From contig CM074127.1 in assembly GCA_037178625.1 (NCBI GenBank), positions 3,658,001 to 3,722,000 of the forward strand: DNA of 64,000 bases. Direction: 5' to 3'. This document shows positions 1-64,000 of this stretch, one piece after another; the first letter of the stretch is position 1, and the number at the start of each line of letters is the position of its first letter. The translations under genes and the position numbers were made by a program. Under the pieces are notes generated by a model. It was given only the letters and a program-made list of their open reading frames with translations, was not told where the DNA came from and ran no database searches. This DNA comes from Skeletonema tropicum (taxonomy: Eukaryota; Bacillariophyta; Thalassiosirophyceae; Thalassiosirales; Thalassiosiraceae).

Positions 1-1677
1 CAACCGATCATCCAACAAACATCTCGCATCCACCCCTGATGTAACAATGCCATCGAACTCCTCTCGAATTTCTTGCACGGATTTGCCAGCTAGATCACTT
101 GTTCCTTGTAAAGCACGATCCTTGTCCCTTCTTCCACCACCAAAAAAGTTACTTCCTCCACTTCCAATATCATTAGATCCAGTAGGTTCATAGGTCGCAG
201 AGGTTGGTTGTGAGCTTGGAAAGTTTGTGTCTTCTGTTACATCATTGATGCCGAAGTTAGCATCAAATGTTGTATCTACAATGCCACGAGAAGCGGTGGG
301 CTCGTAGGTCGCAGATGTTGGTTGTGAGCTTGGAAAGTTTGTGTCTTCTGTTACATCATTGATGCCGAAGTTAGCATCAAATGCTGTACCTACAATGCCA
401 CGAGAAGCGGTGGGCTCGTAGGTCGCAGAGGTTGGTTGTGAGCTTGGAAAGTTTGTGTCTTCTGTTACATCATTGATGCCGAAGTTAGCATCAAATGCTG
501 TACCTACAATGCCACGAGAAGCGGTGGGCTCGTAGGTCGCAGAGGTTGGTTGTGAGCTTGGAAAGTTTGTGTCTTCTGTTACATCATTGATGCCGAAGTT
601 AGCATCAAATGCTGTACCTACAATGCCACGAGAAGCAGTGGGCTCGTAGGTCGCAGAGGTTGGTTGTGAGCTTGGAAAGTCAGTGTCTTCTGTTGAATCA
701 TTGATGCCGAAGTTAGGATCAAATACATCAGCCTGCTCGTGTAGATTGTATTCAAAGTCCACCGCGTCTGCGTTACTGCCCGATACCGAATCACCATCCG
801 AAGAAAACCCTGATGGTAAACGAACATCCACCTGTTGCGCAAATGCATAGACATGTGCCCCATTTCTTTTATCGAATGGGAGGAGTGCATCAACTGTGTA
901 ACCTTCCTGTCCATCTGGTGATTCAACATGACCTGCCATGAGTAAACGAACACTTCTCGTGTCTTGCAAACTCCTAGCACCACCACCAAAAACGTCAGTT
1001 CCTCCGAGTTGTTCGTCAGATGCAGTCGGTTCATAGGTCGGGGAAGAAATACCAACTGGAGGAGAAGGTTGCTGCTGAGGAACAATATCCACTGGTGGTG
1101 TCGAATATTGTTCAAATCCATGCATGAACTCTCCGACATCCACCTCGTCAGAAAAGAGTATATCCATTGCAGAGCATGCCTCGTCTACATTTTCCGTACC
1201 AAATCGTCGGGAATGCACAACCTTTGGCTGCTTGCCTGAATTATCATCCCCAGGTAATGCCATTACTGCGTAGAAGCAATCACTCTTCTTCGGTGAGTAT
1301 CCTGGCACACCAGGATCTCCCATGTGCGGATGCAATCCTGTTTCCTTATCATTCCACCAATATCCATCGTTATTGGGATTGTTATCAGTCAGCTGTTGCT
1401 TCTCTGCATTGACCAGATAGGCATCCACTCCATCGAATGAGCTCGAGTATGTCGCGCCGGTAATGTAGAGAGAATGGTGACGTGCATCGTAGTGTATTGA
1501 TCCAGCAAAGGAAGAGGGATCAATTAGATCTCCAGCACTTTGGAAGTCCTTTTGTGAGAACTCGTAGGATTTGGATGAATCAGATTGATAAGCAAAGGGT
1601 GCAGCAGTTATGGTCATAGGTTGATTGCTGTAGAGCAGCAGCAGAAGAAAGGCTGGGCTATGGATATTCCACTTCAT
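1..1677 (-). CDS. Secreted repeat protein, partial (C-terminus beyond window)
   Basis: A reading frame opens at ATG 1677 (minus) and stays open for 559 codons to the window edge, so the 3' end is missing. The N-terminus (MKWNIHSPAFLLLLLYSNQP) is a clear signal peptide. Residues ~35-150 contain stretches such as SIHYDARHHSLYITGATY and DCFYAVMALPG that resemble SBBP beta-propeller blades. This resemblance is weak and unverified. After ~residue 300 come five near-identical 38-residue units (114 bp each) built around YEPTAS, FDANFGIND and EDTNFPSSQPTSAT. Two short stretches, FGGGARSLQD and FGGGRRDKDRALQG, flank the repeat block and contain RXL sequences, the cleavage motif known from diatom biosilica proteins. 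Probably secreted or cell-wall associated; function unknown. Confidence 0.75.
   Translation of the reverse strand, partial: MKWNIHSPAFLLLLLYSNQPMTITAAPFAYQSDSSKSYEFSQKDFQSAGDLIDPSSFAGSIHYDARHHSLYITGATYSSSFDGVDAYLVNAEKQQLTDNNPNNDGYWWNDKETGLHPHMGDPGVPGYSPKKSDCFYAVMALPGDDNSGKQPKVVHSRRFGTENVDEACSAMDILFSDEVDVGEFMHGFEQYSTPPVDIVPQQQPSPPVGISSPTYEPTASDEQLGGTDVFGGGARSLQDTRSVRLLMAGHVESPDGQEGYTVDALLPFDKRNGAHVYAFAQQVDVRLPSGFSSDGDSVSGSNADAVDFEYNLHEQADVFDPNFGINDSTEDTDFPSSQPTSATYEPTASRGIVGTAFDANFGINDVTEDTNFPSSQPTSATYEPTASRGIVGTAFDANFGINDVTEDTNFPSSQPTSATYEPTASRGIVGTAFDANFGINDVTEDTNFPSSQPTSATYEPTASRGIVDTTFDANFGINDVTEDTNFPSSQPTSATYEPTGSNDIGSGGSNFFGGGRRDKDRALQGTSDLAGKSVQEIREEFDGIVTSGVDARCLLDDRL
191..760 (-). repeat. 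Five tandem 114-bp coding repeats
   Basis: The phrase taggtcgcag recurs at 191, 305, 419, 533 and 647, exactly 114 bp apart. Units are nearly identical at the DNA level. The last copy (647-760) has diverged more. The period is a multiple of three, so copy number can change without breaking the frame. Confidence 0.95.
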
Positions 1678-2198
1678 TTTTATCGTCGTTGGTATCATTA
1701 GCTGTTGTGAACGGATGTCATGGTCTTGTGTCTTTATTCTTTATTTTATGCAAAGCGTTGTCTTCGATTCATGAGCGAGGTCTTGCATGCTATTTTCACT
1801 TTCTTCATTCACGAGTGGATTTTTTTATTCCCATGTCGAAAGGGCTGATACTCTTTAAATGGGACTCCCTCATCGATGAAACTCTTCCAAGCAGTTCGCT
1901 TGCGGGTAGACTTCGCTTGCTTTACACACCATTCATTTGAAGGTCATCAACGATCACTGAACTTGCTTCCAAGCAGTTCTACGCACGGCCGGCGAGGCAG
2001 GAAGTTGGAGGAACTTTAGCGCAGCAGTGGCTCAAGACTGATTGAGGAGTAGTTAGTTGTCGTCAGTGGCACCAGCTGTCAATCACATCCCTGCTCTGTT
2101 GCAGTCTTGCATGAACAATTGCCGCCGCCAGTTGTTTTATCTTTCATTCCATCAGCCTATTATAGAAATCCATTTTGCAAGCTAATTCAAATAAAAAA
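1678..2198. other. Divergent intergenic region
   Basis: This 521-bp gap lies between the start codons of the secreted repeat protein (minus) and the kinase (plus), so it should hold both promoters. I see no RNA gene or convincing ORF. The phrase 'cttccaagcagttc' occurs twice (1886 and 1969), a short direct repeat. Confidence 0.6.
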
Positions 2199-5100
2199 AT
2201 GGGTTGCACCGCTAGCAAACCTACAGCTGGCGCAGTATGCGTTGCATCCAACAAGCCCGTCGGCGCAGGTGAGTATGCGGTAGAGAGTGATGTCATACTG
2301 ACCACTGCACTGTTTGCGAGCACATTCTGACTTCCCCTCCTGCTGCATTACAACTGCACATTTGTACATCGTCGTGTAGAACAAACAACGTCTAGTCAAG
2401 TTGCGCCTACGAAAAAGACCCAACAAAAAGAAACAGTATGTCCAGTAGAACAGCGAGACCCCAACACAACAAATAACTGCCAAGATTCCCTCGCCAGGTT
2501 CTGAAGTATCATTCGATGGTTCAAGTCACTCGTCGTCTTCTTCGGTCAATTCAAAAAGACGATCAATAGGCATGAAGGGCTCTGCTAGTGCTTTGGGGCT
2601 GGATAAGATGATTGATGAGAAGAGAGATGCGAAGTCCATGTCTGAACGAGTAGTGCACATTGAGGTAAGGAACATTACCAATATCCTTTGTTGTAATACA
2701 ACTGCGTTCAAACATGTATTCACTTTAACGATTCTTCTCTATTAGGTTCCTTTTGGCAAACCAATCGAAGAAGTTTACTCTGGTGTTCACGATGGACCCG
2801 TCTTGGGTTCTGGTATTTCTGGTCTTGTCCGTCTAGTAACGCACAGGGCAACAGGTCTGAAATATGCAGTGAAGTGCCTTGATCTTGGCCTTGTCGACAC
2901 AGAAGAAGGCCTTCAGCAATTGCGAGAAGAAATTTACATCATGTGTCAATTGGACCATCCTAACATTGTCCGCCTTGAAGAAGTGTATGAATCGCATTCA
3001 GAGATATATCTAGTGCAAGAGTTGTGTCTTGGTGGTGAGCTTTTCGATCGTCTTGATGAGCAGCCTGACTATCATTACACCGAGGCACAATGTGCACGCT
3101 TGATAAAGCAAATGTTGTGCTCTGTCAGGTACATTCACTCGAAAGGGATCATTCACCGCGATCTAAAATTGGAGAACTTTCTCTTCAGTGATACTGGTCC
3201 TGATTCGGAGTTGAAAATGATTGATTTTGGTCTGTCGAAGCATTTCAAGTTTGGTGAAGTCCAGCACGAAGCTGTCGGTACTCCATACACTGTCGCACCT
3301 GAGGTCATTCGTGGCAGTTACGATGAAAGGTGTGATGTGTGGGCAATTGGAGTCATCACCTACCTGCTTCTATCCGGAGAGAGCCCATTTGGTGGTTGCG
3401 GTGGCCCAGAGTCTTTGGTTGTAGTGAGGGACAACATTTTAAAGTGTAACTTTGTCTTCGAGCCGGAAGACATTTGGGAAAATGTGTCAGAGAAGGCAAA
3501 GCAATTCATTCAAAAGCTGTTGGTCACTGATCCTAACCTGCGTCCAACTGCAAGGGAAGTTCAAAGAGATGAGTGGCTGATCGAAATGGCCGAGCGGTTG
3601 AAGAAAGATGACGATGACTATCGATTGAATCCAAGTGTTGTCAAGGCGCTAGTCAACTTTAAGGAGTACTCTGACATGAGAAAACTTCTGTGCGAAGTCC
3701 TAAGTTTCACGCTTATCCCAGATCAAATCCAGGGACTTCGTAAAGAGTTTGAGAAAATGGACTCAGAAGGTTCCGGGGAAATTTCATTAGTTGCTCTGAA
3801 GTCGGTTCTACTTGGGAATGCAGAGAGGGGAGCCCTTGGTGCTTTGACGGAAGAGGAAGTTGAGGACATTTTCAATGCCATGCGAGTGAGTAGCTGCGAA
3901 GAAACTACCATTCACTGGCATGAATTTATTGCTGCTGGTCTAAGTCACTGCGAGGTTGATGAGCGTAACTTGAGGCTTGCGTTTGATAGGCTTGATGCTG
4001 ATCACACCGGTTACATTACGTTTGAGAACTTTATGGATTTGATCGGAAATGGAGCTATGCATTCTGAGGAGGTGCTGCGACAAATGTGGGGTGAAGCTTC
4101 GATAAACAACGCGGATGCATATATTACTTATGAAGACTTCCTTCTATTGATGAAGGGTCAGTCAAAGCCGTCAAAACCAACTCAACCTCCACAACAGCCT
4201 GTCTTCAACCAGTCGAAACTACCTTTGCAGCCAGTGATAGAAGTTGCGAACGAACCTACCACACCACTAGATTCATCAGCTCCTAAGATGAGGGGATCTT
4301 TTGTTGGTTTTGTTCCATCTCCAGCTTCATTTGAAGAAGAAGAATCCGACGGCCCAATTTGCATGGATGATCCAGACGGCGATGATGGGTTGGTCAATCC
4401 TGCATTCGCTGAAGCTATGCGACATCAAAATAGCGGGGTAGTGCTGAAGGATAGTCTAGCCCCTGTATCTGTTTCTCCTACGAACTCAAGGGGTAGGTCA
4501 AAATCAGTTGGTGGTGATGAGGAAGCGAAGGAATCTCCAGCTACCACTCCTACAGCATACAAGGTGAATTCCCTCCGTGCCATCAATTTGCCAGAACACG
4601 GAGCAAATGACGAAAAGATGAATTTGATACTTAACGATATGACGAAGAGCACGTTAGTAGTTAATCGAGAGCTCTACAGAGCTCATCGAGGTATGCGCCT
4701 TGCCGTCTTAGAGGCATCAAAGAGGCTAGAAGAAGAGCAACAACGTCGAGCCAGGGAAGAGATCCGTAAGGAGCAAGCAAGAACAAGGAAAGCTGGGGCA
4801 GGACTTATCATGCGTCATGGAGGAGAACTGAGTGCTGACGCTATTAAACAATTTGTTGCCCAGCGCAAGAAAGAAGAGCAGGAAAAGGTCCAAGAGGCCA
4901 AAAGTCGAGGAGGACGTCGTCACAACCGGAACAAGACGGCATCAGATATTCGTGGCATGTTCGGAAGTTCTGGCTCTGAGTTGTCAAATCTTACATTGCC
5001 ACCAAAGCGTGAGAAACCAGCTGCTGGTGGAATCCCCAATTTCAACCAGGTACGTCCCCCTCTCACGCCTATCATGCCAACAAAGGAATCCATAGCTCCT

Positions 5101-5337
5101 GATTTGCCAGAGCTACCTGAAATGCGCGGCGCAACAAAACCTGGGCAGTTTCGCAAGACCCACGATCCATTTCGTCGCTTTGGCGTGGCAGGAAAAAATG
5201 GAGCAAAGGGAGGGGTTGATAAAGAGAGTGACCCCATTATTGACAGCTCCTTTCACAGACACATTGATTTAGGTGTTGGGATACGGAAACTCAAGTCAGA
5301 TGAGCACAGAAGACAAAAATTACCAAGTCAATCTTAG
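2199..5337 (+). CDS. CDPK-like Ca2+-dependent protein kinase
   Basis: Model: exons 2199-2268, 2498-2664 and 2746-5337, 942 aa, with GT-AG introns and matching phases. The start MGCTAS is a textbook N-myristoylation site with a palmitoylatable Cys3, so membrane attachment is likely. The kinase domain (~90-370) is complete: glycine loop GSGISG, AVK lysine, HRDLKLENFLF catalytic loop, DFGLSK, and VAPEV in the activation segment. The autoinhibitory/EF-hand region follows (~400-550). The EF-like loops deviate from consensus: DSEGSGEISLVA lacks the position-12 Glu, DADHTGYITFEN ends in Asn, and loops 2 and 4 lack several ligands. A long, low-complexity, partly coiled-coil basic tail (~560-942) is unusual for a CDPK. 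Kinase call is firm; Ca2+ dependence is inferred. Confidence 0.88.
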
Positions 5338-5822
5338 AACAAAATACTTTGACAGGTTAAGCTACTTTAGAGAAACTAATTATGTATCACCCTAATAATA
5401 TCTATTTTGACACTTCAAACTAATGGTAAGCAAGCTCAAAAGTATTAGGTATTTTAGCTAGTACAGATGACATGGCGGGCGTGAGATATAAGTAGGGACG
5501 AGGAGGGAGGAAAAGAGGGGGGAAGCCCCCTCTGGGGAGAATGACAGACCCTCCCAACCCCAACTCTTACTGGCTGTAACTTCAAGCGGAAGATATCGCA
5601 CCATGGTGCCTGCAATGTTCTTTGCTTTCGGCCTGCAGCAATACCAAACCATCCTTTGCTTTTGTTTCTAGTTTGACCAGTGCAACCATTCTGATTACAT
5701 TATTATCACCTGCTGTTGTCATCCTTATCCAGAGAAGGGGGAAGAATTTGATTCTAAAGACACATATTTAAATCGGAACTCGGAAGTACGCACGTGCAAA
5801 TAATAAAGGTGTCAATAATACG
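5338..5822. other. Intergenic, kinase to phytoene synthase
   Basis: 485 bp holding the kinase 3' UTR and the phytoene synthase promoter. A short purine-rich stretch (5500-5530) is visible; no gene is supported. Confidence 0.5.
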
Positions 5823-7544
5823 ATGAAAGTCAGATCGATAGTACCACCTTCACTGCTGCTGTGCATCGATGCTCTTTTATTAGAATCAGCAGCTGGGCTG
5901 GCAATTTTTCCTCGTACATCCACTGCATTCTCGCAGCCGAAATGTCAGTCGAGGAGGTCAATAAGAAGAGATGCTGAGTTGTGGGCAACTGTGCCGCAAC
6001 AAAAACACGATGTCTCGGTAGAAAGTTCACCGCAATCCATATTGGATGGACACGGAAGCAGCAAAGAGAAAATTGCTAACGAATTATCTTTAGGGAAGAC
6101 ATTAGATGGTGGCCCCGTGATTGACTTCGGTGCCGTCAAGGATGATAAATCAAGGGCAGAAATGGCATTATCGGCAGCTAGAAAAAAATATGAGGCTAGT
6201 CTGAAGGACGGTTTAAGTCAACACCCTTCAAGAGAAAGATTGATGGGTATCAATGATGAAGTGGTTGCTGAAGTGGGCTATGAAATTGGAGATTTCATGA
6301 AGGAGTTCTCAGAAGAGTCTGGGATGGATGCCGATACTCTTGTCCAAAAGTGCGGCACCTACTTGCGTTCAAAAGCTGGACAATCTACCTTCCCCCAGCT
6401 GTGGCAGAATGGAAATGGCAACGCTGAGTTTTCTGCTGAGGAGATTGCGCTATTTGATCGTTTGTTAGAGCGAGCTTACGAAGAATCAGGAATTGTCACA
6501 TCTGCGTTTGCCAAAACGTTTTATCTTGGCACTCAAGTCTTACCCGAGCCTGCTATGAAAGCCATTTGGGCAGTATATGTAGTGGTGTCGAAGGACAGAT
6601 GAAATTGTGGACGCTCCTAGACCTGAGGCAGCGGACCCTGACGCAGAAATGCTCTCGGATTTGTCCGAGTGGGAAATTCGTTTGGAGAGGTTGTTCGATC
6701 GTGGCGAGGTCGTCGATGCACTGGACTTGCCTCTACTGGATTGTAAAGTCAAGTATCCCTCTCTACCTATCACACCATTCTCCGATATGATCAGAGGAAT
6801 GCTCATGGACATTCCAGGACTGGGACAGGAGAGATATGAAACTTGGGATGAATTACATCTATACTGTTATCGTGTGGCAGGAACAGTTGGTTTGATGTCC
6901 ATGCCTATCTTCGGCTGCGCTCCTGGCTTCACAGATGAAACTGCAAAGTAAGTTCTTCATGATTGTTGGGTCCTTCTTCACAATATTCTCTGTTGAGCCA
7001 CATCTAACACTTTTCGTCTCAACATATCAGGGAACCAGCACTGTCGCTTGGGGTTGCATTCCAAATTACCAACATTCTACGAGATGTAGGCGAAGATGCT
7101 GAAAAACGCGAACGAGTGTACTTACCCCAACGTGACATGGAGCGGTTCGGCGTAACTGAACAGCAAATAATGGAGAAAAGGGTAGATCAAAATTATATCA
7201 ACCTCATGAAGTTTGAGATTGCTCGGGCACGGATGTACTATGCCCGAGCCCTTCGTGGCGTACCAATGCTCCGTGCTGAGTCACGTTTGCCGGTACAACT
7301 TTCACTCGACGCTTACGGGCAGATATTGGACAAAATTGAAGAAAACGGATATGATTCATTGACCAAGCGAGCATATGTTGGTAAATGGGAAAAATTGGCA
7401 GGCGTACCAGCGTCGTGGTACAGAACTTTGGATATAGCGAAGTCATTGCCTTTGCCTGGCGATTGGGGGAAGCCATCGTTGGAAGACTATGAAAAGGAGT
7501 TAGAAGAGATTCTCGAAAAGAAGTGGGCAGAAATGTCAAAATAA
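5823..7544 (+). CDS. PSY: Phytoene synthase, plastid, with an apparent frame break
   Basis: Condenses two geranylgeranyl diphosphates into phytoene, the first committed step of carotenoid synthesis. Exons 5823-6947 and 7031-7544 are joined by a GT-AG intron of 83 nt. The N-terminus is hydrophobic and followed by TSTAFSQP, an ASAFAP-like plastid signal. Family hallmarks: SAFAKTFYLGT, RRTDEIVD (first Asp-rich motif), YCYRVAGTVGLM, and NILRDVGEDAEKRERVYLP (second Asp-rich motif). Between TAT 6576 and TGG 6583 there is one base too many (GTA-G-TGG). Without it the frame gives the conserved YVWCRRTDE, about 545 aa in all. With it the frame ends at TGA 6600. Either a sequence error or a real lesion. 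Confidence 0.92.
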
Positions 7545-8018
7545 TGCGGACTTGAAAAGTAAATATTACTGCTTTCTTCTATTTCTTCTATTCGTGTGTT
7601 ATTGTCTATTTCTTCGACTCTTTTTTGTTTGAGAGCACATTAGCAGAGATGATTTAGGATACTGAGGAGGAGCAGGTGTAGTTTGTAGTTGACAAACAAG
7701 AAAACGAAGAGTGTGAGGGCGGATCGGGCGGAGCTATCCTCAGAAGCTGAAAGCTGAGATAGCAACAAACTAATGCGAGGCAGGCTTAAGGTCCGATCGA
7801 GAAGACATCTTGTCTAAGAGATGCTTGAAGTTGATCACTTTTTCCTATTTATTATTACCAGTGCTGGCTGCTCTAAGCAAAGGATATGCCTTTTAGACGA
7901 CAGGCAAAATCCAGCAGCACAATTTACATGTATACAAAAACTACCTACTCGACAACAGACCACATCACCTGTAAAACGTGACTGCATCAAGCTCTCTATA
8001 ATGAGTCATGACGAAGGC
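7545..8018. other. Intergenic between convergent genes
   Basis: 474 bp between the stop codons of phytoene synthase (plus) and the cingulin-like gene (minus). It should hold both 3' UTRs. Nothing else recognised. Confidence 0.5.
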
Positions 8019-9382
8019 TTAATACCGACCTTTGCCTCCCTTTCCACCTTTGCCTGACTTTCCACTAGAACTTGATGATGACCAACTTGATGGTCCATCC
8101 CAACCATCACCATCCCAGGAGCTTGATCCCTTGCCTGACTTTCCTGAACTACTCCAGGAGGAGGAGGAAGAACTCCATGAAGGAGGACCAACACCCCACC
8201 AAGATCCTCCCTTCGATCCTTTGCCACTCTTTCCAGAACCACAGCCACTAGATCCGCCCTTTCCGGACTTGCCAGAACCCCATGAACTGCCCGAGGAGCT
8301 CCATGAACTGCTTGAGGAGCTCCATGACGAGGAAGATCCCTTTCCGGACTTGCCGGAACTGCTCCATCCAGAGCTGGAGGAGCTGCTCCAGCTAGAACCG
8401 GAACTGCTCCAACTTCCACTCTTTCCAGACTTTGAAGAGCCACTGCCCCAACTTCCAGATCCACTTCCACTCTTACCAGACTTAGCAGAGCCACTGCCCC
8501 AACTTCCAGATCCACTTCCACTCTTTACCAGACTTAGCAGAGCCACTGCCCCAACTTCCAGATCCACTTCCACTCTTTCCAGATTTAGCAGAGCCTCCTG
8601 AGCCGCCCCAAGAAGAAGCGGGGGTCCAATCATCACTCCACTCATTTAGAGCACGACGGCGACTCTTTCCAGACTTTCCAGAGGAGGAGGAGGAGCTGCT
8701 CCAACTAGAAGAAGAGTCCCAACTAGAAGCGGAAGACCCACATTTAGATCCCTTTCCACCCTTCGATCCTTTGCCACTCTTCCCAGAACCCCATGAACTG
8801 CCCGAGGAGCTCCATGAACTGCTTGAGGAGCTCCATGACGAGGAAGACCCCTTTCCGGACTTGCCGGAACTGCTCCATCCAGAGCTGGAGGAGCCGCTCC
8901 AGCTAGAACCAGAACTGCTCCAACTTCCACTCTTTCCAGACTTTGAAGAGCCACTGCCCCAACTTCCAGATCCACTTCCACTCTTTCCAGACTTAGCAGA
9001 GCCACTGCCCCAACTTCCAGATCCACTTCCACTCTTTCCAGACTTGGCAGAGCCTCCAGAGCCGCCCCATGATCCCCATTCGAGTTCACGATCTACATCG
9101 CTCGGTGCCTATGCAGATTGAAATGAAACGAAACAGTACGAGTTGTTAGCATTCAAGTGTCCAAAGAAGAAAAGAGCAAAGCAAGTACTCCACAACAAAA
9201 ATCATCAAATGTGCCCGCAGCGTAAACAGGTAAAACGGAGTTGACTTCTTTCAACACCGATGTGTACACATCTCATTTCCATCAAGCAGCAGACAACGAT
9301 AACTCACCTGTAGTACGGCTGTCTCTTGAGCGGCAACAACTGCCATGGTGGCAGCCGCCATTAATACTGTGCAGGACTTCAT
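8019..9382 (-). CDS. Cingulin/silaffin-like biosilica matrix protein
   Basis: Exon 1 is 9308-9382 (MKSCTVLMAAATMAVVAAQ, a signal peptide) and exon 2 is 8019-9108; the intron is GT-AG. The mature protein (~360 aa) is almost entirely Ser, Gly, Lys and Trp, with repeated KSGK (the KXXK signature of diatom silaffin-like proteins) and GSWGSGS / SSW blocks. This matches the composition described for Trp-type cingulins of Thalassiosira girdle bands. A single RRRAL stretch at ~8655 (RXL) resembles the processing site of silaffins. KXXK lysines are the expected sites of polyamine modification. One extra A near 8526 (ctcttta versus cttta-less sister copy at 8470) shifts the frame by one; the joined product needs that base removed or spliced around. 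Family call is by composition and motifs only. Confidence 0.75.
8430..9060 (-). repeat. Internal repeats of the cingulin-like gene
   Basis: A ~54-bp unit encoding SGKSGSGSGSWGSGSAK occurs twice or more near 8430-8580 and again at 8940-9060. Longer blocks (8220-8430 and 8760-8930) are also near copies of each other, so the coding region looks like a partial tandem duplication separated by the RRRAL segment. Confidence 0.85.
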
Positions 9383-9967
9383 GTTATATTAGAAACAGGA
9401 GAGATCGAAGATGGTAGCTGTTGTCGTGCTCAACAAGGTGTTGTGGATTGCAATCTTCTATTATGAGAGGGAGTGGAGGCATCTGTACTTTGGCGCCTCA
9501 ACTTGTTGGATCTCTAGCAGGCAAGAGAAGCCTTAGGAATTAGTACAACTCTACCACAATGCTACGATCTTTCTCGTCATAGGCTTTTGTGCTGCCAACG
9601 GGTCTTTTTTTTGTGAGAGGATACTAATTCCAAAGTATGTGGGTCAATCATATTCTCAACCGATGACAAATACTAATTCCACAGTTGAATTAGAAAGAAA
9701 ACGTTATATTCCATCGACGTGTGTCACTCCAACATCGGATGGTATCGGAAGCTACCAATGCCGAAGGATTCTCCTCCTTCCACGCTCGAATAATCATCGA
9801 CAAGATTAACGCATTGGAGGATATATAACTTTCTTCGATTTTTTTCCCTGTACACTCCCGAAATCATCACACAAGAAGGGCGAGAATGAGAGGAAGGGTG
9901 GACGTGTAAGGGTAGGAGTAAACTTGTAGGACTGACTATCTCTACTTGCATACTGAGTGATTCATTG

Positions 9968-10537
9968 CTACCGCGCAAAAAAATTGCTCCCTGCAAAAAA
10001 TTGTTCCAGCGCGCTCTCACGCACAAAAGTAGCTTACAACCATGTCAGCACACCCCCTCCATCATGGCCAATAATACACATTCGACAAAAAAGGCGATTG
10101 GGAATGCCAAACTAAACACTATCCGAATATAATTATTCCTTGGATAACCCATCTATATCTAGTCCTCATTGAGTTATCTTCAATTGTTCCTGGGTGATTT
10201 TCAACATTTTTACTAGTTAAAATCACTAGGTAAAATCGCCTAAACAACCCATCTGACCCATGCTAATTAACCACTTCAGGACGAATACAGCAGTTACAAT
10301 GTTGACCAGTGGCTCTATCGACAGCCAATAATGTGTGCTATCACATAACAACTGGTTATTCTAGTGCACAAGTATACCAAGAAACTTACCAGGCTACGGA
10401 GTGGATATGTCGACATGGTTGCTAGGAATTTTGTGCGAGTTCGAGTTGGAACTCGTGACTAAAGTGCTTGCTAATCACTTTTTTTACTAGCGAACTCGGG
10501 ACCTAAATGCTCCTGGAGCAATTTTTTTGCGCGGTAG
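9968..10537. repeat. 23-bp perfect inverted repeat pair
   Basis: Positions 9968-9990 (begins ctaccgcgcaaaaaaa) and 10515-10537 are perfect reverse complements, 524 bp apart. No flanking duplication was identified. It may bound a non-autonomous element. Confidence 0.6.
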
Positions 10538-10599
10538 ATTGATGCTTCTGCTAAGTATGTAGATAGATTATTTACGTTTATAAGTACATCTACTATCAC

Positions 10600-10785
10600 C
10601 GCTGTAGGCCTCGGTTTTGAGATCCTTAGTGAGAGTCGAAAAAAAATTATAAATGGCGCGTTGATGGTTTGGCGGAAAGAAATCACGGAGTTACAGAGAT
10701 CCGGCCGTCCCTCAAAATTAAAACCCTCGCGCAAAAAATATTTTGGGATAAATTTCGATTGATCTCTGTTCCGAGGCCTACAGCG
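10600..10785. repeat. Foldback with 15-bp perfect arms
   Basis: cgctgtaggcctcgg at 10600-10614 is matched by its reverse complement at 10771-10785. Similarity continues imperfectly on both sides, giving an arm of about 30 bp. Confidence 0.5.
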
Positions 10786-10915
10786 TGCTACTATCTATCG
10801 TAAACAGAGGCAAAATAAAATGCGCCAAGCATTTTTTTCGATAAAGAAGTCGAGAAAGATTTCACTATGGAGATCTATCTACTCTCTATCGTTATCGTAA
10901 TGTAATGAGAATGAA

Positions 10916-13707
10916 ATGGAGAATGCATCCATTGCAAATGATGTGAAGACATCGCTTTTGTCATTGGAGGTGGTGCGAGTGAAAAGTATCAACAATCAAA
11001 GTTTGTCCTCTGACGAAATTCAAACTGCTCAAAGAAACCTGAGCGATATCATTCGTACAGCAGAATCCATCAAGGAAAATCTCCACTCGGGTGAAGATTC
11101 TATTACGCGAGTTATTCAAAGCAGTTGTGGCGATGAAGGTTGTTGTGTCGATAATGAGGGTGTTCAAACAGAGCAGAATGCACTGCCCACTGATACGAGG
11201 CGAAACACTGCTGTGATTGGAACAAATGCGATTGGAACAAACGATGCATCCGAAGAACCAAAGAGAAGGCTGTCGACGCCATGCTGCATCCCCCTACAAT
11301 CATCTAATGCAGCCCTTCAGGGCGGCAGCAGAGAAGGAGACGACCCTTCAAACCGACCGCTCTCTGCAGGCATATTCGGTAGGAGTCAAAATAGCACAGT
11401 CTATCCACAGCCTAGCGATACTGATATCGATGTCGAGACAGGAGTCAACCGGGTTCGGCGAATAAGATTCTCAAAAGCGATTCCACACCGAAAGTTACCA
11501 GATCGCAGTAGCAACTGGAATTTGGTGAGTCGAGTAGTTTGGCTGACTTCTTACGCGCTATCTTTATCATTGCCATCTCAATTACACCCATCTAATTTCA
11601 TCTTGCACATACTCACAATCACAGACGGCTAGAGAGGCGTTTCGAATCATTGATGAAAATGGGGATGGCGTATTGCAGAGAGAAGAGGTCGTAAGAGCGA
11701 TACAAATGATGAGTGAGCACGGTGGAATGGCTTTGGACGGCCTTACTGCTGAAGAACTTGGCGACAAGATGATGGCCGAAGTCGACATCGATGGCGACGG
11801 TATGATTGACATGAATGAGTTCAGTGAAATGATGAGAAAGACGTCTTCGGAAGAAGGAAAACAAGGCGAACCATCTTTCAACCATCGCATGTCTCAGCTA
11901 GCGAAGACTGTGTTAGTTGCACATCAAAAGAAGATTGAAACTAGCGTCATCGGTCAAGACATGTGGCTTATCCATCCGCTGAGAAATACACATGCTACTT
12001 GGGATATCCTCATCTCAATCCTCATCCTGCTGACTGTTGTAACCATGCCATTGTCACTCGGGTGGGAAGAATTGAACGAATTCTTCTTTGGCATGAACTT
12101 GGCAGTCGACTTTATTTTTCTTCTTGATGTGTGCAAGAATTTTTGCACTGGATACGTTGACGAGAACGACGCAATCATCATGGATGTGAAGCTTGTTCGC
12201 AGGAATTACATGACTGGATTTTTCATTACTGACTTTTGCAGTAGTATTCCATTAGATTTGATATTGAAAGCAGCTGGCGTTGACTCTGTAGGAGGTACCG
12301 TCACTGGCACAAAGCAGTCTCTCAAGATGCTGAAGATTCTACGTATAACCAAGTTACTCCGATTGTTTCGTATCAACAGACTATTTCAGTATCTGAAGCG
12401 GGTTATGCTCTTGATTGAGGAAACATTGAACATTCGCATTTCGGATGGCTTCACAAAATTGATGCGTTTGGGAATCGGAGCACTCATTTTGGCTCACTGG
12501 ATAGGTTGTTTCAATTTCCTTCTGGTGAGGCTTCACGACTTTCCATCAGATAGCTGGGTTGTATATGCCGGACTTGTTGACAAGAGCCCGTACGTTCAAT
12601 GGAGCTGGTCGTTTTTCAAGGCCCTTGCACAAATGATTATGATTGGGTTCGAAACGCCTCCGTGAGTGACCATATTTACCTGCCTCCATCCAAATGTTTC
12701 TCTTTGCTCATAATTTCTGTTCTTCTCATTACGATCCTATTTTCTACTCCAGATTCACGAATGTCTCTTGTGACGCGCTGTCAGATTGGTGCACTATAGA
12801 GTACTGGGTTACTCTAGGCTGCCTGTATCTTGGAGCTATTTTCTACTCTCTTCTCATTTCGTCTATATCGTCGATACTTCAAACTGCAAATCAAGCCAGT
12901 CGCCAATTTGACGAGCATCTTCTTAAAGTTGACGATTATATGCGATCAAAGAAGCTGCCCGCTGCCATGAGAGAGAAGGTCAAGGATTACTTTTACCTGC
13001 AATTCTCTAATGGAAAGCTTCATAGGGAAGAGGAAATTCTCGATTTCTTATCTCCAGTTCTTCGTCGTGAAATCAAACAATTCACAGGACGTGACATTTG
13101 CAGGAAGGTGCCACTATTATCGACTCCCTCACACCAAGATTTTTCAGAGGGGATCTCTTACATTATTGAGCCCACGATAGTCTTCGCAAACGAAGTTATA
13201 ATGAAGGAACGAACTACCGGCGATGAGATGTTTTTTATCCTCAGTGGTGTCGTAGAAATTTATGTTGCCTCCAAAAAGATTTCATCCTACGTTGCGATCG
13301 GAGATGGTTGTTACTTTGGAGACGTGTCCGTTCTTCTGGGTGTCAGAAGAACTGCATCAGCAAAGTCCAAGACTCAATGCATGCTTTATAGAATACGAAA
13401 GAGTGATTTGGCATCTCTTTTGCTTGATCATCCAGCAATAGAGGCCAAGATGAGAAATATAGCCCAAAGTAGGCGAAGACGGCTTGCACATTACCTCAAT
13501 CCTGACGAAGTAAAATTGTCTCCTGGAGATGAAGTCGACTCTGAAGACAGTAGAACCGATCTGTTTGGGTTACCGTCAGATGATGTCTTACATGAGAAAG
13601 ATGAGGAGTATAATCAAGAGCGACTACAATCTGGTATAAGAAGAAGGACTTTTCATCACCATTCAACAAATCGAAGAAGAAATGCTCTTCCCTTGAAGCC
13701 AAGCTAG
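10916..13707 (+). CDS. EF-hand / cyclic-nucleotide-binding-domain ion channel
   Basis: Exons 10916-11524, 11625-12661 and 12753-13707 give 866 aa; both introns (100 and 91 nt) are GT-AG with consistent phase. A disordered N-terminus is followed by two canonical EF-hands (DENGDGVLQREE and DIDGDGMIDMNE, ~210-260). Six membrane segments come next, with a positively charged S4 (KILRITKLLRLFRINRLF). The pore loop ends MIGFETPP, not the GYG/GFG of K+ channels. After S6 and a linker lies a cyclic-nucleotide-binding domain (TGDEMFFILSGVVEIY, then CYFGDVSVLLGVRRTASA, the phosphate-binding cassette). Likely a cation channel gated by voltage and cNMP and modulated by Ca2+. Ion selectivity cannot be read from the sequence. 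Confidence 0.9.
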
Positions 13708-13716
13708 AGTTTAAGA

Positions 13717-14772
13717 CTAGATACAACTTGTCATGAACGAATCGAAAGAGTCATACTTGGGTTTCCATTGTAATGTATCATTGCTCTTGCTTCCATCATA
13801 TACTTTGCCCTTCAAACCATCGTCAGGACCAAGGAAACGTGGCATTGAATACTGCGCATATGTAGCACACTTCAAGGCGCTTTCACAAATACCCTTCCTC
13901 GTCGTCGGATTACCATCACTGATTAAAAATGTTCTTTTGGCATTAACTGCAGGTCCAACCTTCAGTGCTGCGAGACATGCCGATGCAGCGTCATCGTAAT
14001 GTAGCCTATGAAGATACAATGAATGACATAACAAAGTTATTGTGTGAGAACAAAAACAGAACTACACTAGAGATGTATTCACAAGACGCAAGTAGAGAGG
14101 AACTACTTACAAATTGACAATACCATCTTCTCTACCCTGTACACCAGTTTCCTGACACCTTTTCAACCAGTAACTATGTGCCCCTCGCTCTAATGTGTAT
14201 AAACCTGCTAAACGAAGAGCACATCCACCCTTTGCGATGGCCTCTTGCTCTGCATAGATCATCCTACCACTGCGTGGATTGGTCTCCGGGTCTAGTGTCG
14301 GACATGATTCGGTTACAGTTTCCCCATCTTTTCCTTCATAGACACCTCCTGAGGATGTGAATACGAATGACCCACTCTTATCGGCTGCCCATAGTTTCTC
14401 TGCTGCCTCTTTCACAGCACTGGGATAATTGTCAAAACCAGATGGTGGTGCGCAAAACACAACATCCTGAAATGATGATGCTGTCTCCAGAACGTCCTCC
14501 AAAGTTTTCACAACAAATCTATCACTATCGCCATCAGTTTGAAGAACTTGCTTTCGAATATCGTCATGCCTCGCAGTCGATTTGGTAATAGCTGTAATGG
14601 ATCGAGAGGCGAAGTCGGGATGTGATAGGAGTTGTTTGCAGAGAGATGTACCTAGCACACCACATCCCACCACGGCGATGTCCGCTTTTGCAGTTGTGGG
14701 AGCTGAAAATGCTGTTGTCGTTGCTGCTAGCATCAGCGTGAGCAGCGGTGATAAAAGCATGGCGGAGACCAT
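13717..14772 (-). CDS. Plastid-targeted NAD(P)-binding SDR/epimerase-like protein
   Basis: Exons 14111-14772 and 14005-13717, 316 aa. The N-terminus (LTLMLAATTTAFSAPTTA) is a signal peptide ending in an AF-SAP motif, indicating plastid import. The mature part starts with a Rossmann fold (IAVVGCGVLGTSLCKQLL). It continues with VFTSSGGVYEG and MIYAEQEAI, the positions of the catalytic Ser and Tyr in extended SDRs; here the usual YxxxK reads YAEQE, so the Lys is missing. That places it among atypical SDRs (SDR family 48/YeeZ-like). Substrate unknown. Its stop lies 9 bp from that of the convergent channel gene. Confidence 0.8.
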
Positions 14773-15239
14773 GGTAGTTGAAGGTGTAAGGTGAATGGTG
14801 AGATTGATTGTGATGCGTATGAGTATGCGGGAGGTATGTGGGTCGGTGATTTAGTGAGGAGTGTGGCAGGCAGGAAAAAAGGGAGCGAGCCGCTGATTGA
14901 TTGAGGCACGCGGCACGCAGGAGAAATTTCCACGTGTAAATATAGTGACACCCCCTCACCGATAATCATCTGAATTAACATCATACTCCTTTGCTATTTT
15001 CTAGGTGTTAATGTGTAATACACGAAGAGAATTAATCTTCATCGAATATCTGAAGGGGGAAATTCAGCGGGTCACGAGTCACAATGTCCGCTATTCACGA
15101 ACGAACTCGTGATCGATCTTCGAAAAAGATCTCTGCACCGCCACCGCCGCTCATTCTCAATGATCATTTTTTTTACAACAACCTACCGATCGACCTCTCC
15201 CCCTACGCCACTGCTCAAGCAGCAACAAGAACATCAACA
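14773..15239. promoter_or_regulatory. Divergent promoter region, SDR and HSP90
   Basis: 467 bp between the start codons of the SDR (minus) and HSP90 (plus). A ccacgtg (bZIP/G-box core) lies at 14931. A ttcgaaaaag element close to the HSP90 start resembles half of a heat-shock element. Both are short and could be chance. Confidence 0.35.
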
Positions 15240-17918
15240 ATGGTTAAATACAGCGCTGCAGCCTTCCTTGCTGCCATCTGCATGCTCTCTTCGAACAGTT
15301 CTTTCGGCAATGTTGGTGAGTTTCATTGCGATTTTTGAATGCAAGCTTGCCGGGCTGATCCAGAAATGTAGCTCTTCTCTTGCAACGAATGCACACTAAC
15401 CTTTCTTCAAATCAATTCTACTCATCATCATGCACTCTAGGCCTAGCTCGCGCAGCCGACATGACCGAAGCAGAGAAGGCAGCTGAAACAGCCGCCGCCA
15501 ATGCCGCAACTGAAGAAATGATCGAGGCAATGTCCACGCCCTACTCACCACCCGAAGGATCCGACGCCTTTGAATACGAAGCGGAAGTCAACAAAATGCT
15601 CGACATCGTTATCAACTCGCTCTACACCAACAAGGACATTTTCCTACGTGAGCTCATCTCCAATGCTTCCGATGCACTTGACAAAATAAGATTTCTGAGT
15701 TTGACCAAGCCGGAATTGCTTGGAGATACTCCCAACTTGGAGGTGAAAATTGAGTATGACCCGGATGCCAAGACATTGACTATTCGTGATACTGGTTTGG
15801 GTATGACGAAGGATGATTTGATCAAAAACTTGGGTACCGTGGCAAGATCTGGAACTACCAATTTCATGAAGGCATTGAAAGAGAGTGAGACCAATGATAT
15901 CTCACAGATTGGTATGTTCGGTGTCGGCTTTTATTCTACCTTCCTTGTCGCTGATCGCGTATCTGTAGCAAGTAAGCACAATGATGATAGTACTCAGCAT
16001 GTGTGGGAGAGTTTGAATGGCGATTCTAGCTTCCATGTTGGCCCTGATCCACGCGGTAATACTCTTGGAAGAGGTACTGAGATCACTTTGTTTTTGAAGG
16101 AAGATGCCGAAGAATACCTCTCACCCTACAAACTCAAGGAAATGATTGGTCATTATTCTGAGTTTGTTACTCATCCTGTCAGTCTGCGACAAATCAAGAC
16201 TATTCAGGTTCCAAAAGAGACTGATGAATTCGATGAAGAAGAGGAAGAAAAGAAGGAGGATGGAGATGATATTGAGGTTTCTGAAGAAGATGAACAAGAA
16301 GAGAAGGAACCAGAGATGGAAGAGGTCACCACCTACGAGTATGAGCAAATCAATACTGATCCAGCTATCTGGGCACGTGATAAGGATGGTATTACTGATG
16401 AAGAGTACCAAGAGTTTTGGAAGGTAGTGTCGAAAGGAGATAGTGCTGGAGATGCTGAGGACTGGACGCACTTCAATGCTGAGTAAGTATCTTTGAATTG
16501 ATTCCAGTACTTTTTAGAAAATGCCGCCTCATGCTCATGCTCATGCTCATTTTGCCTTTATTTCATGCAGGGGTAACATTAACTTCAAATCTATTTTGTA
16601 TGTTCCCTCGGAAGTTCCATTTGCACTTCAACAAGGAAACTTGGAAATGATGAAGCCTGGACTCCGCCTTTACGTGAGGAAGGTCCTCATCTCTGATGAA
16701 TTTGACTTGATGCCTAGGTACTTGAATTTCATTAAGGGGGTCGTTGACTCTGATGATTTGCCTCTCAATGTCAACCGTGAGACGTTGCAAGAAAGTAAGA
16801 TTATCAAGATTATCAAAAAGAAACTTGTACGAAAGGCTCTCGAGCTGATTCGCAAGATGTCTCAGCAAGAAATGCCTGCTGATGATGAAACCGATGAAGC
16901 TGAGGTTGACGCTGATGGAAACGTCATTGTGAAGGATGATGCCGACAAAAAGCCAAAGGTCCATCCTTACATTACATGGTACAAGAAGTTTGGCCTCTCC
17001 TTGAAAATGGGATGCATCGAAGACAGTGCCAACAAGGACAAACTGCAGAAACTGCTCAGATTCAAATCAAGCAAGGCAAGTGGAGAAGATGAGTTCGTCA
17101 GCTTTCAGGAGTATGTTGATAGGATGAAAGAGTGGCAAAAAGAGATCTACGTCTTCCCAGGTGAATCAATCAAACAACTCAGCGAGAGCTCATTCATGGA
17201 TGCCTTCATTGATAGAGATGTTGAGGTGCTTTATCTCACTGATTCAATTGATGAATACTTTATTGCTAATGTTCGGGAATTCGATGGTGTCAAGTTCCGC
17301 GATATTACGAAGGAAGGAGTCAAATTCAGTGACGAAGATGAGGACCTTGCCAAGCGTCGAAACAAGGTTTACGCTGATAAGTTCAAACCATTGACGAAGT
17401 ATCTGAAAAAGTTGTACGGGTCTGATGTTAGCCGTGTTGCCATCTCTAAGCGATTGGGACGGGCACCGGCTATTGTCAGTAGCTCTGAGTATGGGCAGAG
17501 TGCTAATATGGACAGAATCATGAGAGCACAAGCCTTTGCACATGGAGTTGCTCCAGGAGAAAACATGATGCCAACGGGAATTTTGGAATTGAACCCTCGC
17601 CATCCATTTGTCATCAAACTTCTCGAATCTATTCCTGATGATGGAGAGACAGAGCCTCCTCAATCTGTGAAAGACAACGCATGGATCCTTCTTGACATGG
17701 CAACCATGAGCGGAGGATTCCCCATCCGCGATCCCAAGAAGTTTGCTGCTAGAATGACAGGCGTTTTGAAGGCCGGCCTTGACATCGAATCGCTTACACT
17801 TGCGGAGGAGATTGATCCACCTGCTGAAGAGGATTTGCCTGATGAACCTGAATTTGAGATGCCTGACGGATTCAATATGGAGGATTTGAATCTTGATGAT
17901 CTTGACCTCGACATGTAA
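15240..17918 (+). CDS. HSP90 chaperone, ER (GRP94) type
   Basis: Exons 15240-15315, 15441-16482 and 16571-17918 give 821 aa with in-phase GT-AG introns. The N-terminus ([20 protein letters not shown]) is a signal peptide. The ATPase domain has the family signatures ([52 protein letters not shown]). [16 protein letters not shown] sequence, an acidic linker (~250-300), and [13 protein letters not shown] plus MDRIMRAQA place it near GRP94 and plastid HSP90C rather than cytosolic HSP90. It ends with an acidic tail, DDLDLDM, with no KDEL/DDEL retrieval signal. An SS-F step after the hydrophobic stretch would also allow plastid import, so location is open. Confidence 0.92.
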
Positions 17919-18091
17919 TTGTTATGAGTTTACACTGCTCTCAGTGTTTTGAGACGAAGTGATTCGGCTGCTTGAAATAAAAGAGCATTTTCTAAAATAT
18001 GATATATCTTTTGTACAACACACACGCAAGTGGATATACATAACAATTACTCCTCAGTTAAGTATTACTCAGGAATGGGTCCGCTCATCTA

Positions 18092-20671
18092 TTATTTGTG
18101 TTCAGCTTGCAATTCTTTCAAAAAGGTAATCAGATCCTCCACCTTCTTCTCTCCTTCAACCTTGTTGTCACGAGTACGGATATTGACAGTGCCGTTCTCC
18201 ACCTCGGCCTTTCCGACGACAAGTTGGAAATTGTATTGGTCGACCTGGGCATTCCTGACCTTCTTTTGGAAAGTTGCTTTGGACAAATCAACGTCAGCGT
18301 AGAAACCCTCATCGTGCAGCCGGTCCCTTACTTGCTGACAGTAATCATTCCACTCTTTGTGTACCGGTACAATCATTACTTGTCTTGGTGAAAGCCAGAA
18401 CGGCCACTTTCCGCCGTAGTGCTCGCAGAGCACAGCAAACATGCGCTCGACACTACCAAGCATCGCCCTATGAACCATAACAGGACGAGCGAATTGCTTG
18501 CCTTCCTCTTTCATGCCAGTGTTGTATTCTAGACCGAAGCGAATAGGAAGTTGGAAGTCAAGCTGAATAGTAGCGCACTGATGGACACGCTCCATTGCAT
18601 CCATCACCTTAATATCAATTTTCGGTCCGTAGAATGCACCATCTTCAGGATTTTCTCTCCAACCTCCTTTTCCTGCAAATTCGTCCATTGCACGAGCCAA
18701 AGCCGCTTCAGCCCGATTCCAAAGCTCAATATCACCAAGCGCCTTCTTTGGTCTGGTACTCAATTCAAGCTTGTAAGTCATCCCGAATGTGGTGTAGACA
18801 CTCTTCATGAAGTCAAGCGCTCCAAGTACCTCTTGTTCAATTTGATCCTCACGACAGAAAATGTGGGCATCATCTTGCTGGAAGCGACGGACACGAGTGA
18901 GTCCAGATAGCGCCCCGCTAAGCTCATTACGATGAAGGACTCCAAAATCAGCAAAACGAAGAGGCAGGTCACGATAACTTCGGATCTTTCCAGCAAACAT
19001 CAGACAGTGCCCAGGGCAGTTCATTGGTTTCATTGCCCACTCCTGTCCTTCTACATCGAAACAGAACATAGCATCTTTGTAATGCATAGCATGCCCACTT
19101 TGGTGCCAGAGATCAAGGTTGTACACATTAGGGGTGATAATTTCGTCATATCCGCGCTTCCAGTAGTGTTCTTTGATGAAGTTGATGAGTTTGTTGTAGA
19201 TACGAGCACCATGGGGCAACCAAAAGGCAGACCCAGCCGACAGTTCATGAAACATAATGAGTTCTTGTTTCGCTGCAATTCGGCGATGATCACGTTCTTT
19301 TGCCTAAGTACAAAATGTCAGCACATAAATTATGAGTAACAACAATTTCAAATAGTTCTGTATTCAGCAAACATTTGATCAACTCACCTTTTCTTGGTTT
19401 TCTTTCCAGACTTTCAGCATCTTCTTATCGGGGAAAGTAATTCCGTACATTCTCTGCAATGAATCATTATCAGTGTCACCTAGCCAATTCGTCGCGGAGT
19501 GTCTTGTAGCTGCAAATGCCTTGATACGTCCAGTGTTGGGAAGATGGGGTCCTCGGCACAAATCAACGAGATCACCACAACGATACACTGTGGTACGTGA
19601 TCCTTCAGGGACTTTGGTAGAAATGATTTGCGTCTTAAAAGGGTTGCCTTCAAACATTTCCAACGCTTCCTCTTTTGTGACAACCATACGTTCAAACTTT
19701 TGTTTTTGTTTCACAATCTTCTGAACCTCGGCTTCAACTGCTTTGTAATCATCTTCCTTAAACGCACCGTCACTACCACTTTCACCCATGTAAGCATCAT
19801 AGTAGAATCCACCAGCTAGGGGAGGACCAATCGTCAACCTAGATCCATACAATCTCTCCAATGCTTCACCCAACACGTGTGCGCTAGAATGCCAGAATGC
19901 AGTACGAGCATCCGCATCATCATCAAATTTTAGAAACTCCATCTTGCTCACATTTCCAACAAGTGGACGAGTCAAATCCCAAAGCATGGTCATTTTGTTC
20001 TTCTCATCGGATGAATCTTCAATCGATAATTCACCCATAGCCTCATCGAGGTCAACACCTCCCATACCATCCTCGGCGGGATCGTAGTCCGAGACGAAGG
20101 CGGTGTAAGTAACGCGTGCAACTTGTGTGTTGTCTGCTAGACCACGAGATATGGTGCATGCGACATCAAAGGGTGTAGTGCGCCAAGATTGGTACTTGTT
20201 GCCCTCCTGTTAAGAACAATCATCACAACCAAAATGATGAGAAAGATTTGAACAATTAAAATAAGAATTACTGCGTGGTATTATCTTGCTACTACTTCTC
20301 ACCTTGTCAGCGCTAAGAACCTTTCCATCCGGCATGGTCACCTCAATATCGACAGGCACTTTGGTATCCAACTCCTGCTGCCTTCTTTCCTTGATCGCAT
20401 CATATACGTTAGAGCGGACTTTAATCCACTGTGCATTTGATGTACGCTTGGTAAAACTATCTCCACCGATGAATTTGGGTGTATCATCCATACGAGGGCC
20501 ATCGGAAGCCTTTGCACGGCGGCCTTCGGCTCCGCCGCCTGATGCTTCTTTCTTGTCGTCAGCGGCCTCTTTGGACTCGGAAGCAATGAGAGCTGCACGA
20601 ATAGCAGGGTCAAGGGTCTTCCACATGGAAGCGACATCGTCGGGGATGCCGGTGGCTACTTCGGACGCCAT
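18092..20671 (-). CDS. Threonyl-tRNA synthetase
   Basis: Attaches threonine to tRNA-Thr. Exons 20303-20671, 19388-20206 and 18092-19303 give 799 aa, all GT-AG, phase 0. Order: short N-terminal extension, TGS domain ([19 protein letters not shown] onward), the editing domain ([35 protein letters not shown]), class II catalytic core ([33 protein letters not shown]) and the C-terminal anticodon-binding domain ([21 protein letters not shown]). No obvious organelle presequence, so cytosolic action is most likely. Confidence 0.95.
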
Positions 20672-20890
20672 GGTGAGTATCTAACTTTTTGTGTGAGTGT
20701 TGATCTGCCCGCGGTGTACGGCTGAAATTCAAGCCAGCGTCCGTCCATCCGTCGTCTCCTGAAGGAAAGAATCTGAGATGGATGTTGAGAGAGAGCGATT
20801 GTTGGTTTTTGGTTTTCAATAGCAGTAGACCAAGTATGATGAGATTCTGTGCTGCAACAAATGACTTCTAATTAATGTGAGTTATGTAAT

Positions 20891-23800
20891 TTATTTGATG
20901 TTCCGTTGGCTCTTGATAAAATTTTCTAGCATCATGACATCAAGGTGTTCTTTCGCAATGTAAAATGCAAGGAGATACGCGGCATCCTCGACTGATGAAG
21001 CTGTGGGCCCGCTCTTCTCACTTTCTGTAGAGCTCTTTGTGACTTCATCTTCGGGTTGCAACTTTCCGCCTTCCTCCGATTCGTTTGTATCTTCGGATTT
21101 ATCTTTCTGCTCTTCTTTTTGTCTCTTGTCCATCACCTCAGAGTTGTCTTCTTCGTCGCTTACTTTTCCTTCGTTTACTTCTTACTATGACCACTATCGA
21201 TCTTCTTCGGAAGCTCAGTATCTTTCGATCCTTCATCAGATTCTGTCGCTTGCTCGATGCTTTTTTTCGTATCAGAGGACGTACATTCTTGAACTGCCTC
21301 TTCTTGAAACAGTATTGCATCGCTTACGTAGTAAATCTCTTTGTTCGAGTCATACCAACTTCTAAGCTTCGACACGTCTCCAGCAGGCCCTAGTTGCTTT
21401 CTAGAGACAAAACGGATATTGTGTGGCGAGATATTACGGCACCCTACTTTTTGAAGAATTTGTATTGCTTTTTCAATAGCTTCGGCTGCACGGACAGAAT
21501 CATTATGATCGCCATCCCACGATGAAGCGCTACTTGTCCACATGAATGCAGCCATTTGATCAAGGCCTTAAGTAGCCTCCTCTACGGAGAATATTCCTTG
21601 CGCGAGTAGGAACCAGTTTCGCAACTTTATGCGCTCCGATGAGTTTATGCAAACGACTCTGTTCGTCGGTGCCAATCTCACATGGAAACGTTTCTGTCCC
21701 ATGTTGCATACGAAATTTTGTGCCGAGGGATTTGGCACTGATCCCAACAGGATCTACCTTGCCACTGGAGAGCACAATTGATTCGAAACAAGCGATTGAT
21801 GTAGTATCAAATTTGATGTCATTTTGATTAGCATCATCGTCATCGCTGTCAGCGGCTTCGTTTCCCTCCGTTTTGCCTGAGATCAGTCTGTTCAACACTT
21901 TCCCAACGACATCAGCTTTAGGGTGTGGAGTGATGAGAGCATCCATCAATAAAAATCCGTATTCTCTCTCCAAGACTGATTTATTGGGTAGCCCAGTTGT
22001 GTGAAGACAGTGTGAAATCGACACCAAACAATAGGTGTGCAGGAAGAGCATCGGCATTCGGGATGCGATTCAGAGACGTACTTGTGTTGCCCTGTTCCAT
22101 CAAGTTGCAATCAGCGACAAGCATACCATTGACGTACACCTTTCCTACCTCATCGTCGTCGAGAAGCAACTCATGCTTGCATCTTATCCCAATCGCAATC
22201 AGTGTTGGGTCGATCAGTTTCGAAATCGACGTCCGGCGGAGAGCTTGTCTTCTCCTTTTCTGAGGGCGTCCGAGGTCGAATGCCTCAGTATCATTTGATA
22301 CACTTGTGAGCTTTGGCGGCCTCAAGAGACGGATATTGTCTCGAATATTTCGATGAACCGCCGAAGAGGTTTTGCGATCATAATCTTCTTTCTCTTCTTT
22401 CGCCATTAGCTTCTTTTTCGCTTGAACTGATGCAGGAGACAAAGTCAAAGTGATTCGGCAAACACCCTTTGCTGGGCCTTTATCACCCGCACATGTATTG
22501 CTCTTGTTTTGAATGGCAACGCATACTCGCTTTGATCCTGACTCTTGCCCTTTGTCATTTAATGTAGACAGAAGGCAATACTTGTATTCGCGATCAGTAT
22601 TGCCACTCCAAATGGTTGGGGTATAAACGCCATCATCAGAGGATGCCATTGAAGTTGATCCATTTGACGCCGATGGAGAAAGTGCTGTCATCGCTGCCAT
22701 CAACAAGGCTGATCTTTTTCCGTCGAGATCAGATTGGGTGAACAGTTGCTCTTCTGATTCAATCGAAGTAGCGTTGGTTACTTCTTTCCCCTCATACGCT
22801 GTCCCCGAAAGGACAATCTGTGGATCGAAAAAGAACTCAATAATTGTCTTCGTCAGCACACCCTCTTCACCAACGCCACCAGTGAATTTTGAATCAGCCC
22901 CATATGTCAAAACTACCGCACCAACCACATCCGGCAAGTCGCCATTGTTCGATTCATCCATCCCACCGCTGGTACCGAAATCGTCAACACAAAATGGCAT
23001 TGGTCCAGAGGAACGTTTCGCATTCAAAAGGATTGGGCACGAACGCTCATAGTAAAAATTAAACGCGTTATCCGCATCACCACTTTCGTATGTGTTATCC
23101 ATGGGAGGCTTTTCTTCAAACCTAGCTCGCTTGTTACTCGAATGACGGACACTCAAATCCCATGCTCCCAGACAAGTCGAAAGATCTCTAGCTGTGTACT
23201 CTTTCCCAGCAGTACCGCCTATATTTCTCTTTGTTGGAGTTCAACGATGAAATAATGGCATCCAATGCATACTTGGTGTAGGCAAGTGCGGCATCGGATA
23301 CACCCTCCTCTTTCCCACCTGGGGCCATTGATACGGGTATGACACGTGGTTGATTACCACCAGATGTTGTGTCGGAAGAGGTGATTCCTCCCCCACTTAC
23401 CAAACGTTGCGGGTCGGTAGAGAGAGTGTTCATCATTGCAGCTTGTTGATTTGAAATCCCAGATGAAACAGGAGCTGGTGAGTTTGACGGATTCCTGGAG
23501 CCATTAATGGATGATCGATTGGAACCTCCTCCCAATCCTAGCTGCCTGTGGCTGTTGCTGAATCAAAGAAGACCGTTGCTGCATCATGCTATTATTACCT
23601 TGATCTTGTGGTAAAAATGAGGCAGCTTGGATAGACATTTGGGATTGCGGTGCATTAGCCTGAGAGGCGGCAGCAGCCTGCAACTGTTGTTGTTGCTGTT
23701 GTTGTAACTGCCGCTGCTGCTGATGCTGAATCATTTGTTGCATCACAACTGATGACGATGAGGGCCGTTGTTGTTGAATCCCTTGTTGTTGTTGTTGTTG

Positions 23801-24059
23801 CTGCTGCTGAATGCCCTGTTGTTGTTGCTGTTGTTGCTGCTGTTGTTGCTGCTGCTGCAATTGGAATTGCTGAATAGCAGCTTGCATATCCTGATTCTGA
23901 ATCCCCTGCATACCCAAGAGAGTGCTCAAATCACCATTCTGAGTTTTCAGCAGACTTTGTAATCCACGGAGTTGCTCCCTCTGGCGAAACATGACGCTGT
24001 CCATACCTTTCCCCTTCTGCTGAGGCGGTTGCTGTTGTTGAGAATGACGATGTTGCTGC

Positions 24060-24097
<38 letters not shown>

Positions 24098-24811
24098 CTG
24101 CTGTGTTTGCAGTTGTTGCGGTTGTTTCTGAGGGTTATTTTGGGCTACAGCATTATTATTTGGTTGTTGCTGTTGCATCCCCATAGCCATGGCCATGTTA
24201 TTAAGATTGGCTCCTCCATTGCTACTAGTAGTGCTGTTAGTCTGTTGCCGTTGCTGTGGTTGCTGCGGTTGCTGCTGCTGGATACTAGCCCTCTGCGTCT
24301 GACTCAATTGATGTCCATGCATCTGTAAAAAGTTTTGAATCTGAAGATTGTGCTGTGCCTGTGTTTGAAGTGGGTTATTATTATTTTGAAGTTGCTGCTG
24401 CTGAGGTTGCTGCTGCTGATTTACGACTCCTGCAAAGCTATGGCGTTGTTGCTGTTGCTGCTGCTGTATCATGGCAGCCGCCATCATTAATTGTTGTTGC
24501 TCCGACATGGCCCTCTGCTGCTGCTGCTGCTGGGGGGGAGGCGGCTGCTGATTTCCGCCACCCATTTGAAGCTGCAGCAACTGTTCTTGCTGCCCAGGTA
24601 CCGAATTATTATTATTACTATTATTATTACTTCCTGCGTTAGTATCATTCAAGTCCTCATCCAGCAATTTCAACAGCTCTTGGCCGGTGAACGGATTCGT
24701 GATGGACGTAACGGACGGTCGCTGGCTGGCGTTGTAGTTTAAAGGCTGAATTGAAATGGAGGAATCACGCCGCCGCTGCGGATGCTGCTGTTGATTGGGT
24801 GGCCCAGACAT
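20891..24811 (-). CDS. Poly-Gln-rich protein of unknown function, spread over several frames
   Basis: Starts at ATG 24811 (MSGPPNQQQHPQRRRDSS). The first ~430 residues are dominated by Gln runs and Asn runs. Coding then continues through frame blocks ending near 23540, 23230, 22010, 21560 and 21170, finishing at 20891. Each block is long and free of internal stops, and four of the five joins need a shift of +1. Two joins can be explained by short in-phase GT-AG introns (about 61 nt ending near 23538; 49 nt around 21980-22030); I found no splice solution for the others. The middle part is globular-looking (HELLLDDDEVGKVYVNGMLV; LEREYGFLLMDALI) but I do not recognise it. Low-complexity Gln tracts suggest a transcriptional cofactor; that is only inference. 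Could also be two genes or a young pseudogene. Confidence 0.5.
23670..24560 (-). repeat. CAG/CAA (poly-Gln) microsatellite tracts
   Basis: Several runs of Gln codons, mixed CAA and CAG, the longest at about 23785-23860 and 24045-24105. The opposite strand gives long Leu-rich ORFs, which are shadows. Confidence 0.9.
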
Positions 24812-24934
24812 GTTGCTATTTGTGTGCGGTTGTTGTTATTCTGGCGCAGCTGGCAGTTGGCCTCACTTATCGCCGGCCGTGCGCCGTGCCGTTGTTCATG
24901 GAGCAGTGTACCTCCAGATCAGCTGTGCCCTGAG

Positions 24935-25148
24935 TAGGCGTATCGGGATAGTGGGCGCGTGGGCGTGCCCACAAGAGGGACTGGTTTGACAGGAGGCTTG
25001 ACGGGAGATTTTGGGTGATTTTGTCGCGATATTCTTGGATTTTGCCCGCATTTTAGCTCATTTTCACCTGATTTTTTGCCGTTGTGGGCCCCACGTGGGC
25101 AACGCCCACAAGAGGGTATGAAAAGCGCCCACTATCCCGATACGCCTA
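24935..25148. mobile_element. hAT-like MITE, 214 bp
   Basis: Perfect 24-bp terminal inverted repeats (24935-24958, beginning taggcgtatcgggat, and 25125-25148). They are flanked on both sides by the 8-bp direct repeat gccctgag (24927-24934 and 25149-25156), a target-site duplication. An 8-bp TSD and a TAGG terminus are typical of the hAT superfamily. No coding capacity; an internal direct repeat (cccacaagaggg) occurs near each end. It sits in the promoter region of the poly-Gln gene. Confidence 0.88.
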
Positions 25149-25156
25149 GCCCTGAG

Positions 25157-25769
25157 CGAGATGAGCCAGCTGATGGAGAATGAGTTCGCAGCCAGATCCT
25201 AATTAATTCGAATTTTTTAGTGCCACTTTATTGGGTACGGGAAGAGCGGCACCCCTAAATGGCCAAAATTCTTCAGAATACGATTAGGGTCACCTAGGAA
25301 TGGGTACGTAACCAAGTAATACGTACCCAGTCGAAAATACGGATGGGTAACCTGCCACTAACTAAATCCCCCGGGGAGTCTAACAATTTTGGCTAGTCTG
25401 ATCTAGGGGGTCAAACTTTAACTACTAACTTCTAATAGAAGAAGCGAGAGGGTATGAATAATTTGGCTATGGTAGGCTGTGATTTGGAGGGGAGTAGGGG
25501 GGTTTAGTGGCAGGTCCCGATCCCTGTGGGTATCGTACCTACGTATTTTCGGACTGGGTACGATACATGTTCCAGATCTCAAATTCCTTTGAATTTTTTT
25601 TTTTTTTTTTGAATTTTTTGCTTCAACAACAACTGCCTGCAATCCTCTCTCTATCAATAGGCATTAGTACTTCGGCAGTATCTCTCTGGGCCGCCTGCCA
25701 ACGCAACAATCAGTGACACTCAGCGCAGCTAAGATTTATTTACGGTTATACGTCTAACATCTCTAGAAT
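25157..25769. other. Intergenic with a foldback and a T-tract
   Basis: 613 bp upstream of the acidic protein gene. It contains the foldback 25321-25562 (listed separately) and an 18-nt T run at about 25593. No gene supported. Confidence 0.5.
25321..25562. repeat. Foldback element, ~240 bp
   Basis: cgtacccagtcgaaaatacg at 25322-25341 is matched, with one indel, by the reverse complement at 25542-25562. Inside it, cctgccacta (25351-25360) pairs with tagtggcagg (25505-25514). Such nested arms suggest a degenerate MITE; no flanking duplication identified. Confidence 0.55.
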
Positions 25770-26732
25770 ATGTCAGAAAAGGAGGTAGTGTCCATCGCGG
25801 ACTCGGATTCAGCGGTCGCAGGGTCGAGCGTGGCTATCACGGAGGCAGAAGAAGATCGAACAATGGGATCACTAACAGGTGATGAGGGTGTCAATTTATC
25901 ATCAGCCCCTGTTGAGGAGGGGGCAGGGGCTGCTTCGTCCATCACTGCGACGGATGCCTCGGCAGCTGGGTCAAGTGTAGCTGTCACAGAAATTGAAGAG
26001 GATATCATGTGTGCGTCGGCATGTTCCACCGCGGCTGAAGATACTAAAAAGGTTGTTCTGACGAAAGACTCGTCTCTCGATCTTTCCATTCACAATCATA
26101 AAGATGAAGACGAAGAGGATGAAGAGGATGTCGCACCCATGCATTTACATGCACTGAGAACTCCAGCAAAGCTCAAAGGTGTGCCACGTAGTCGGAGCTC
26201 CAGTCGATCACGCCCCGGCTCTAGAAACGGCTCTCGAAAAAATTCACCACAACCTCGTAATTCATTAGGGACAACAATCTCTCCGTCACCATCGGTGGGT
26301 TCATCATTGGATGGGAGCAGTGGAGTGGGGGAACAGGTCATCGATCCTGATTTATTACTTGACAAACTTGGCCTACGTGACTTGGATGCAAATGCGTCGC
26401 ATGAGGAGATGCAAGAAATGTTGAAGAAACATATTAGTAGTAATAATGGATTGCCCACGTTGAATGAACGGTTGTCGGAGGAGACATTAGATGATGTTCA
26501 TGCATTTCAGGATTTGGTTGCATCGAAAAGTAGCAGCAGTAGTGTGAACGATGGGGACAATAATTCTCCAGGGAAAAAAGCGGCGCTTCTTCGATCTTCT
26601 CAGGGTCCTTCTTCCAAAATTTTGGAAGTTGCCTTGGATGCGTTGACAGAAGAGGATGAAGATGATTTGTTGGAACAGAGTGGGATGAAGAACAACTTTG
26701 ACAGTTGTGAGGTGGGGCAATCGGAACGGTGA
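25770..26732 (+). CDS. Acidic, largely disordered protein of unknown function
   Basis: Single exon, 320 aa, begins MSEKEVVSIADSDS. The first third has two related stretches (AVAGSSVAITEAEED and SAAGSSVAVTEIEED), then a basic Ser/Arg patch (RSRSSSRSRPGSRNGSR) followed by a more ordered C-terminal half (DPDLLLDKLGLRDLDANASHEEMQEMLKKHI). Not recognised. Coding is supported by length, codon pattern and an isolated ATG shortly downstream of a promoter-like region. Confidence 0.65.
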   Translation: MSEKEVVSIADSDSAVAGSSVAITEAEEDRTMGSLTGDEGVNLSSAPVEEGAGAASSITATDASAAGSSVAVTEIEEDIMCASACSTAAEDTKKVVLTKDSSLDLSIHNHKDEDEEDEEDVAPMHLHALRTPAKLKGVPRSRSSSRSRPGSRNGSRKNSPQPRNSLGTTISPSPSVGSSLDGSSGVGEQVIDPDLLLDKLGLRDLDANASHEEMQEMLKKHISSNNGLPTLNERLSEETLDDVHAFQDLVASKSSSSSVNDGDNNSPGKKAALLRSSQGPSSKILEVALDALTEEDEDDLLEQSGMKNNFDSCEVGQSER

Positions 26733-26859
26733 AGAGGTTCCCACGTTACCATTCAGTGTAATTATTTAGTAGAGTCCTCGTAGACAACATTTTGATTTCA
26801 CGTTATTATTAAAAGCATATTTACCTAAGAGAGCATCATAGAAGTACTTATGTACTGAA

Positions 26860-28941
26860 TTACTCGTTGTTGGGCAGCCGAGAGTATTCTCCACCATGTC
26901 TCCCTGCAGATGTAACAAGCAGAGAAGAAGCATCAACCCCATAAATATTTCCCTCTTCATCCTCTTCTCCTTCAGCATTCGAAAACAAAGCCGACGCCGC
27001 AGAAGAGACAGAGTCTGTGACACATGAAAATAGAGGTTTTTGCTCTGCTACTCTGGCTGCTGGTAAATTGGCTTCATTTCCATCAATGACAGGTCGCAAC
27101 AGGCCTTGAGATTCTTCACCGCGTCCTCCATCTGTGACGGCTGGACTGAGAGTACCTCGTCGCTCACCAGGATAAGTAGAAACAGATGAGCTGCCAGGAG
27201 GTAGAGTGACGCCCAACTCGCCCCTCTCGCGAGTTTCCTCAGTCTCGGTAACTCCATATGAGACGATGTTTGAAATCTTATCCCACCATGAATCGGTGGA
27301 AGTTACCGATGACGATTTCACTGCTGCAGCATTACTACTACTAGAACCAAACAGTTTCGAGAAGTAACCATCGTCTTTCTGTTCTTCCTTCGTTTCGTTG
27401 TTATCATCGTGATCATACGCCTCAGCCTGAAGCTTCTCAGCTAGCTTTCTATCCATTGTGAGTTGAATTGCTTCTTCCTTAGTCAACACTTCCGATTGCT
27501 TAATTACGGGACTGACAACTTGGCAAACAGGACAAAACATTAACGTCGCTGTACCAGTAACTTGCATCCAGTTTTGACAATTGATGCATTGTACCAAAAT
27601 AGCAGTGCCATCTTTTATCGCTTTCTTTGTGCGGCCTTGCCCATGGAGGGCCACTGTCTGATTGTTTCCAATCTTGACCATACGACGCGCCTCTCGCCTC
27701 TCGACAGCTGTATCTGCCTCCTTCGATTCTTCCTCCCCGGCAATATTCCTTCCCGCTGAATCCATTGAATGTGTCTGTGACGAATGCGTTTCCATTGCTT
27801 TTACAGCTGCGTTCGCGCTTCGAGAGTCAAACGCATCTGCAGTTGCTTTGGCAATGGCTGCATCATTTTCAGCTTTTTCTTTCATGATATTTTCGTACAA
27901 CTTCCGTTGCTCTTCGATCATGGCTTCACGCTGCTCTGGCGTCAATGGATTGCCGTCAATATCAAAGTCTATGTAATCCTCTTCAGGCGTTTTCAAATTT
28001 CCGGATTGTAGTTGCTGGTGTTGTTCCATTTGCTGCTCGACGGTATCAAAGGACGGAGGTGGGGGCATTTGTTCTTGTGATGGTGCTTGCGCAAATGGTG
28101 GAGCAACAGGAAGAACACCTTCAAGATGATGTTCAGGAGGTGCGAAATGAGATAGCTCCGGTGCAGAAGGTGCAGGTGGCGGTGCATCCACATTTTGTCT
28201 TTGTACCATATCAAACGGAGGTGGATTTTTCTGCTGTGTTAGAACACGAGAATTCATCCCGTGTCCTACCATTCCATCTTCGTCTTGTTTTAGAATCTTT
28301 GGTGGAGGAAACTTCATCGATTCAAAAGGAGGTGGAGGGTCCAATGATTTCATTATTGGTACTGCAGGTTGTACTGCTTGAAGCGGTTGTTTCTGCTGCT
28401 GCACGGCTACTCCTTCTGGTACTGCTGCCCCTGCCTGCTTCATTGATTCTTGTGGCACGAGCACTGGTTTTCCTTCCAATTCTCTCAAGATTTCATTTTG
28501 TTTCTCTTCAAGTGCATTACCTGCCGCCATACGTAGAGCAGAGTGTGCCTTTTGAATTCGTTCCTCTTCTTCTCTCTTTTGTTTCTCTGCGGCCTCTTCT
28601 TCTTCGCGTCTTTTCCTTTCAACTTCAGCTTGGGCTGCTGCCTTGGCTTCTTTTTCTTTTTGCTCAGCCTGTCGTGCACGTTCCTGTGCTGCGATGATCC
28701 TTTCGAGCAGTGGATTATTCTTCCTTTGTGATGATGCATTAGCCGATGATGCTGGTGCTGACGCTACTGATGGTGCAGTATTCTTGTCGCCGCCGCCAAG
28801 ATTATTCAAACGACGTTCCAAATCATTGACACGTTCTTCTGCACTCACGTTGGCGTTGGTAGGTGGGGCTGATTTCGTCACTGTCGGGGTGGGCTTCTCC
28901 TCCAGTGTGGCCGGTTTGGCCGCGGGCTTTTCCATCATCAT
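26860..28941 (-). CDS. Coiled-coil, proline-rich protein with a C-x2-C zinc-ribbon motif
   Basis: Single exon, 693 aa. The order is: disordered N-terminus, long charged coiled coil (~85-150, EVERKRREEEEAAEKQKREEEER), Pro-rich stretch with repeated PPPF/PPPPSF (~190-310), and a probable zinc ribbon CINCQNWMQVTGTATLMFCPVCQVVSPV (~460-490). The C-terminal part is Ser-rich and ends SRLPNNE. A similar CPxCxxVSP module is found in the gene at 44611. Pro-rich plus coiled coil hints at a scaffold or trafficking role, but I do not recognise the family. Confidence 0.75.
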   Translation of the reverse strand: MMMEKPAAKPATLEEKPTPTVTKSAPPTNANVSAEERVNDLERRLNNLGGGDKNTAPSVASAPASSANASSQRKNNPLLERIIAAQERARQAEQKEKEAKAAAQAEVERKRREEEEAAEKQKREEEERIQKAHSALRMAAGNALEEKQNEILRELEGKPVLVPQESMKQAGAAVPEGVAVQQQKQPLQAVQPAVPIMKSLDPPPPFESMKFPPPKILKQDEDGMVGHGMNSRVLTQQKNPPPFDMVQRQNVDAPPPAPSAPELSHFAPPEHHLEGVLPVAPPFAQAPSQEQMPPPPSFDTVEQQMEQHQQLQSGNLKTPEEDYIDFDIDGNPLTPEQREAMIEEQRKLYENIMKEKAENDAAIAKATADAFDSRSANAAVKAMETHSSQTHSMDSAGRNIAGEEESKEADTAVERREARRMVKIGNNQTVALHGQGRTKKAIKDGTAILVQCINCQNWMQVTGTATLMFCPVCQVVSPVIKQSEVLTKEEAIQLTMDRKLAEKLQAEAYDHDDNNETKEEQKDDGYFSKLFGSSSSNAAAVKSSSVTSTDSWWDKISNIVSYGVTETEETRERGELGVTLPPGSSSVSTYPGERRGTLSPAVTDGGRGEESQGLLRPVIDGNEANLPAARVAEQKPLFSCVTDSVSSAASALFSNAEGEEDEEGNIYGVDASSLLVTSAGRHGGEYSRLPNNE

Positions 28942-29427
28942 GATGCAATAAAACGGTTATTTCCTTATTCCTCTAACTACTTATATGACGGATTGAAATG
29001 TGCCGTGCTATGGTAGAGCCATCGATGTTATGACCACATTCATCAAAGGCATTCAATTCTGTGAAATGATTCGGATCAAAGACAAAGAAGCCCGCCGAAG
29101 AAACATCAATATCTGCGAGCGCCTAGCGATGTGGTCGTGAGTGATTGAGTTGACAACGGAGAAGTATCTTGGTGATTGGTGTGCAAATATACCTCTGGTT
29201 CATGGCAGACATTGTATAATGAAGATATGATATGCAACCAAGTGTCTAGAAAAAGAGAACAGTAACAGCTTGAGTGGTAGGAGTACAACAACATAATGGA
29301 GCTCAATACATTCCGCTTGGCTTTTGGTTAAAAAATTATTCCTTTCTTTACACAACCACAACCACTGATCATCTACACGCACGCAACTAAACAACATTCA
29401 CCTACTACATATACAACCATGCAATCC
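28942..29427. other. Intergenic
   Basis: 486 bp between two genes on the minus strand: promoter of the coiled-coil gene and 3' UTR of the DUF6824 gene. No further feature seen. Confidence 0.5.
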
Positions 29428-30810
29428 TTAGACAGATTCCCGCCTCGACTTCTTCCTAGGACGGGGAGGTTCAAATTGGTCACGATACTTTTCATCGTCA
29501 GCATAGCCCGACCCAGCTCTACTTGCTCTCTCGTGTTTGAGCAAGATGGGTTTGACTACAAGAGGACCTGATTCCTTCTTCTTATCTCCGTAACCTTCCT
29601 TACGCAGCTTCGCGGCGCCCTCTCGCAGTGCTTGACTAGCTGTATCATGAGTGAATGGATGAATGATTGTTAGATGCAAAACATTTGAGTAAAATAATAG
29701 CGAAGTGTTCGTCCATGGCCAACTCACCTTTTTCCTTTGCACGGTCCACGCTGCACTCAAGATATCCTTCGGGAAACTTCATCAAGAATCTTCCAGGAGG
29801 ATCTGATTGCTTGATTAGATTCAACACACGCATTGCCACGTTTGGCTTGGTCTGCTTCGGCTCATTCAAATATTGGTACTTGAGCTCGTTGATGAAGCCA
29901 CGGAAGCGCTTGTTTCCAGGGTGGTTGTTGATAGCTCCTCCGCGGCCGCAAATTACATCATTATCAGTGGCTTTTGAGATGTATTCTTGATCTCCTGCAG
30001 TGATGTGAGGCTTGCCGGTGCGACGATCATACGTGGCAGAAGATTGTTTGGTAAGTGCCTTCGGGTGGAGATTTTGTGCGGCGTTTGCAGAATAGTCGTC
30101 GGGATGGGCGTATCCGTAGTTGCAATACACATAGTGTGGATGATGAAGATGCCCTTGATACATCAGCCAATGAGGAGGGGGGTAGAATGAAAGCGGATGA
30201 GGACTCGCTGAACTCATGGCTTCGACTTCGGGCAGATTAGGCATATGCTCCATGTCGGCTTCGAGATCTTTTGCATGGAACATTAAACAATCCTGAACCT
30301 CGTTACCAATGCTTGGAGGTTCCACTGGAGAGTTCATCATATCAAGGAAGTTATTACCAAGACTTCCGGGTAAGGCGATCTGTTCGTGTTGATTGTAAGG
30401 AAGAGGATCGATGTTGTCGAAAGAGTAGTCTTGGGCATCCATCTGCGTAATCTGTGATGTAGGTGAAGAGCTCTGCTCGATCTCGGTAAAACTCGATGCA
30501 TTGCATGGTGATTTGATTTCCAGCTGGTCGACTTTCACTGTGCTAGCGCTAGCAGCGTCGTCGTCCTTCTTGATGGGGACGAGGAGATTGTTGTCGTCGG
30601 CACCTTTGTTGGCAGGTGTTACCAACGCAAAGGACTGTGCGTAGAGAGCTTTCAAGTCCTTGGTGTCGCCTGGAGATGTCGCCTACGAATGAAGTGAGAT
30701 ATGCAGCAAAAGTCAGACAAAGGCAAGATTAGTAAGAGGAAAGCGATGGCTAGGACAATCCCATATGATTACAAAGCTGAGCTCACCTTTTGGTTTGATT
30801 GAGTATTCAT
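29428..30810 (-). CDS. DUF6824-domain protein (diatom-type putative regulator)
   Basis: Exons 30787-30810, 29728-30682 and 29428-29639 give 396 aa; the first exon codes only MNTQSNQK. The N-terminal two thirds are disordered. The C-terminal domain (~230-340) has DNDVICGRGGAINNHPGNKRFRGFINELKYQYL and GRFLMKFPEGYLECSVDRAKEKASQALREGAAKLR, the hallmark of DUF6824. This domain is expanded in diatoms and often has the look of a DNA-binding or signalling protein. A basic tail (PPRPRKKSRRESV) could be a nuclear signal. Function unproven. Confidence 0.82.
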
Positions 30811-31101
30811 GATCGATGTTAGGGAGTCATAAAACTATGAGCAAATGCCATGAAGAGGACTACGAAATGAACTGACTTTTGGATGGAGTGAAAAGTCTGT
30901 TGAAAAATAATGGATACTTTTCACTTCTCTCGGAGATACGATTTTACCGTACGGTACCATACATCGTACCTACCTGAGAAGAGTTCTCAGATCAACTCCT
31001 CACGAAGAAGCGAGCCATCGACATTGTTGCTCTGCCGTTGCTGTCCCCTTCGTTGCATCCCCTTCGTGTGGCAATCCGTCAACAAGATATTACCATTCAC
31101 C
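30811..31101. promoter_or_regulatory. Divergent promoter region
   Basis: 291 bp between the start codons of the DUF6824 gene (minus) and the HEI10-like gene (plus). Contains a short palindrome-like 'taccgtacggta' at 30946-30957. Confidence 0.4.
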
Positions 31102-32353
31102 ATGTCGACATCGGGGTTGGCACCACGTGTTGGAACGGGGATGTCCATCCGCTCATCCGCGGGAATGCCGCCGGGAAGTTCGAGCGGACGGCCGGCGGCG
31201 TCGAATCTATCGTGCAATAAATGCAGCAAACCTCTCGCTACAACCTGCTTTCTTTGCTCGTGCGATTGTATCTTTTGTGAGGGTGAGTATCCAATATTTA
31301 TTCATTTGTTTCCAACATTGAGAGCACTTGCTAATGCTAACAATTCTGCGTCATTCTTTTCTTCCATCGCGCTCTCTCGGTGTTTCTCTAGAATGCACTT
31401 ATTCGCACTTTGAACGCAGCAACCAATGCCCTACGTGCGGTCGGAGGCTAGCTGAAAATGATTTCACAGAATTAGTTGTCGCAGATGCTAATACGGGGAC
31501 GGACGTAGTCAAAGCGAACATGCAGTCCCTCTTGACAAAGAAGCACAGCGGGGGAATGCTTCAATATTCGGAAATCTGTCAAAGTCTCATCCGTCAAGTG
31601 GACAGCACCAAACAGGCCACTAAATTCTTGTTAAAGCAACTCCTTTTAGAATCTCATAAATCGGGTCGGAATAATTTAATGGCATCGAGGACGCACGAGG
31701 CATTGCAGGCTGAAAATACGCAGTTGAAGCAGCTGAATTCGTCGCAAAGGCTTCAATACGAACAAACGATTACCACGCTGCAGAATAAACTCAAGGCGAG
31801 AGAGGCCACGATTGCTGAGCAGAATAAAATGATTGATCAATTCCGTAAATATCATGGAGGAGGAGGTGGTGGTGGAGGGAGAGGTGGTCATGCTCCGCAT
31901 ATGGTGCCAAACTCTTCCTCGGCGAGCTTCTCTTCTTCGTCGAGTTTGGGTGGAGGTGCTCCGCCGTTGCGAGGTTTGATGGCTCAACGTGAAGCAAACA
32001 AGATTGCCCAACAAAATACTTTGAATGGGAGGAGTCAACCATTTATGAATGCCATGCAGAATTCTAGTCGTTCTAAATCTCCAGGAGCGAACTTTCGACC
32101 GTTCTCCGGTGGGAGTAGGGGGAGCACCGAAGGTGGATCTGTTTCGTCAAACGCTCCAAGAATTCGAGATTTGTCAGCAAGCAGTGGTTATCATTTCACT
32201 GGGATGTCCAATCATAGTCAGCCGTTAAATAAGCGTCGAAGGGGTGGTACACCTGGATCCATGGGCGCAGGTACTCCTCACACGGCAATGTCGCCAACAA
32301 CAGCATTCACTCTCAATCAAGGACCTCACAGTCATAGGTCACATCGTTTCTGA
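31102..32353 (+). CDS. HEI10/CCNB1IP1-like RING protein (meiotic crossover candidate)
   Basis: Exons 31102-31282 and 31392-32353, 380 aa. The RING-like finger spans the splice site: CNKCSKPLATTCFLCSCDCIFC then ECTYSHFERSNQCPTC. It is followed by an extended coiled coil (~150-210, ALQAENTQLKQLNSSQRLQYEQ) and a Gly/Ser-rich low-complexity tail with basic patches. RING plus coiled coil plus disordered tail is the architecture of HEI10/ZHP/CCNB1IP1 ubiquitin or SUMO ligases that mark crossovers. Assignment rests on architecture and spacing, so another small RING E3 is possible. Confidence 0.6.
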
Positions 32354-32612
32354 TAAGATTTATTGACACGGCAGTATTTGGTACTGATTTATTCACTCTA
32401 GAAAAAGCGAAGTAATATGTCGGAATGACTTGCTTTTCCTCTTCATAAATTAATATTATTTGTCTTGAAAACCTGCCGATAGATACTTGAGCTTCGCGTG
32501 ATCTCTCCCATTACATTATCCAACGTAGAAATTGTTTGCCTTGATAATTTGGTTCCAAGGTTGATTGATATAGACACTTAAAATAAACGCTTACTTCCTC
32601 TGACATGGACTT

Positions 32613-33525
32613 TCATGCACAGCAGTTCTTCTGCTGTTGCTGGTTAGGCATGCTGAAGTCTTCTCCAGTTGTAGCTCCTAAATGAATAGTTTGTCCTTTT
32701 CCAGGTGTTCCTCCACTGCTGAACCCTGCGCCTTTGTCAGCGTTATTCTCTCCTGAATTCTTCTCCAAGTGAGGTTGCTTTTTTGTCTGCGTTTTATAAA
32801 TTTCTTGCAGTATCCTCTGGAAGGCAGTGTCAACACCAGTCGCGTCTAACGCAGACGTTTCAATGAATGCCAATCCATTCTTCCTTGCAAAACTCCTCCC
32901 ATCTCTAACAAACACCGCACGTTCTTCGGTCAAATCCATCTTATTTCCTACAAGCATAATGAGACAATCTTTCTCTGCATTCTCTTCCACTTCCTTGAGC
33001 CACATAGGCACATGATTGAATGAGTCACGGTCTGTAATATCGTAAACTAGCAACGCACCGACCGCCCCACGATAATAACTCGACGCAATGGACCGGTAAC
33101 GCTCTTGTCCAGCAGTATCCCAGATTTGAGCTTTAACTAGTCTATTATCATCGATTTGAACAGTCTTCGTCGCAAATTCTACCCCTATTGTAGACTTGCT
33201 GAAAGAATACAATAATATCACTGTGAGTGTGAGAGGCTTTATATCTCACTTGTTGCAGTTCAGCTAAGTACTCACCTATCTTTGTTGAAATCATTCTTTG
33301 TAAAACGAAATACTAAATTTGATTTGCCTACGCAAGAAGTATTAAAGATAGTGTTAGACTCAATGATGAACCCAGGCACAAACACAAAGATACGAGATGC
33401 ACAGCGACACTTGAACACGAATTGTTTGATTAAAAATACGAAAATATCCCGCTGAATCACTCACCTACACCAGAGTCACCAAGTAAGACGATCTTAAAGA
33501 TGAAGTCATAGGATTCGTTGTCCAT
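32613..33525 (-). CDS. Rab11/RabA-type small GTPase
   Basis: Exons 33465-33525, 33276-33327 and 32613-33198 give 232 aa. All G motifs are present: [14 protein letters not shown] (P-loop, split by intron 1), TIGVEFATK (switch I), [30 protein letters not shown] (switch II), NKMDL and ETSAL. The closest class by these signatures is Rab11, which controls recycling-endosome and trans-Golgi traffic. The C-terminus KNCCA offers prenylatable cysteines. The C-terminal linker is longer than usual. Confidence 0.93.
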
Positions 33526-33891
33526 GGTCGCGATAATCAATAGAGAGACAAGCAACTGCGGTGCATGCGGAAGCGTTGTAGGAAAAAAGAATTATGAAGC
33601 AGGCTGAGGGCTTGAACCACGGGAACCGCTTGAACCTTGAACTTGCGCGATGTTCATGTGCAGCGTGTTGTGGCACCAATCTTCGTGTCAATATTTTATT
33701 AACGTTTCGGTATCCGTCACGGGAGTGCATTTTTGCATTGCATTGGGCAGATATGATAAGCATTGCAGCTTTGCAATGGCTTTGCAAATATCAAGCTACC
33801 ATAATAATATCCTAATTATTTAATTGAACGAAGCTTGGGGTCTCTTTCTCCTATTTTTGCTAGGTGTGTCTCTAAAATATCTCTGTCATAC
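33526..33891. other. Intergenic
   Basis: 366 bp between the Rab start and the SLC35F stop. Palindromic 'cttgaaccacgggaaccgcttgaac' type repeats near 33610 were checked as a tRNA and rejected. No gene. Confidence 0.45.
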
Positions 33892-35523
33892 TCATACGAA
33901 TACTCGTCCTTGTTGAGGTGTGGTGCTCTCCTCTCTCTCGCTGTCAGTGCTGCTGTTTTCTACCAGCTGAATATCACCCAATATTTCGGAACTCTCTTCC
34001 ACTTTATCGTGCACTGGACTTGGGGCCGTTTCATATATCAACACACCGATGACTGTGATAATCAACGCAACATAGAACGTTCCAGGAGGATAGATGTGTT
34101 CTGCGTAGACACTATACAAAACAGCCCATGCGTCTCCAGTAAGCAAGCTCAGGTTTAAGAAAGCAGCGTCAGATATTCGTAAGAAAGCCGAAATGCCCAA
34201 GTAGTTGAGCATAACACCCACAGAGAAGGCAAGTAATAGAAGCAAGCTCACGTATTGGGGGCATGTATCATCGCTTTCTGATGATTGTTGGAAGAAGTCT
34301 AAAATTTGTTCTCGCTCTAATATCAACATTTGAAGGAACGAAATGATTGTGGCGAAGAATGGCATGCAACCCAAGTACTCTAGTTGTGATCCCCAGTCTC
34401 GCACTGCTACCTCTTGCAATGTATTATCAATGCCAAACAGAATACCACCAATGATTGCCAGTGTGTCTCCTAGACTTTTATGAGGATAATCAGCTTCGAG
34501 AAGCTCTTCTTGCTCACTCTCAACAGCATCATCTGATAGTTCCAGTGCTTTGTCTTCTCGATAATCTTGAAGAGCATTGATTGCAATGCCAATGCTGCAA
34601 ACTATCACACCAAGTAGGTGCACTTGGTTGTACCGTCTGCCGAATGCAAATCTAGAGACGATAATTGCTGAAGGTATGGCTAATGCGTCAAAGAGACTGA
34701 CAGATGTTAATGTTGTGTATTTAAACGCAAGGATCGTGGTGTAATTAGCGTATACATCTGTGACTGCTATAGCTGCATAGCGGAGTGGATTGCACTGGAG
34801 TGGTACTATTCCAAACAGTGAGTGTGACTTTTGCGGAGATGTTTGTCGTTTGGAGCACTGTCGACAAATACGATTGGATGCATTGTTGTCATTGTCATTG
34901 AGTGCCATCAAATATCCAGCATCTTCTTCTGTATTGAAATGATCATCAGATTTCTCGAGCGTATTATTCATTTGATCCATTTGTATTGACCATTGTGAAA
35001 GCAGATGGTTTCGTTTTTCAGGCTTGGCACGTATTCTACTTCTAGCTCTACTTCTAGTCTTCTGTGGTTTTGTTTGATTTTGTTTCCTTTGCAACGAATT
35101 GCATAATTGGCATTCTATTATTTGTTGTCCCTGCTCCTCTAGAGATGTCGACGATAAGTCTCTTTTGCATGACGGATTTCGTCTAGATTGATATATTAAC
35201 CGTGACAGTGTAACTATGGTCAGCGGAAAGTAGAATGTAAACATTGAAAATGTAGGAGCAGATAGCCCACAAGAGAGATAGAGAGACGATTGGATAGCAC
35301 CTGTACCAGCTAAAAATAGTGACAGAAACTGGCCGAAAACCAAGGCTTTCCAATGACCAAAGACGTAGTTGCAAGCCGTCTCTTGCATAGATGGGTGTGA
35401 TTCATCGCTTTGTACAAATTCATTTGATGAGAATGCTGCAGATGAAGATGTTGTGGGTAGGGTGCTTTCTCTTGAAGACGGCGCCAACTCTCCGCTCCCA
35501 TGGTCATTATGTGCCAACATCAC
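33892..35523 (-). CDS. SLC35F-type drug/metabolite-superfamily transporter
   Basis: Single exon, 543 aa. About ten hydrophobic segments: the first two at ~50-105, the rest after a long hydrophilic loop (~110-245). The block PLRYAAIAVTDVYANYTTILAFKYTTLTSVSLFDALAIPSAIIVSR and later GDTLAIIGGILFGIDNTLQEVAVRDW are typical of the SLC35F1/F2/F6 group. Solute unknown for most members. The large charged loop inserted between the second and third membrane segments is unusual. The C-terminal tail is acidic. Confidence 0.85.
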   Translation of the reverse strand: MMLAHNDHGSGELAPSSRESTLPTTSSSAAFSSNEFVQSDESHPSMQETACNYVFGHWKALVFGQFLSLFLAGTGAIQSSLYLSCGLSAPTFSMFTFYFPLTIVTLSRLIYQSRRNPSCKRDLSSTSLEEQGQQIIECQLCNSLQRKQNQTKPQKTRSRARSRIRAKPEKRNHLLSQWSIQMDQMNNTLEKSDDHFNTEEDAGYLMALNDNDNNASNRICRQCSKRQTSPQKSHSLFGIVPLQCNPLRYAAIAVTDVYANYTTILAFKYTTLTSVSLFDALAIPSAIIVSRFAFGRRYNQVHLLGVIVCSIGIAINALQDYREDKALELSDDAVESEQEELLEADYPHKSLGDTLAIIGGILFGIDNTLQEVAVRDWGSQLEYLGCMPFFATIISFLQMLILEREQILDFFQQSSESDDTCPQYVSLLLLLAFSVGVMLNYLGISAFLRISDAAFLNLSLLTGDAWAVLYSVYAEHIYPPGTFYVALIITVIGVLIYETAPSPVHDKVEESSEILGDIQLVENSSTDSEREESTTPQQGRVFV

Positions 35524-36077
35524 TGCCTAAAGAGAAATTGGTGGAGATGCCGATGGAATGACCGTATTGCAGCAGGCACACTAACGAGCACGGAGGCGAG
35601 CCGAGCATTGAGCGGTGGAATGTGGAATGTTGCATACAGCAAGAGAGCAATTGCTTATGTAAGATGCAAAAATGCCAGCAAGCCGCGCTCGCGCATACTT
35701 AGCCGCGCATAGCCCTACTTTTACCTCTGCCTGCCTGCCTCTTGGCCAAAGTTTGCAGCGCTTTTCCTGCGGAAAACCGGCGTCGCGCCTTGGTCCTCCT
35801 GTGTGGTCTGTCACGCTAGAAAAAGAGGTACTAGAGCTGCTTATTGCAGACTACGTTATGTGTATGCAAAGATGTCTCTAGTAATCAGGTACAAACTACT
35901 CTTAGTTTGGACCCAGCCTCGAAAGCCGAAGTAAATTCGGCAGTGTCAGCCGGGTCGGGTGGGTGGGAAAAAAAAGATGAACAGCTATAGGATTGTTCTA
36001 CACGATATTGGTGCTTGATGAACAATGTCCATGAACCCTGAGAATAGGGCAAATAAGTACGTAGGAATTCCATACAT
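35524..36077. other. Intergenic left of the transposon
   Basis: About 550 bp. Positions 36015-36077 show weaker inverted similarity to 39249-39290, so the transposon ends could lie further out than the near-identical arms. No gene. Confidence 0.45.
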
Positions 36078-36332
36078 GCCTGTCCCCCGTTTTTTTTTGG
36101 TTCCGACGATCTCCACTTTTTGCTCTCCACCGCCGCAGCCACAAAGATCCGCCCTCCCGTAGTATCATATTACCACCCATACCATAGGGCACACACAACG
36201 CATAATAACTTGATAACATACTGTCCCCTACAGAATTTTCCGTAGAATTCAACGGTGGCCGCCGATTTGTTACGTTTGCAGCGGTTTTATTTACGTATCG
36301 TCATAAAGCTGACGGTGCGTGATAATTAATTT
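36078..36332 (+). repeat. Left terminal inverted repeat
   Basis: Matches the reverse complement of 38993-39248 with only scattered differences, for example gtgg/ttgg near 36175 and an indel in the T-run at 36091. Confidence 0.92.
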
Positions 36333-36333
36333 G

Positions 36334-37303
36334 GCATTACAATGCGTTAAATAATGTCCTCAAGTATGAAGATTTCAAAAGCCTCATTGATGAAGTTTGC
36401 AATGAATTGCTTGGTGACGAAGATGCGCCACACGACGATGTGTTGATTACTGGGAATGCAACAGGTTTGGATCGGCTTGGTCTTCTAAAAACTTTGGAGT
36501 GCGACGAGAATGAAGCAGAAAACGGTGACAAAGATGCAACAAATGAAAAGGAGAGTACTGCGTTAGTGACTGATGCAGTAGAATGGTTCAAACAACGCAA
36601 GGCAATGAACTTGGCAGAAGAGAAGGAGAAAGAGAAGGGTGGTAAGAAACGTGCACCACTCCTCAGTCCGGAACGTCTACGAGAACAACATGAGGCTATT
36701 TTGAGAGCTGGTGCAAATGAGAGTGGGTTACGTAAACTGCGGCAGCTGGAGCGCCATGAGAGGCTTCACCGCTGTTACGAAGATGGCAAACTTCGTAAGT
36801 GCTTGCTTTCATACTTTTTACTTGCGGCAAAAGAGTTACTTCGTTGGATGGGGAGTGAGATGATTGATCATGACAAAGTTGCTATGCCAACATTGGAGGA
36901 GCTCCCCACAATTTGGTTGCGGCTAGCGAAGATTCCAAAGGAGTATAAGATCTTGGCCGATAAGGGTTTTGCTGATACAGATCGTGACTACCCAAATTTC
37001 AACACTGTAGAGACGCCTACAAAGCTTGCTGCAACCAAAGCGTATCGGAAGGCACCAGAGCATATCAAACGTGACAGGCCATTGACTAGCTCTCGTTTCT
37101 CCGCAGAGACAGTCTTCAGTAGAGTGTACAGTGAAGATATTTTGAATGGAAAGATTCCATACTACTTGATACCTCTCTTACCATATGCACATTCCCTGGC
37201 ACATGGCGAGGCGAATCTAGATCAACCATTTCGTACACCAGGTGATAACTCGATCGTTGCGGAGGAGTACTGGCCCAAAAACAAGAAGAGTCGTAAATCA
37301 TAA
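36334..37303 (+). pseudogene. Transposase-like ORF without a start codon
   Basis: Open from just inside the left arm (in-frame stop at the arm edge) to TAA 37303, ~320 codons, with no ATG before the conserved-looking part. The C-terminal portion has ILADKGFADTDRDYPNFN, TPTKL and TSSRFSAETVFSRVYSED. ADKGF followed by a downstream R..E is the pattern of the second Asp and the Glu in IS4/IS5-like DDE (DDE_Tnp_4, PIF/ISL2EU) transposases. The region expected to hold the first Asp is not recognisable. Probably a 5'-truncated transposase, or an exon whose first exon is elsewhere. Its stop is 9 bp from the stop of the opposite gene. Confidence 0.5.
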
Positions 37304-37311
37304 ATGTTATA

Positions 37312-38981
37312 TTAATCATTTCGCTTTCGTTTATTACCTGCTTGCCTCTTAGTTTGAGCTTGCTGCCTATTAAAAATATCTAATGCATGCAAGTTCTCAA
37401 TCAATACTGGTTCAGCTTGTACAAGCTTTGGAGACACAGGATATCCTGTCTCAAATTCCTTCTGTGAAGCACTACGCTGCACTAATGCTAGCACCAAGAG
37501 GAAAGCAATCATATGCGAGCAAAAGAGTGATCCATCTTCGCAACTGCATGTTGACAGTGGGGATGATAGAAAGTCCCCGTCCTTCTTATCTTCAAAGACG
37601 GCATGGATGGTATGGATGACAGGTCGGACAGAACTCAGAGCTTCGCAGCGCAATAGCAGGCAAGATGAATTGTCTATTTTGGATGTCACATTGCAACATT
37701 GGATAGAGCGTGGATTGATGTTTCCTCCTTTCAAGAGTAGTATTGCTCGTGATCTCATTCCTGGAAGGGCTCCATCCAACTTCTCTTCCATGTAGCTGTC
37801 ACTTACATCTCTAACGAGTTTTGCAATTGTGTAGTAGTCTTTGTCCCAAGAGTCAAACTTATTGTTAGCAATTCGTGCCTCTAACGCCTCAAATCCGTTG
37901 TACTTTCCCATTAGAAACTTGATACTAGGAGGAAGCACAGGTTTGTTGTTAGCTAATGCCCACCGTACATTCCGCTCGATAATTGATGTCGACTCCTTGG
38001 TACAACCGACACATTCCCGGTACTCTGACATTTCTGAAATACCGGTGCATGCAAGAGGTAACGGCGTGCTGCTTCGTAATCTGCCGCATAATTGTCGGGT
38101 GCATTCTTATTTGTAGCCCCCAATGTCTTCACCCACTCCTCGCGGTCACTTGCTGCGGCTAGTTTATCAATCAATCCACCATCTTTCAGAACAGTCTTCT
38201 TTCCAACTAAGCGGATGTTTGGATGGTAATCATTACCTAGGAGCAGAGCGATGTCAACAATATTGTTGGGATGTTGTGCCAATTTAGACGATGTTTCTCG
38301 CTCAATGAATTCTTTCTTTTCGTAGATGCGTGAAAATAACTTTCCTGATTCTGTTTTCCATTTAGATAGAACCATCTCGCTGTTCAGGATAATCAGGTCG
38401 CCATCCTCTGTCGCAATTGCGTCAACAACACCGTCCATCTCCAGCTTCCTCATCTGTTGGTCTGCCTCAAATAAAGAGCCAACCATCCAGATGCCTTTAC
38501 TTGCCATCCAAGAAATAACTGCTGCATGATCGGCTGCGGTAGGATGCGCCTTTTTCATTCTACTTGCAATTGCTTGTTCCACCTCTTCTTCTTCAAAGTT
38601 AAGGGGTGCAGCATCATCTTGCAGTTGCAACACATCACACAAAAACTTATCATACTCTTCCCCACCTTTGTTGCGATCACCTTGCCTACGCAACTTCTCT
38701 CTATTCTTTATTGGCGGCGCTTTCCCGTCAAATACGTAGCAGGGTATTACTCCTGCATCAATCACCAGGTCGTGAAACTCTTGCACGTAGTCTAATATAT
38801 CCGGAGATGCATAAGTTGGTTCGTTTGTTGAAGTCAGTTTCGTCAGCTCCTTGCCGTTTACCTTGTTCAATATGATTGCAGCATCGAAGGCAACTCTTTT
38901 CCCTTTCAAAATAGATAATGCTTGGTGTGGTTTGCTGCTAAAGCCACCCAAAGCATGCACCCAGAGGTGACGGACTGTCAT
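37312..38981 (-). CDS. XPG/FEN1-like nuclease joined to a SWIM zinc finger (frame break)
   Basis: Frame 1 (38981 to 37953) starts MTVRHLWVHALGGFSSKP. It carries the XPG N-region (LKGKRVAFDAAIILNK, GVIPCYVFDGKAPPIK) and I-region (AIATEDGDLIILNSEMVLSKW, VDIALLLGNDYHPNIRLVG), whose acidic residues bind metal in flap endonucleases. Frame 2 (38031 to 37312) continues the same coding direction and carries a SWIM finger (CSCEDGSLFCSHM) and a basic tail (KRQAGNKRKRND). The frames overlap near 38030 and need a -1 (or +2) shift to join. Either one protein broken by an indel, or two overlapping products. Presumably handles DNA ends during transposition. Confidence 0.7.
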
Positions 38982-38992
38982 CGGCGTGGAAT

Positions 38993-39248
38993 AAATTAAT
39001 TATCACGCACCGTCAGCTTTATGACGATACGTAAATAAAACCGCTGCAAACGTAACAAATCGGCGGCCACCGTTGAATTCTACGGAAAATTCTGTAGGGG
39101 ACAGTATGTTATCAAGTTATTATGCGTTGTGTGTGCCCTATGGTATGGTTGGTAGTATGATACTACGGGAGGGCGGATCTTTTGTGGCTACGGTGGTGGA
39201 GAGCAAAAAGTTGAGATCGTCGGAACCAAAAAAAAACGGGGGACAGGC
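38993..39248 (-). repeat. Right terminal inverted repeat
   Basis: Inverted copy of 36078-36332. Small ORFs here and in the left arm (both beginning MNSTENSVGDSM) are artefacts of the repeat. Confidence 0.92.
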
Positions 39249-39565
39249 TTTACGTAGGGATTCTCACGGTTCATGGCTGTTCTCTCTCTCTCAACATCCC
39301 TTCTGTCTGTCCCTAACGACCAGAGCGATGCGAGAAGCCGGAAGAAAGAGAAGGAGAAAGACAGGTGTGACAAGATCCGATTTCGTGCGGGCCAAGTCTA
39401 CCTGTGAGAGGAGCGTAGTCGGAAAAGCGGGTATCGTAGGATAAAAGAGAAATACACCCCTAATTCTTGCGAACAGGGAGTCGTCGGGGAATCAGGAATC
39501 AATCATCATTCACCACAACACATTATCATCAATCAATCATCATCATTTTTTTGTTTGAAAAAATT

Positions 39566-41686
39566 ATGACCATGATGGAAGAATCTGATATTACTACTGC
39601 CTCCTCCTCCCAGCCTGCAAATAATGGTGGCGATGATGGCCCTTCACCTTCTGCGGATGTAGATGAGAATAATCAACTTTCCGCTGAAGATGATGTTGAC
39701 GGTCCATTTCCATCGAGAGAAAGGAACCAGCAACAACATGACGACGAGAAACTTCAAGAGCACATCATACAACAATTTTGGCGAACTTACGATGAAGTTA
39801 TAATACTATCCATTTGCAGCATATTCGGCATTGCCTTTAGATTGCTCGGTGCATCATGGTTTCGATTGGAATTGAATTTTGTCTTTTCGCAAGATAGTGC
39901 TCTGGGTACAAATCTACCTCTCAATATTTTGAGTTGTTTCCTCATGGGACTTTTGTGCACTGGGCGTGAATCTATGCCGATCGTCCATGCCAAAGTACTT
40001 GGTGGGGGTATCGCTGGTCGAGGTATTGTGGATGTTGGGAGAGGGGTTATAAACAGGTCAAGAGGAGGAATAGCTAATCTCCGTAGACGTAGGCGAAGAA
40101 ACAACCAAACCGAATCAGAATCGTCACAAAATGGTATTGTCATGACCACTATCGATTCCGATCGCATTAACCAAGTGCAGACATCAGATCACTTGAATGA
40201 TTCAATTAGTAACTCCACTGAGGTGCAGAGGCATGACGATTCAAATTCGATTGCAGCCTTATTGGGATTAGATGAAGAGTTCCGGATAGGTATGATTCAT
40301 TGTTCTGAGGATGAAATTAGGAGTGTGCAACTAAATGCATTGACAAGAAGGATTATGATCAGCCCATCATTAGTTCTGTTTCCTGCAAAGAAAGATCATA
40401 GCGTTTTCAGCGAGCACCAAGAAAATGCTAATGTCGATGATAGTTTTGACGATCAATTTGAAATAGGCGATCCAAGTAATGACATCAGCGATGTAGGTCA
40501 CAATGATGCCAACAATACAGCTGACCAAGCACTCCCAAGTGGCGAATCATCCCGAGAATCTGAGGATAGGATTGCCGGTAACCCACGTAGACAATCTCAA
40601 GACAATGTGGAAGTCGAGCAAGGACCGATGGCCCCAAACGAATCAATTTTTGAAGGAGTCAATGAAAGGTTGCAATCGCTATCTAACAACGTAACAGCTA
40701 TTCGCCATGCTGATTTTGCATCGGGATGGAAAGTCGGGACTTCCCCTGAAGATATGAAGCACATTATTCTCATAGGCCTTCGCACTGGTTTCTGCGGCGC
40801 TGTTAGTACCTTTTCGAGTTGGAACTCAGCAATGGTAAACTTGGTGAAGAATGGCAAATGGGGAGAGGCAATGGGAGGTTATGCTATTGGGTTGCAGCTT
40901 GGTATAGTGGCGTATTTATTTGGCCAGCATGTGGCTGTCTATATTTTTGTGTGGAGGTGTCGGAGGGAGGTGAAGCGAGCTGAACGACGAGGGTATGCTT
41001 TCAGATTGCGCGCAGGTTCTGATGATTCGACTGATGAAGAGGAGGTGGAAGCAAATGATTCTACACCCGTGAGTGGCAGAACCGGGCGCATCGGGAAGCG
41101 TTACATTCCTTCAGTGAGATCTTTGGCAACCACATTTTTCTTCACGATGTTCATTGGTTTGCTCTTGGCTGTTTTCTTACTCCCTAAACGCCAGGAGTTT
41201 GCAATCTCTCTATTGTTCACTCCTTTTGGTACCTTCACGAGATGGAAACTGGCAAATAAGTACAACAAAAGGCTGCCTGGCTTTCCTCTTGGAACTTTTA
41301 CTGTTAATTTGCTCAGCTGCGCTCTGAGTGGGTCTCTTGGATCTTTTCCTCGCTAGTGCTGGTCCGGAGGAGAGTATTGTCCTTTCCTCGATGATTGCCG
41401 GTTTTGCAGGCTCGCTTTCGACGTTTGCAATGTTCATAATAGGTAAGGATCGAAGTCTCTTTTGTGTTTGATTCTTTATCGAGTAGACATCAATTCAAGT
41501 TCTCACTATTTGCATTTATTTGCATTTTTCCACCTCCAAAATCAATTATCGGTAGAGATTATTTCATTAATCGATCCAATTATATTCAAGTTCGACGGCT
41601 TCATTTACGCAATGGTAACAATTCTTTGGGGTATGATCATTGGTTTGACGTCATCTCAGGCAAAGAACTGGGCTGACGACATTTAA
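39566..41686 (+). CDS. FEX: Fluoride exporter, FEX/CrcB family (apparent frame break)
   Basis: Exons 39566-41442 and 41556-41686; start chosen at the first ATG (MTMMEESD). About 668 aa if one extra base is ignored. A long disordered region separates the two fused CrcB-like halves. Half 1: FRLLGASWF and LGTNLPLNILSCFLMGLL; then GLRTGFCGAVSTFSSWNSAMV, the Phe-box motif lining the pore. Half 2: FTPFGTFTRWKLANKYN, FPLGTFTVNLLSCAL, and after the frame break GFAGSLSTFAMF, the second Phe-box. The break lies between 41325 and 41341; downstream codons must be read +1. Exports F- passively across the plasma membrane. Confidence 0.85.
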
Positions 41687-41769
41687 TGAAAGGCGATAAC
41701 CTAGAATATATACATTTAGTAACTTTACTACATCTCTAATCTAAAGAAATTGATTGAAACAACTAAGTT

Positions 41770-43749
41770 CTAAACACTACTTGCCACAGAGGCCAGTTCC
41801 GTACCCTCACGAAAACTGCCTTCTTCCAATCTCCCAAATAAATTTTCAAGCTCTCTAAGCAACTCCTCGGTAGAAGCCTGATGTATTGACACATTGTCGA
41901 CTGGTGAAGTGCGTCTCGCTGTTTGATCGACACTCTGTCCTGGTGTTGAATCATTATTTCTTGGAATCTTCAAGCAAAATGTTATTGCCCCAACGAAGCA
42001 ATATAAACTAGCCAGAAGAACCGTCCCACAGAAAGTAAAAGGAAGCAGTACAAGTGAAGAAAGAAAGCTGCCCCAAAACGAGACGCAATTTATCACCCTC
42101 TCTCTCATGTTGCTGCCACAGCCCGGCACCATGCAAGGACAAGCAAGCATGGAAACAATCGCAAGAGCTATGGATGGCACACCGAGAATAAGGAGCTGTA
42201 AAAAAGAGAGCACTCTCGCGCATACTAAGGTACACGGCTTTGGCTGCTCACTTTCATCCAACTGCATATTGGGGCAGCCGCTGATGTTCCACCATCTGAA
42301 GTGATCAGGGAAAGGTCCATCGTCAATTATTTCGCTGCACAACCAGCAAAAATTTGTATCACAGCTAGAGCATTTCATTTGATTGCATCCCCCCTCCTTG
42401 GAGACAGATATGCCGCAGTTTGGACAAGGTTTGGCTCGTAGAACACGAGTTGCAAACTCGATATTTGTCCTGTCAGCCTGCGAAGTTTCATTGTAGTACG
42501 CAAGACACGACTTGCCCTTGTGGGCATTCGAGTGGAAATAGCAAAATTCTGTAGAGCATGAGCGGCAGGTGATGACGGGTGACTTTGATTTGACCAGACA
42601 GTTCTCAGCAATCTGTGCATCAACAACTTCCTTTGAATCAAGATCTCCTCCTGTTTCCAAAACTGAAGGTTGCTCCTCGTCATTTTCGACAGCTGGACTT
42701 TCTTCTGCATTATTGCTTGCGTCATCAGCTGTAGTTCCTACTACTGATGCTGATGCTGATGCTGATGCTACTTCTGCTGCTGTGTTGTTGGAGACCTGTC
42801 TTTGTCGAATGCTGCGAAAGAAACGACTGAAACCTGACACATTGTTCGATCTTGTCTCTGTAGGGGCGGAGCCACTCGTTGTGTTCTCATTGCGAATTGA
42901 CTCAAATTTCGCCTGGTGACGTTTCATTGCATCAACGTCAAATAATGCTGCAGCGTCACAAGTTGGACATCTCCGAACGGCATCTTTACCGTGCAAACGG
43001 TCGAATTCTAGCTTTTTGAATTTAGCCCACAAATCATCACTTGCTGTCTTGTTTGAGTCTTGTGCATTACTCTGGTGTTTACCAGACCAAGCACTGACAA
43101 AAGAATGTCTACGGAGGTAATCCATGTGAATCAGCCTTTTGATGTCACATCTTGCTATTGCAACGTTGCATAGGTCTTCTTTTTCCTCCTCGGTTGCAAT
43201 TGGATGTAAATGACAGCAAGATATTTGCAAATCTCCTCCAACCAATTTCGATCTAACATATTCATGGAGACACGGCAAACAATACTTATGTTTGCATGCT
43301 AGTGTGAAGATAGGAATACCTGCATCATTTATCTCCTCTGAGTCTGAGCCTTCGCTCCTTATTACAGCAAGTTCACACAAGCAAATCGGGCATCTATAGG
43401 CAGAAAGCTCATCCGTATCCTCATCACTCTCATCACTCATTTCGCTCCTTTCATTATCGACGAGCGGGGTAGGATTAGTTTCTTCACAATGCAGATGATC
43501 GCTGTCATCACAATTTTTGTCCCTCAATTCCACAACAATCATGTCGCCGTGGTCTTCGCCGTCACCGCCACTGCTGCGAGCTGGATGATTACAATCCGAG
43601 TTTTCCATCATTGGAATGGGAACCATGTAATTATGCTTCATCATTTTATACACAGCCAAGCTGGTCCACGACCACGACGTGATCGATGTCTTCTGAGTTC
43701 GCAGTTTGACGCGGGGGCTTCTGCGCCGGCACCGGTAATCAGACGACAT
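41770..43749 (-). CDS. RBR-type E3 ubiquitin ligase with membrane segments
   Basis: Single exon, 659 aa. RING1: CPICLCELAVI, then CKHKYCLPCLHEY and CPTC. IBR: CRSCSTEFCYFHSNAHKGKSC. RING2: CPNCGISVSKEGGCNQMKCSSCDTNFCWLC, which includes the catalytic-Cys context expected of RBR ligases. Two hydrophobic stretches follow (~510-600), giving an RNF19/RNF144-like membrane-anchored layout. An Ala/Ser-Asp low-complexity insert lies between RING1 and IBR (~290-370). Transfers ubiquitin through a thioester at the RING2 Cys. Stop is 84 bp from the convergent FEX gene. Confidence 0.9.
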   Translation of the reverse strand: MSSDYRCRRRSPRVKLRTQKTSITSWSWTSLAVYKMMKHNYMVPIPMMENSDCNHPARSSGGDGEDHGDMIVVELRDKNCDDSDHLHCEETNPTPLVDNERSEMSDESDEDTDELSAYRCPICLCELAVIRSEGSDSEEINDAGIPIFTLACKHKYCLPCLHEYVRSKLVGGDLQISCCHLHPIATEEEKEDLCNVAIARCDIKRLIHMDYLRRHSFVSAWSGKHQSNAQDSNKTASDDLWAKFKKLEFDRLHGKDAVRRCPTCDAAALFDVDAMKRHQAKFESIRNENTTSGSAPTETRSNNVSGFSRFFRSIRQRQVSNNTAAEVASASASASVVGTTADDASNNAEESPAVENDEEQPSVLETGGDLDSKEVVDAQIAENCLVKSKSPVITCRSCSTEFCYFHSNAHKGKSCLAYYNETSQADRTNIEFATRVLRAKPCPNCGISVSKEGGCNQMKCSSCDTNFCWLCSEIIDDGPFPDHFRWWNISGCPNMQLDESEQPKPCTLVCARVLSFLQLLILGVPSIALAIVSMLACPCMVPGCGSNMRERVINCVSFWGSFLSSLVLLPFTFCGTVLLASLYCFVGAITFCLKIPRNNDSTPGQSVDQTARRTSPVDNVSIHQASTEELLRELENLFGRLEEGSFREGTELASVASSV

Positions 43750-44610
43750 CAGGCACAGTAGGAGAACGCGAACTTCTTGTTACTTGATTCTTCTTTCTTC
43801 CTTACCTACTTACTACGATACCTACCTCTCTCTAGAGAAAGGTACTCCTACTCCTCTCTAAACATAAGTAGCGTTGACATCACTATCGACCATTGCCCTG
43901 ATCCTCCTTCTGCCCCTGCCCTTGAAGACATTTCATCATATAAGTAGCCAAAGCTGAACGATGTCTACAAGCCGCAGAGAAGAGGAAAATCACGACAATG
44001 GATGGAAGTAGCCCTGTCACTGTCACCACCAACACAATGACAAGAGAAGACGTTCTTCACCCTCCACGCGGACGCCAAACACCTCCAAATGTGGGCAATG
44101 TGTCCCTACGGCGGCATGGGCCCACTGCTCCGCGGATTCCTTTCCGTTGACGACCCGACTCGACCACTCTCCTTCTCCGCCAACTGGCCCCACCCAAGCT
44201 GCAAAGATGTACCTCGACTCCCTCCAAAGTTCGGCCCCGCATGGCATCCTCCCTCTCGCAAACTCATCATGCTCCTGCCTCATCCAAACCAGCTGACCAG
44301 AAATTTTACAGCCATTCCTACACGGCACCCACCCTCAAAATCCACTTCCTCCATCAGTTCGGTCTTGCCTGCACCAAGCGCCTTCGCGTTCCACATCCGT
44401 CGACCAGTTAGTGCCCAGCAGGCCCCACAGGTAGGCGTCTTCGGGACCAGCCCGAGCCCCTCCTGGTTAAGTTCTATTTTCTCTACTGGCACTAGTGCCT
44501 CTAGGGAGTAGCAACTAAAATAATTAACATAAATACTTATGGTACTAGTACACTAATGAGCTCGGCGCGGGCATCAAATAAAAAGTGACGATGTTATTCC
44601 ACCTACTTGC
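43750..44610. other. Intergenic with a GC-rich, possibly decayed coding stretch
   Basis: 43999-44510 is more GC-rich than its surroundings. It has a frame reading TFFTLHADAKHLQMWAMCPYGGMGPLLRG, and two other frames open for stretches. It could be a degraded gene fragment, but no frame has both a good start and a recognisable domain. The first 250 bp hold the RBR promoter. Confidence 0.3.
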
Positions 44611-45444
44611 CTACTTGTCTCCAAGTAATTCAGGTCCAGCCGGACTTACAGTGTTACATTTCGGACAGCGAACCAACGATGCAGATTTATTACAGCGCAA
44701 TAGGCAACCACAGTTGTTTTCACTAGAGTTCACACAGTAAACAATTCTTGTGTTTGGATCACACGATTCAATGCCCTCTTCATACGTTCCATAAACAAGT
44801 TCGCCATCAGAAATACCACCGACACGATCTCGACTCCACTTTGGCACGATATCCAGGAAGCTATGAGGTAAAGGAGGTGGAAGAAATCCGAGTTCTCTTG
44901 GATTTGTTGTTGGGTTTTGATCAAGATTAAGTTGATCAAGTGGTGGAAGTGGTTGCGTTGGTGGTAGATCATACTTTGTGTAGGTCTCTTCCATGTCATA
45001 AAAACTGTGAATTGATTCTTCTAGCTGCACTTCTATTGGCTCATCTCGCTGCTCCTGTTCTTGTTTTTGTTGTTGTTGCGCCACATGTTCTTTACACAAA
45101 TTAATTGCCCATTCATAATTTTGCTGTCGTTTTTCTTCACTCGTCCCATCAGGATCAAACTTGAGCGAGTCATCTTCCAACTCTTTGTCCCATCGTATTT
45201 TTTGCATTTCCTCTATAGAATTCATTACTTGCCGACCAGTGTTTGGATCGATACGAAAAGATTCATCTGTATTACTGAATCTCCTGATATTGTGTCCTTC
45301 TGCGACCGATTGTAAAGACGGTCCTCTCAAAAGAGATGATGCACCTGAACGGCTATACCGATCAATTTTTGTGTGTACACTTGCCAATGTGCTGCTTCTG
45401 CGTCGGCGAGCAGCACGCTCTTCTGCAGTGTAGGATCGGCTCAT
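44611..45444 (-). CDS. Protein with a C-terminal zinc-ribbon-like motif
   Basis: Single exon, 277 aa, beginning MSRSYTAEERAARRRRSS. The N-terminal half is basic then charged, with a Gln-rich stretch (~120-145). The C-terminus carries CVNSSENNCGCLLRCNKSASLVRCPKCNTVSPAG, an LSD1-like or LITAF-like zinc ribbon. PPTQPLPPLDQL (~165-180) is a Pro-rich linker. Function unknown. The motif is related to that of the gene at 26860-28941. Confidence 0.7.
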   Translation of the reverse strand: MSRSYTAEERAARRRRSSTLASVHTKIDRYSRSGASSLLRGPSLQSVAEGHNIRRFSNTDESFRIDPNTGRQVMNSIEEMQKIRWDKELEDDSLKFDPDGTSEEKRQQNYEWAINLCKEHVAQQQQKQEQEQRDEPIEVQLEESIHSFYDMEETYTKYDLPPTQPLPPLDQLNLDQNPTTNPRELGFLPPPLPHSFLDIVPKWSRDRVGGISDGELVYGTYEEGIESCDPNTRIVYCVNSSENNCGCLLRCNKSASLVRCPKCNTVSPAGPELLGDK

Positions 45445-45980
45445 TGTAGCGTTTCTTTTTTCGACACAAGTTGATGACAGATTACTTTTTTCTCTATCGC
45501 GAAATAATTCGTTGTGATTAAAGAACGGTAGTAGTATAGAAGGTTGGTCGATAGTTTCTCTACTATACAGTTTCTGCGGCGGAAGGCTTAATAGAAGTAG
45601 TAGGGAGGTCGAGGCGAGGTTGATAGGTGTAGCTGGATTGGTAAAGTAGATTGGTAGAGGTTGGTTTATAATATAATATATTCATGGCCGGCAGGTTCGG
45701 TTCATGGTTCACTTTGATTGTACATAGGCCATAGATGTAGTCGTACGGTATATGCAGATATGTATGTAATCAGCGTATTTAGATCCCAAGTGACCGGAAT
45801 CCGTGTGACCGTGACCGCTGTGGCGCCGTGTTCATTTCATTTTTTGCACTCGAGCTCACTTTTTCTATCTGGACGATGACCAGAGTGGGCTGATATAATA
45901 CTACCACACTTTTTGCCTTCGATAACCAACCACTCCTTTCCCAATCGGTCTTCCTTCTACCGGAGCAGCTCATCGATATC
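45445..45980. other. Divergent intergenic region
   Basis: 536 bp between the starts of the zinc-ribbon gene (minus) and the translocase gene (plus). No further feature seen. Confidence 0.5.
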
Positions 45981-48098
45981 ATGGCGAACCATGATCCCTT
46001 CCCAATGCGGTCTGCAGAAGCTCAGGCTCTCGCATCATCTGTCCAATCCGGAGACGCCGATGACCAAAATAATGATGCTGCCTCATCATGGCACAAAATG
46101 GGTACGACGGTCTCGCAAAGCCTTCCCAAAATCATGAGACGAGGTGGCGACTCTAACAAGGAGGCGTTGGTGAAGGGTAGGAAGAAGACAAGTGGTCGTA
46201 AAAATAAAAGTGCGGCTGCTGGAGAGGAAAGCATCTATGACCAAGATGACCTCGACGAAGTGCAGGGAATCAGTGATGACGATGATGAAGAGAATGGTGA
46301 CGATGATAATGAAGGCGGCGATGATTTCATTGATACTCCTCTTCGAGATAATTCTCGCATGCTCCGTCCAGAGGATGTAAGTGATCTGCCCCGTCCCATT
46401 GGTGCACTTGTGTTGTGTCTACAGGGATGTTATTTCAGCACTCGACGAGTGGCCAAGAATGTTCATCGTTCAGTATATGGAGATACTTTTCCGTGGGATG
46501 ACTTCATCCGTACTATGGTTCTATCGTCGACATTGTTTGTTATGATCGGTGGGTATTGGTTGTTGAGATCTTTGAAAGACGCTGTGTTGACAGCTCTTTG
46601 TGGTGTAGAGTCTATTCCAAAGGCCAAGATGTTAAGTGTCTTTGTTGTATTGGGAGTCGTGGCGGTGTATAATCATTTGCTGGATGAAAAATCAGGATTT
46701 CGAAAGGAGCAATTATTCTACGTCTTTGGTACATTCTATGGCGTTCTTTTCGCGGGCATTGCGTTTTTGTTGAATCATCCGACGATTGGTTTGCCGAATC
46801 AGACTGAAGACCCAGCGCGTATTCTTGGTTGGGTTTCATATTGCGGCATTGAGTCCTTTGGAAGTGTAATGGTGTCTTTGTTTTGGAGTTTTGCCAACTC
46901 GAACTTCAATTTGAAGCAAGCAAAGCGTTCCTATGGGGTGATGGTTGCGACTGCGCAATTAGGTAGTATTTTGGGACCAACTTTTGTGAATAGCTACGGA
47001 CACTCACTAGGAATTCCGACTTGCTATATGGTGGGAGCAGTGTGTATGATGACACTTCAATTAACAATGTGGACGTATGTCAAAATGTTTGGCGTTGTAG
47101 AAGATGCACCGAAAGCAGTTGACGCTGTCGAAAAGAAGGACGATCCCAAGAAGGGTAATAAGGCAGGAATCCTTGAAGGTATCCACTTGTTTGTGGAACA
47201 TAACTATGTGAAAGGAATCTTCGCGATATCTTGCCTGTTTATGGTAGAGGTCACTATTGTTGATTATACGATGAAAGTGCTTGCACGGGAACACTTTGCT
47301 GAAGAATTCCCTTGCCTCCCTTTCGATGAAACTACTGGTGAAGCAATGGCTTGCTGGAACACTGAGACTAACTCAGCAGTAGGCTTGTCTACGGATGCTA
47401 TCAAATCATTCACAACTTTCATGGGTTTCTTTGGTCAAGCGACAAATGGTCTCAGTTTCTTGCTTTCGTTTTTTGGAACTTCCGCAGTCATTCGATACCT
47501 TGGCTTGCGCATGACTTTGCTGCTATTCCCGTCAATTTGCCTTATTGTCATCGTCACAGTTCGGATGTACCCGACATTAAATGTTGTCTTCGCCGCGATG
47601 ATGATTCTCAAAGCTAATTCATATGCATTGAATAATCCAACAAAAGAGATGCTTTATCAACCAACAAGCTCAAACGTAAAGTATAAAGCAAAGAGCTGGA
47701 TCGACATTTTTGGTGCACGCGGAAGTAAGGCATTGGGTTCAGTTGTTACGAACGCCTTCTCGACATCGGCGGTGGAGTTGATCGATAAAGGAAGTCTTGT
47801 TGGAATGTGTGTTGCGAGTTTCTTGATTTGGAACGCTAACTTTATGGGGAAGAAATTCGAGGAATACACCGAGACGGGATACATAGTGGGCGAGACTAAT
47901 GATGAAGACGTTGATTTTGATGCAGGAGGGTACACTGAGGTGAATGGGAAGTCTAGCAATGTAGAGATGGCCAGTAGACAAAATGATGACAGTGAAACGT
48001 CATGCGCCTTTTATGATGATGATGAGATTGGCGAGGAGGAGGAAGGACAATCACTCTCTGGTGGCGAGGATGAAAAGCATATAGTAGCGACAGTTTGA
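45981..48098 (+). CDS. ATP/ADP translocase (NTT/TLC) family nucleotide transporter
   Basis: Single exon, 705 aa. The TLC domain (~160-630) has about eleven membrane segments: [26 protein letters not shown] is the signature start of the family, and [30 protein letters not shown] and [24 protein letters not shown] are typical later blocks. The N-terminus (~150 aa, acidic) has no signal peptide, unlike plastid NTTs of diatoms, so this paralogue probably sits in another membrane. The C-terminal tail is acidic. Exchanges ATP/ADP or imports nucleotides; substrate cannot be predicted. Confidence 0.93.
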
Positions 48099-48210
48099 AA
48101 AGCTTGTCATGATTTAGACAATAATAATTTAGATATAATATAAACCCTATTTACTGTGTAGAGATTTCACTTGTGTAGGACATGAATAGTCTGAACTTGA
48201 GCGACTTAAC

Positions 48211-49315
48211 TCAGACCGTGGTTTCAGGATGAGGGATTGGAGGAACTTCGGGTACTGGCACAAAAGGATTTGTTTTCAAATCCAACTCCAACGATTCTTG
48301 TTTGGCATCTTCCATGAGTTTGTCAACTGCAGCGTAAGCAACTTTCTCGCAGTTCGGCTGTTTATCTCCACTCACTCCAACGCCTCCCATGCAGATTCCG
48401 TTGGCCATGAGAGGGACTCCTCCGCGGGAAATGTCAGGGAAATCCTGCAGCTGAGATGAGTTCCTCTGAAACATACATGCTGCCTTGGCTTTTGTGATGG
48501 CTAGATCAAATGAAAGAGAGTTGGCTCCTTCCAATCGCTTCACTATCATGGGTACTCCTTCAGCATTTACAATTGCTATTGTAACCTTGAAATCGTTGTC
48601 TCGAGCTGCCTTCTCGGCAGCGTCCATCGCAATAGATGCTGAAGAATCATCAAGCTTGAGATGAAGGTTCACATTAACTGCTGCCTCTGCGAGGTTAACT
48701 TTCTTTTCAACTTTGGGTCGCTTCGGGGTCTTCTCCTTAATATCACCATGGCTTACTCTCTTGGTGTGCAATTCACCCAGCATCGCCTGCAACTTCTGGC
48801 GGTATTCCAACTCCTTCTTCATTACGAAATCGATATCTCTACGGTCAGAGAGTGGTCTGAAAAGACGAAGAAGTTCCTCGCAGCTCCTATTGCTCTTGTT
48901 AGGCTTTGCGTTTGGGTCGCGTCTCATGAGCTCTTGCACAACTATATCCTTGTTTGCGCTCAATTTGCGGACCCATCCCCCGCCACCTAGCTTTCGATTG
49001 GCCAAGAACTCGTTGTATGGAAAACATGTCTTTATATTGAAATCTTGCATACAATCTGTCGCCATCATCAACTGTTAAAGAACAAAAAGAATATGAGCAA
49101 TGCTTCAGAGTCTGCATGCAGTTCAGGTATGTTTCGTTCGGCCAAATATAGCAAACCAAGAATAAACTTACGATGTATGCCATTTGTTTCTCTTGATCGA
49201 CATTCGCCTCGAAGAAGAGCTCAAATTCTCCCCCGCCAGCAACATTGACTTCGGGCAGCTCTGGTACCGTGACTGCGTCCATTTTGACAGCAACAGAGAC
49301 AGAGGGCATTTCCAT
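48211..49315 (-). CDS. Protein with HbpS/GlcG-like domain (DUF336)
   Basis: Exons 49172-49315 and 48211-49071 give 334 aa; GT-AG, phase 0. N-terminal half (~1-170) is not recognised: GGGEFELFFEANVDQEKQMAYI, then helical, charged stretches. The C-terminal half (~180-310) matches the HbpS/GlcG fold (AIAMDAAEKAARDNDFKVTIAIVNAEGVPMIVKRLEGAN, KAKAACMFQRNSS, GGVPLMANGICMGGVGVSGDK). Members bind heme or corrinoid-related cofactors or act in glycolate/diol metabolism. The fusion to this N-terminal part is unusual; function inferred only. Confidence 0.75.
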
Positions 49316-50316
49316 TGGTAGATAGGGCTGATGCGGGCGGCTTTCGGCCGTTAGTGCACGTGATTTGTGTGGTGAGGTTGAAATGTTGCGGGGCGGGCTG
49401 TTTTGTGGTGGAGATGAGCAGCCAAGCAACGCAACGGCGGAAACCCTTCTTTTTGCGTGTTCAGGGTTGTTGGCGGTTGGCGGGCCCCCTTAACTGTACC
49501 CCCAGGGGTAAACAGGCAAAAATAGAATGGGGTAAAATCCCAACTGAGCTCTCTACATATCTCTAGAGAAGTATCGTACCTCAGATGCACTATAAATAAT
49601 ATCCCTCCCTTAGGTAGGGGGTGAAAATTTGGACTCTCTCTCGCTCTCTAAATAAAAGGAAAGTGATCCTCAGCCAGGCTTGCTGAATTTGAATGAAGTT
49701 CGAGTGACATAAGAAGTGCTGCGCGTTCGTTCCGTGCGTCCGTCAATCACGAGAAGTACAAAGCCTCCAAAGGAACCTACTACTTACAATTCTACGGTAA
49801 ATAATGTCTAGAAACTACGAGCCTTTTCAAGCACACCATCAATAGATCCCACACCAGGAACTCTGAATTGAGCGGAATCCTTCTTTCCACCACCCTTTCC
49901 GCCTGTGCCCTCTGTTGCAGCAGTTACCCATGCCTTGCAGTCAACATCCTTCATACCCTTGGGAGCAAATGCAATGACGAGGAAACTGTCTGCCCTTAAC
50001 TGTACCCCCAGGGGTAAACAGGCAAAAATAGAATGGGGTAAAATCCCAACTGAGCTCTCTACATATCTCTAGAGAAGTATCGTACCTCAGATGCACTATA
50101 AATAATATCCCTCCCTTAGGTAGGGGGTGAAAATTTGGACTCTCTCTCGCTCTCTAAAAAATAAAAGGAAAGTGATCCTCAGCCAGGCTTGCTGAATTTG
50201 AATGAAGTTCGAGTGACATAAGAAGTGCTGCGCGTTCGTTCCGTGCGTCCGTCAATCACGAGAAGTACAAAGCCTCCAAAGGAACCTACTACTTACAATT
50301 CTACGGTAAATAATGT
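49316..50316. other. Intergenic, mostly tandem duplication
   Basis: 49316-49486 is the HbpS-like promoter. 49487-50501 is a 506-bp tandem duplication described separately; it copies the last 185 nt of the AlaRS coding region plus its 3' flank. Confidence 0.7.
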
Positions 50317-50501
50317 CTAGAAACTACGAGCCTTTTCAAGCACACCATCAATAGATCCCACACCAGGAACTCTGAATTGAGCGGAATCCTTCTTTCCACC
50401 ACCCTTTCCGCCTGTGCCCTCTGTTGCAGCAGTTACCCATGCCTTGCAGTCAACATCCTTCATACCCTTGGGAGCAAATGCAATGACGAGGAAACTGTCT
50501 G
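49487..50501. repeat. Head-to-tail 506-bp tandem duplication
   Basis: Copy 1 is 49487-49992 and copy 2 is 49993-50501. They look identical except for three extra A in an A-run (copy 2, ~50160). Both begin cccttaactgtacccccagg and end gaggaaactgtctg. Confidence 0.95.
49808..49992 (-). pseudogene. Duplicated 3' tail of alanyl-tRNA synthetase
   Basis: Copy 1 of the duplication repeats the final 61 codons and stop of AlaRS (stop at 49808-49810). It lacks everything upstream, so it is a non-functional fragment. Confidence 0.9.
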
Positions 50502-53325
50502 CACTCTCGTCAGCAGAGACAAGGAGAAGAGCCTTGTCCTTAACCTTCTTGCCGTATGCAGTTGTGACTGCCTTGGCTACCTTTCCGTCAAGTCCGAAAT
50601 CGCATCTGACAACGACCTTGTTTCCTTCAGCCGCGCCGGCAGCTTCAACAACTTGATCACAAACCTTGGAAGTCTGTTCTGCGGCGTGCTTCTTCTTCCA
50701 TGCAACTACTTGCTTTCCGAAAGCTCCTATTGTCTCTCGAAGTTGCATCTTCTTAGCAGCAGAAATTGACAGACCTTCCAACTCAACTGTGAGGAGTTTC
50801 ACTTGTGCCTCAAGTTCAAGGCCGTCAAGTTTTCCAGCCTCCGTTACCTTAGCTTCGAATTCATTCGCGGCAGCAGTAGCAATGGCAGCATCCTTCATTG
50901 TGACACCTGTAATACGACGGACACCCTTTGCAATACCTTCCTCGCTTAAGAGAACAAAACCTTCAGCTTCGGAAGTGTTCTTGAGATGGGTTCCTCCACA
51001 AAATTCAACACTGTATGAGTTCCATTGACCATCTTGAGGGTTCTCCAAAATGGAAGTTATGGGTGTTGGAGACACAGCGACAACACGGACAGGGTCGGGA
51101 TATACTTCGCCGAAAACAGCACGTAGCGATGAGATTTTCTGCGCGGCATCCAAAGGAGCAACGAAGTTATCAACAGGAATGGCAGAGGTGATTTGACCAA
51201 CGCAAATTTCTTCTACCGCAGCAAGCTGTTCTGCGGTTAAGGGCCCATTCCAAGAGAAATCAAACCTTAACTTGTTCTCGTCAACAAGTGAACCCTTTTG
51301 ATCAACAGTGACGCCATGCTGATCTTCAGTTGATTTCGTGACAAGAACATCCTTGAGAGCGAAGTTGAGAATGTGTGTCATTGTGTGGTTGGCAGCAATT
51401 GGTGCACGACGCACGTAGTCAACGCAGCATGTTGCTGTGTCTCCAACTGCGACAGTACCTTCCGTAACTTCTCCCAAGTGGAGAACGAAGCTTCCATAAA
51501 TTTGGGTGTTGTTGATTTGAATTGTTGCACCAGAACTAGTTTTGATTGATCCAATGTCATAAGTCTGTCCACCTGATTCTCCGTAGTAGTTTGTCTTGTC
51601 TAGCACAACTCCGATGGCTCCATTCTCTTTCGAGATACTGTCGACAAAGCCGATTCCATCTTCTGTCTCGTTTCTTCCAATGAATAATGCCTTCACAGTG
51701 CAGCCCTCAAGATCTTCATTCCATACGTATTTTGCAGAATCATCAGTTGCGTCAACACCTTTTCCTACCAGGCAAGAAGTCTGTTCAGCGACAAGACGCA
51801 TGTCTTTGCCTGATCCGCCAGCCATCTTTTCCAGGTATGCTGCTTGACTGAGCTCTTTCTCTTCCTCCATCTTTGCATCGAAGCCTGCCATATCCAACTT
51901 TAGTCCACGTTCTTCACACATGAGTTCCGTCAAATCGACTGGGAACCCCATTGATGTGTACAAAAAGTGGGCATCCTCGCCAGAGAATACATCCGTACAT
52001 CCTTCACATCGTTTCTTGAATTCAACAATTCCCTTGTCAACAGTTTTGGAAAAGGACTCTTCCTCCTCACGGATAATACTGGTAACTAAATCTTCCTTCT
52101 CTCTCAATTCAGGGAAAGTATCACCCATTAGTTCCACCAAAGTGCGCACCAGTTTGGCAAAGAAGCCCAATTCAGCGCCCAAGTTCTGCCTCCCGTATCG
52201 AACAGCACGACGCAAAACTCTTCGGAGGACATACCCTCGTCCATCATTTGAAGGTACTGCTCCATCAGCAATGGCAAAAGACAAAGTTCGAACGTGATCT
52301 GCAACTACTCGGTATGCCATGTCAATAAATTCAGGATCCTCTGCTTCAATCTTTCCGGCATAAGGACGAGCACCTGTGATCTTTTGGATAGCATCAAATA
52401 ATGGGATGAAGATGTCGGTGTCGTAGTTGGAGTCCACTCCTTGAAGGATGGATGTGAGGCGCTCAAAACCCATACCAGTATCAACGTGCTGGGCAGGAAG
52501 AGGGCGCAGGGAGCCATCAGCTTCACGGTTGAATTGAATGAAAACGTTATTCCAAATCTCAATGACATCAGGAAGATCTGCATTCACTAGTTCGGCGGCA
52601 TCACGGTTTCCGATTCGGTCGTAGTGGATTTCCTACGCAGCACAGCGATGAGATGAGCATGACGACAATGAATAAATAAATAGTATGAAATAATGAGGTC
52701 AAAACTCATGTATACTTACCGTGCATGGACCGCAGGGGCCAGTGGCTCCCATTTCCCAAAAGTTATCCTTAGCATCGAATGGTAGAACCCTTTCAGCAGG
52801 TAGAAATTGCAACCAAATTTCCCTTGCTTCATCATCACAGGGTGTCGACTCGTCTCCGCCAAAATAGGTAGCATACAGCCGATTGGGGTCGAGCTTGAAC
52901 TCTTCAGTGAGGCACTTCCATGCCATTTCAATTGCTTCTTTTTTGAAGTAGTCTCCAAAAGACCAGTTACCAAGCATCTCAAAGAAAGTGTGATGGTACA
53001 CATCCTTTCCTACGTCATCCAAATCATTGTGCTTTCCACCGGCACGGATGCACTTTTGAGTGTTACAGGCACGCTTAAGAGAAGCCATTTTCAAGGAGGG
53101 ATCACATGTTCCCAAAAACAGAGGCTTGTACTGGTTCATGCCTGCATTGGCGAACAACAAAGTGGGATCGTCATGTGGAACGCAAGGACTGGATTTCCAG
53201 AAAGTGTGTCCATTCCTCTCGAAGTACTTAATGAAAGTGGAGCGGACTTTGTCCATCGGCCACTCTGGGTGGGTAGCAAACTTGGTTTTTTCCTCTGACA
53301 TGGTGCTAGCGGCAGTGTTTGCCAT
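50317..53325 (-). CDS. Alanyl-tRNA synthetase
   Basis: Charges tRNA-Ala. Exons 52720-53325 and 50317-52632 give 973 aa. Start ATG 53325 ([16 protein letters not shown]). Class II core: [78 protein letters not shown]. The editing domain has [11 protein letters not shown] and [15 protein letters not shown], the zinc/editing residues. A C-terminal C-Ala region follows. The same frame is open upstream to ATG 53508, adding 61 Arg-containing residues ([18 protein letters not shown]...), a possible organelle presequence made by alternative initiation. AlaRS is commonly dual-targeted, but this is inference. Confidence 0.95.
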
Positions 53326-53676
53326 GGTCTTTATCAACACGGTTTGTGAAGTAGTAGTGGGTGCGTGTTGAAAGTTCCAAAGGAGGAGATGGAATTCAAT
53401 TGAGGTTGGGGACGGACGATGACAGACTTCCGGCTGGAACCGCACACCAAGCAACCCGAAAAACCTCTGCTCGCTCCTCCTCGCTCGATCATAGAGTACC
53501 CAGGACAAAAGAGATCATAGACTGGGCTCTACCTCTAGGACGGTCCTCAGGAATAGAAATGAAAACTGAGATGAACTATAACCGATTATCTAATACTTCT
53601 TTATGTTGATACTTGTTCTATAGAGTTTGCGCAGTTAGTCGTTTGCAATCTTGTTTGCAATCTATAGCGTCGCAAC
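53326..53676. other. Intergenic, AlaRS 5' flank
   Basis: 351 bp; includes the possible upstream AlaRS start (53508) and the enolase 3' UTR. Nothing else seen. Confidence 0.5.
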
Positions 53677-55405
53677 TTAGCCCATCCAAGAAGTTGTTCT
53701 GAAACCCTTGCCAGCGTAAACCGTATTCTCAGCACCAAGCTCTTCCTCAATACGCAAAAGCTGGTTGTATTTAGCCAACCTCTCTGAACGGCAAGGTGCA
53801 CCTGTCTTGATCTGGCCCGTACAAAGACCAACAGCCAAATCAGCAATGTAGGTATCTTCTGTTTCTCCACTCCTGTGACTGGTCATGACGCCCCATCCAG
53901 CTTGTTTTGACTTCTTCACTGCATCAATTGATTCCGAGATAGATCCAATCTGGTTCACCTTGAGCAACAAGCAAGTGCATGCCTTCTCGTCGATGGCACG
54001 CCCAATCTTTTCAATGTTGGTCACAGTAAGATCATCTCCAACCACCTGGAATGCCTCTCCATTCTTCGCAGTGAACTTGGACCAGTTCTCCCAGTCATCT
54101 TCATCAAAAGGATCCTCGATGGTAACAATGGGGTAGTCAGCAGCTAGAGACTGGTAAAGTTCGCCAAGTTCATCTCCAGAAATGATGTCTCCGTCATACT
54201 TGAAGTCAAGATCATACTTGTCCTCGCCCTTGACACGGAACTCTGAAGCAGCTACATCCAAACCAATGGTACACTTATCTTCATACCCAGCTTTCTTCAA
54301 TGCCTCCATAATAAGCTCGCACCCTTCACGGTTGTCACAGGGAGGCGCAAAACCACCTTCATCTCCAATTAGTGTAGCATCTCCTCCAAACTTGGCCTTG
54401 ATAATCTTACCGAGGGTATGGTAAACCTCACATCCAATTTGCATGGCCTCAGAGAAGCTTTCAGCGCCAGTGGGGATAACGAAATACTCTTGGAAAGCAA
54501 GCTTGTTTCCAGCATGACTTCCTCCGTTGATAACATTGAAGCAGGGCACAGGCATAGTGTATTTCTCGTTATCATTGCCAGCAAGTTTGGCGTAGTGAGC
54601 GTAGAGAGGCAAATTGTTGGCAGCGGCACCAGCCTTGGAGCAGGCAAGTGAAACACCAAGGATGGCATTTGCACCCATATTATTCTTGTTCTTAGTGCCA
54701 TCGATCTCAAGCATCTTATCGTCTACAGCTCTTTGATCAGCGGGATCCATACCAATAACAGCAGGTCCCAAAACATCATTCACATTAGCAACAGCCTGCA
54801 AAACACCCTTTCCAAGATAGCGGCTGCCTCCATCACGAAGCTCGCATGCTTCGTAAGCTCCAGTGGAAGCACCAGATGGAACAGAGGCAACAAATTTACC
54901 GTCTTCGGTGCAGAGTTCCACCTGTAGACGTTGCAAAGAAGAATTGATCGGTTGGTAAAATGTTCATTCATTAGCATTTCATTTTGGTGCACATACTTCT
55001 ATGAAAACAATCATTAAAAAGATGCAATCCAACTCACTTCAACGGTAGGATTTCCACGAGAATCCAAGATCTCACGAGCTTTGACACTGCTGATTTTAGC
55101 CATATCTAATGTAGTAGAGATACGAGTGTTTCTAGCGCTGGGTGCAGTGAAGCCGTAAGCTTGTCCTGGATATTTTGGAATGGTATAATAATGACAAACG
55201 TTTGAGATCGGATTGATTCAGAAAAAGTGCATCATTTTGCAAATGCAACGGCAAAGCAATGCGAAGACATAATGAAATGACGTTTTTCCAAACCGTCACG
55301 ATGCAGGCACAAGATATGTGGTACAAGAGCAGATGATGCTGTTAATTCGACATTGAACTCACCGATTGCGATAGCAGCAAGAGTAAAGGCGCTGTATTTG
55401 ACCAT
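53677..55405 (-). CDS. ENO: Enolase, plastid-targeted
   Basis: Converts 2-phosphoglycerate to phosphoenolpyruvate. Exons 55363-55405, 55038-55165 and 53677-54921 give 471 aa. The start [20 protein letters not shown] is a signal peptide, with [10 protein letters not shown] giving the ASAFAP-type plastid motif. The mature enzyme begins [21 protein letters not shown]. Catalytic and metal residues sit in [38 protein letters not shown] and [12 protein letters not shown]. It lies head-to-head with phosphoglycerate mutase. A plastid enolase lets 3-phosphoglycerate be drawn to PEP inside the plastid, a feature reported to differ between diatoms. Confidence 0.93.
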
Positions 55406-55697
55406 GGTTATAAAGTGTTGAAGAAGTATGCAAACAATCTCCGAGTGGAACAAATGTGAGGAATGTGCGGAATGCAATTATTGGACGGCAGAGAACGAAG
55501 ACATCAGCAAATAAGATCCTTTGTGCGTACCATACCAGAGCTACGTCGGAACTCGTGGACGGAAGATCTTGAATTTGAATCTCCAACCTCCCGGAGGAGC
55601 GTTTTTTTTTCTATCTGCAACTACAACAACATGGGTAGCAACATCAAGCTTGCGCGTTCATGTCATAATAATCATTGGTTACATAACAAAGATAGTA
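55406..55697. promoter_or_regulatory. Shared promoter of enolase and phosphoglycerate mutase
   Basis: Only 292 bp separate the two divergent start codons. It contains a 9-nt T-run at 55607 and no recognisable TATA box that could be assigned to one side with confidence. Confidence 0.55.
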
Positions 55698-56712
55698 ATG
55701 ATGAGATCTGTTTTCCTTCTCTGCTCCCTTTCCACGGTGGCTGCTTTTGTAGCCCCAGGACGCCACACTTCGCTTCAAAGGAGCATCGTCAACAGCGACA
55801 CCTCTCAAAGTGGTACCTGCACAGAGCTATTCTCTCATAAACTTGTGCTTGTGCGTCACGGTGAATCAGAATGGAATGATCTGAACATCTTCACTGGTTG
55901 GGCTGATGCAGCTCTGAATGAAAAAGGAGTGCAGGAAGCAAAACAAGGTGGAAAGTACTTGAAAGAAGCTGGATTCACATTTGATGTTGCCTACACAAGT
56001 GTGTTGAAGCGTGCTATTAAAACTTTGTGGCTTGTATTGGAAGAGATGGATTTGATGTACATCCCAATTGTAAGTTGTTGATTTCTGGTGTGATGAAATG
56101 CTAGTTTTGCTGTGATATTCACACCATTTCTCATCTTTCTTTATTCATCAATGATATATCAATGATATTATGTTACGGTAGGTAAACACTTGGCGTCTCA
56201 ACGAGAGGCATTATGGAGGTCTTCAGGGTCTCAATAAGCAAGAGACAGTAGACAAACATGGTAAAGATCAAGTCCTAATCTGGCGCAGGTCATATGACAT
56301 TCCACCTCCTGAGTGTGATGAGTCAAGTGAATACTATCCTGGTAACGATCCACGTTATGCTAATGTTGACAAAGCTGACTTGCCTTTCACTGAGAGTTTG
56401 AAGACTACTGGTGAGCGTTTCATGCCTGTTTGGGAAAACGAAATTGCCCCCGCAATCAAGTCAGGAAAAAAGATATTGATTGCTGCTCATGGCAATACAC
56501 TTCGTGCGCTTGTGAAGCATCTTGATGGAATTTCGGAAGAGGAAATTTGTGGCTTGAATATTCCTACTGGAGTTCCATTGGTATATGAGTTAGACGATGA
56601 TCTGAATGTGATTCCAAATGAAAATGCAATTGCTCCTCTGAGAGGTTTGTATTTGGGTGACTTGAATGATGTAAGAGCAAGGATTGAAGGAGTGGCAAAC
56701 CAAACAAAGTGA
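55698..56712 (+). CDS. PGAM: Phosphoglycerate mutase (cofactor-dependent), plastid-targeted
   Basis: Interconverts 3- and 2-phosphoglycerate. Exons 55698-56069 and 56182-56712, 300 aa. [23 protein letters not shown] is a signal peptide plus AAF-VAP plastid motif. Histidine-phosphatase signatures are [20 protein letters not shown] (phospho-His loop), [13 protein letters not shown] and [13 protein letters not shown]. The length matches bacterial-type dPGM plus the presequence. Two ATGs are in tandem at the start. Forms a divergent pair with enolase, the next enzyme of the pathway. Confidence 0.94.
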
Positions 56713-57243
56713 GCTACCTCTCTAGACATGATTACTTACTTTGCATAAGGGGTAAGTCAGTAGAGGTATTGACGAAGTGGAGCTGATACTATCTCTCCAC
56801 CCGCCATATCGCAACAATAAAACAGTTTAATCAATCTTAAATGTGGAAGTACTTATTCGCCAGTTCTGTCCTCGATCGTCTCTGCTACCTTTGAAGACAG
56901 CTACCAAATGACCGAAGCTATGCTTGTTTTTGTAAACGCATTGCTGTTACCATTGTTTGTTTCAGTGTATTCTTTGAACAAGATGATAGCAGCTCATTGG
57001 TTTAGCTAAGTAGATAGTAGATAAGATCAAACGATACGTCTAAGTTATCTTCGCCAGTGAAGAGCTATCACACGAACGATTCCAATGCAACAACTTTGAT
57101 AACTTCATCCAAAATCGCTAATTTTCCCACACTGATATTGCTTCCAGCTTGAGTGTCATTATATTTGAATTGAAACGGTGCTGCCATGTCCCACAATAGT
57201 AATAAGAACTCTGAGTATGGTTAATAAGTACGCCTTCAACGCT
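56713..57243. other. Intergenic between convergent genes
   Basis: 531 bp between phosphoglycerate mutase and cytochrome b5 stops. No ORF of note, repeat or RNA gene recognised. Confidence 0.5.
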
Positions 57244-57893
57244 TTACTCCGAAGCTTCAACCTTTTGCTTGTAAAAGTAGTAACCGATACCAGCAGCTGC
57301 AACTAGAACAGCTATCATTGACATTCCTCCACTATCTCCACCACTCTTCTTCTCTGCTGCGAGTCTCCTCTTCTCTTTTTCTTCCTCGGTCAGCTTCAAT
57401 ACTCCAACGAGATGTTTTGCTAACTCTTCCCGAGCATCATTAGAGTGGCCAATATCTTCGAAGAATTCATCAGCATCCTTGCCTGCCACATCAAGCATAA
57501 CCTCGGCACCACCAGGGTGGTCATCCAAGTAGCTTGTTACATCGTAGACCTTCGCACCGCCTTCGTTGTTATTGAAAACAACAAGCATTAATTTCAACAA
57601 ATAACATTAGTTAGGTTTGCAGTTTGCAACGAAACAGTTACGCAAGAAAGCCGTGACGGAAACGAAACGACAAATGCACTGTCCAATTTCAATTGCATCA
57701 CCAAATAATTTCCTTATATTTTCATGATTATATAATAACTCCAACATATGACTACAGCAACCAAGTGCATGCGTTTCGTTACAGTAATAACCATCGGCAA
57801 CTTACCGGTGTTCTCATTCCCAATAATGAGCCAGCAGTCTTCAGCCGTGCTGTGCTTGGCAACCTCTGCCTCAGTGAATTCTTTTTCTGACAT
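57244..57893 (-). CDS. Cytochrome b5, tail-anchored
   Basis: Exons 57806-57893 and 57244-57560, 134 aa, GT-AG, phase 1. N-terminus [26 protein letters not shown]. The heme pocket has YLDDHPGG and [11 protein letters not shown], whose His residues ligate the heme. A single C-terminal hydrophobic helix ([20 protein letters not shown]) ends in a short charged tail, so it is a tail-anchored protein, of ER or outer mitochondrial membrane. Supplies electrons to fatty-acid desaturases and related enzymes. Confidence 0.95.
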
Positions 57894-58229
57894 GGTTGCA
57901 ATGGAGATGGTACAAAAGTAATTCTATTGTGGAGCTCAGTGCTATTGCAGCTCTGGTTACTGGTTACCATTTTGACCTCGTGCGTGGCGCCGAGGGCGGG
58001 ATTTGGCGGGCGGAAGAGGAAAGTGATGGCAAGTCGAGTCAAAGGTCTTTCATATTCATTGTTCCATTTAGTTGGAGTCTCAATTGAGTGCTACCTCTCT
58101 TTGTTACCTCCTCTACTAAAATTTCTCTACGGCTCATACTATTCCGACGTGCAGTCTACGTGCCTCCGATATTTTTCATCTCATCCAGCATCGAACACCA
58201 AGTCAATTTTGTTGTAGTAGCTATTCAAG
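57894..58229. other. Divergent promoter region, cytochrome b5 and RPL37
   Basis: 336 bp between the two start codons. No other feature. Confidence 0.5.
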
Positions 58230-58902
58230 ATGGTGCGTAGTTAGAGGCGGTGTACGGTTTAACAATACATGAGATATAACACTAGATGATCGCAATGGAG
58301 GCTGCTGGTGATCTCGTAGCGTTTATCAATCGAAGAAGCGGCTGATCACCTTTTGATCGTTGTTCAGAGTACGCTAAGAATGCATCAAATAAGTGCAGAG
58401 ACGTTAGTGTGTCCATGGCGGTCTGATAATTGCCGCCTGGAAATTCTTAGATGATCGATTCAGCGCATGCACTCTGTTCGGCTGGTATACTGGATATTGG
58501 CGATTATTCATCACCTGAGTGTCAAGGGCTACACCAAAACCATCCATGCTCTTATCAATCCCTTCAACTTTTGTTGATGTATATTCTAACTCTTTTTTTC
58601 ACTATGCTATCTCTTTGATACAACAGACCAAGGGAACAACATCATTCGGAAAGAGGCACAACAAGTCGCACACGGCTTGCCGTCGCTGCGGAAAGGTTTC
58701 CTACCACATCCAAAAGAAGACATGCTCTTCATGCGGATACCCAGCTAAGAAAATGAGAAACTTTAACTGGGGACAAAAGGCAAAGGGCAGGAGAACTGTT
58801 GGTACTGGACGTATGAGATACATGAAGACTTTGACCCGCAGGTTCAAGAATGGATTCAGGGAGGGAACACAAGCCAAGAAAATGATTGCTAGCAAGGAGT
58901 AA
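58230..58902 (+). CDS. RPL37: 60S ribosomal protein L37
   Basis: Exon 1 is just ATG (58230-58232); a 394-nt GT-AG intron follows; exon 2 is 58627-58902 (92 aa). The protein [39 protein letters not shown] has the paired CxxC motifs of this zinc-binding ribosomal protein. An intron placed straight after the initiator codon is frequent in ribosomal protein genes. No snoRNA could be assigned in the intron by eye. Confidence 0.96.
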
Positions 58903-59421
58903 ATTATTGTATTCATGTTAATAGATCATAAAAAACCTTCACCTCGATTCGATATGATGGTCCTTAGAGAAATGTTGTGAGATTAAAGCTTTGAAATTCA
59001 GTCGATGGATGCAGATGCATGCACGACACGTGGTGCTAGTACCACGACGATCGACTCTTTCGCAAAATCATTTCATTGCTTATTTTAAAGATTTGAATTT
59101 GGTTGGCTGTGTCGTAATGACGATGGACTCTATCACCTCAGACCATTAAGCTTCATGATGGAGTTCATTCAAGAGAGAGAGATGGCGTGGGTGTCTTCAT
59201 CTTGTTCTTCTTGCTCAGTCCGTACCATAAGCGAGTTGACTTATTGGTCAGATCAGATTGATTGATGACACTGTGACCGGCGTGAACCGTGACCTAATAA
59301 GTATCGTGACGCAGACTGCAAAAATGCTTCATGCGCTTCATCAAAAAATCTCATATTATCTCATTTCAATGCAAGCACAAAGCAATCAAATCGACCAACT
59401 TTAACCACCATACCCGTCATC
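58903..59421. other. Intergenic
   Basis: 519 bp between RPL37 and the LarB-like gene. No other feature seen. Confidence 0.5.
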
Positions 59422-60348
59422 ATGCCGTTGTACCACCGATCCTTATGCCATCTAGGTCGAGAATGCTGTCGTCGGTCTTTAATTCAATCGCGCTTCAGTG
59501 TACGGAAGTCTCGCCTACCATTATTCCACCTATGCCAGCACAGACACATCAGTTGTACTGGAAGGAGTCTGAATCAAAGTCCTGATGAAATACTTTCAAC
59601 TTTCGCCAATCTTGATCATAGTAGAGTGAAACGTGCAGGCTTTCCCGAAGCAGTATTTGGGCAAGGGAAAACTCCCTCGCAAATACATTTAATTTTAGAA
59701 AGCATGGCAAAGAATGTCAACGAAATGATAGACGATGCATCTAAACGTGATGGCACTGTAAACAGAGCTTCCACTGCAATAATTGCCACGAGGGTAGAGA
59801 AAAGTGTTTACGATGAAGTACTTAAAATTGGTCCCCTAAAGAACGGCACCATGCAGTATCACGACACTGCAAGCATTCTCTCCGTTCGAGCGAATGCTCT
59901 CTTCGACGATGATGGGAATGAAAGAAATGATGTACAATTCACCTCAACTCAGAAGTCAGTTGTTGTTGCATGCGCAGGCACTACCGATCTTCCCGTTGCC
60001 GAGGAAGCAGCCCTGACTTTGTCTCTCTCAGGGATACAAGTAACACGCGTATATGATTGTGGAGTAGCAGGTCTTCATCGTATACTCACTGCACTTCCAA
60101 AACTTCGTGATCCGAATGTAGGGTGTGTATTGGTTTGCGCTGGTATGGATGGAGCATTGCCATCCGTTGTTGGTGGATTGGTAGATGTGCCAGTTGTTGC
60201 GATTCCAACAAGCGTAGGGTATGGCGTAAGTTTGGGTGGAATCAGTGCACTGTTGACTATGCTAAACAGTTGTAGTCCAGGCGTAGGTGTTGTCAATGTT
60301 GACAACGGATTCGGAGGTGCAGTCTGGGCAATGAAGTGTCTACGGTAA
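59422..60348 (+). CDS. LarB-like protein (AIR-carboxylase fold)
   Basis: Single exon, 308 aa. Residues ~60-308 follow the LarB layout: PDEILSTFANLDHSRVKRAGFPEAVFGQGKTPSQI, then RANALF, VVVACAGTTDLPVAEEAALTLSLSG, VYDCGVAGLHRIL, VLVCAGMDGALPSVVGGLVDVPVVAIPTSVGYG. LarB carboxylates nicotinic acid adenine dinucleotide, the first step to the nickel-pincer cofactor of lactate racemase. The N-terminal ~50 residues (MPLYHRSLCHLGRECCRRSL) are Arg-rich and look like a mitochondrial presequence. PurE homology means a purine role should be excluded, but the N-terminal LarB block argues against it. Confidence 0.82.
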   Translation: MPLYHRSLCHLGRECCRRSLIQSRFSVRKSRLPLFHLCQHRHISCTGRSLNQSPDEILSTFANLDHSRVKRAGFPEAVFGQGKTPSQIHLILESMAKNVNEMIDDASKRDGTVNRASTAIIATRVEKSVYDEVLKIGPLKNGTMQYHDTASILSVRANALFDDDGNERNDVQFTSTQKSVVVACAGTTDLPVAEEAALTLSLSGIQVTRVYDCGVAGLHRILTALPKLRDPNVGCVLVCAGMDGALPSVVGGLVDVPVVAIPTSVGYGVSLGGISALLTMLNSCSPGVGVVNVDNGFGGAVWAMKCLR

Positions 60349-60589
60349 AAATAAATGACGACACATCATCTTGTGGAGTGTCATAGCATTCAACCCATCA
60401 GTGAAGATGAAGACACAATATCGTCAAAAATATAGAAATGTATAGACTAACAAATAGATATCAAGCAAAGAAAGCTTTCATTTTTTATACGTTATGGCAG
60501 TGCTGAAATACTTCGAAACTATCAAGGAAAAGTACGAAATTGAGCAGATCCAAAGAGAAGATCATAACCCGGACAGAAACTGACAAAAC
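60349..60589. other. Transition to satellite DNA
   Basis: 240 bp without a gene, ahead of degenerate satellite units. Confidence 0.5.
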
Positions 60590-63500
60590 AAATCAAAACA
60601 AAACAAATATGGAATGTGGAGCAAAATGCCAAACCCAATGAACTTCTCTCCGATCAGCTACGAGGATATAGAATGTCAGATCAAGCATTACGACTAAACA
60701 ATGCTGATGTCCTTCTGTCAAAGCGCTACAAAAGGTATTGAGCCACGGCACACAAGCATTTGACAACGAGAATAACGATTTGGTCGAATGAAGCACAGCT
60801 GGGCCGCGCGCACAGCCCACACTGAACCACTCACATAAGCTACGAGACTGAAACAGCGCATCTATGTGCGCCAGCCGTCTGGGCAGCGGTGATGTACTCA
60901 TAATATCGCCCCCAAGTAATATGCGCCACTAGAAGCGGCTCATGCGCATAATGACAACGATAGATACGATTTGGTCAAATGAAGCACAGCTGGCCAAACC
61001 ACACTGGACCTCTTACATCAGCTACGAGGATGTAGCATCGCGTCTACAGACGATGGTCCTCTGAACGGTAAACATGAGCTTGTCTCGTATCACCGACAAC
61101 TACAATGGGCCACTAGAAGCGGCTCATGTCCATACTGACGGCGATAGATTCGATTTGGCAGAATGTGGTGCTGCTGGCCAGCCCACACTGGACCTCTCAC
61201 AACAGCTACGAGGATGTAGCATCGCTTCTACGACCGCTAGTGCTCTCAGCGGTAGAAATGAGCTTGTCTAGTATCAACAACGACTACAATGGGCCACTAG
61301 AAGCAACTCATGCCAATACCGACGGCGATAGATTCGATTTGGTCGAATGAAGCATAGCTGGCAAGCCCACACTGGACCTCTTACATCAGCTACGAGGATG
61401 TAGCATCGCTTCTACGACCGCTAGTCCTCTGAGCGGTACAAATGAGGTTGTCTAGTATCAACGCCGACTACAATGGGCCACTAGAAGCGGCTCATGCCCT
61501 TACTGACGGCGATAGATACGATTTGGTCGAATGAGGCATAGCTGGCAAGCCCACACTGGACCTCTCACAACAGCTACGAGGATGTAGCATCACTTCTACG
61601 ACCGCTAGTGCTCTCAGCGGTAGAAATGAGCTTGTCTAGTATCAACGACGACTAAAATGGGCCACTAGAAGCGGCTCATGCCCATACTGACGGCGATAGA
61701 TACGATTTGGTCGAATGAGGCATAGCTGGCAAGCCCACACTGGACCTCACACTTCAGCCATGAGGTTGTAGCATCGCTTCTACGACCGCTAGTGCTCTCA
61801 GCGGTAGAAATGAGCTTGTCTAGTATCAACAACGACTACAATGGGCCACTAGAAGCGGCTCATGCCCATACTGACGGCGATGGATACGATTTGGTCGAAT
61901 GAGGCATAGCTGGCCAGCCCACACTGGACCTCTTACATCAGCTACGAGGATGTAGCATCGCTTCTACGACCGCTAGTCCTCTCAGCGGTAGAAATGAGCT
62001 TGTCTAGTATCGCAACCGACTACAATGGGCCACTAGAAGCGGCTCATGCCCATACTGACGGCGATAGATACGATTTGGTCGAATGAAGCATAGCTGGCAA
62101 GCCCACACTGGACCTCTTACATCAGCTACGAGGATGTAGCATCGCTTCTACGACCGCTAGTGCTCTCAGCGGTAGAAATGAGCTTGTCTAGTATCAACAA
62201 CGACTACATTGGGCTACTAGAAGCGGCTCATGCCCATACTGACGGCGATAGATACGATTTGGTCAAATGAAGCACAGCTGGCCAAACCACACTGGACCTC
62301 GCACATCAGCTACGAGGATGTAGCATCGCTTCTATGGCCGCCAAACGTCTGAGCGGTACGAATGAGCTTGTCTAGTATCAACGCCGACTACAATGGGCCA
62401 CTAGAACCAACTCATGTCAATACCGACGGCGATAGATACGATTTGGAAGAATGTGTTGCTGCTGGCCAGTCCACACTGGACCTCTCAGATCAGCTACGAG
62501 GATGTAGCATCGCTTCTACGACCGCTAGTGCTCTCAGCGGTAGAAATGAGCTTGTCTAGTATCAACGCCGACTACTCATGGGCCACTTGAGGCGGTTCAT
62601 GCCCATATTGACGGCGATAGATACGATTTGGAAGAATGTGGTGTTGCTGGCCATCCCACATTGGACCTCTCACATCAGCTATGAGGTTGTAGCATCGCTT
62701 CTATGGCCGCTAGTCCTCTGAGCGGTAGAAATGAGCTTGTCTAGTATCAACAACGACTACAATGGGCCACTAGAAGCGGCTCATGCCAATACCGACGGCG
62801 ATAGATTCGATTTGGTCGAATGAAGCATAGCTGGCAAGCCCACACTGGACCTCTTACATCAGCTACGAGGATGTAGCATCGCTTCTACGACCGCTAGTCC
62901 TCTCAGCGGTAGAAATGAGCTTGTCTAGTATCAACAACGACTACAATGGGCCACTAGAAGCGGCTCATGCCCATACTGACGGCGATAGATACGATTTGGT
63001 CGAATGAGGCATAGCTGGCAAGCCCACACTGGACCTCTCACAACAGCTACGAGGATGTAGCATCACTTCTACGACCGCTAGTGCTCTCAGCGGTAGAAAT
63101 GAGCTTGTCTAGTATCAACGACGACTAAAATGGGCCACTAGAAGCGGCTCATGCCCATACTGACGGCGATAGATACGATTTGGTCGAATGAGGCATAGCT
63201 GGCAAGCCCACACTGGACCTCACACTTCAGCCATGAGGTTGTAGCATCGCTTCTACGACCGCCAAACATCTGAGCGGTAGAAATGAGCTTGGCTAGTATC
63301 AACAACGACTACAATGGGCCACTAGAAGCGGCTCATGCCCATACTGACGGCGATGGATACGATTTGGTCGAATGAGGCATAGCTGGCAAGCCCACACTGG
63401 ACCTCTTACATCAGCTACGAGGATGTAGCATCGCTTCTACGACCGCTAGTCCTCTCAGCGGTAGAAATGAGCTTGTCTAGTATCGCAACCGACTACAATG

Positions 63501-64000
63501 GGCCACTAGAAGCGGCTCATGCCCATACTGACGGCGATAGATACGATTTGGTCGAATGAAGCATAGCTGGCAAGCCCACACTGGACCTCTTACATCAGCT
63601 ACGAGGATGTAGCATCACTTCTACGACCGCTAGTGCTCTCAGCGGTAGAAATGAGCTTGTCTAGTATCAACAACGACTACATTGGGCTACTAGAAGCGGC
63701 TCATGCCCATACTGACGGCGATAGATACGATTTGGTCAAATGAAGCACAGCTGGCCAAACCACACTGGACCTCGCACATCAGCTACGAGGATGTAGCATC
63801 GCTTCTATGGCCGCCAAACGTCTGAGCGGTACGAATGAGCTTGTCTAGTATCAACGCCGACTACAATGGGCCACTAGAACCAACTCATGTCAATACCGAC
63901 GGCGATAGATACGATTTGGAAGAATGTGTTGCTGCTGGCCAGTCCACACTGGACCTCTCACATCAGCTACGAGGATGTAGCATCGCTTCTACGACCGCTA
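60590..64000. repeat. 184-bp satellite array with 8-unit higher-order repeat, running off the window
   Basis: The phrase gatttgg recurs every 184 bp (60968, 61152, 61336 ... 63913; one interval is 185), giving about 17 units. Degenerate units mark the left edge (60590-60967). Units at 61336-62625 recur in the same order from 62809 on: for example the variants gattcg, cacttcagccatgagg, gatgga and gtcaaatgaagcaca return 1473 bp later. So the array is built of 8-unit blocks (8x184+1). Each unit holds two small hairpins: gctac..gtagc, and accgct..agcggt. Copies in a block differ from each other more than block copies do. Confidence 0.95.

Follow-up and report, generated by a model that had tools for sequence, protein, structure and literature searches.

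A DNA transposon of the diatom Skeletonema tropicum with an XPG-type nuclease gene and an ISL2EU-like transposase

ISL2EU transposons produce AT duplications within A|AT|T, usually have GG at their ends, encode a DDE transposase with HTH and THAP domains as well as YqaJ as second protein, possess arms of up to 259 bp at a mean length of 4.8 kb, and have animals as their only hosts, according to the sections of PMC4482050 used here; YqaJ in ISL2EU is likewise stated in PMC9179366. Accessory enzymes are also described for other DDE transposons, namely a lambda-exonuclease-like nuclease for KolobokE and a RecQ helicase for KolobokH (PMC9587614). AcademX carries a nuclease and makes duplications of 3 or 4 bp (PMC10045372). 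The initial annotation of the present locus, by which no known superfamily has such a nuclease as standard cargo, was thus too strongly worded.

Extent, copies and target site of the element

The window, i.e. the whole analysed stretch of 64,000 nucleotides (contig CM074127.1, positions 3,658,001 to 3,722,000, assembly GCA_037178625.1), contains a 3,240-bp DNA transposon at 36033-39272. Its inverted arms, annotated initially as near-identical over about 255 bp, were recovered as two blocks of 190 nt (99% identity) and 68 nt (96%), with 97.7% across 256 columns, which is far above chance level. The element itself had been taken to end with these arms, at 36078..39248. This extent was rejected, since the copies run outward past the arms to one common end, GAACC[C/G]TGAGAAT, adjoining AT (18 two-ended copies, with L033 and L044 deviating in the last bases), and the true ends were placed 45 and 24 bp farther out. 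The features are, in window positions:

35970..36032, no strand: target site, left portion of an LTR-like dispersed repeat of ~200 bp (right portion 39273-39407)
36031..36032, no strand: left target-site duplication AT (16/18 two-ended copies AT/AT; empty site with single AT)
36033..39272, no strand: entire element, shortened by internal deletion from an inferred parent of ~5.3 kb (ends common to copies)
36033..36077, plus: outer left end beyond the arms first reported, GAACCCTGAGAAT... (shared copy ends)
36078..36318, plus: left arm, 241 nt (also present at the left end of 17 fetched copies)
36319..36332, plus: 14-nt patch filling a deletion junction (same sequence as the right arm's inner edge, inverted)
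36333..37303, plus: transposase remnant, C-terminal third, with ADKGF (second D at ~36959), followed by E (first D lost together with the N-terminal part)
37312..37998, minus: SWIM-bearing C-terminal part of the nuclease gene, finger CxCx6CxH (here out of frame with the XPG part)
37999..38981, minus: XPG part of the nuclease gene (XPG_N ~38924-38670, XPG_I ~38495-38229, start codon 38981)
38993..39248, minus: right arm as first reported (39007-39248 pairs with the left arms of other copies)
39249..39272, minus: outer right end (shared copy ends)
39273..39274, no strand: right target-site duplication AT (AT/AT copies; empty site)

The window element was searched against all 125 contigs of the host genome (78.4 Mb), yielding at least 114 matches from 40 of the 41 candidates scored. 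Stretches were fetched in sets of 20 and 6, and ends were inspected in the window and the first 20 (n = 21). Both ends were found in all of these except L045, L046 and L050. Of the 18 two-ended copies, only L033 (GT/AG) and L044 (AT/TG) deviated from AT on both sides, and all flanks differed from each other, save those of the window and L047. The base preceding AT was C in 10, T in 3, G in 3 and A in 2 copies, the base following it G in 7, A in 5, T in 3 and C in 3 (18 copies each, including the two exceptions and the shared window/L047 site). Empty sites were searched with the flanks joined by one AT: the query for L043 matched over 298/298 bases without net gaps at 99–100% identity in 40/40 places scored (of 72 candidates), with the top score in five, and the query for the window (198 nt) matched over 1-198 at 99% in 17 of the 40 places scored (of 77 candidates) and over 2-198 or 3-198 in the other 23. 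AT on both flanks, together with a single AT in the empty sites of two insertions, therefore means that insertion duplicates AT, i.e. a 2-bp target-site duplication. Further copies and target-site duplications were thereby found as the initial annotation had anticipated. Since the segments of the 18 copies are 98.99–100% identical to the parent sequence described below, the transposon is judged to have been recently active.

The repeat that harbours the window copy is LTR-like: a number of its copies are separated by 6.8 kb, a spacing expected of long terminal repeats. A second copy of the element with other deletions (L047, C6:844200-849200) occupies, on a different contig, the same point of the same repeat as window 35970-39407, either through duplication following insertion or because one site was hit repeatedly. 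As a separate observation, a 46-bp match recurs 29 times with a period of ~2.54 kb at C11:182295-253411 (G000), forming a long tandem array.

Gene layout, nuclease and transposase

A parent serving as coordinate ruler (5,308 bp) was built from two overlapping copies; the uninterrupted whole was absent from all 27 mapped stretches, and contig 15 carries most of it in pieces split by other DNA. On the ruler, the paired arms extend over 47-287 and 5042-5283, the transposase frame runs on the plus strand from its start codon at 317 to the stop at 3025 (902 codons), and the nuclease on the minus strand from 5016 to 3034 (659 codons). Both genes are convergent with stop codons 8 nt apart, and their start codons lie inside the paired arms by 29 bp (transposase) and 25 bp (nuclease). 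As they adjoin the arms, both genes could be read from them, which makes expression from the arms plausible by position. The distance of 12 bp between arm and nuclease start noted initially agrees with the window copy (11 bp), and not with the parent (25 bp). We infer from the overlapping copies a parent of ~5.3 kb with a two-gene layout, comprising a DDE transposase of ~902 codons and an XPG/EXO1-like SWIM nuclease of 659 codons, and hold this anatomy, apart from any mechanism, to be close to certain.

In the window copy, neither gene is intact. This copy lacks ruler 288-2042, so that the opposite transposase-like ORF with ADKGF, although present as annotated, has lost the N-terminal part and the first catalytic Asp. 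A deletion of ~310 bp at 37998 within the nuclease gene brings the SWIM part (frame 38031-37312) out of frame with the XPG part (frame 38981-37953). XPG and SWIM form one 659-codon frame in four copies (L032, L035, L037, L038), and open nuclease frames of other lengths occur in L033 and L039 (663 and 683). An intron separating the two frames was considered and rejected, as the intact copies are ~310 bp longer and have a single frame.

Comparison with the inferred parent gave 26 deletion junctions, 24 of them distinct, in 18 copies, each copy having at least one, with overlaps of 0–5 nt or fillers of 2–14 nt. The 14-nt filler of the window (36319-36332) repeats, in inverted orientation, the inner edge of the right arm, and repair synthesis seems to have switched there from arm to arm; left arms of other copies do not match the right arm over these 14 nt, and the parental paired arms are therefore 14 nt shorter than those of the window. 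For L042, the 8-nt filler is perhaps an inverted copy of the 8 nt next to it, and the other four fillers gave short, chance-level matches only. Deletions and patch are of the kind expected when the repair of a double-strand gap by copying is aborted. Internal deletions from aborted gap repair are established for P elements and Ac/Ds, and since these elements are free of a nuclease, the deletions give no pointer to the nuclease. One deletion is common to L035, L037 and L038 at three different sites, which is most simply explained by a defective copy moved in trans.

The XPG N and I regions assigned initially to the minus-strand gene were confirmed, with Pfam matches of the window copy to XPG_I (E 1.8e-10) and XPG_N (3.3e-6) over the cut-offs; the 659-codon nuclease gave 6e-10 and 5.1e-6, likewise over cut-off. 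SWIM remained under cut-off in both (E 0.0061 and 0.021; 14.8–16.5 bits vs 19.6); the motif of the SWIM finger annotated initially, CxCx6CxH, is kept in 8/8 aligned rows reaching that region. In all, the profile comparison proposed for both ORFs placed XPG_N and XPG_I over and SWIM and DDE_Tnp_4 under the cut-off. Among 7,996 scored candidates, 10 related proteins (34–93% identical) were found, 8 of which were aligned with L032 (alignment A1, n = 9), P0002 and P0003 being left out as short or gapped. A profile search with the nuclease alignment (7,997 candidates scored) gave at least 10 proteins, including four new, short ones (P0031-P0034). Pfam (E<=0.05) recognised XPG_I in 9/9 and XPG_N in 8/9 members. 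The acids E172, D174, D193, D195 and D251 were invariant in 9/9, while D34 was kept in 7/7 and D86 in 7/8 rows reaching them (G in P0004); we take all of these to be equivalents of the FEN1 metal ligands. The closest solved structures by sequence were FEN1 (3.1e-9), RAD2 (1.8e-8) and EXO1 (8.5e-6), and the predicted-fold search, based on a model of middling quality (pLDDT 66.5), ranked EXO1 first (3e-11), followed by FEN1, Rad2 and XPG. Relatives with source names are diatom proteins (P0010, Skeletonema marinoi; P0008, an MMETSP transcript labelled complete, 658 residues). As to viral contigs as origin of the relatives, none of 74 stretches fitting a pattern was confirmed.

The window transposase-like ORF matched DDE_Tnp_4 at E 0.11–0.12, and the scores seen in the family of the window element (family A) were 17.3 and 20.1 bits vs the cut-off of 24.8. 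Among 19 transposase members scanned with Pfam, 3 matched DDE_Tnp_4 at E<=0.01 (best 0.00039) and 1 HTH_Tnp_4, the scores seen being under cut-off, and THAP was not among the 9 families matched by these members. An N-terminal CxCxWxxC...H pattern is similar to the THAP motif. Foldseek gave nothing at E<=0.001 for the transposase model (best Mos1, 0.012), and the list of DDE matches for this model came only from the VIA second look; the profile search against solved structures (E<=10) returned weak matches such as PHD-type fingers and coiled coils, with no DDE transposase. Short or gapped sequences were left out before alignment (P0012, P0013 and P0026 from A2; also L040, P0014 and P0015 from A3). 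In alignment A3, the spacing of the first and second catalytic Asp (D211-D516 of L053) is ~230 residues longer in family A than in the related families C and D, which have no XPG match, and family B, as far as seen, is likewise longer by ~230 residues. A number of related transposases (P0016-P0021, P0023-P0025) end in a Cys/His-rich finger that is absent from family A and has PHD fingers as its best PDB profile matches.

Related families and the association of both genes

For the nuclease relative P0001 (82%) as for the transposase relative P0011 (83%), the listing names one ENA contig, 5,793 bp long in either case, most likely a single contig bearing one complete element; no further pair with equal-sized contigs was found among the relatives listed. 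Whether nuclease and transposase always travel together, as raised initially, is answered in part: both recur as relatives and once on equal-sized contigs, and families C and D combine transposase and SWIM with no XPG match.

In family B (L058, C23), an XPG region that keeps the acids named above (2.8e-30 to the nuclease profile) shares one 641-codon open frame (L058 1334-3256) with the DDE C-terminal half (4.1e-38), and the transposase N-terminal half lies on the opposite strand; a SWIM match was not found in this family. It is nearly single copy, with one partial relative at 84% and short matches (40 of 77 candidates scored), and represents either a rearranged element or a fusion gene, looking rearranged.

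Families C (L059) and D (L061) encode DDE transposases (8.3e-79 and 2.9e-73 to the profile) that exceed the DDE_Tnp_4 cut-off of 24.8 bits (30.1 and 25.8), together with SWIM proteins (3.1e-19 and 6.6e-16). Their genes point outward, and the L059 flanks are readable as AT/AT. XPG gave no match in either, and L061 has an extra weak match (0.037) to the nuclease middle region. Because part of the middle may be deleted in both, loss of XPG looks the same as original absence; for the lineage as a whole XPG is dispensable, since C, D and ~30 further relatives show none. The latter (68–76% identity at DNA level) and L059 (C22:1174920-1177948) are SWIM+DDE elements without XPG match, and 4/6 relatives with both end regions listed measure about 2.9–3.0 kb. 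Internal deletion may be rarer among them than in family A, as an uncontrolled contrast between elements of different age (L060 is decayed).

Two further loci were recorded. At C9:292600-298600 (L063), an 813-residue frame (5047-2609, minus) carries both a SET domain (Pfam 7.3e-16) and a transposase-like part similar to the N-terminus of the family-B transposase (E 3.3e-7, 32% across 109 residues), possibly a SETMAR-like domesticated fusion. YqaJ gave one match in the genome (E 3.78; 24.2 bits with neighbours vs the 22-bit cut-off), in a 3.1-kb locus where the nuclease and transposase profiles had no match.

Possible role of the nuclease and comparison with known transposons

The best explanation, to which we assign a probability of roughly 0.55, is that the window holds a deleted copy of a recently active ISL2EU-like transposon in which an XPG/EXO1-SWIM nuclease replaces YqaJ and resects the donor break. 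The DDE transposase would bind the ~255-bp arms, excise the element and insert it at AT, where the duplication was observed; each arm, judging by position, would act as promoter of the adjoining gene. The nuclease would work 5'-to-3' on the DNA ends that transposition creates, and its most likely task would be to resect the donor break for repair by copying, which would restore the element or, when aborted, give an internally deleted one. YqaJ, the lambda-exonuclease-like enzyme of KolobokE and EXO1 belong to the 5'-to-3' exonucleases.

The main rival to donor resection is FEN1-like action at the insertion site, i.e. trimming of 5' flaps after gap filling with no role in donor repair. Insertion of DDE elements leaves gaps that need filling, and FEN1 precedes EXO1 by sequence, but the fold search on its middling model reverses this order and host FEN1 should already handle 5' flaps, so that we regard this role as unlikely. 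Passenger DNA captured by chance, with no part in transposition, would fit families C and D and the 14/18 two-ended copies without the 659-codon frame. It is improbable, as relatives of only 34–43% identity match over most of the length with the acids conserved, P0008 is a complete frame in a transcriptome record, and a second, divergent XPG+DDE family (B) exists in the same genome; from this long-standing conservation, selection on the nuclease is argued. That the nuclease is an ordinary host gene between unrelated inverted repeats has a negligible probability and was ruled out by the further copies: the same arms and gene recur at many places, and the XPG nuclease gene belongs to the transposon, as annotated initially. 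Three weaker frames of XPG type (C13, C19, C7; E 3.3e-7 to 2.4e-5) are instead candidates for host genes of this type.

The nuclease of AcademX is an XPG nuclease, and a transposon-borne XPG is given this not new in itself. AcademX shares with the present element the combination of a DDE transposase and a nuclease, here XPG next to DDE, and membership of the Academ superfamily was weighed accordingly. We consider it very improbable, since AcademX makes duplications of 3 or 4 bp (PMC10045372) vs 2 bp AT here, compared by description, and since the sister families match DDE_Tnp_4 over cut-off.

Beyond donor resection by this one nuclease, the accessory proteins of several unrelated DNA transposons (YqaJ of ISL2EU, the lambda-exonuclease-like enzyme of KolobokE, RecQ of KolobokH, XPG of AcademX and here) might be interchangeable resection modules, which would channel repair of the donor break towards copying and thereby turn excision into copy gain, with internally deleted copies as by-product. 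The SWIM protein would be the usual partner (A, C, D) and the nuclease swappable (XPG in A and YqaJ in animals, with no nuclease seen in C or D). This generalisation is tentative and rather doubtful, its probability being lowered by the missing SWIM match in family B, perhaps an exception through rearrangement.

KolobokE and KolobokH resemble the element in joining a DDE transposon to an accessory nuclease or helicase, and differ by TTAA duplication, another transposase superfamily and another nuclease fold (PMC9587614). PIF/Harbinger is likewise a two-gene DDE element, but duplicates TWA instead of AT and has a Myb/SANT second protein instead of XPG-SWIM (PMC4482050), with no Myb/SANT among the Pfam matches here. 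EXO1, FEN1 and XPG nucleases share the XPG_N and XPG_I regions, the acids and the predicted fold, whereas the present nuclease has a long middle region and a SWIM finger and is encoded by a transposon.

The closest kind is ISL2EU. Both have an AT target duplication and two genes with a nuclease as the second, and arm and element lengths are within or near the values of PMC4482050; families C and D additionally exceed the DDE_Tnp_4 cut-off. In contrast to ISL2EU, the second gene here encodes an XPG_N/XPG_I nuclease and not YqaJ, the ends begin GAACC and not GG, the 18 copies show no A|AT|T preference, a THAP domain is not recognised by Pfam, the Asp spacing of family A exceeds that of C and D, and the host is a diatom, with animals only in the sections of PMC4482050 used. 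The element is thus called ISL2EU-like and not a member, as it shares AT, but not A|AT|T, GG and YqaJ.

In the literature searched (subscription papers and Repbase Reports being largely outside it), no ISL2EU- or Harbinger-like element with XPG was found, and the term XPG was absent from PMC9179366, PMC9587614 and PMC10045372. XPG fused to SWIM beside an ISL2EU-like transposase appears to be new as far as this literature shows. The natural contrast of related transposases with and without the nuclease in one genome makes the purpose of transposon-borne nucleases and helicases directly testable. An XPG/EXO1-type nuclease is hereby placed in an ISL2EU-like transposon of a diatom, next to an ISL2EU otherwise described from animals only (PMC4482050, sections used).
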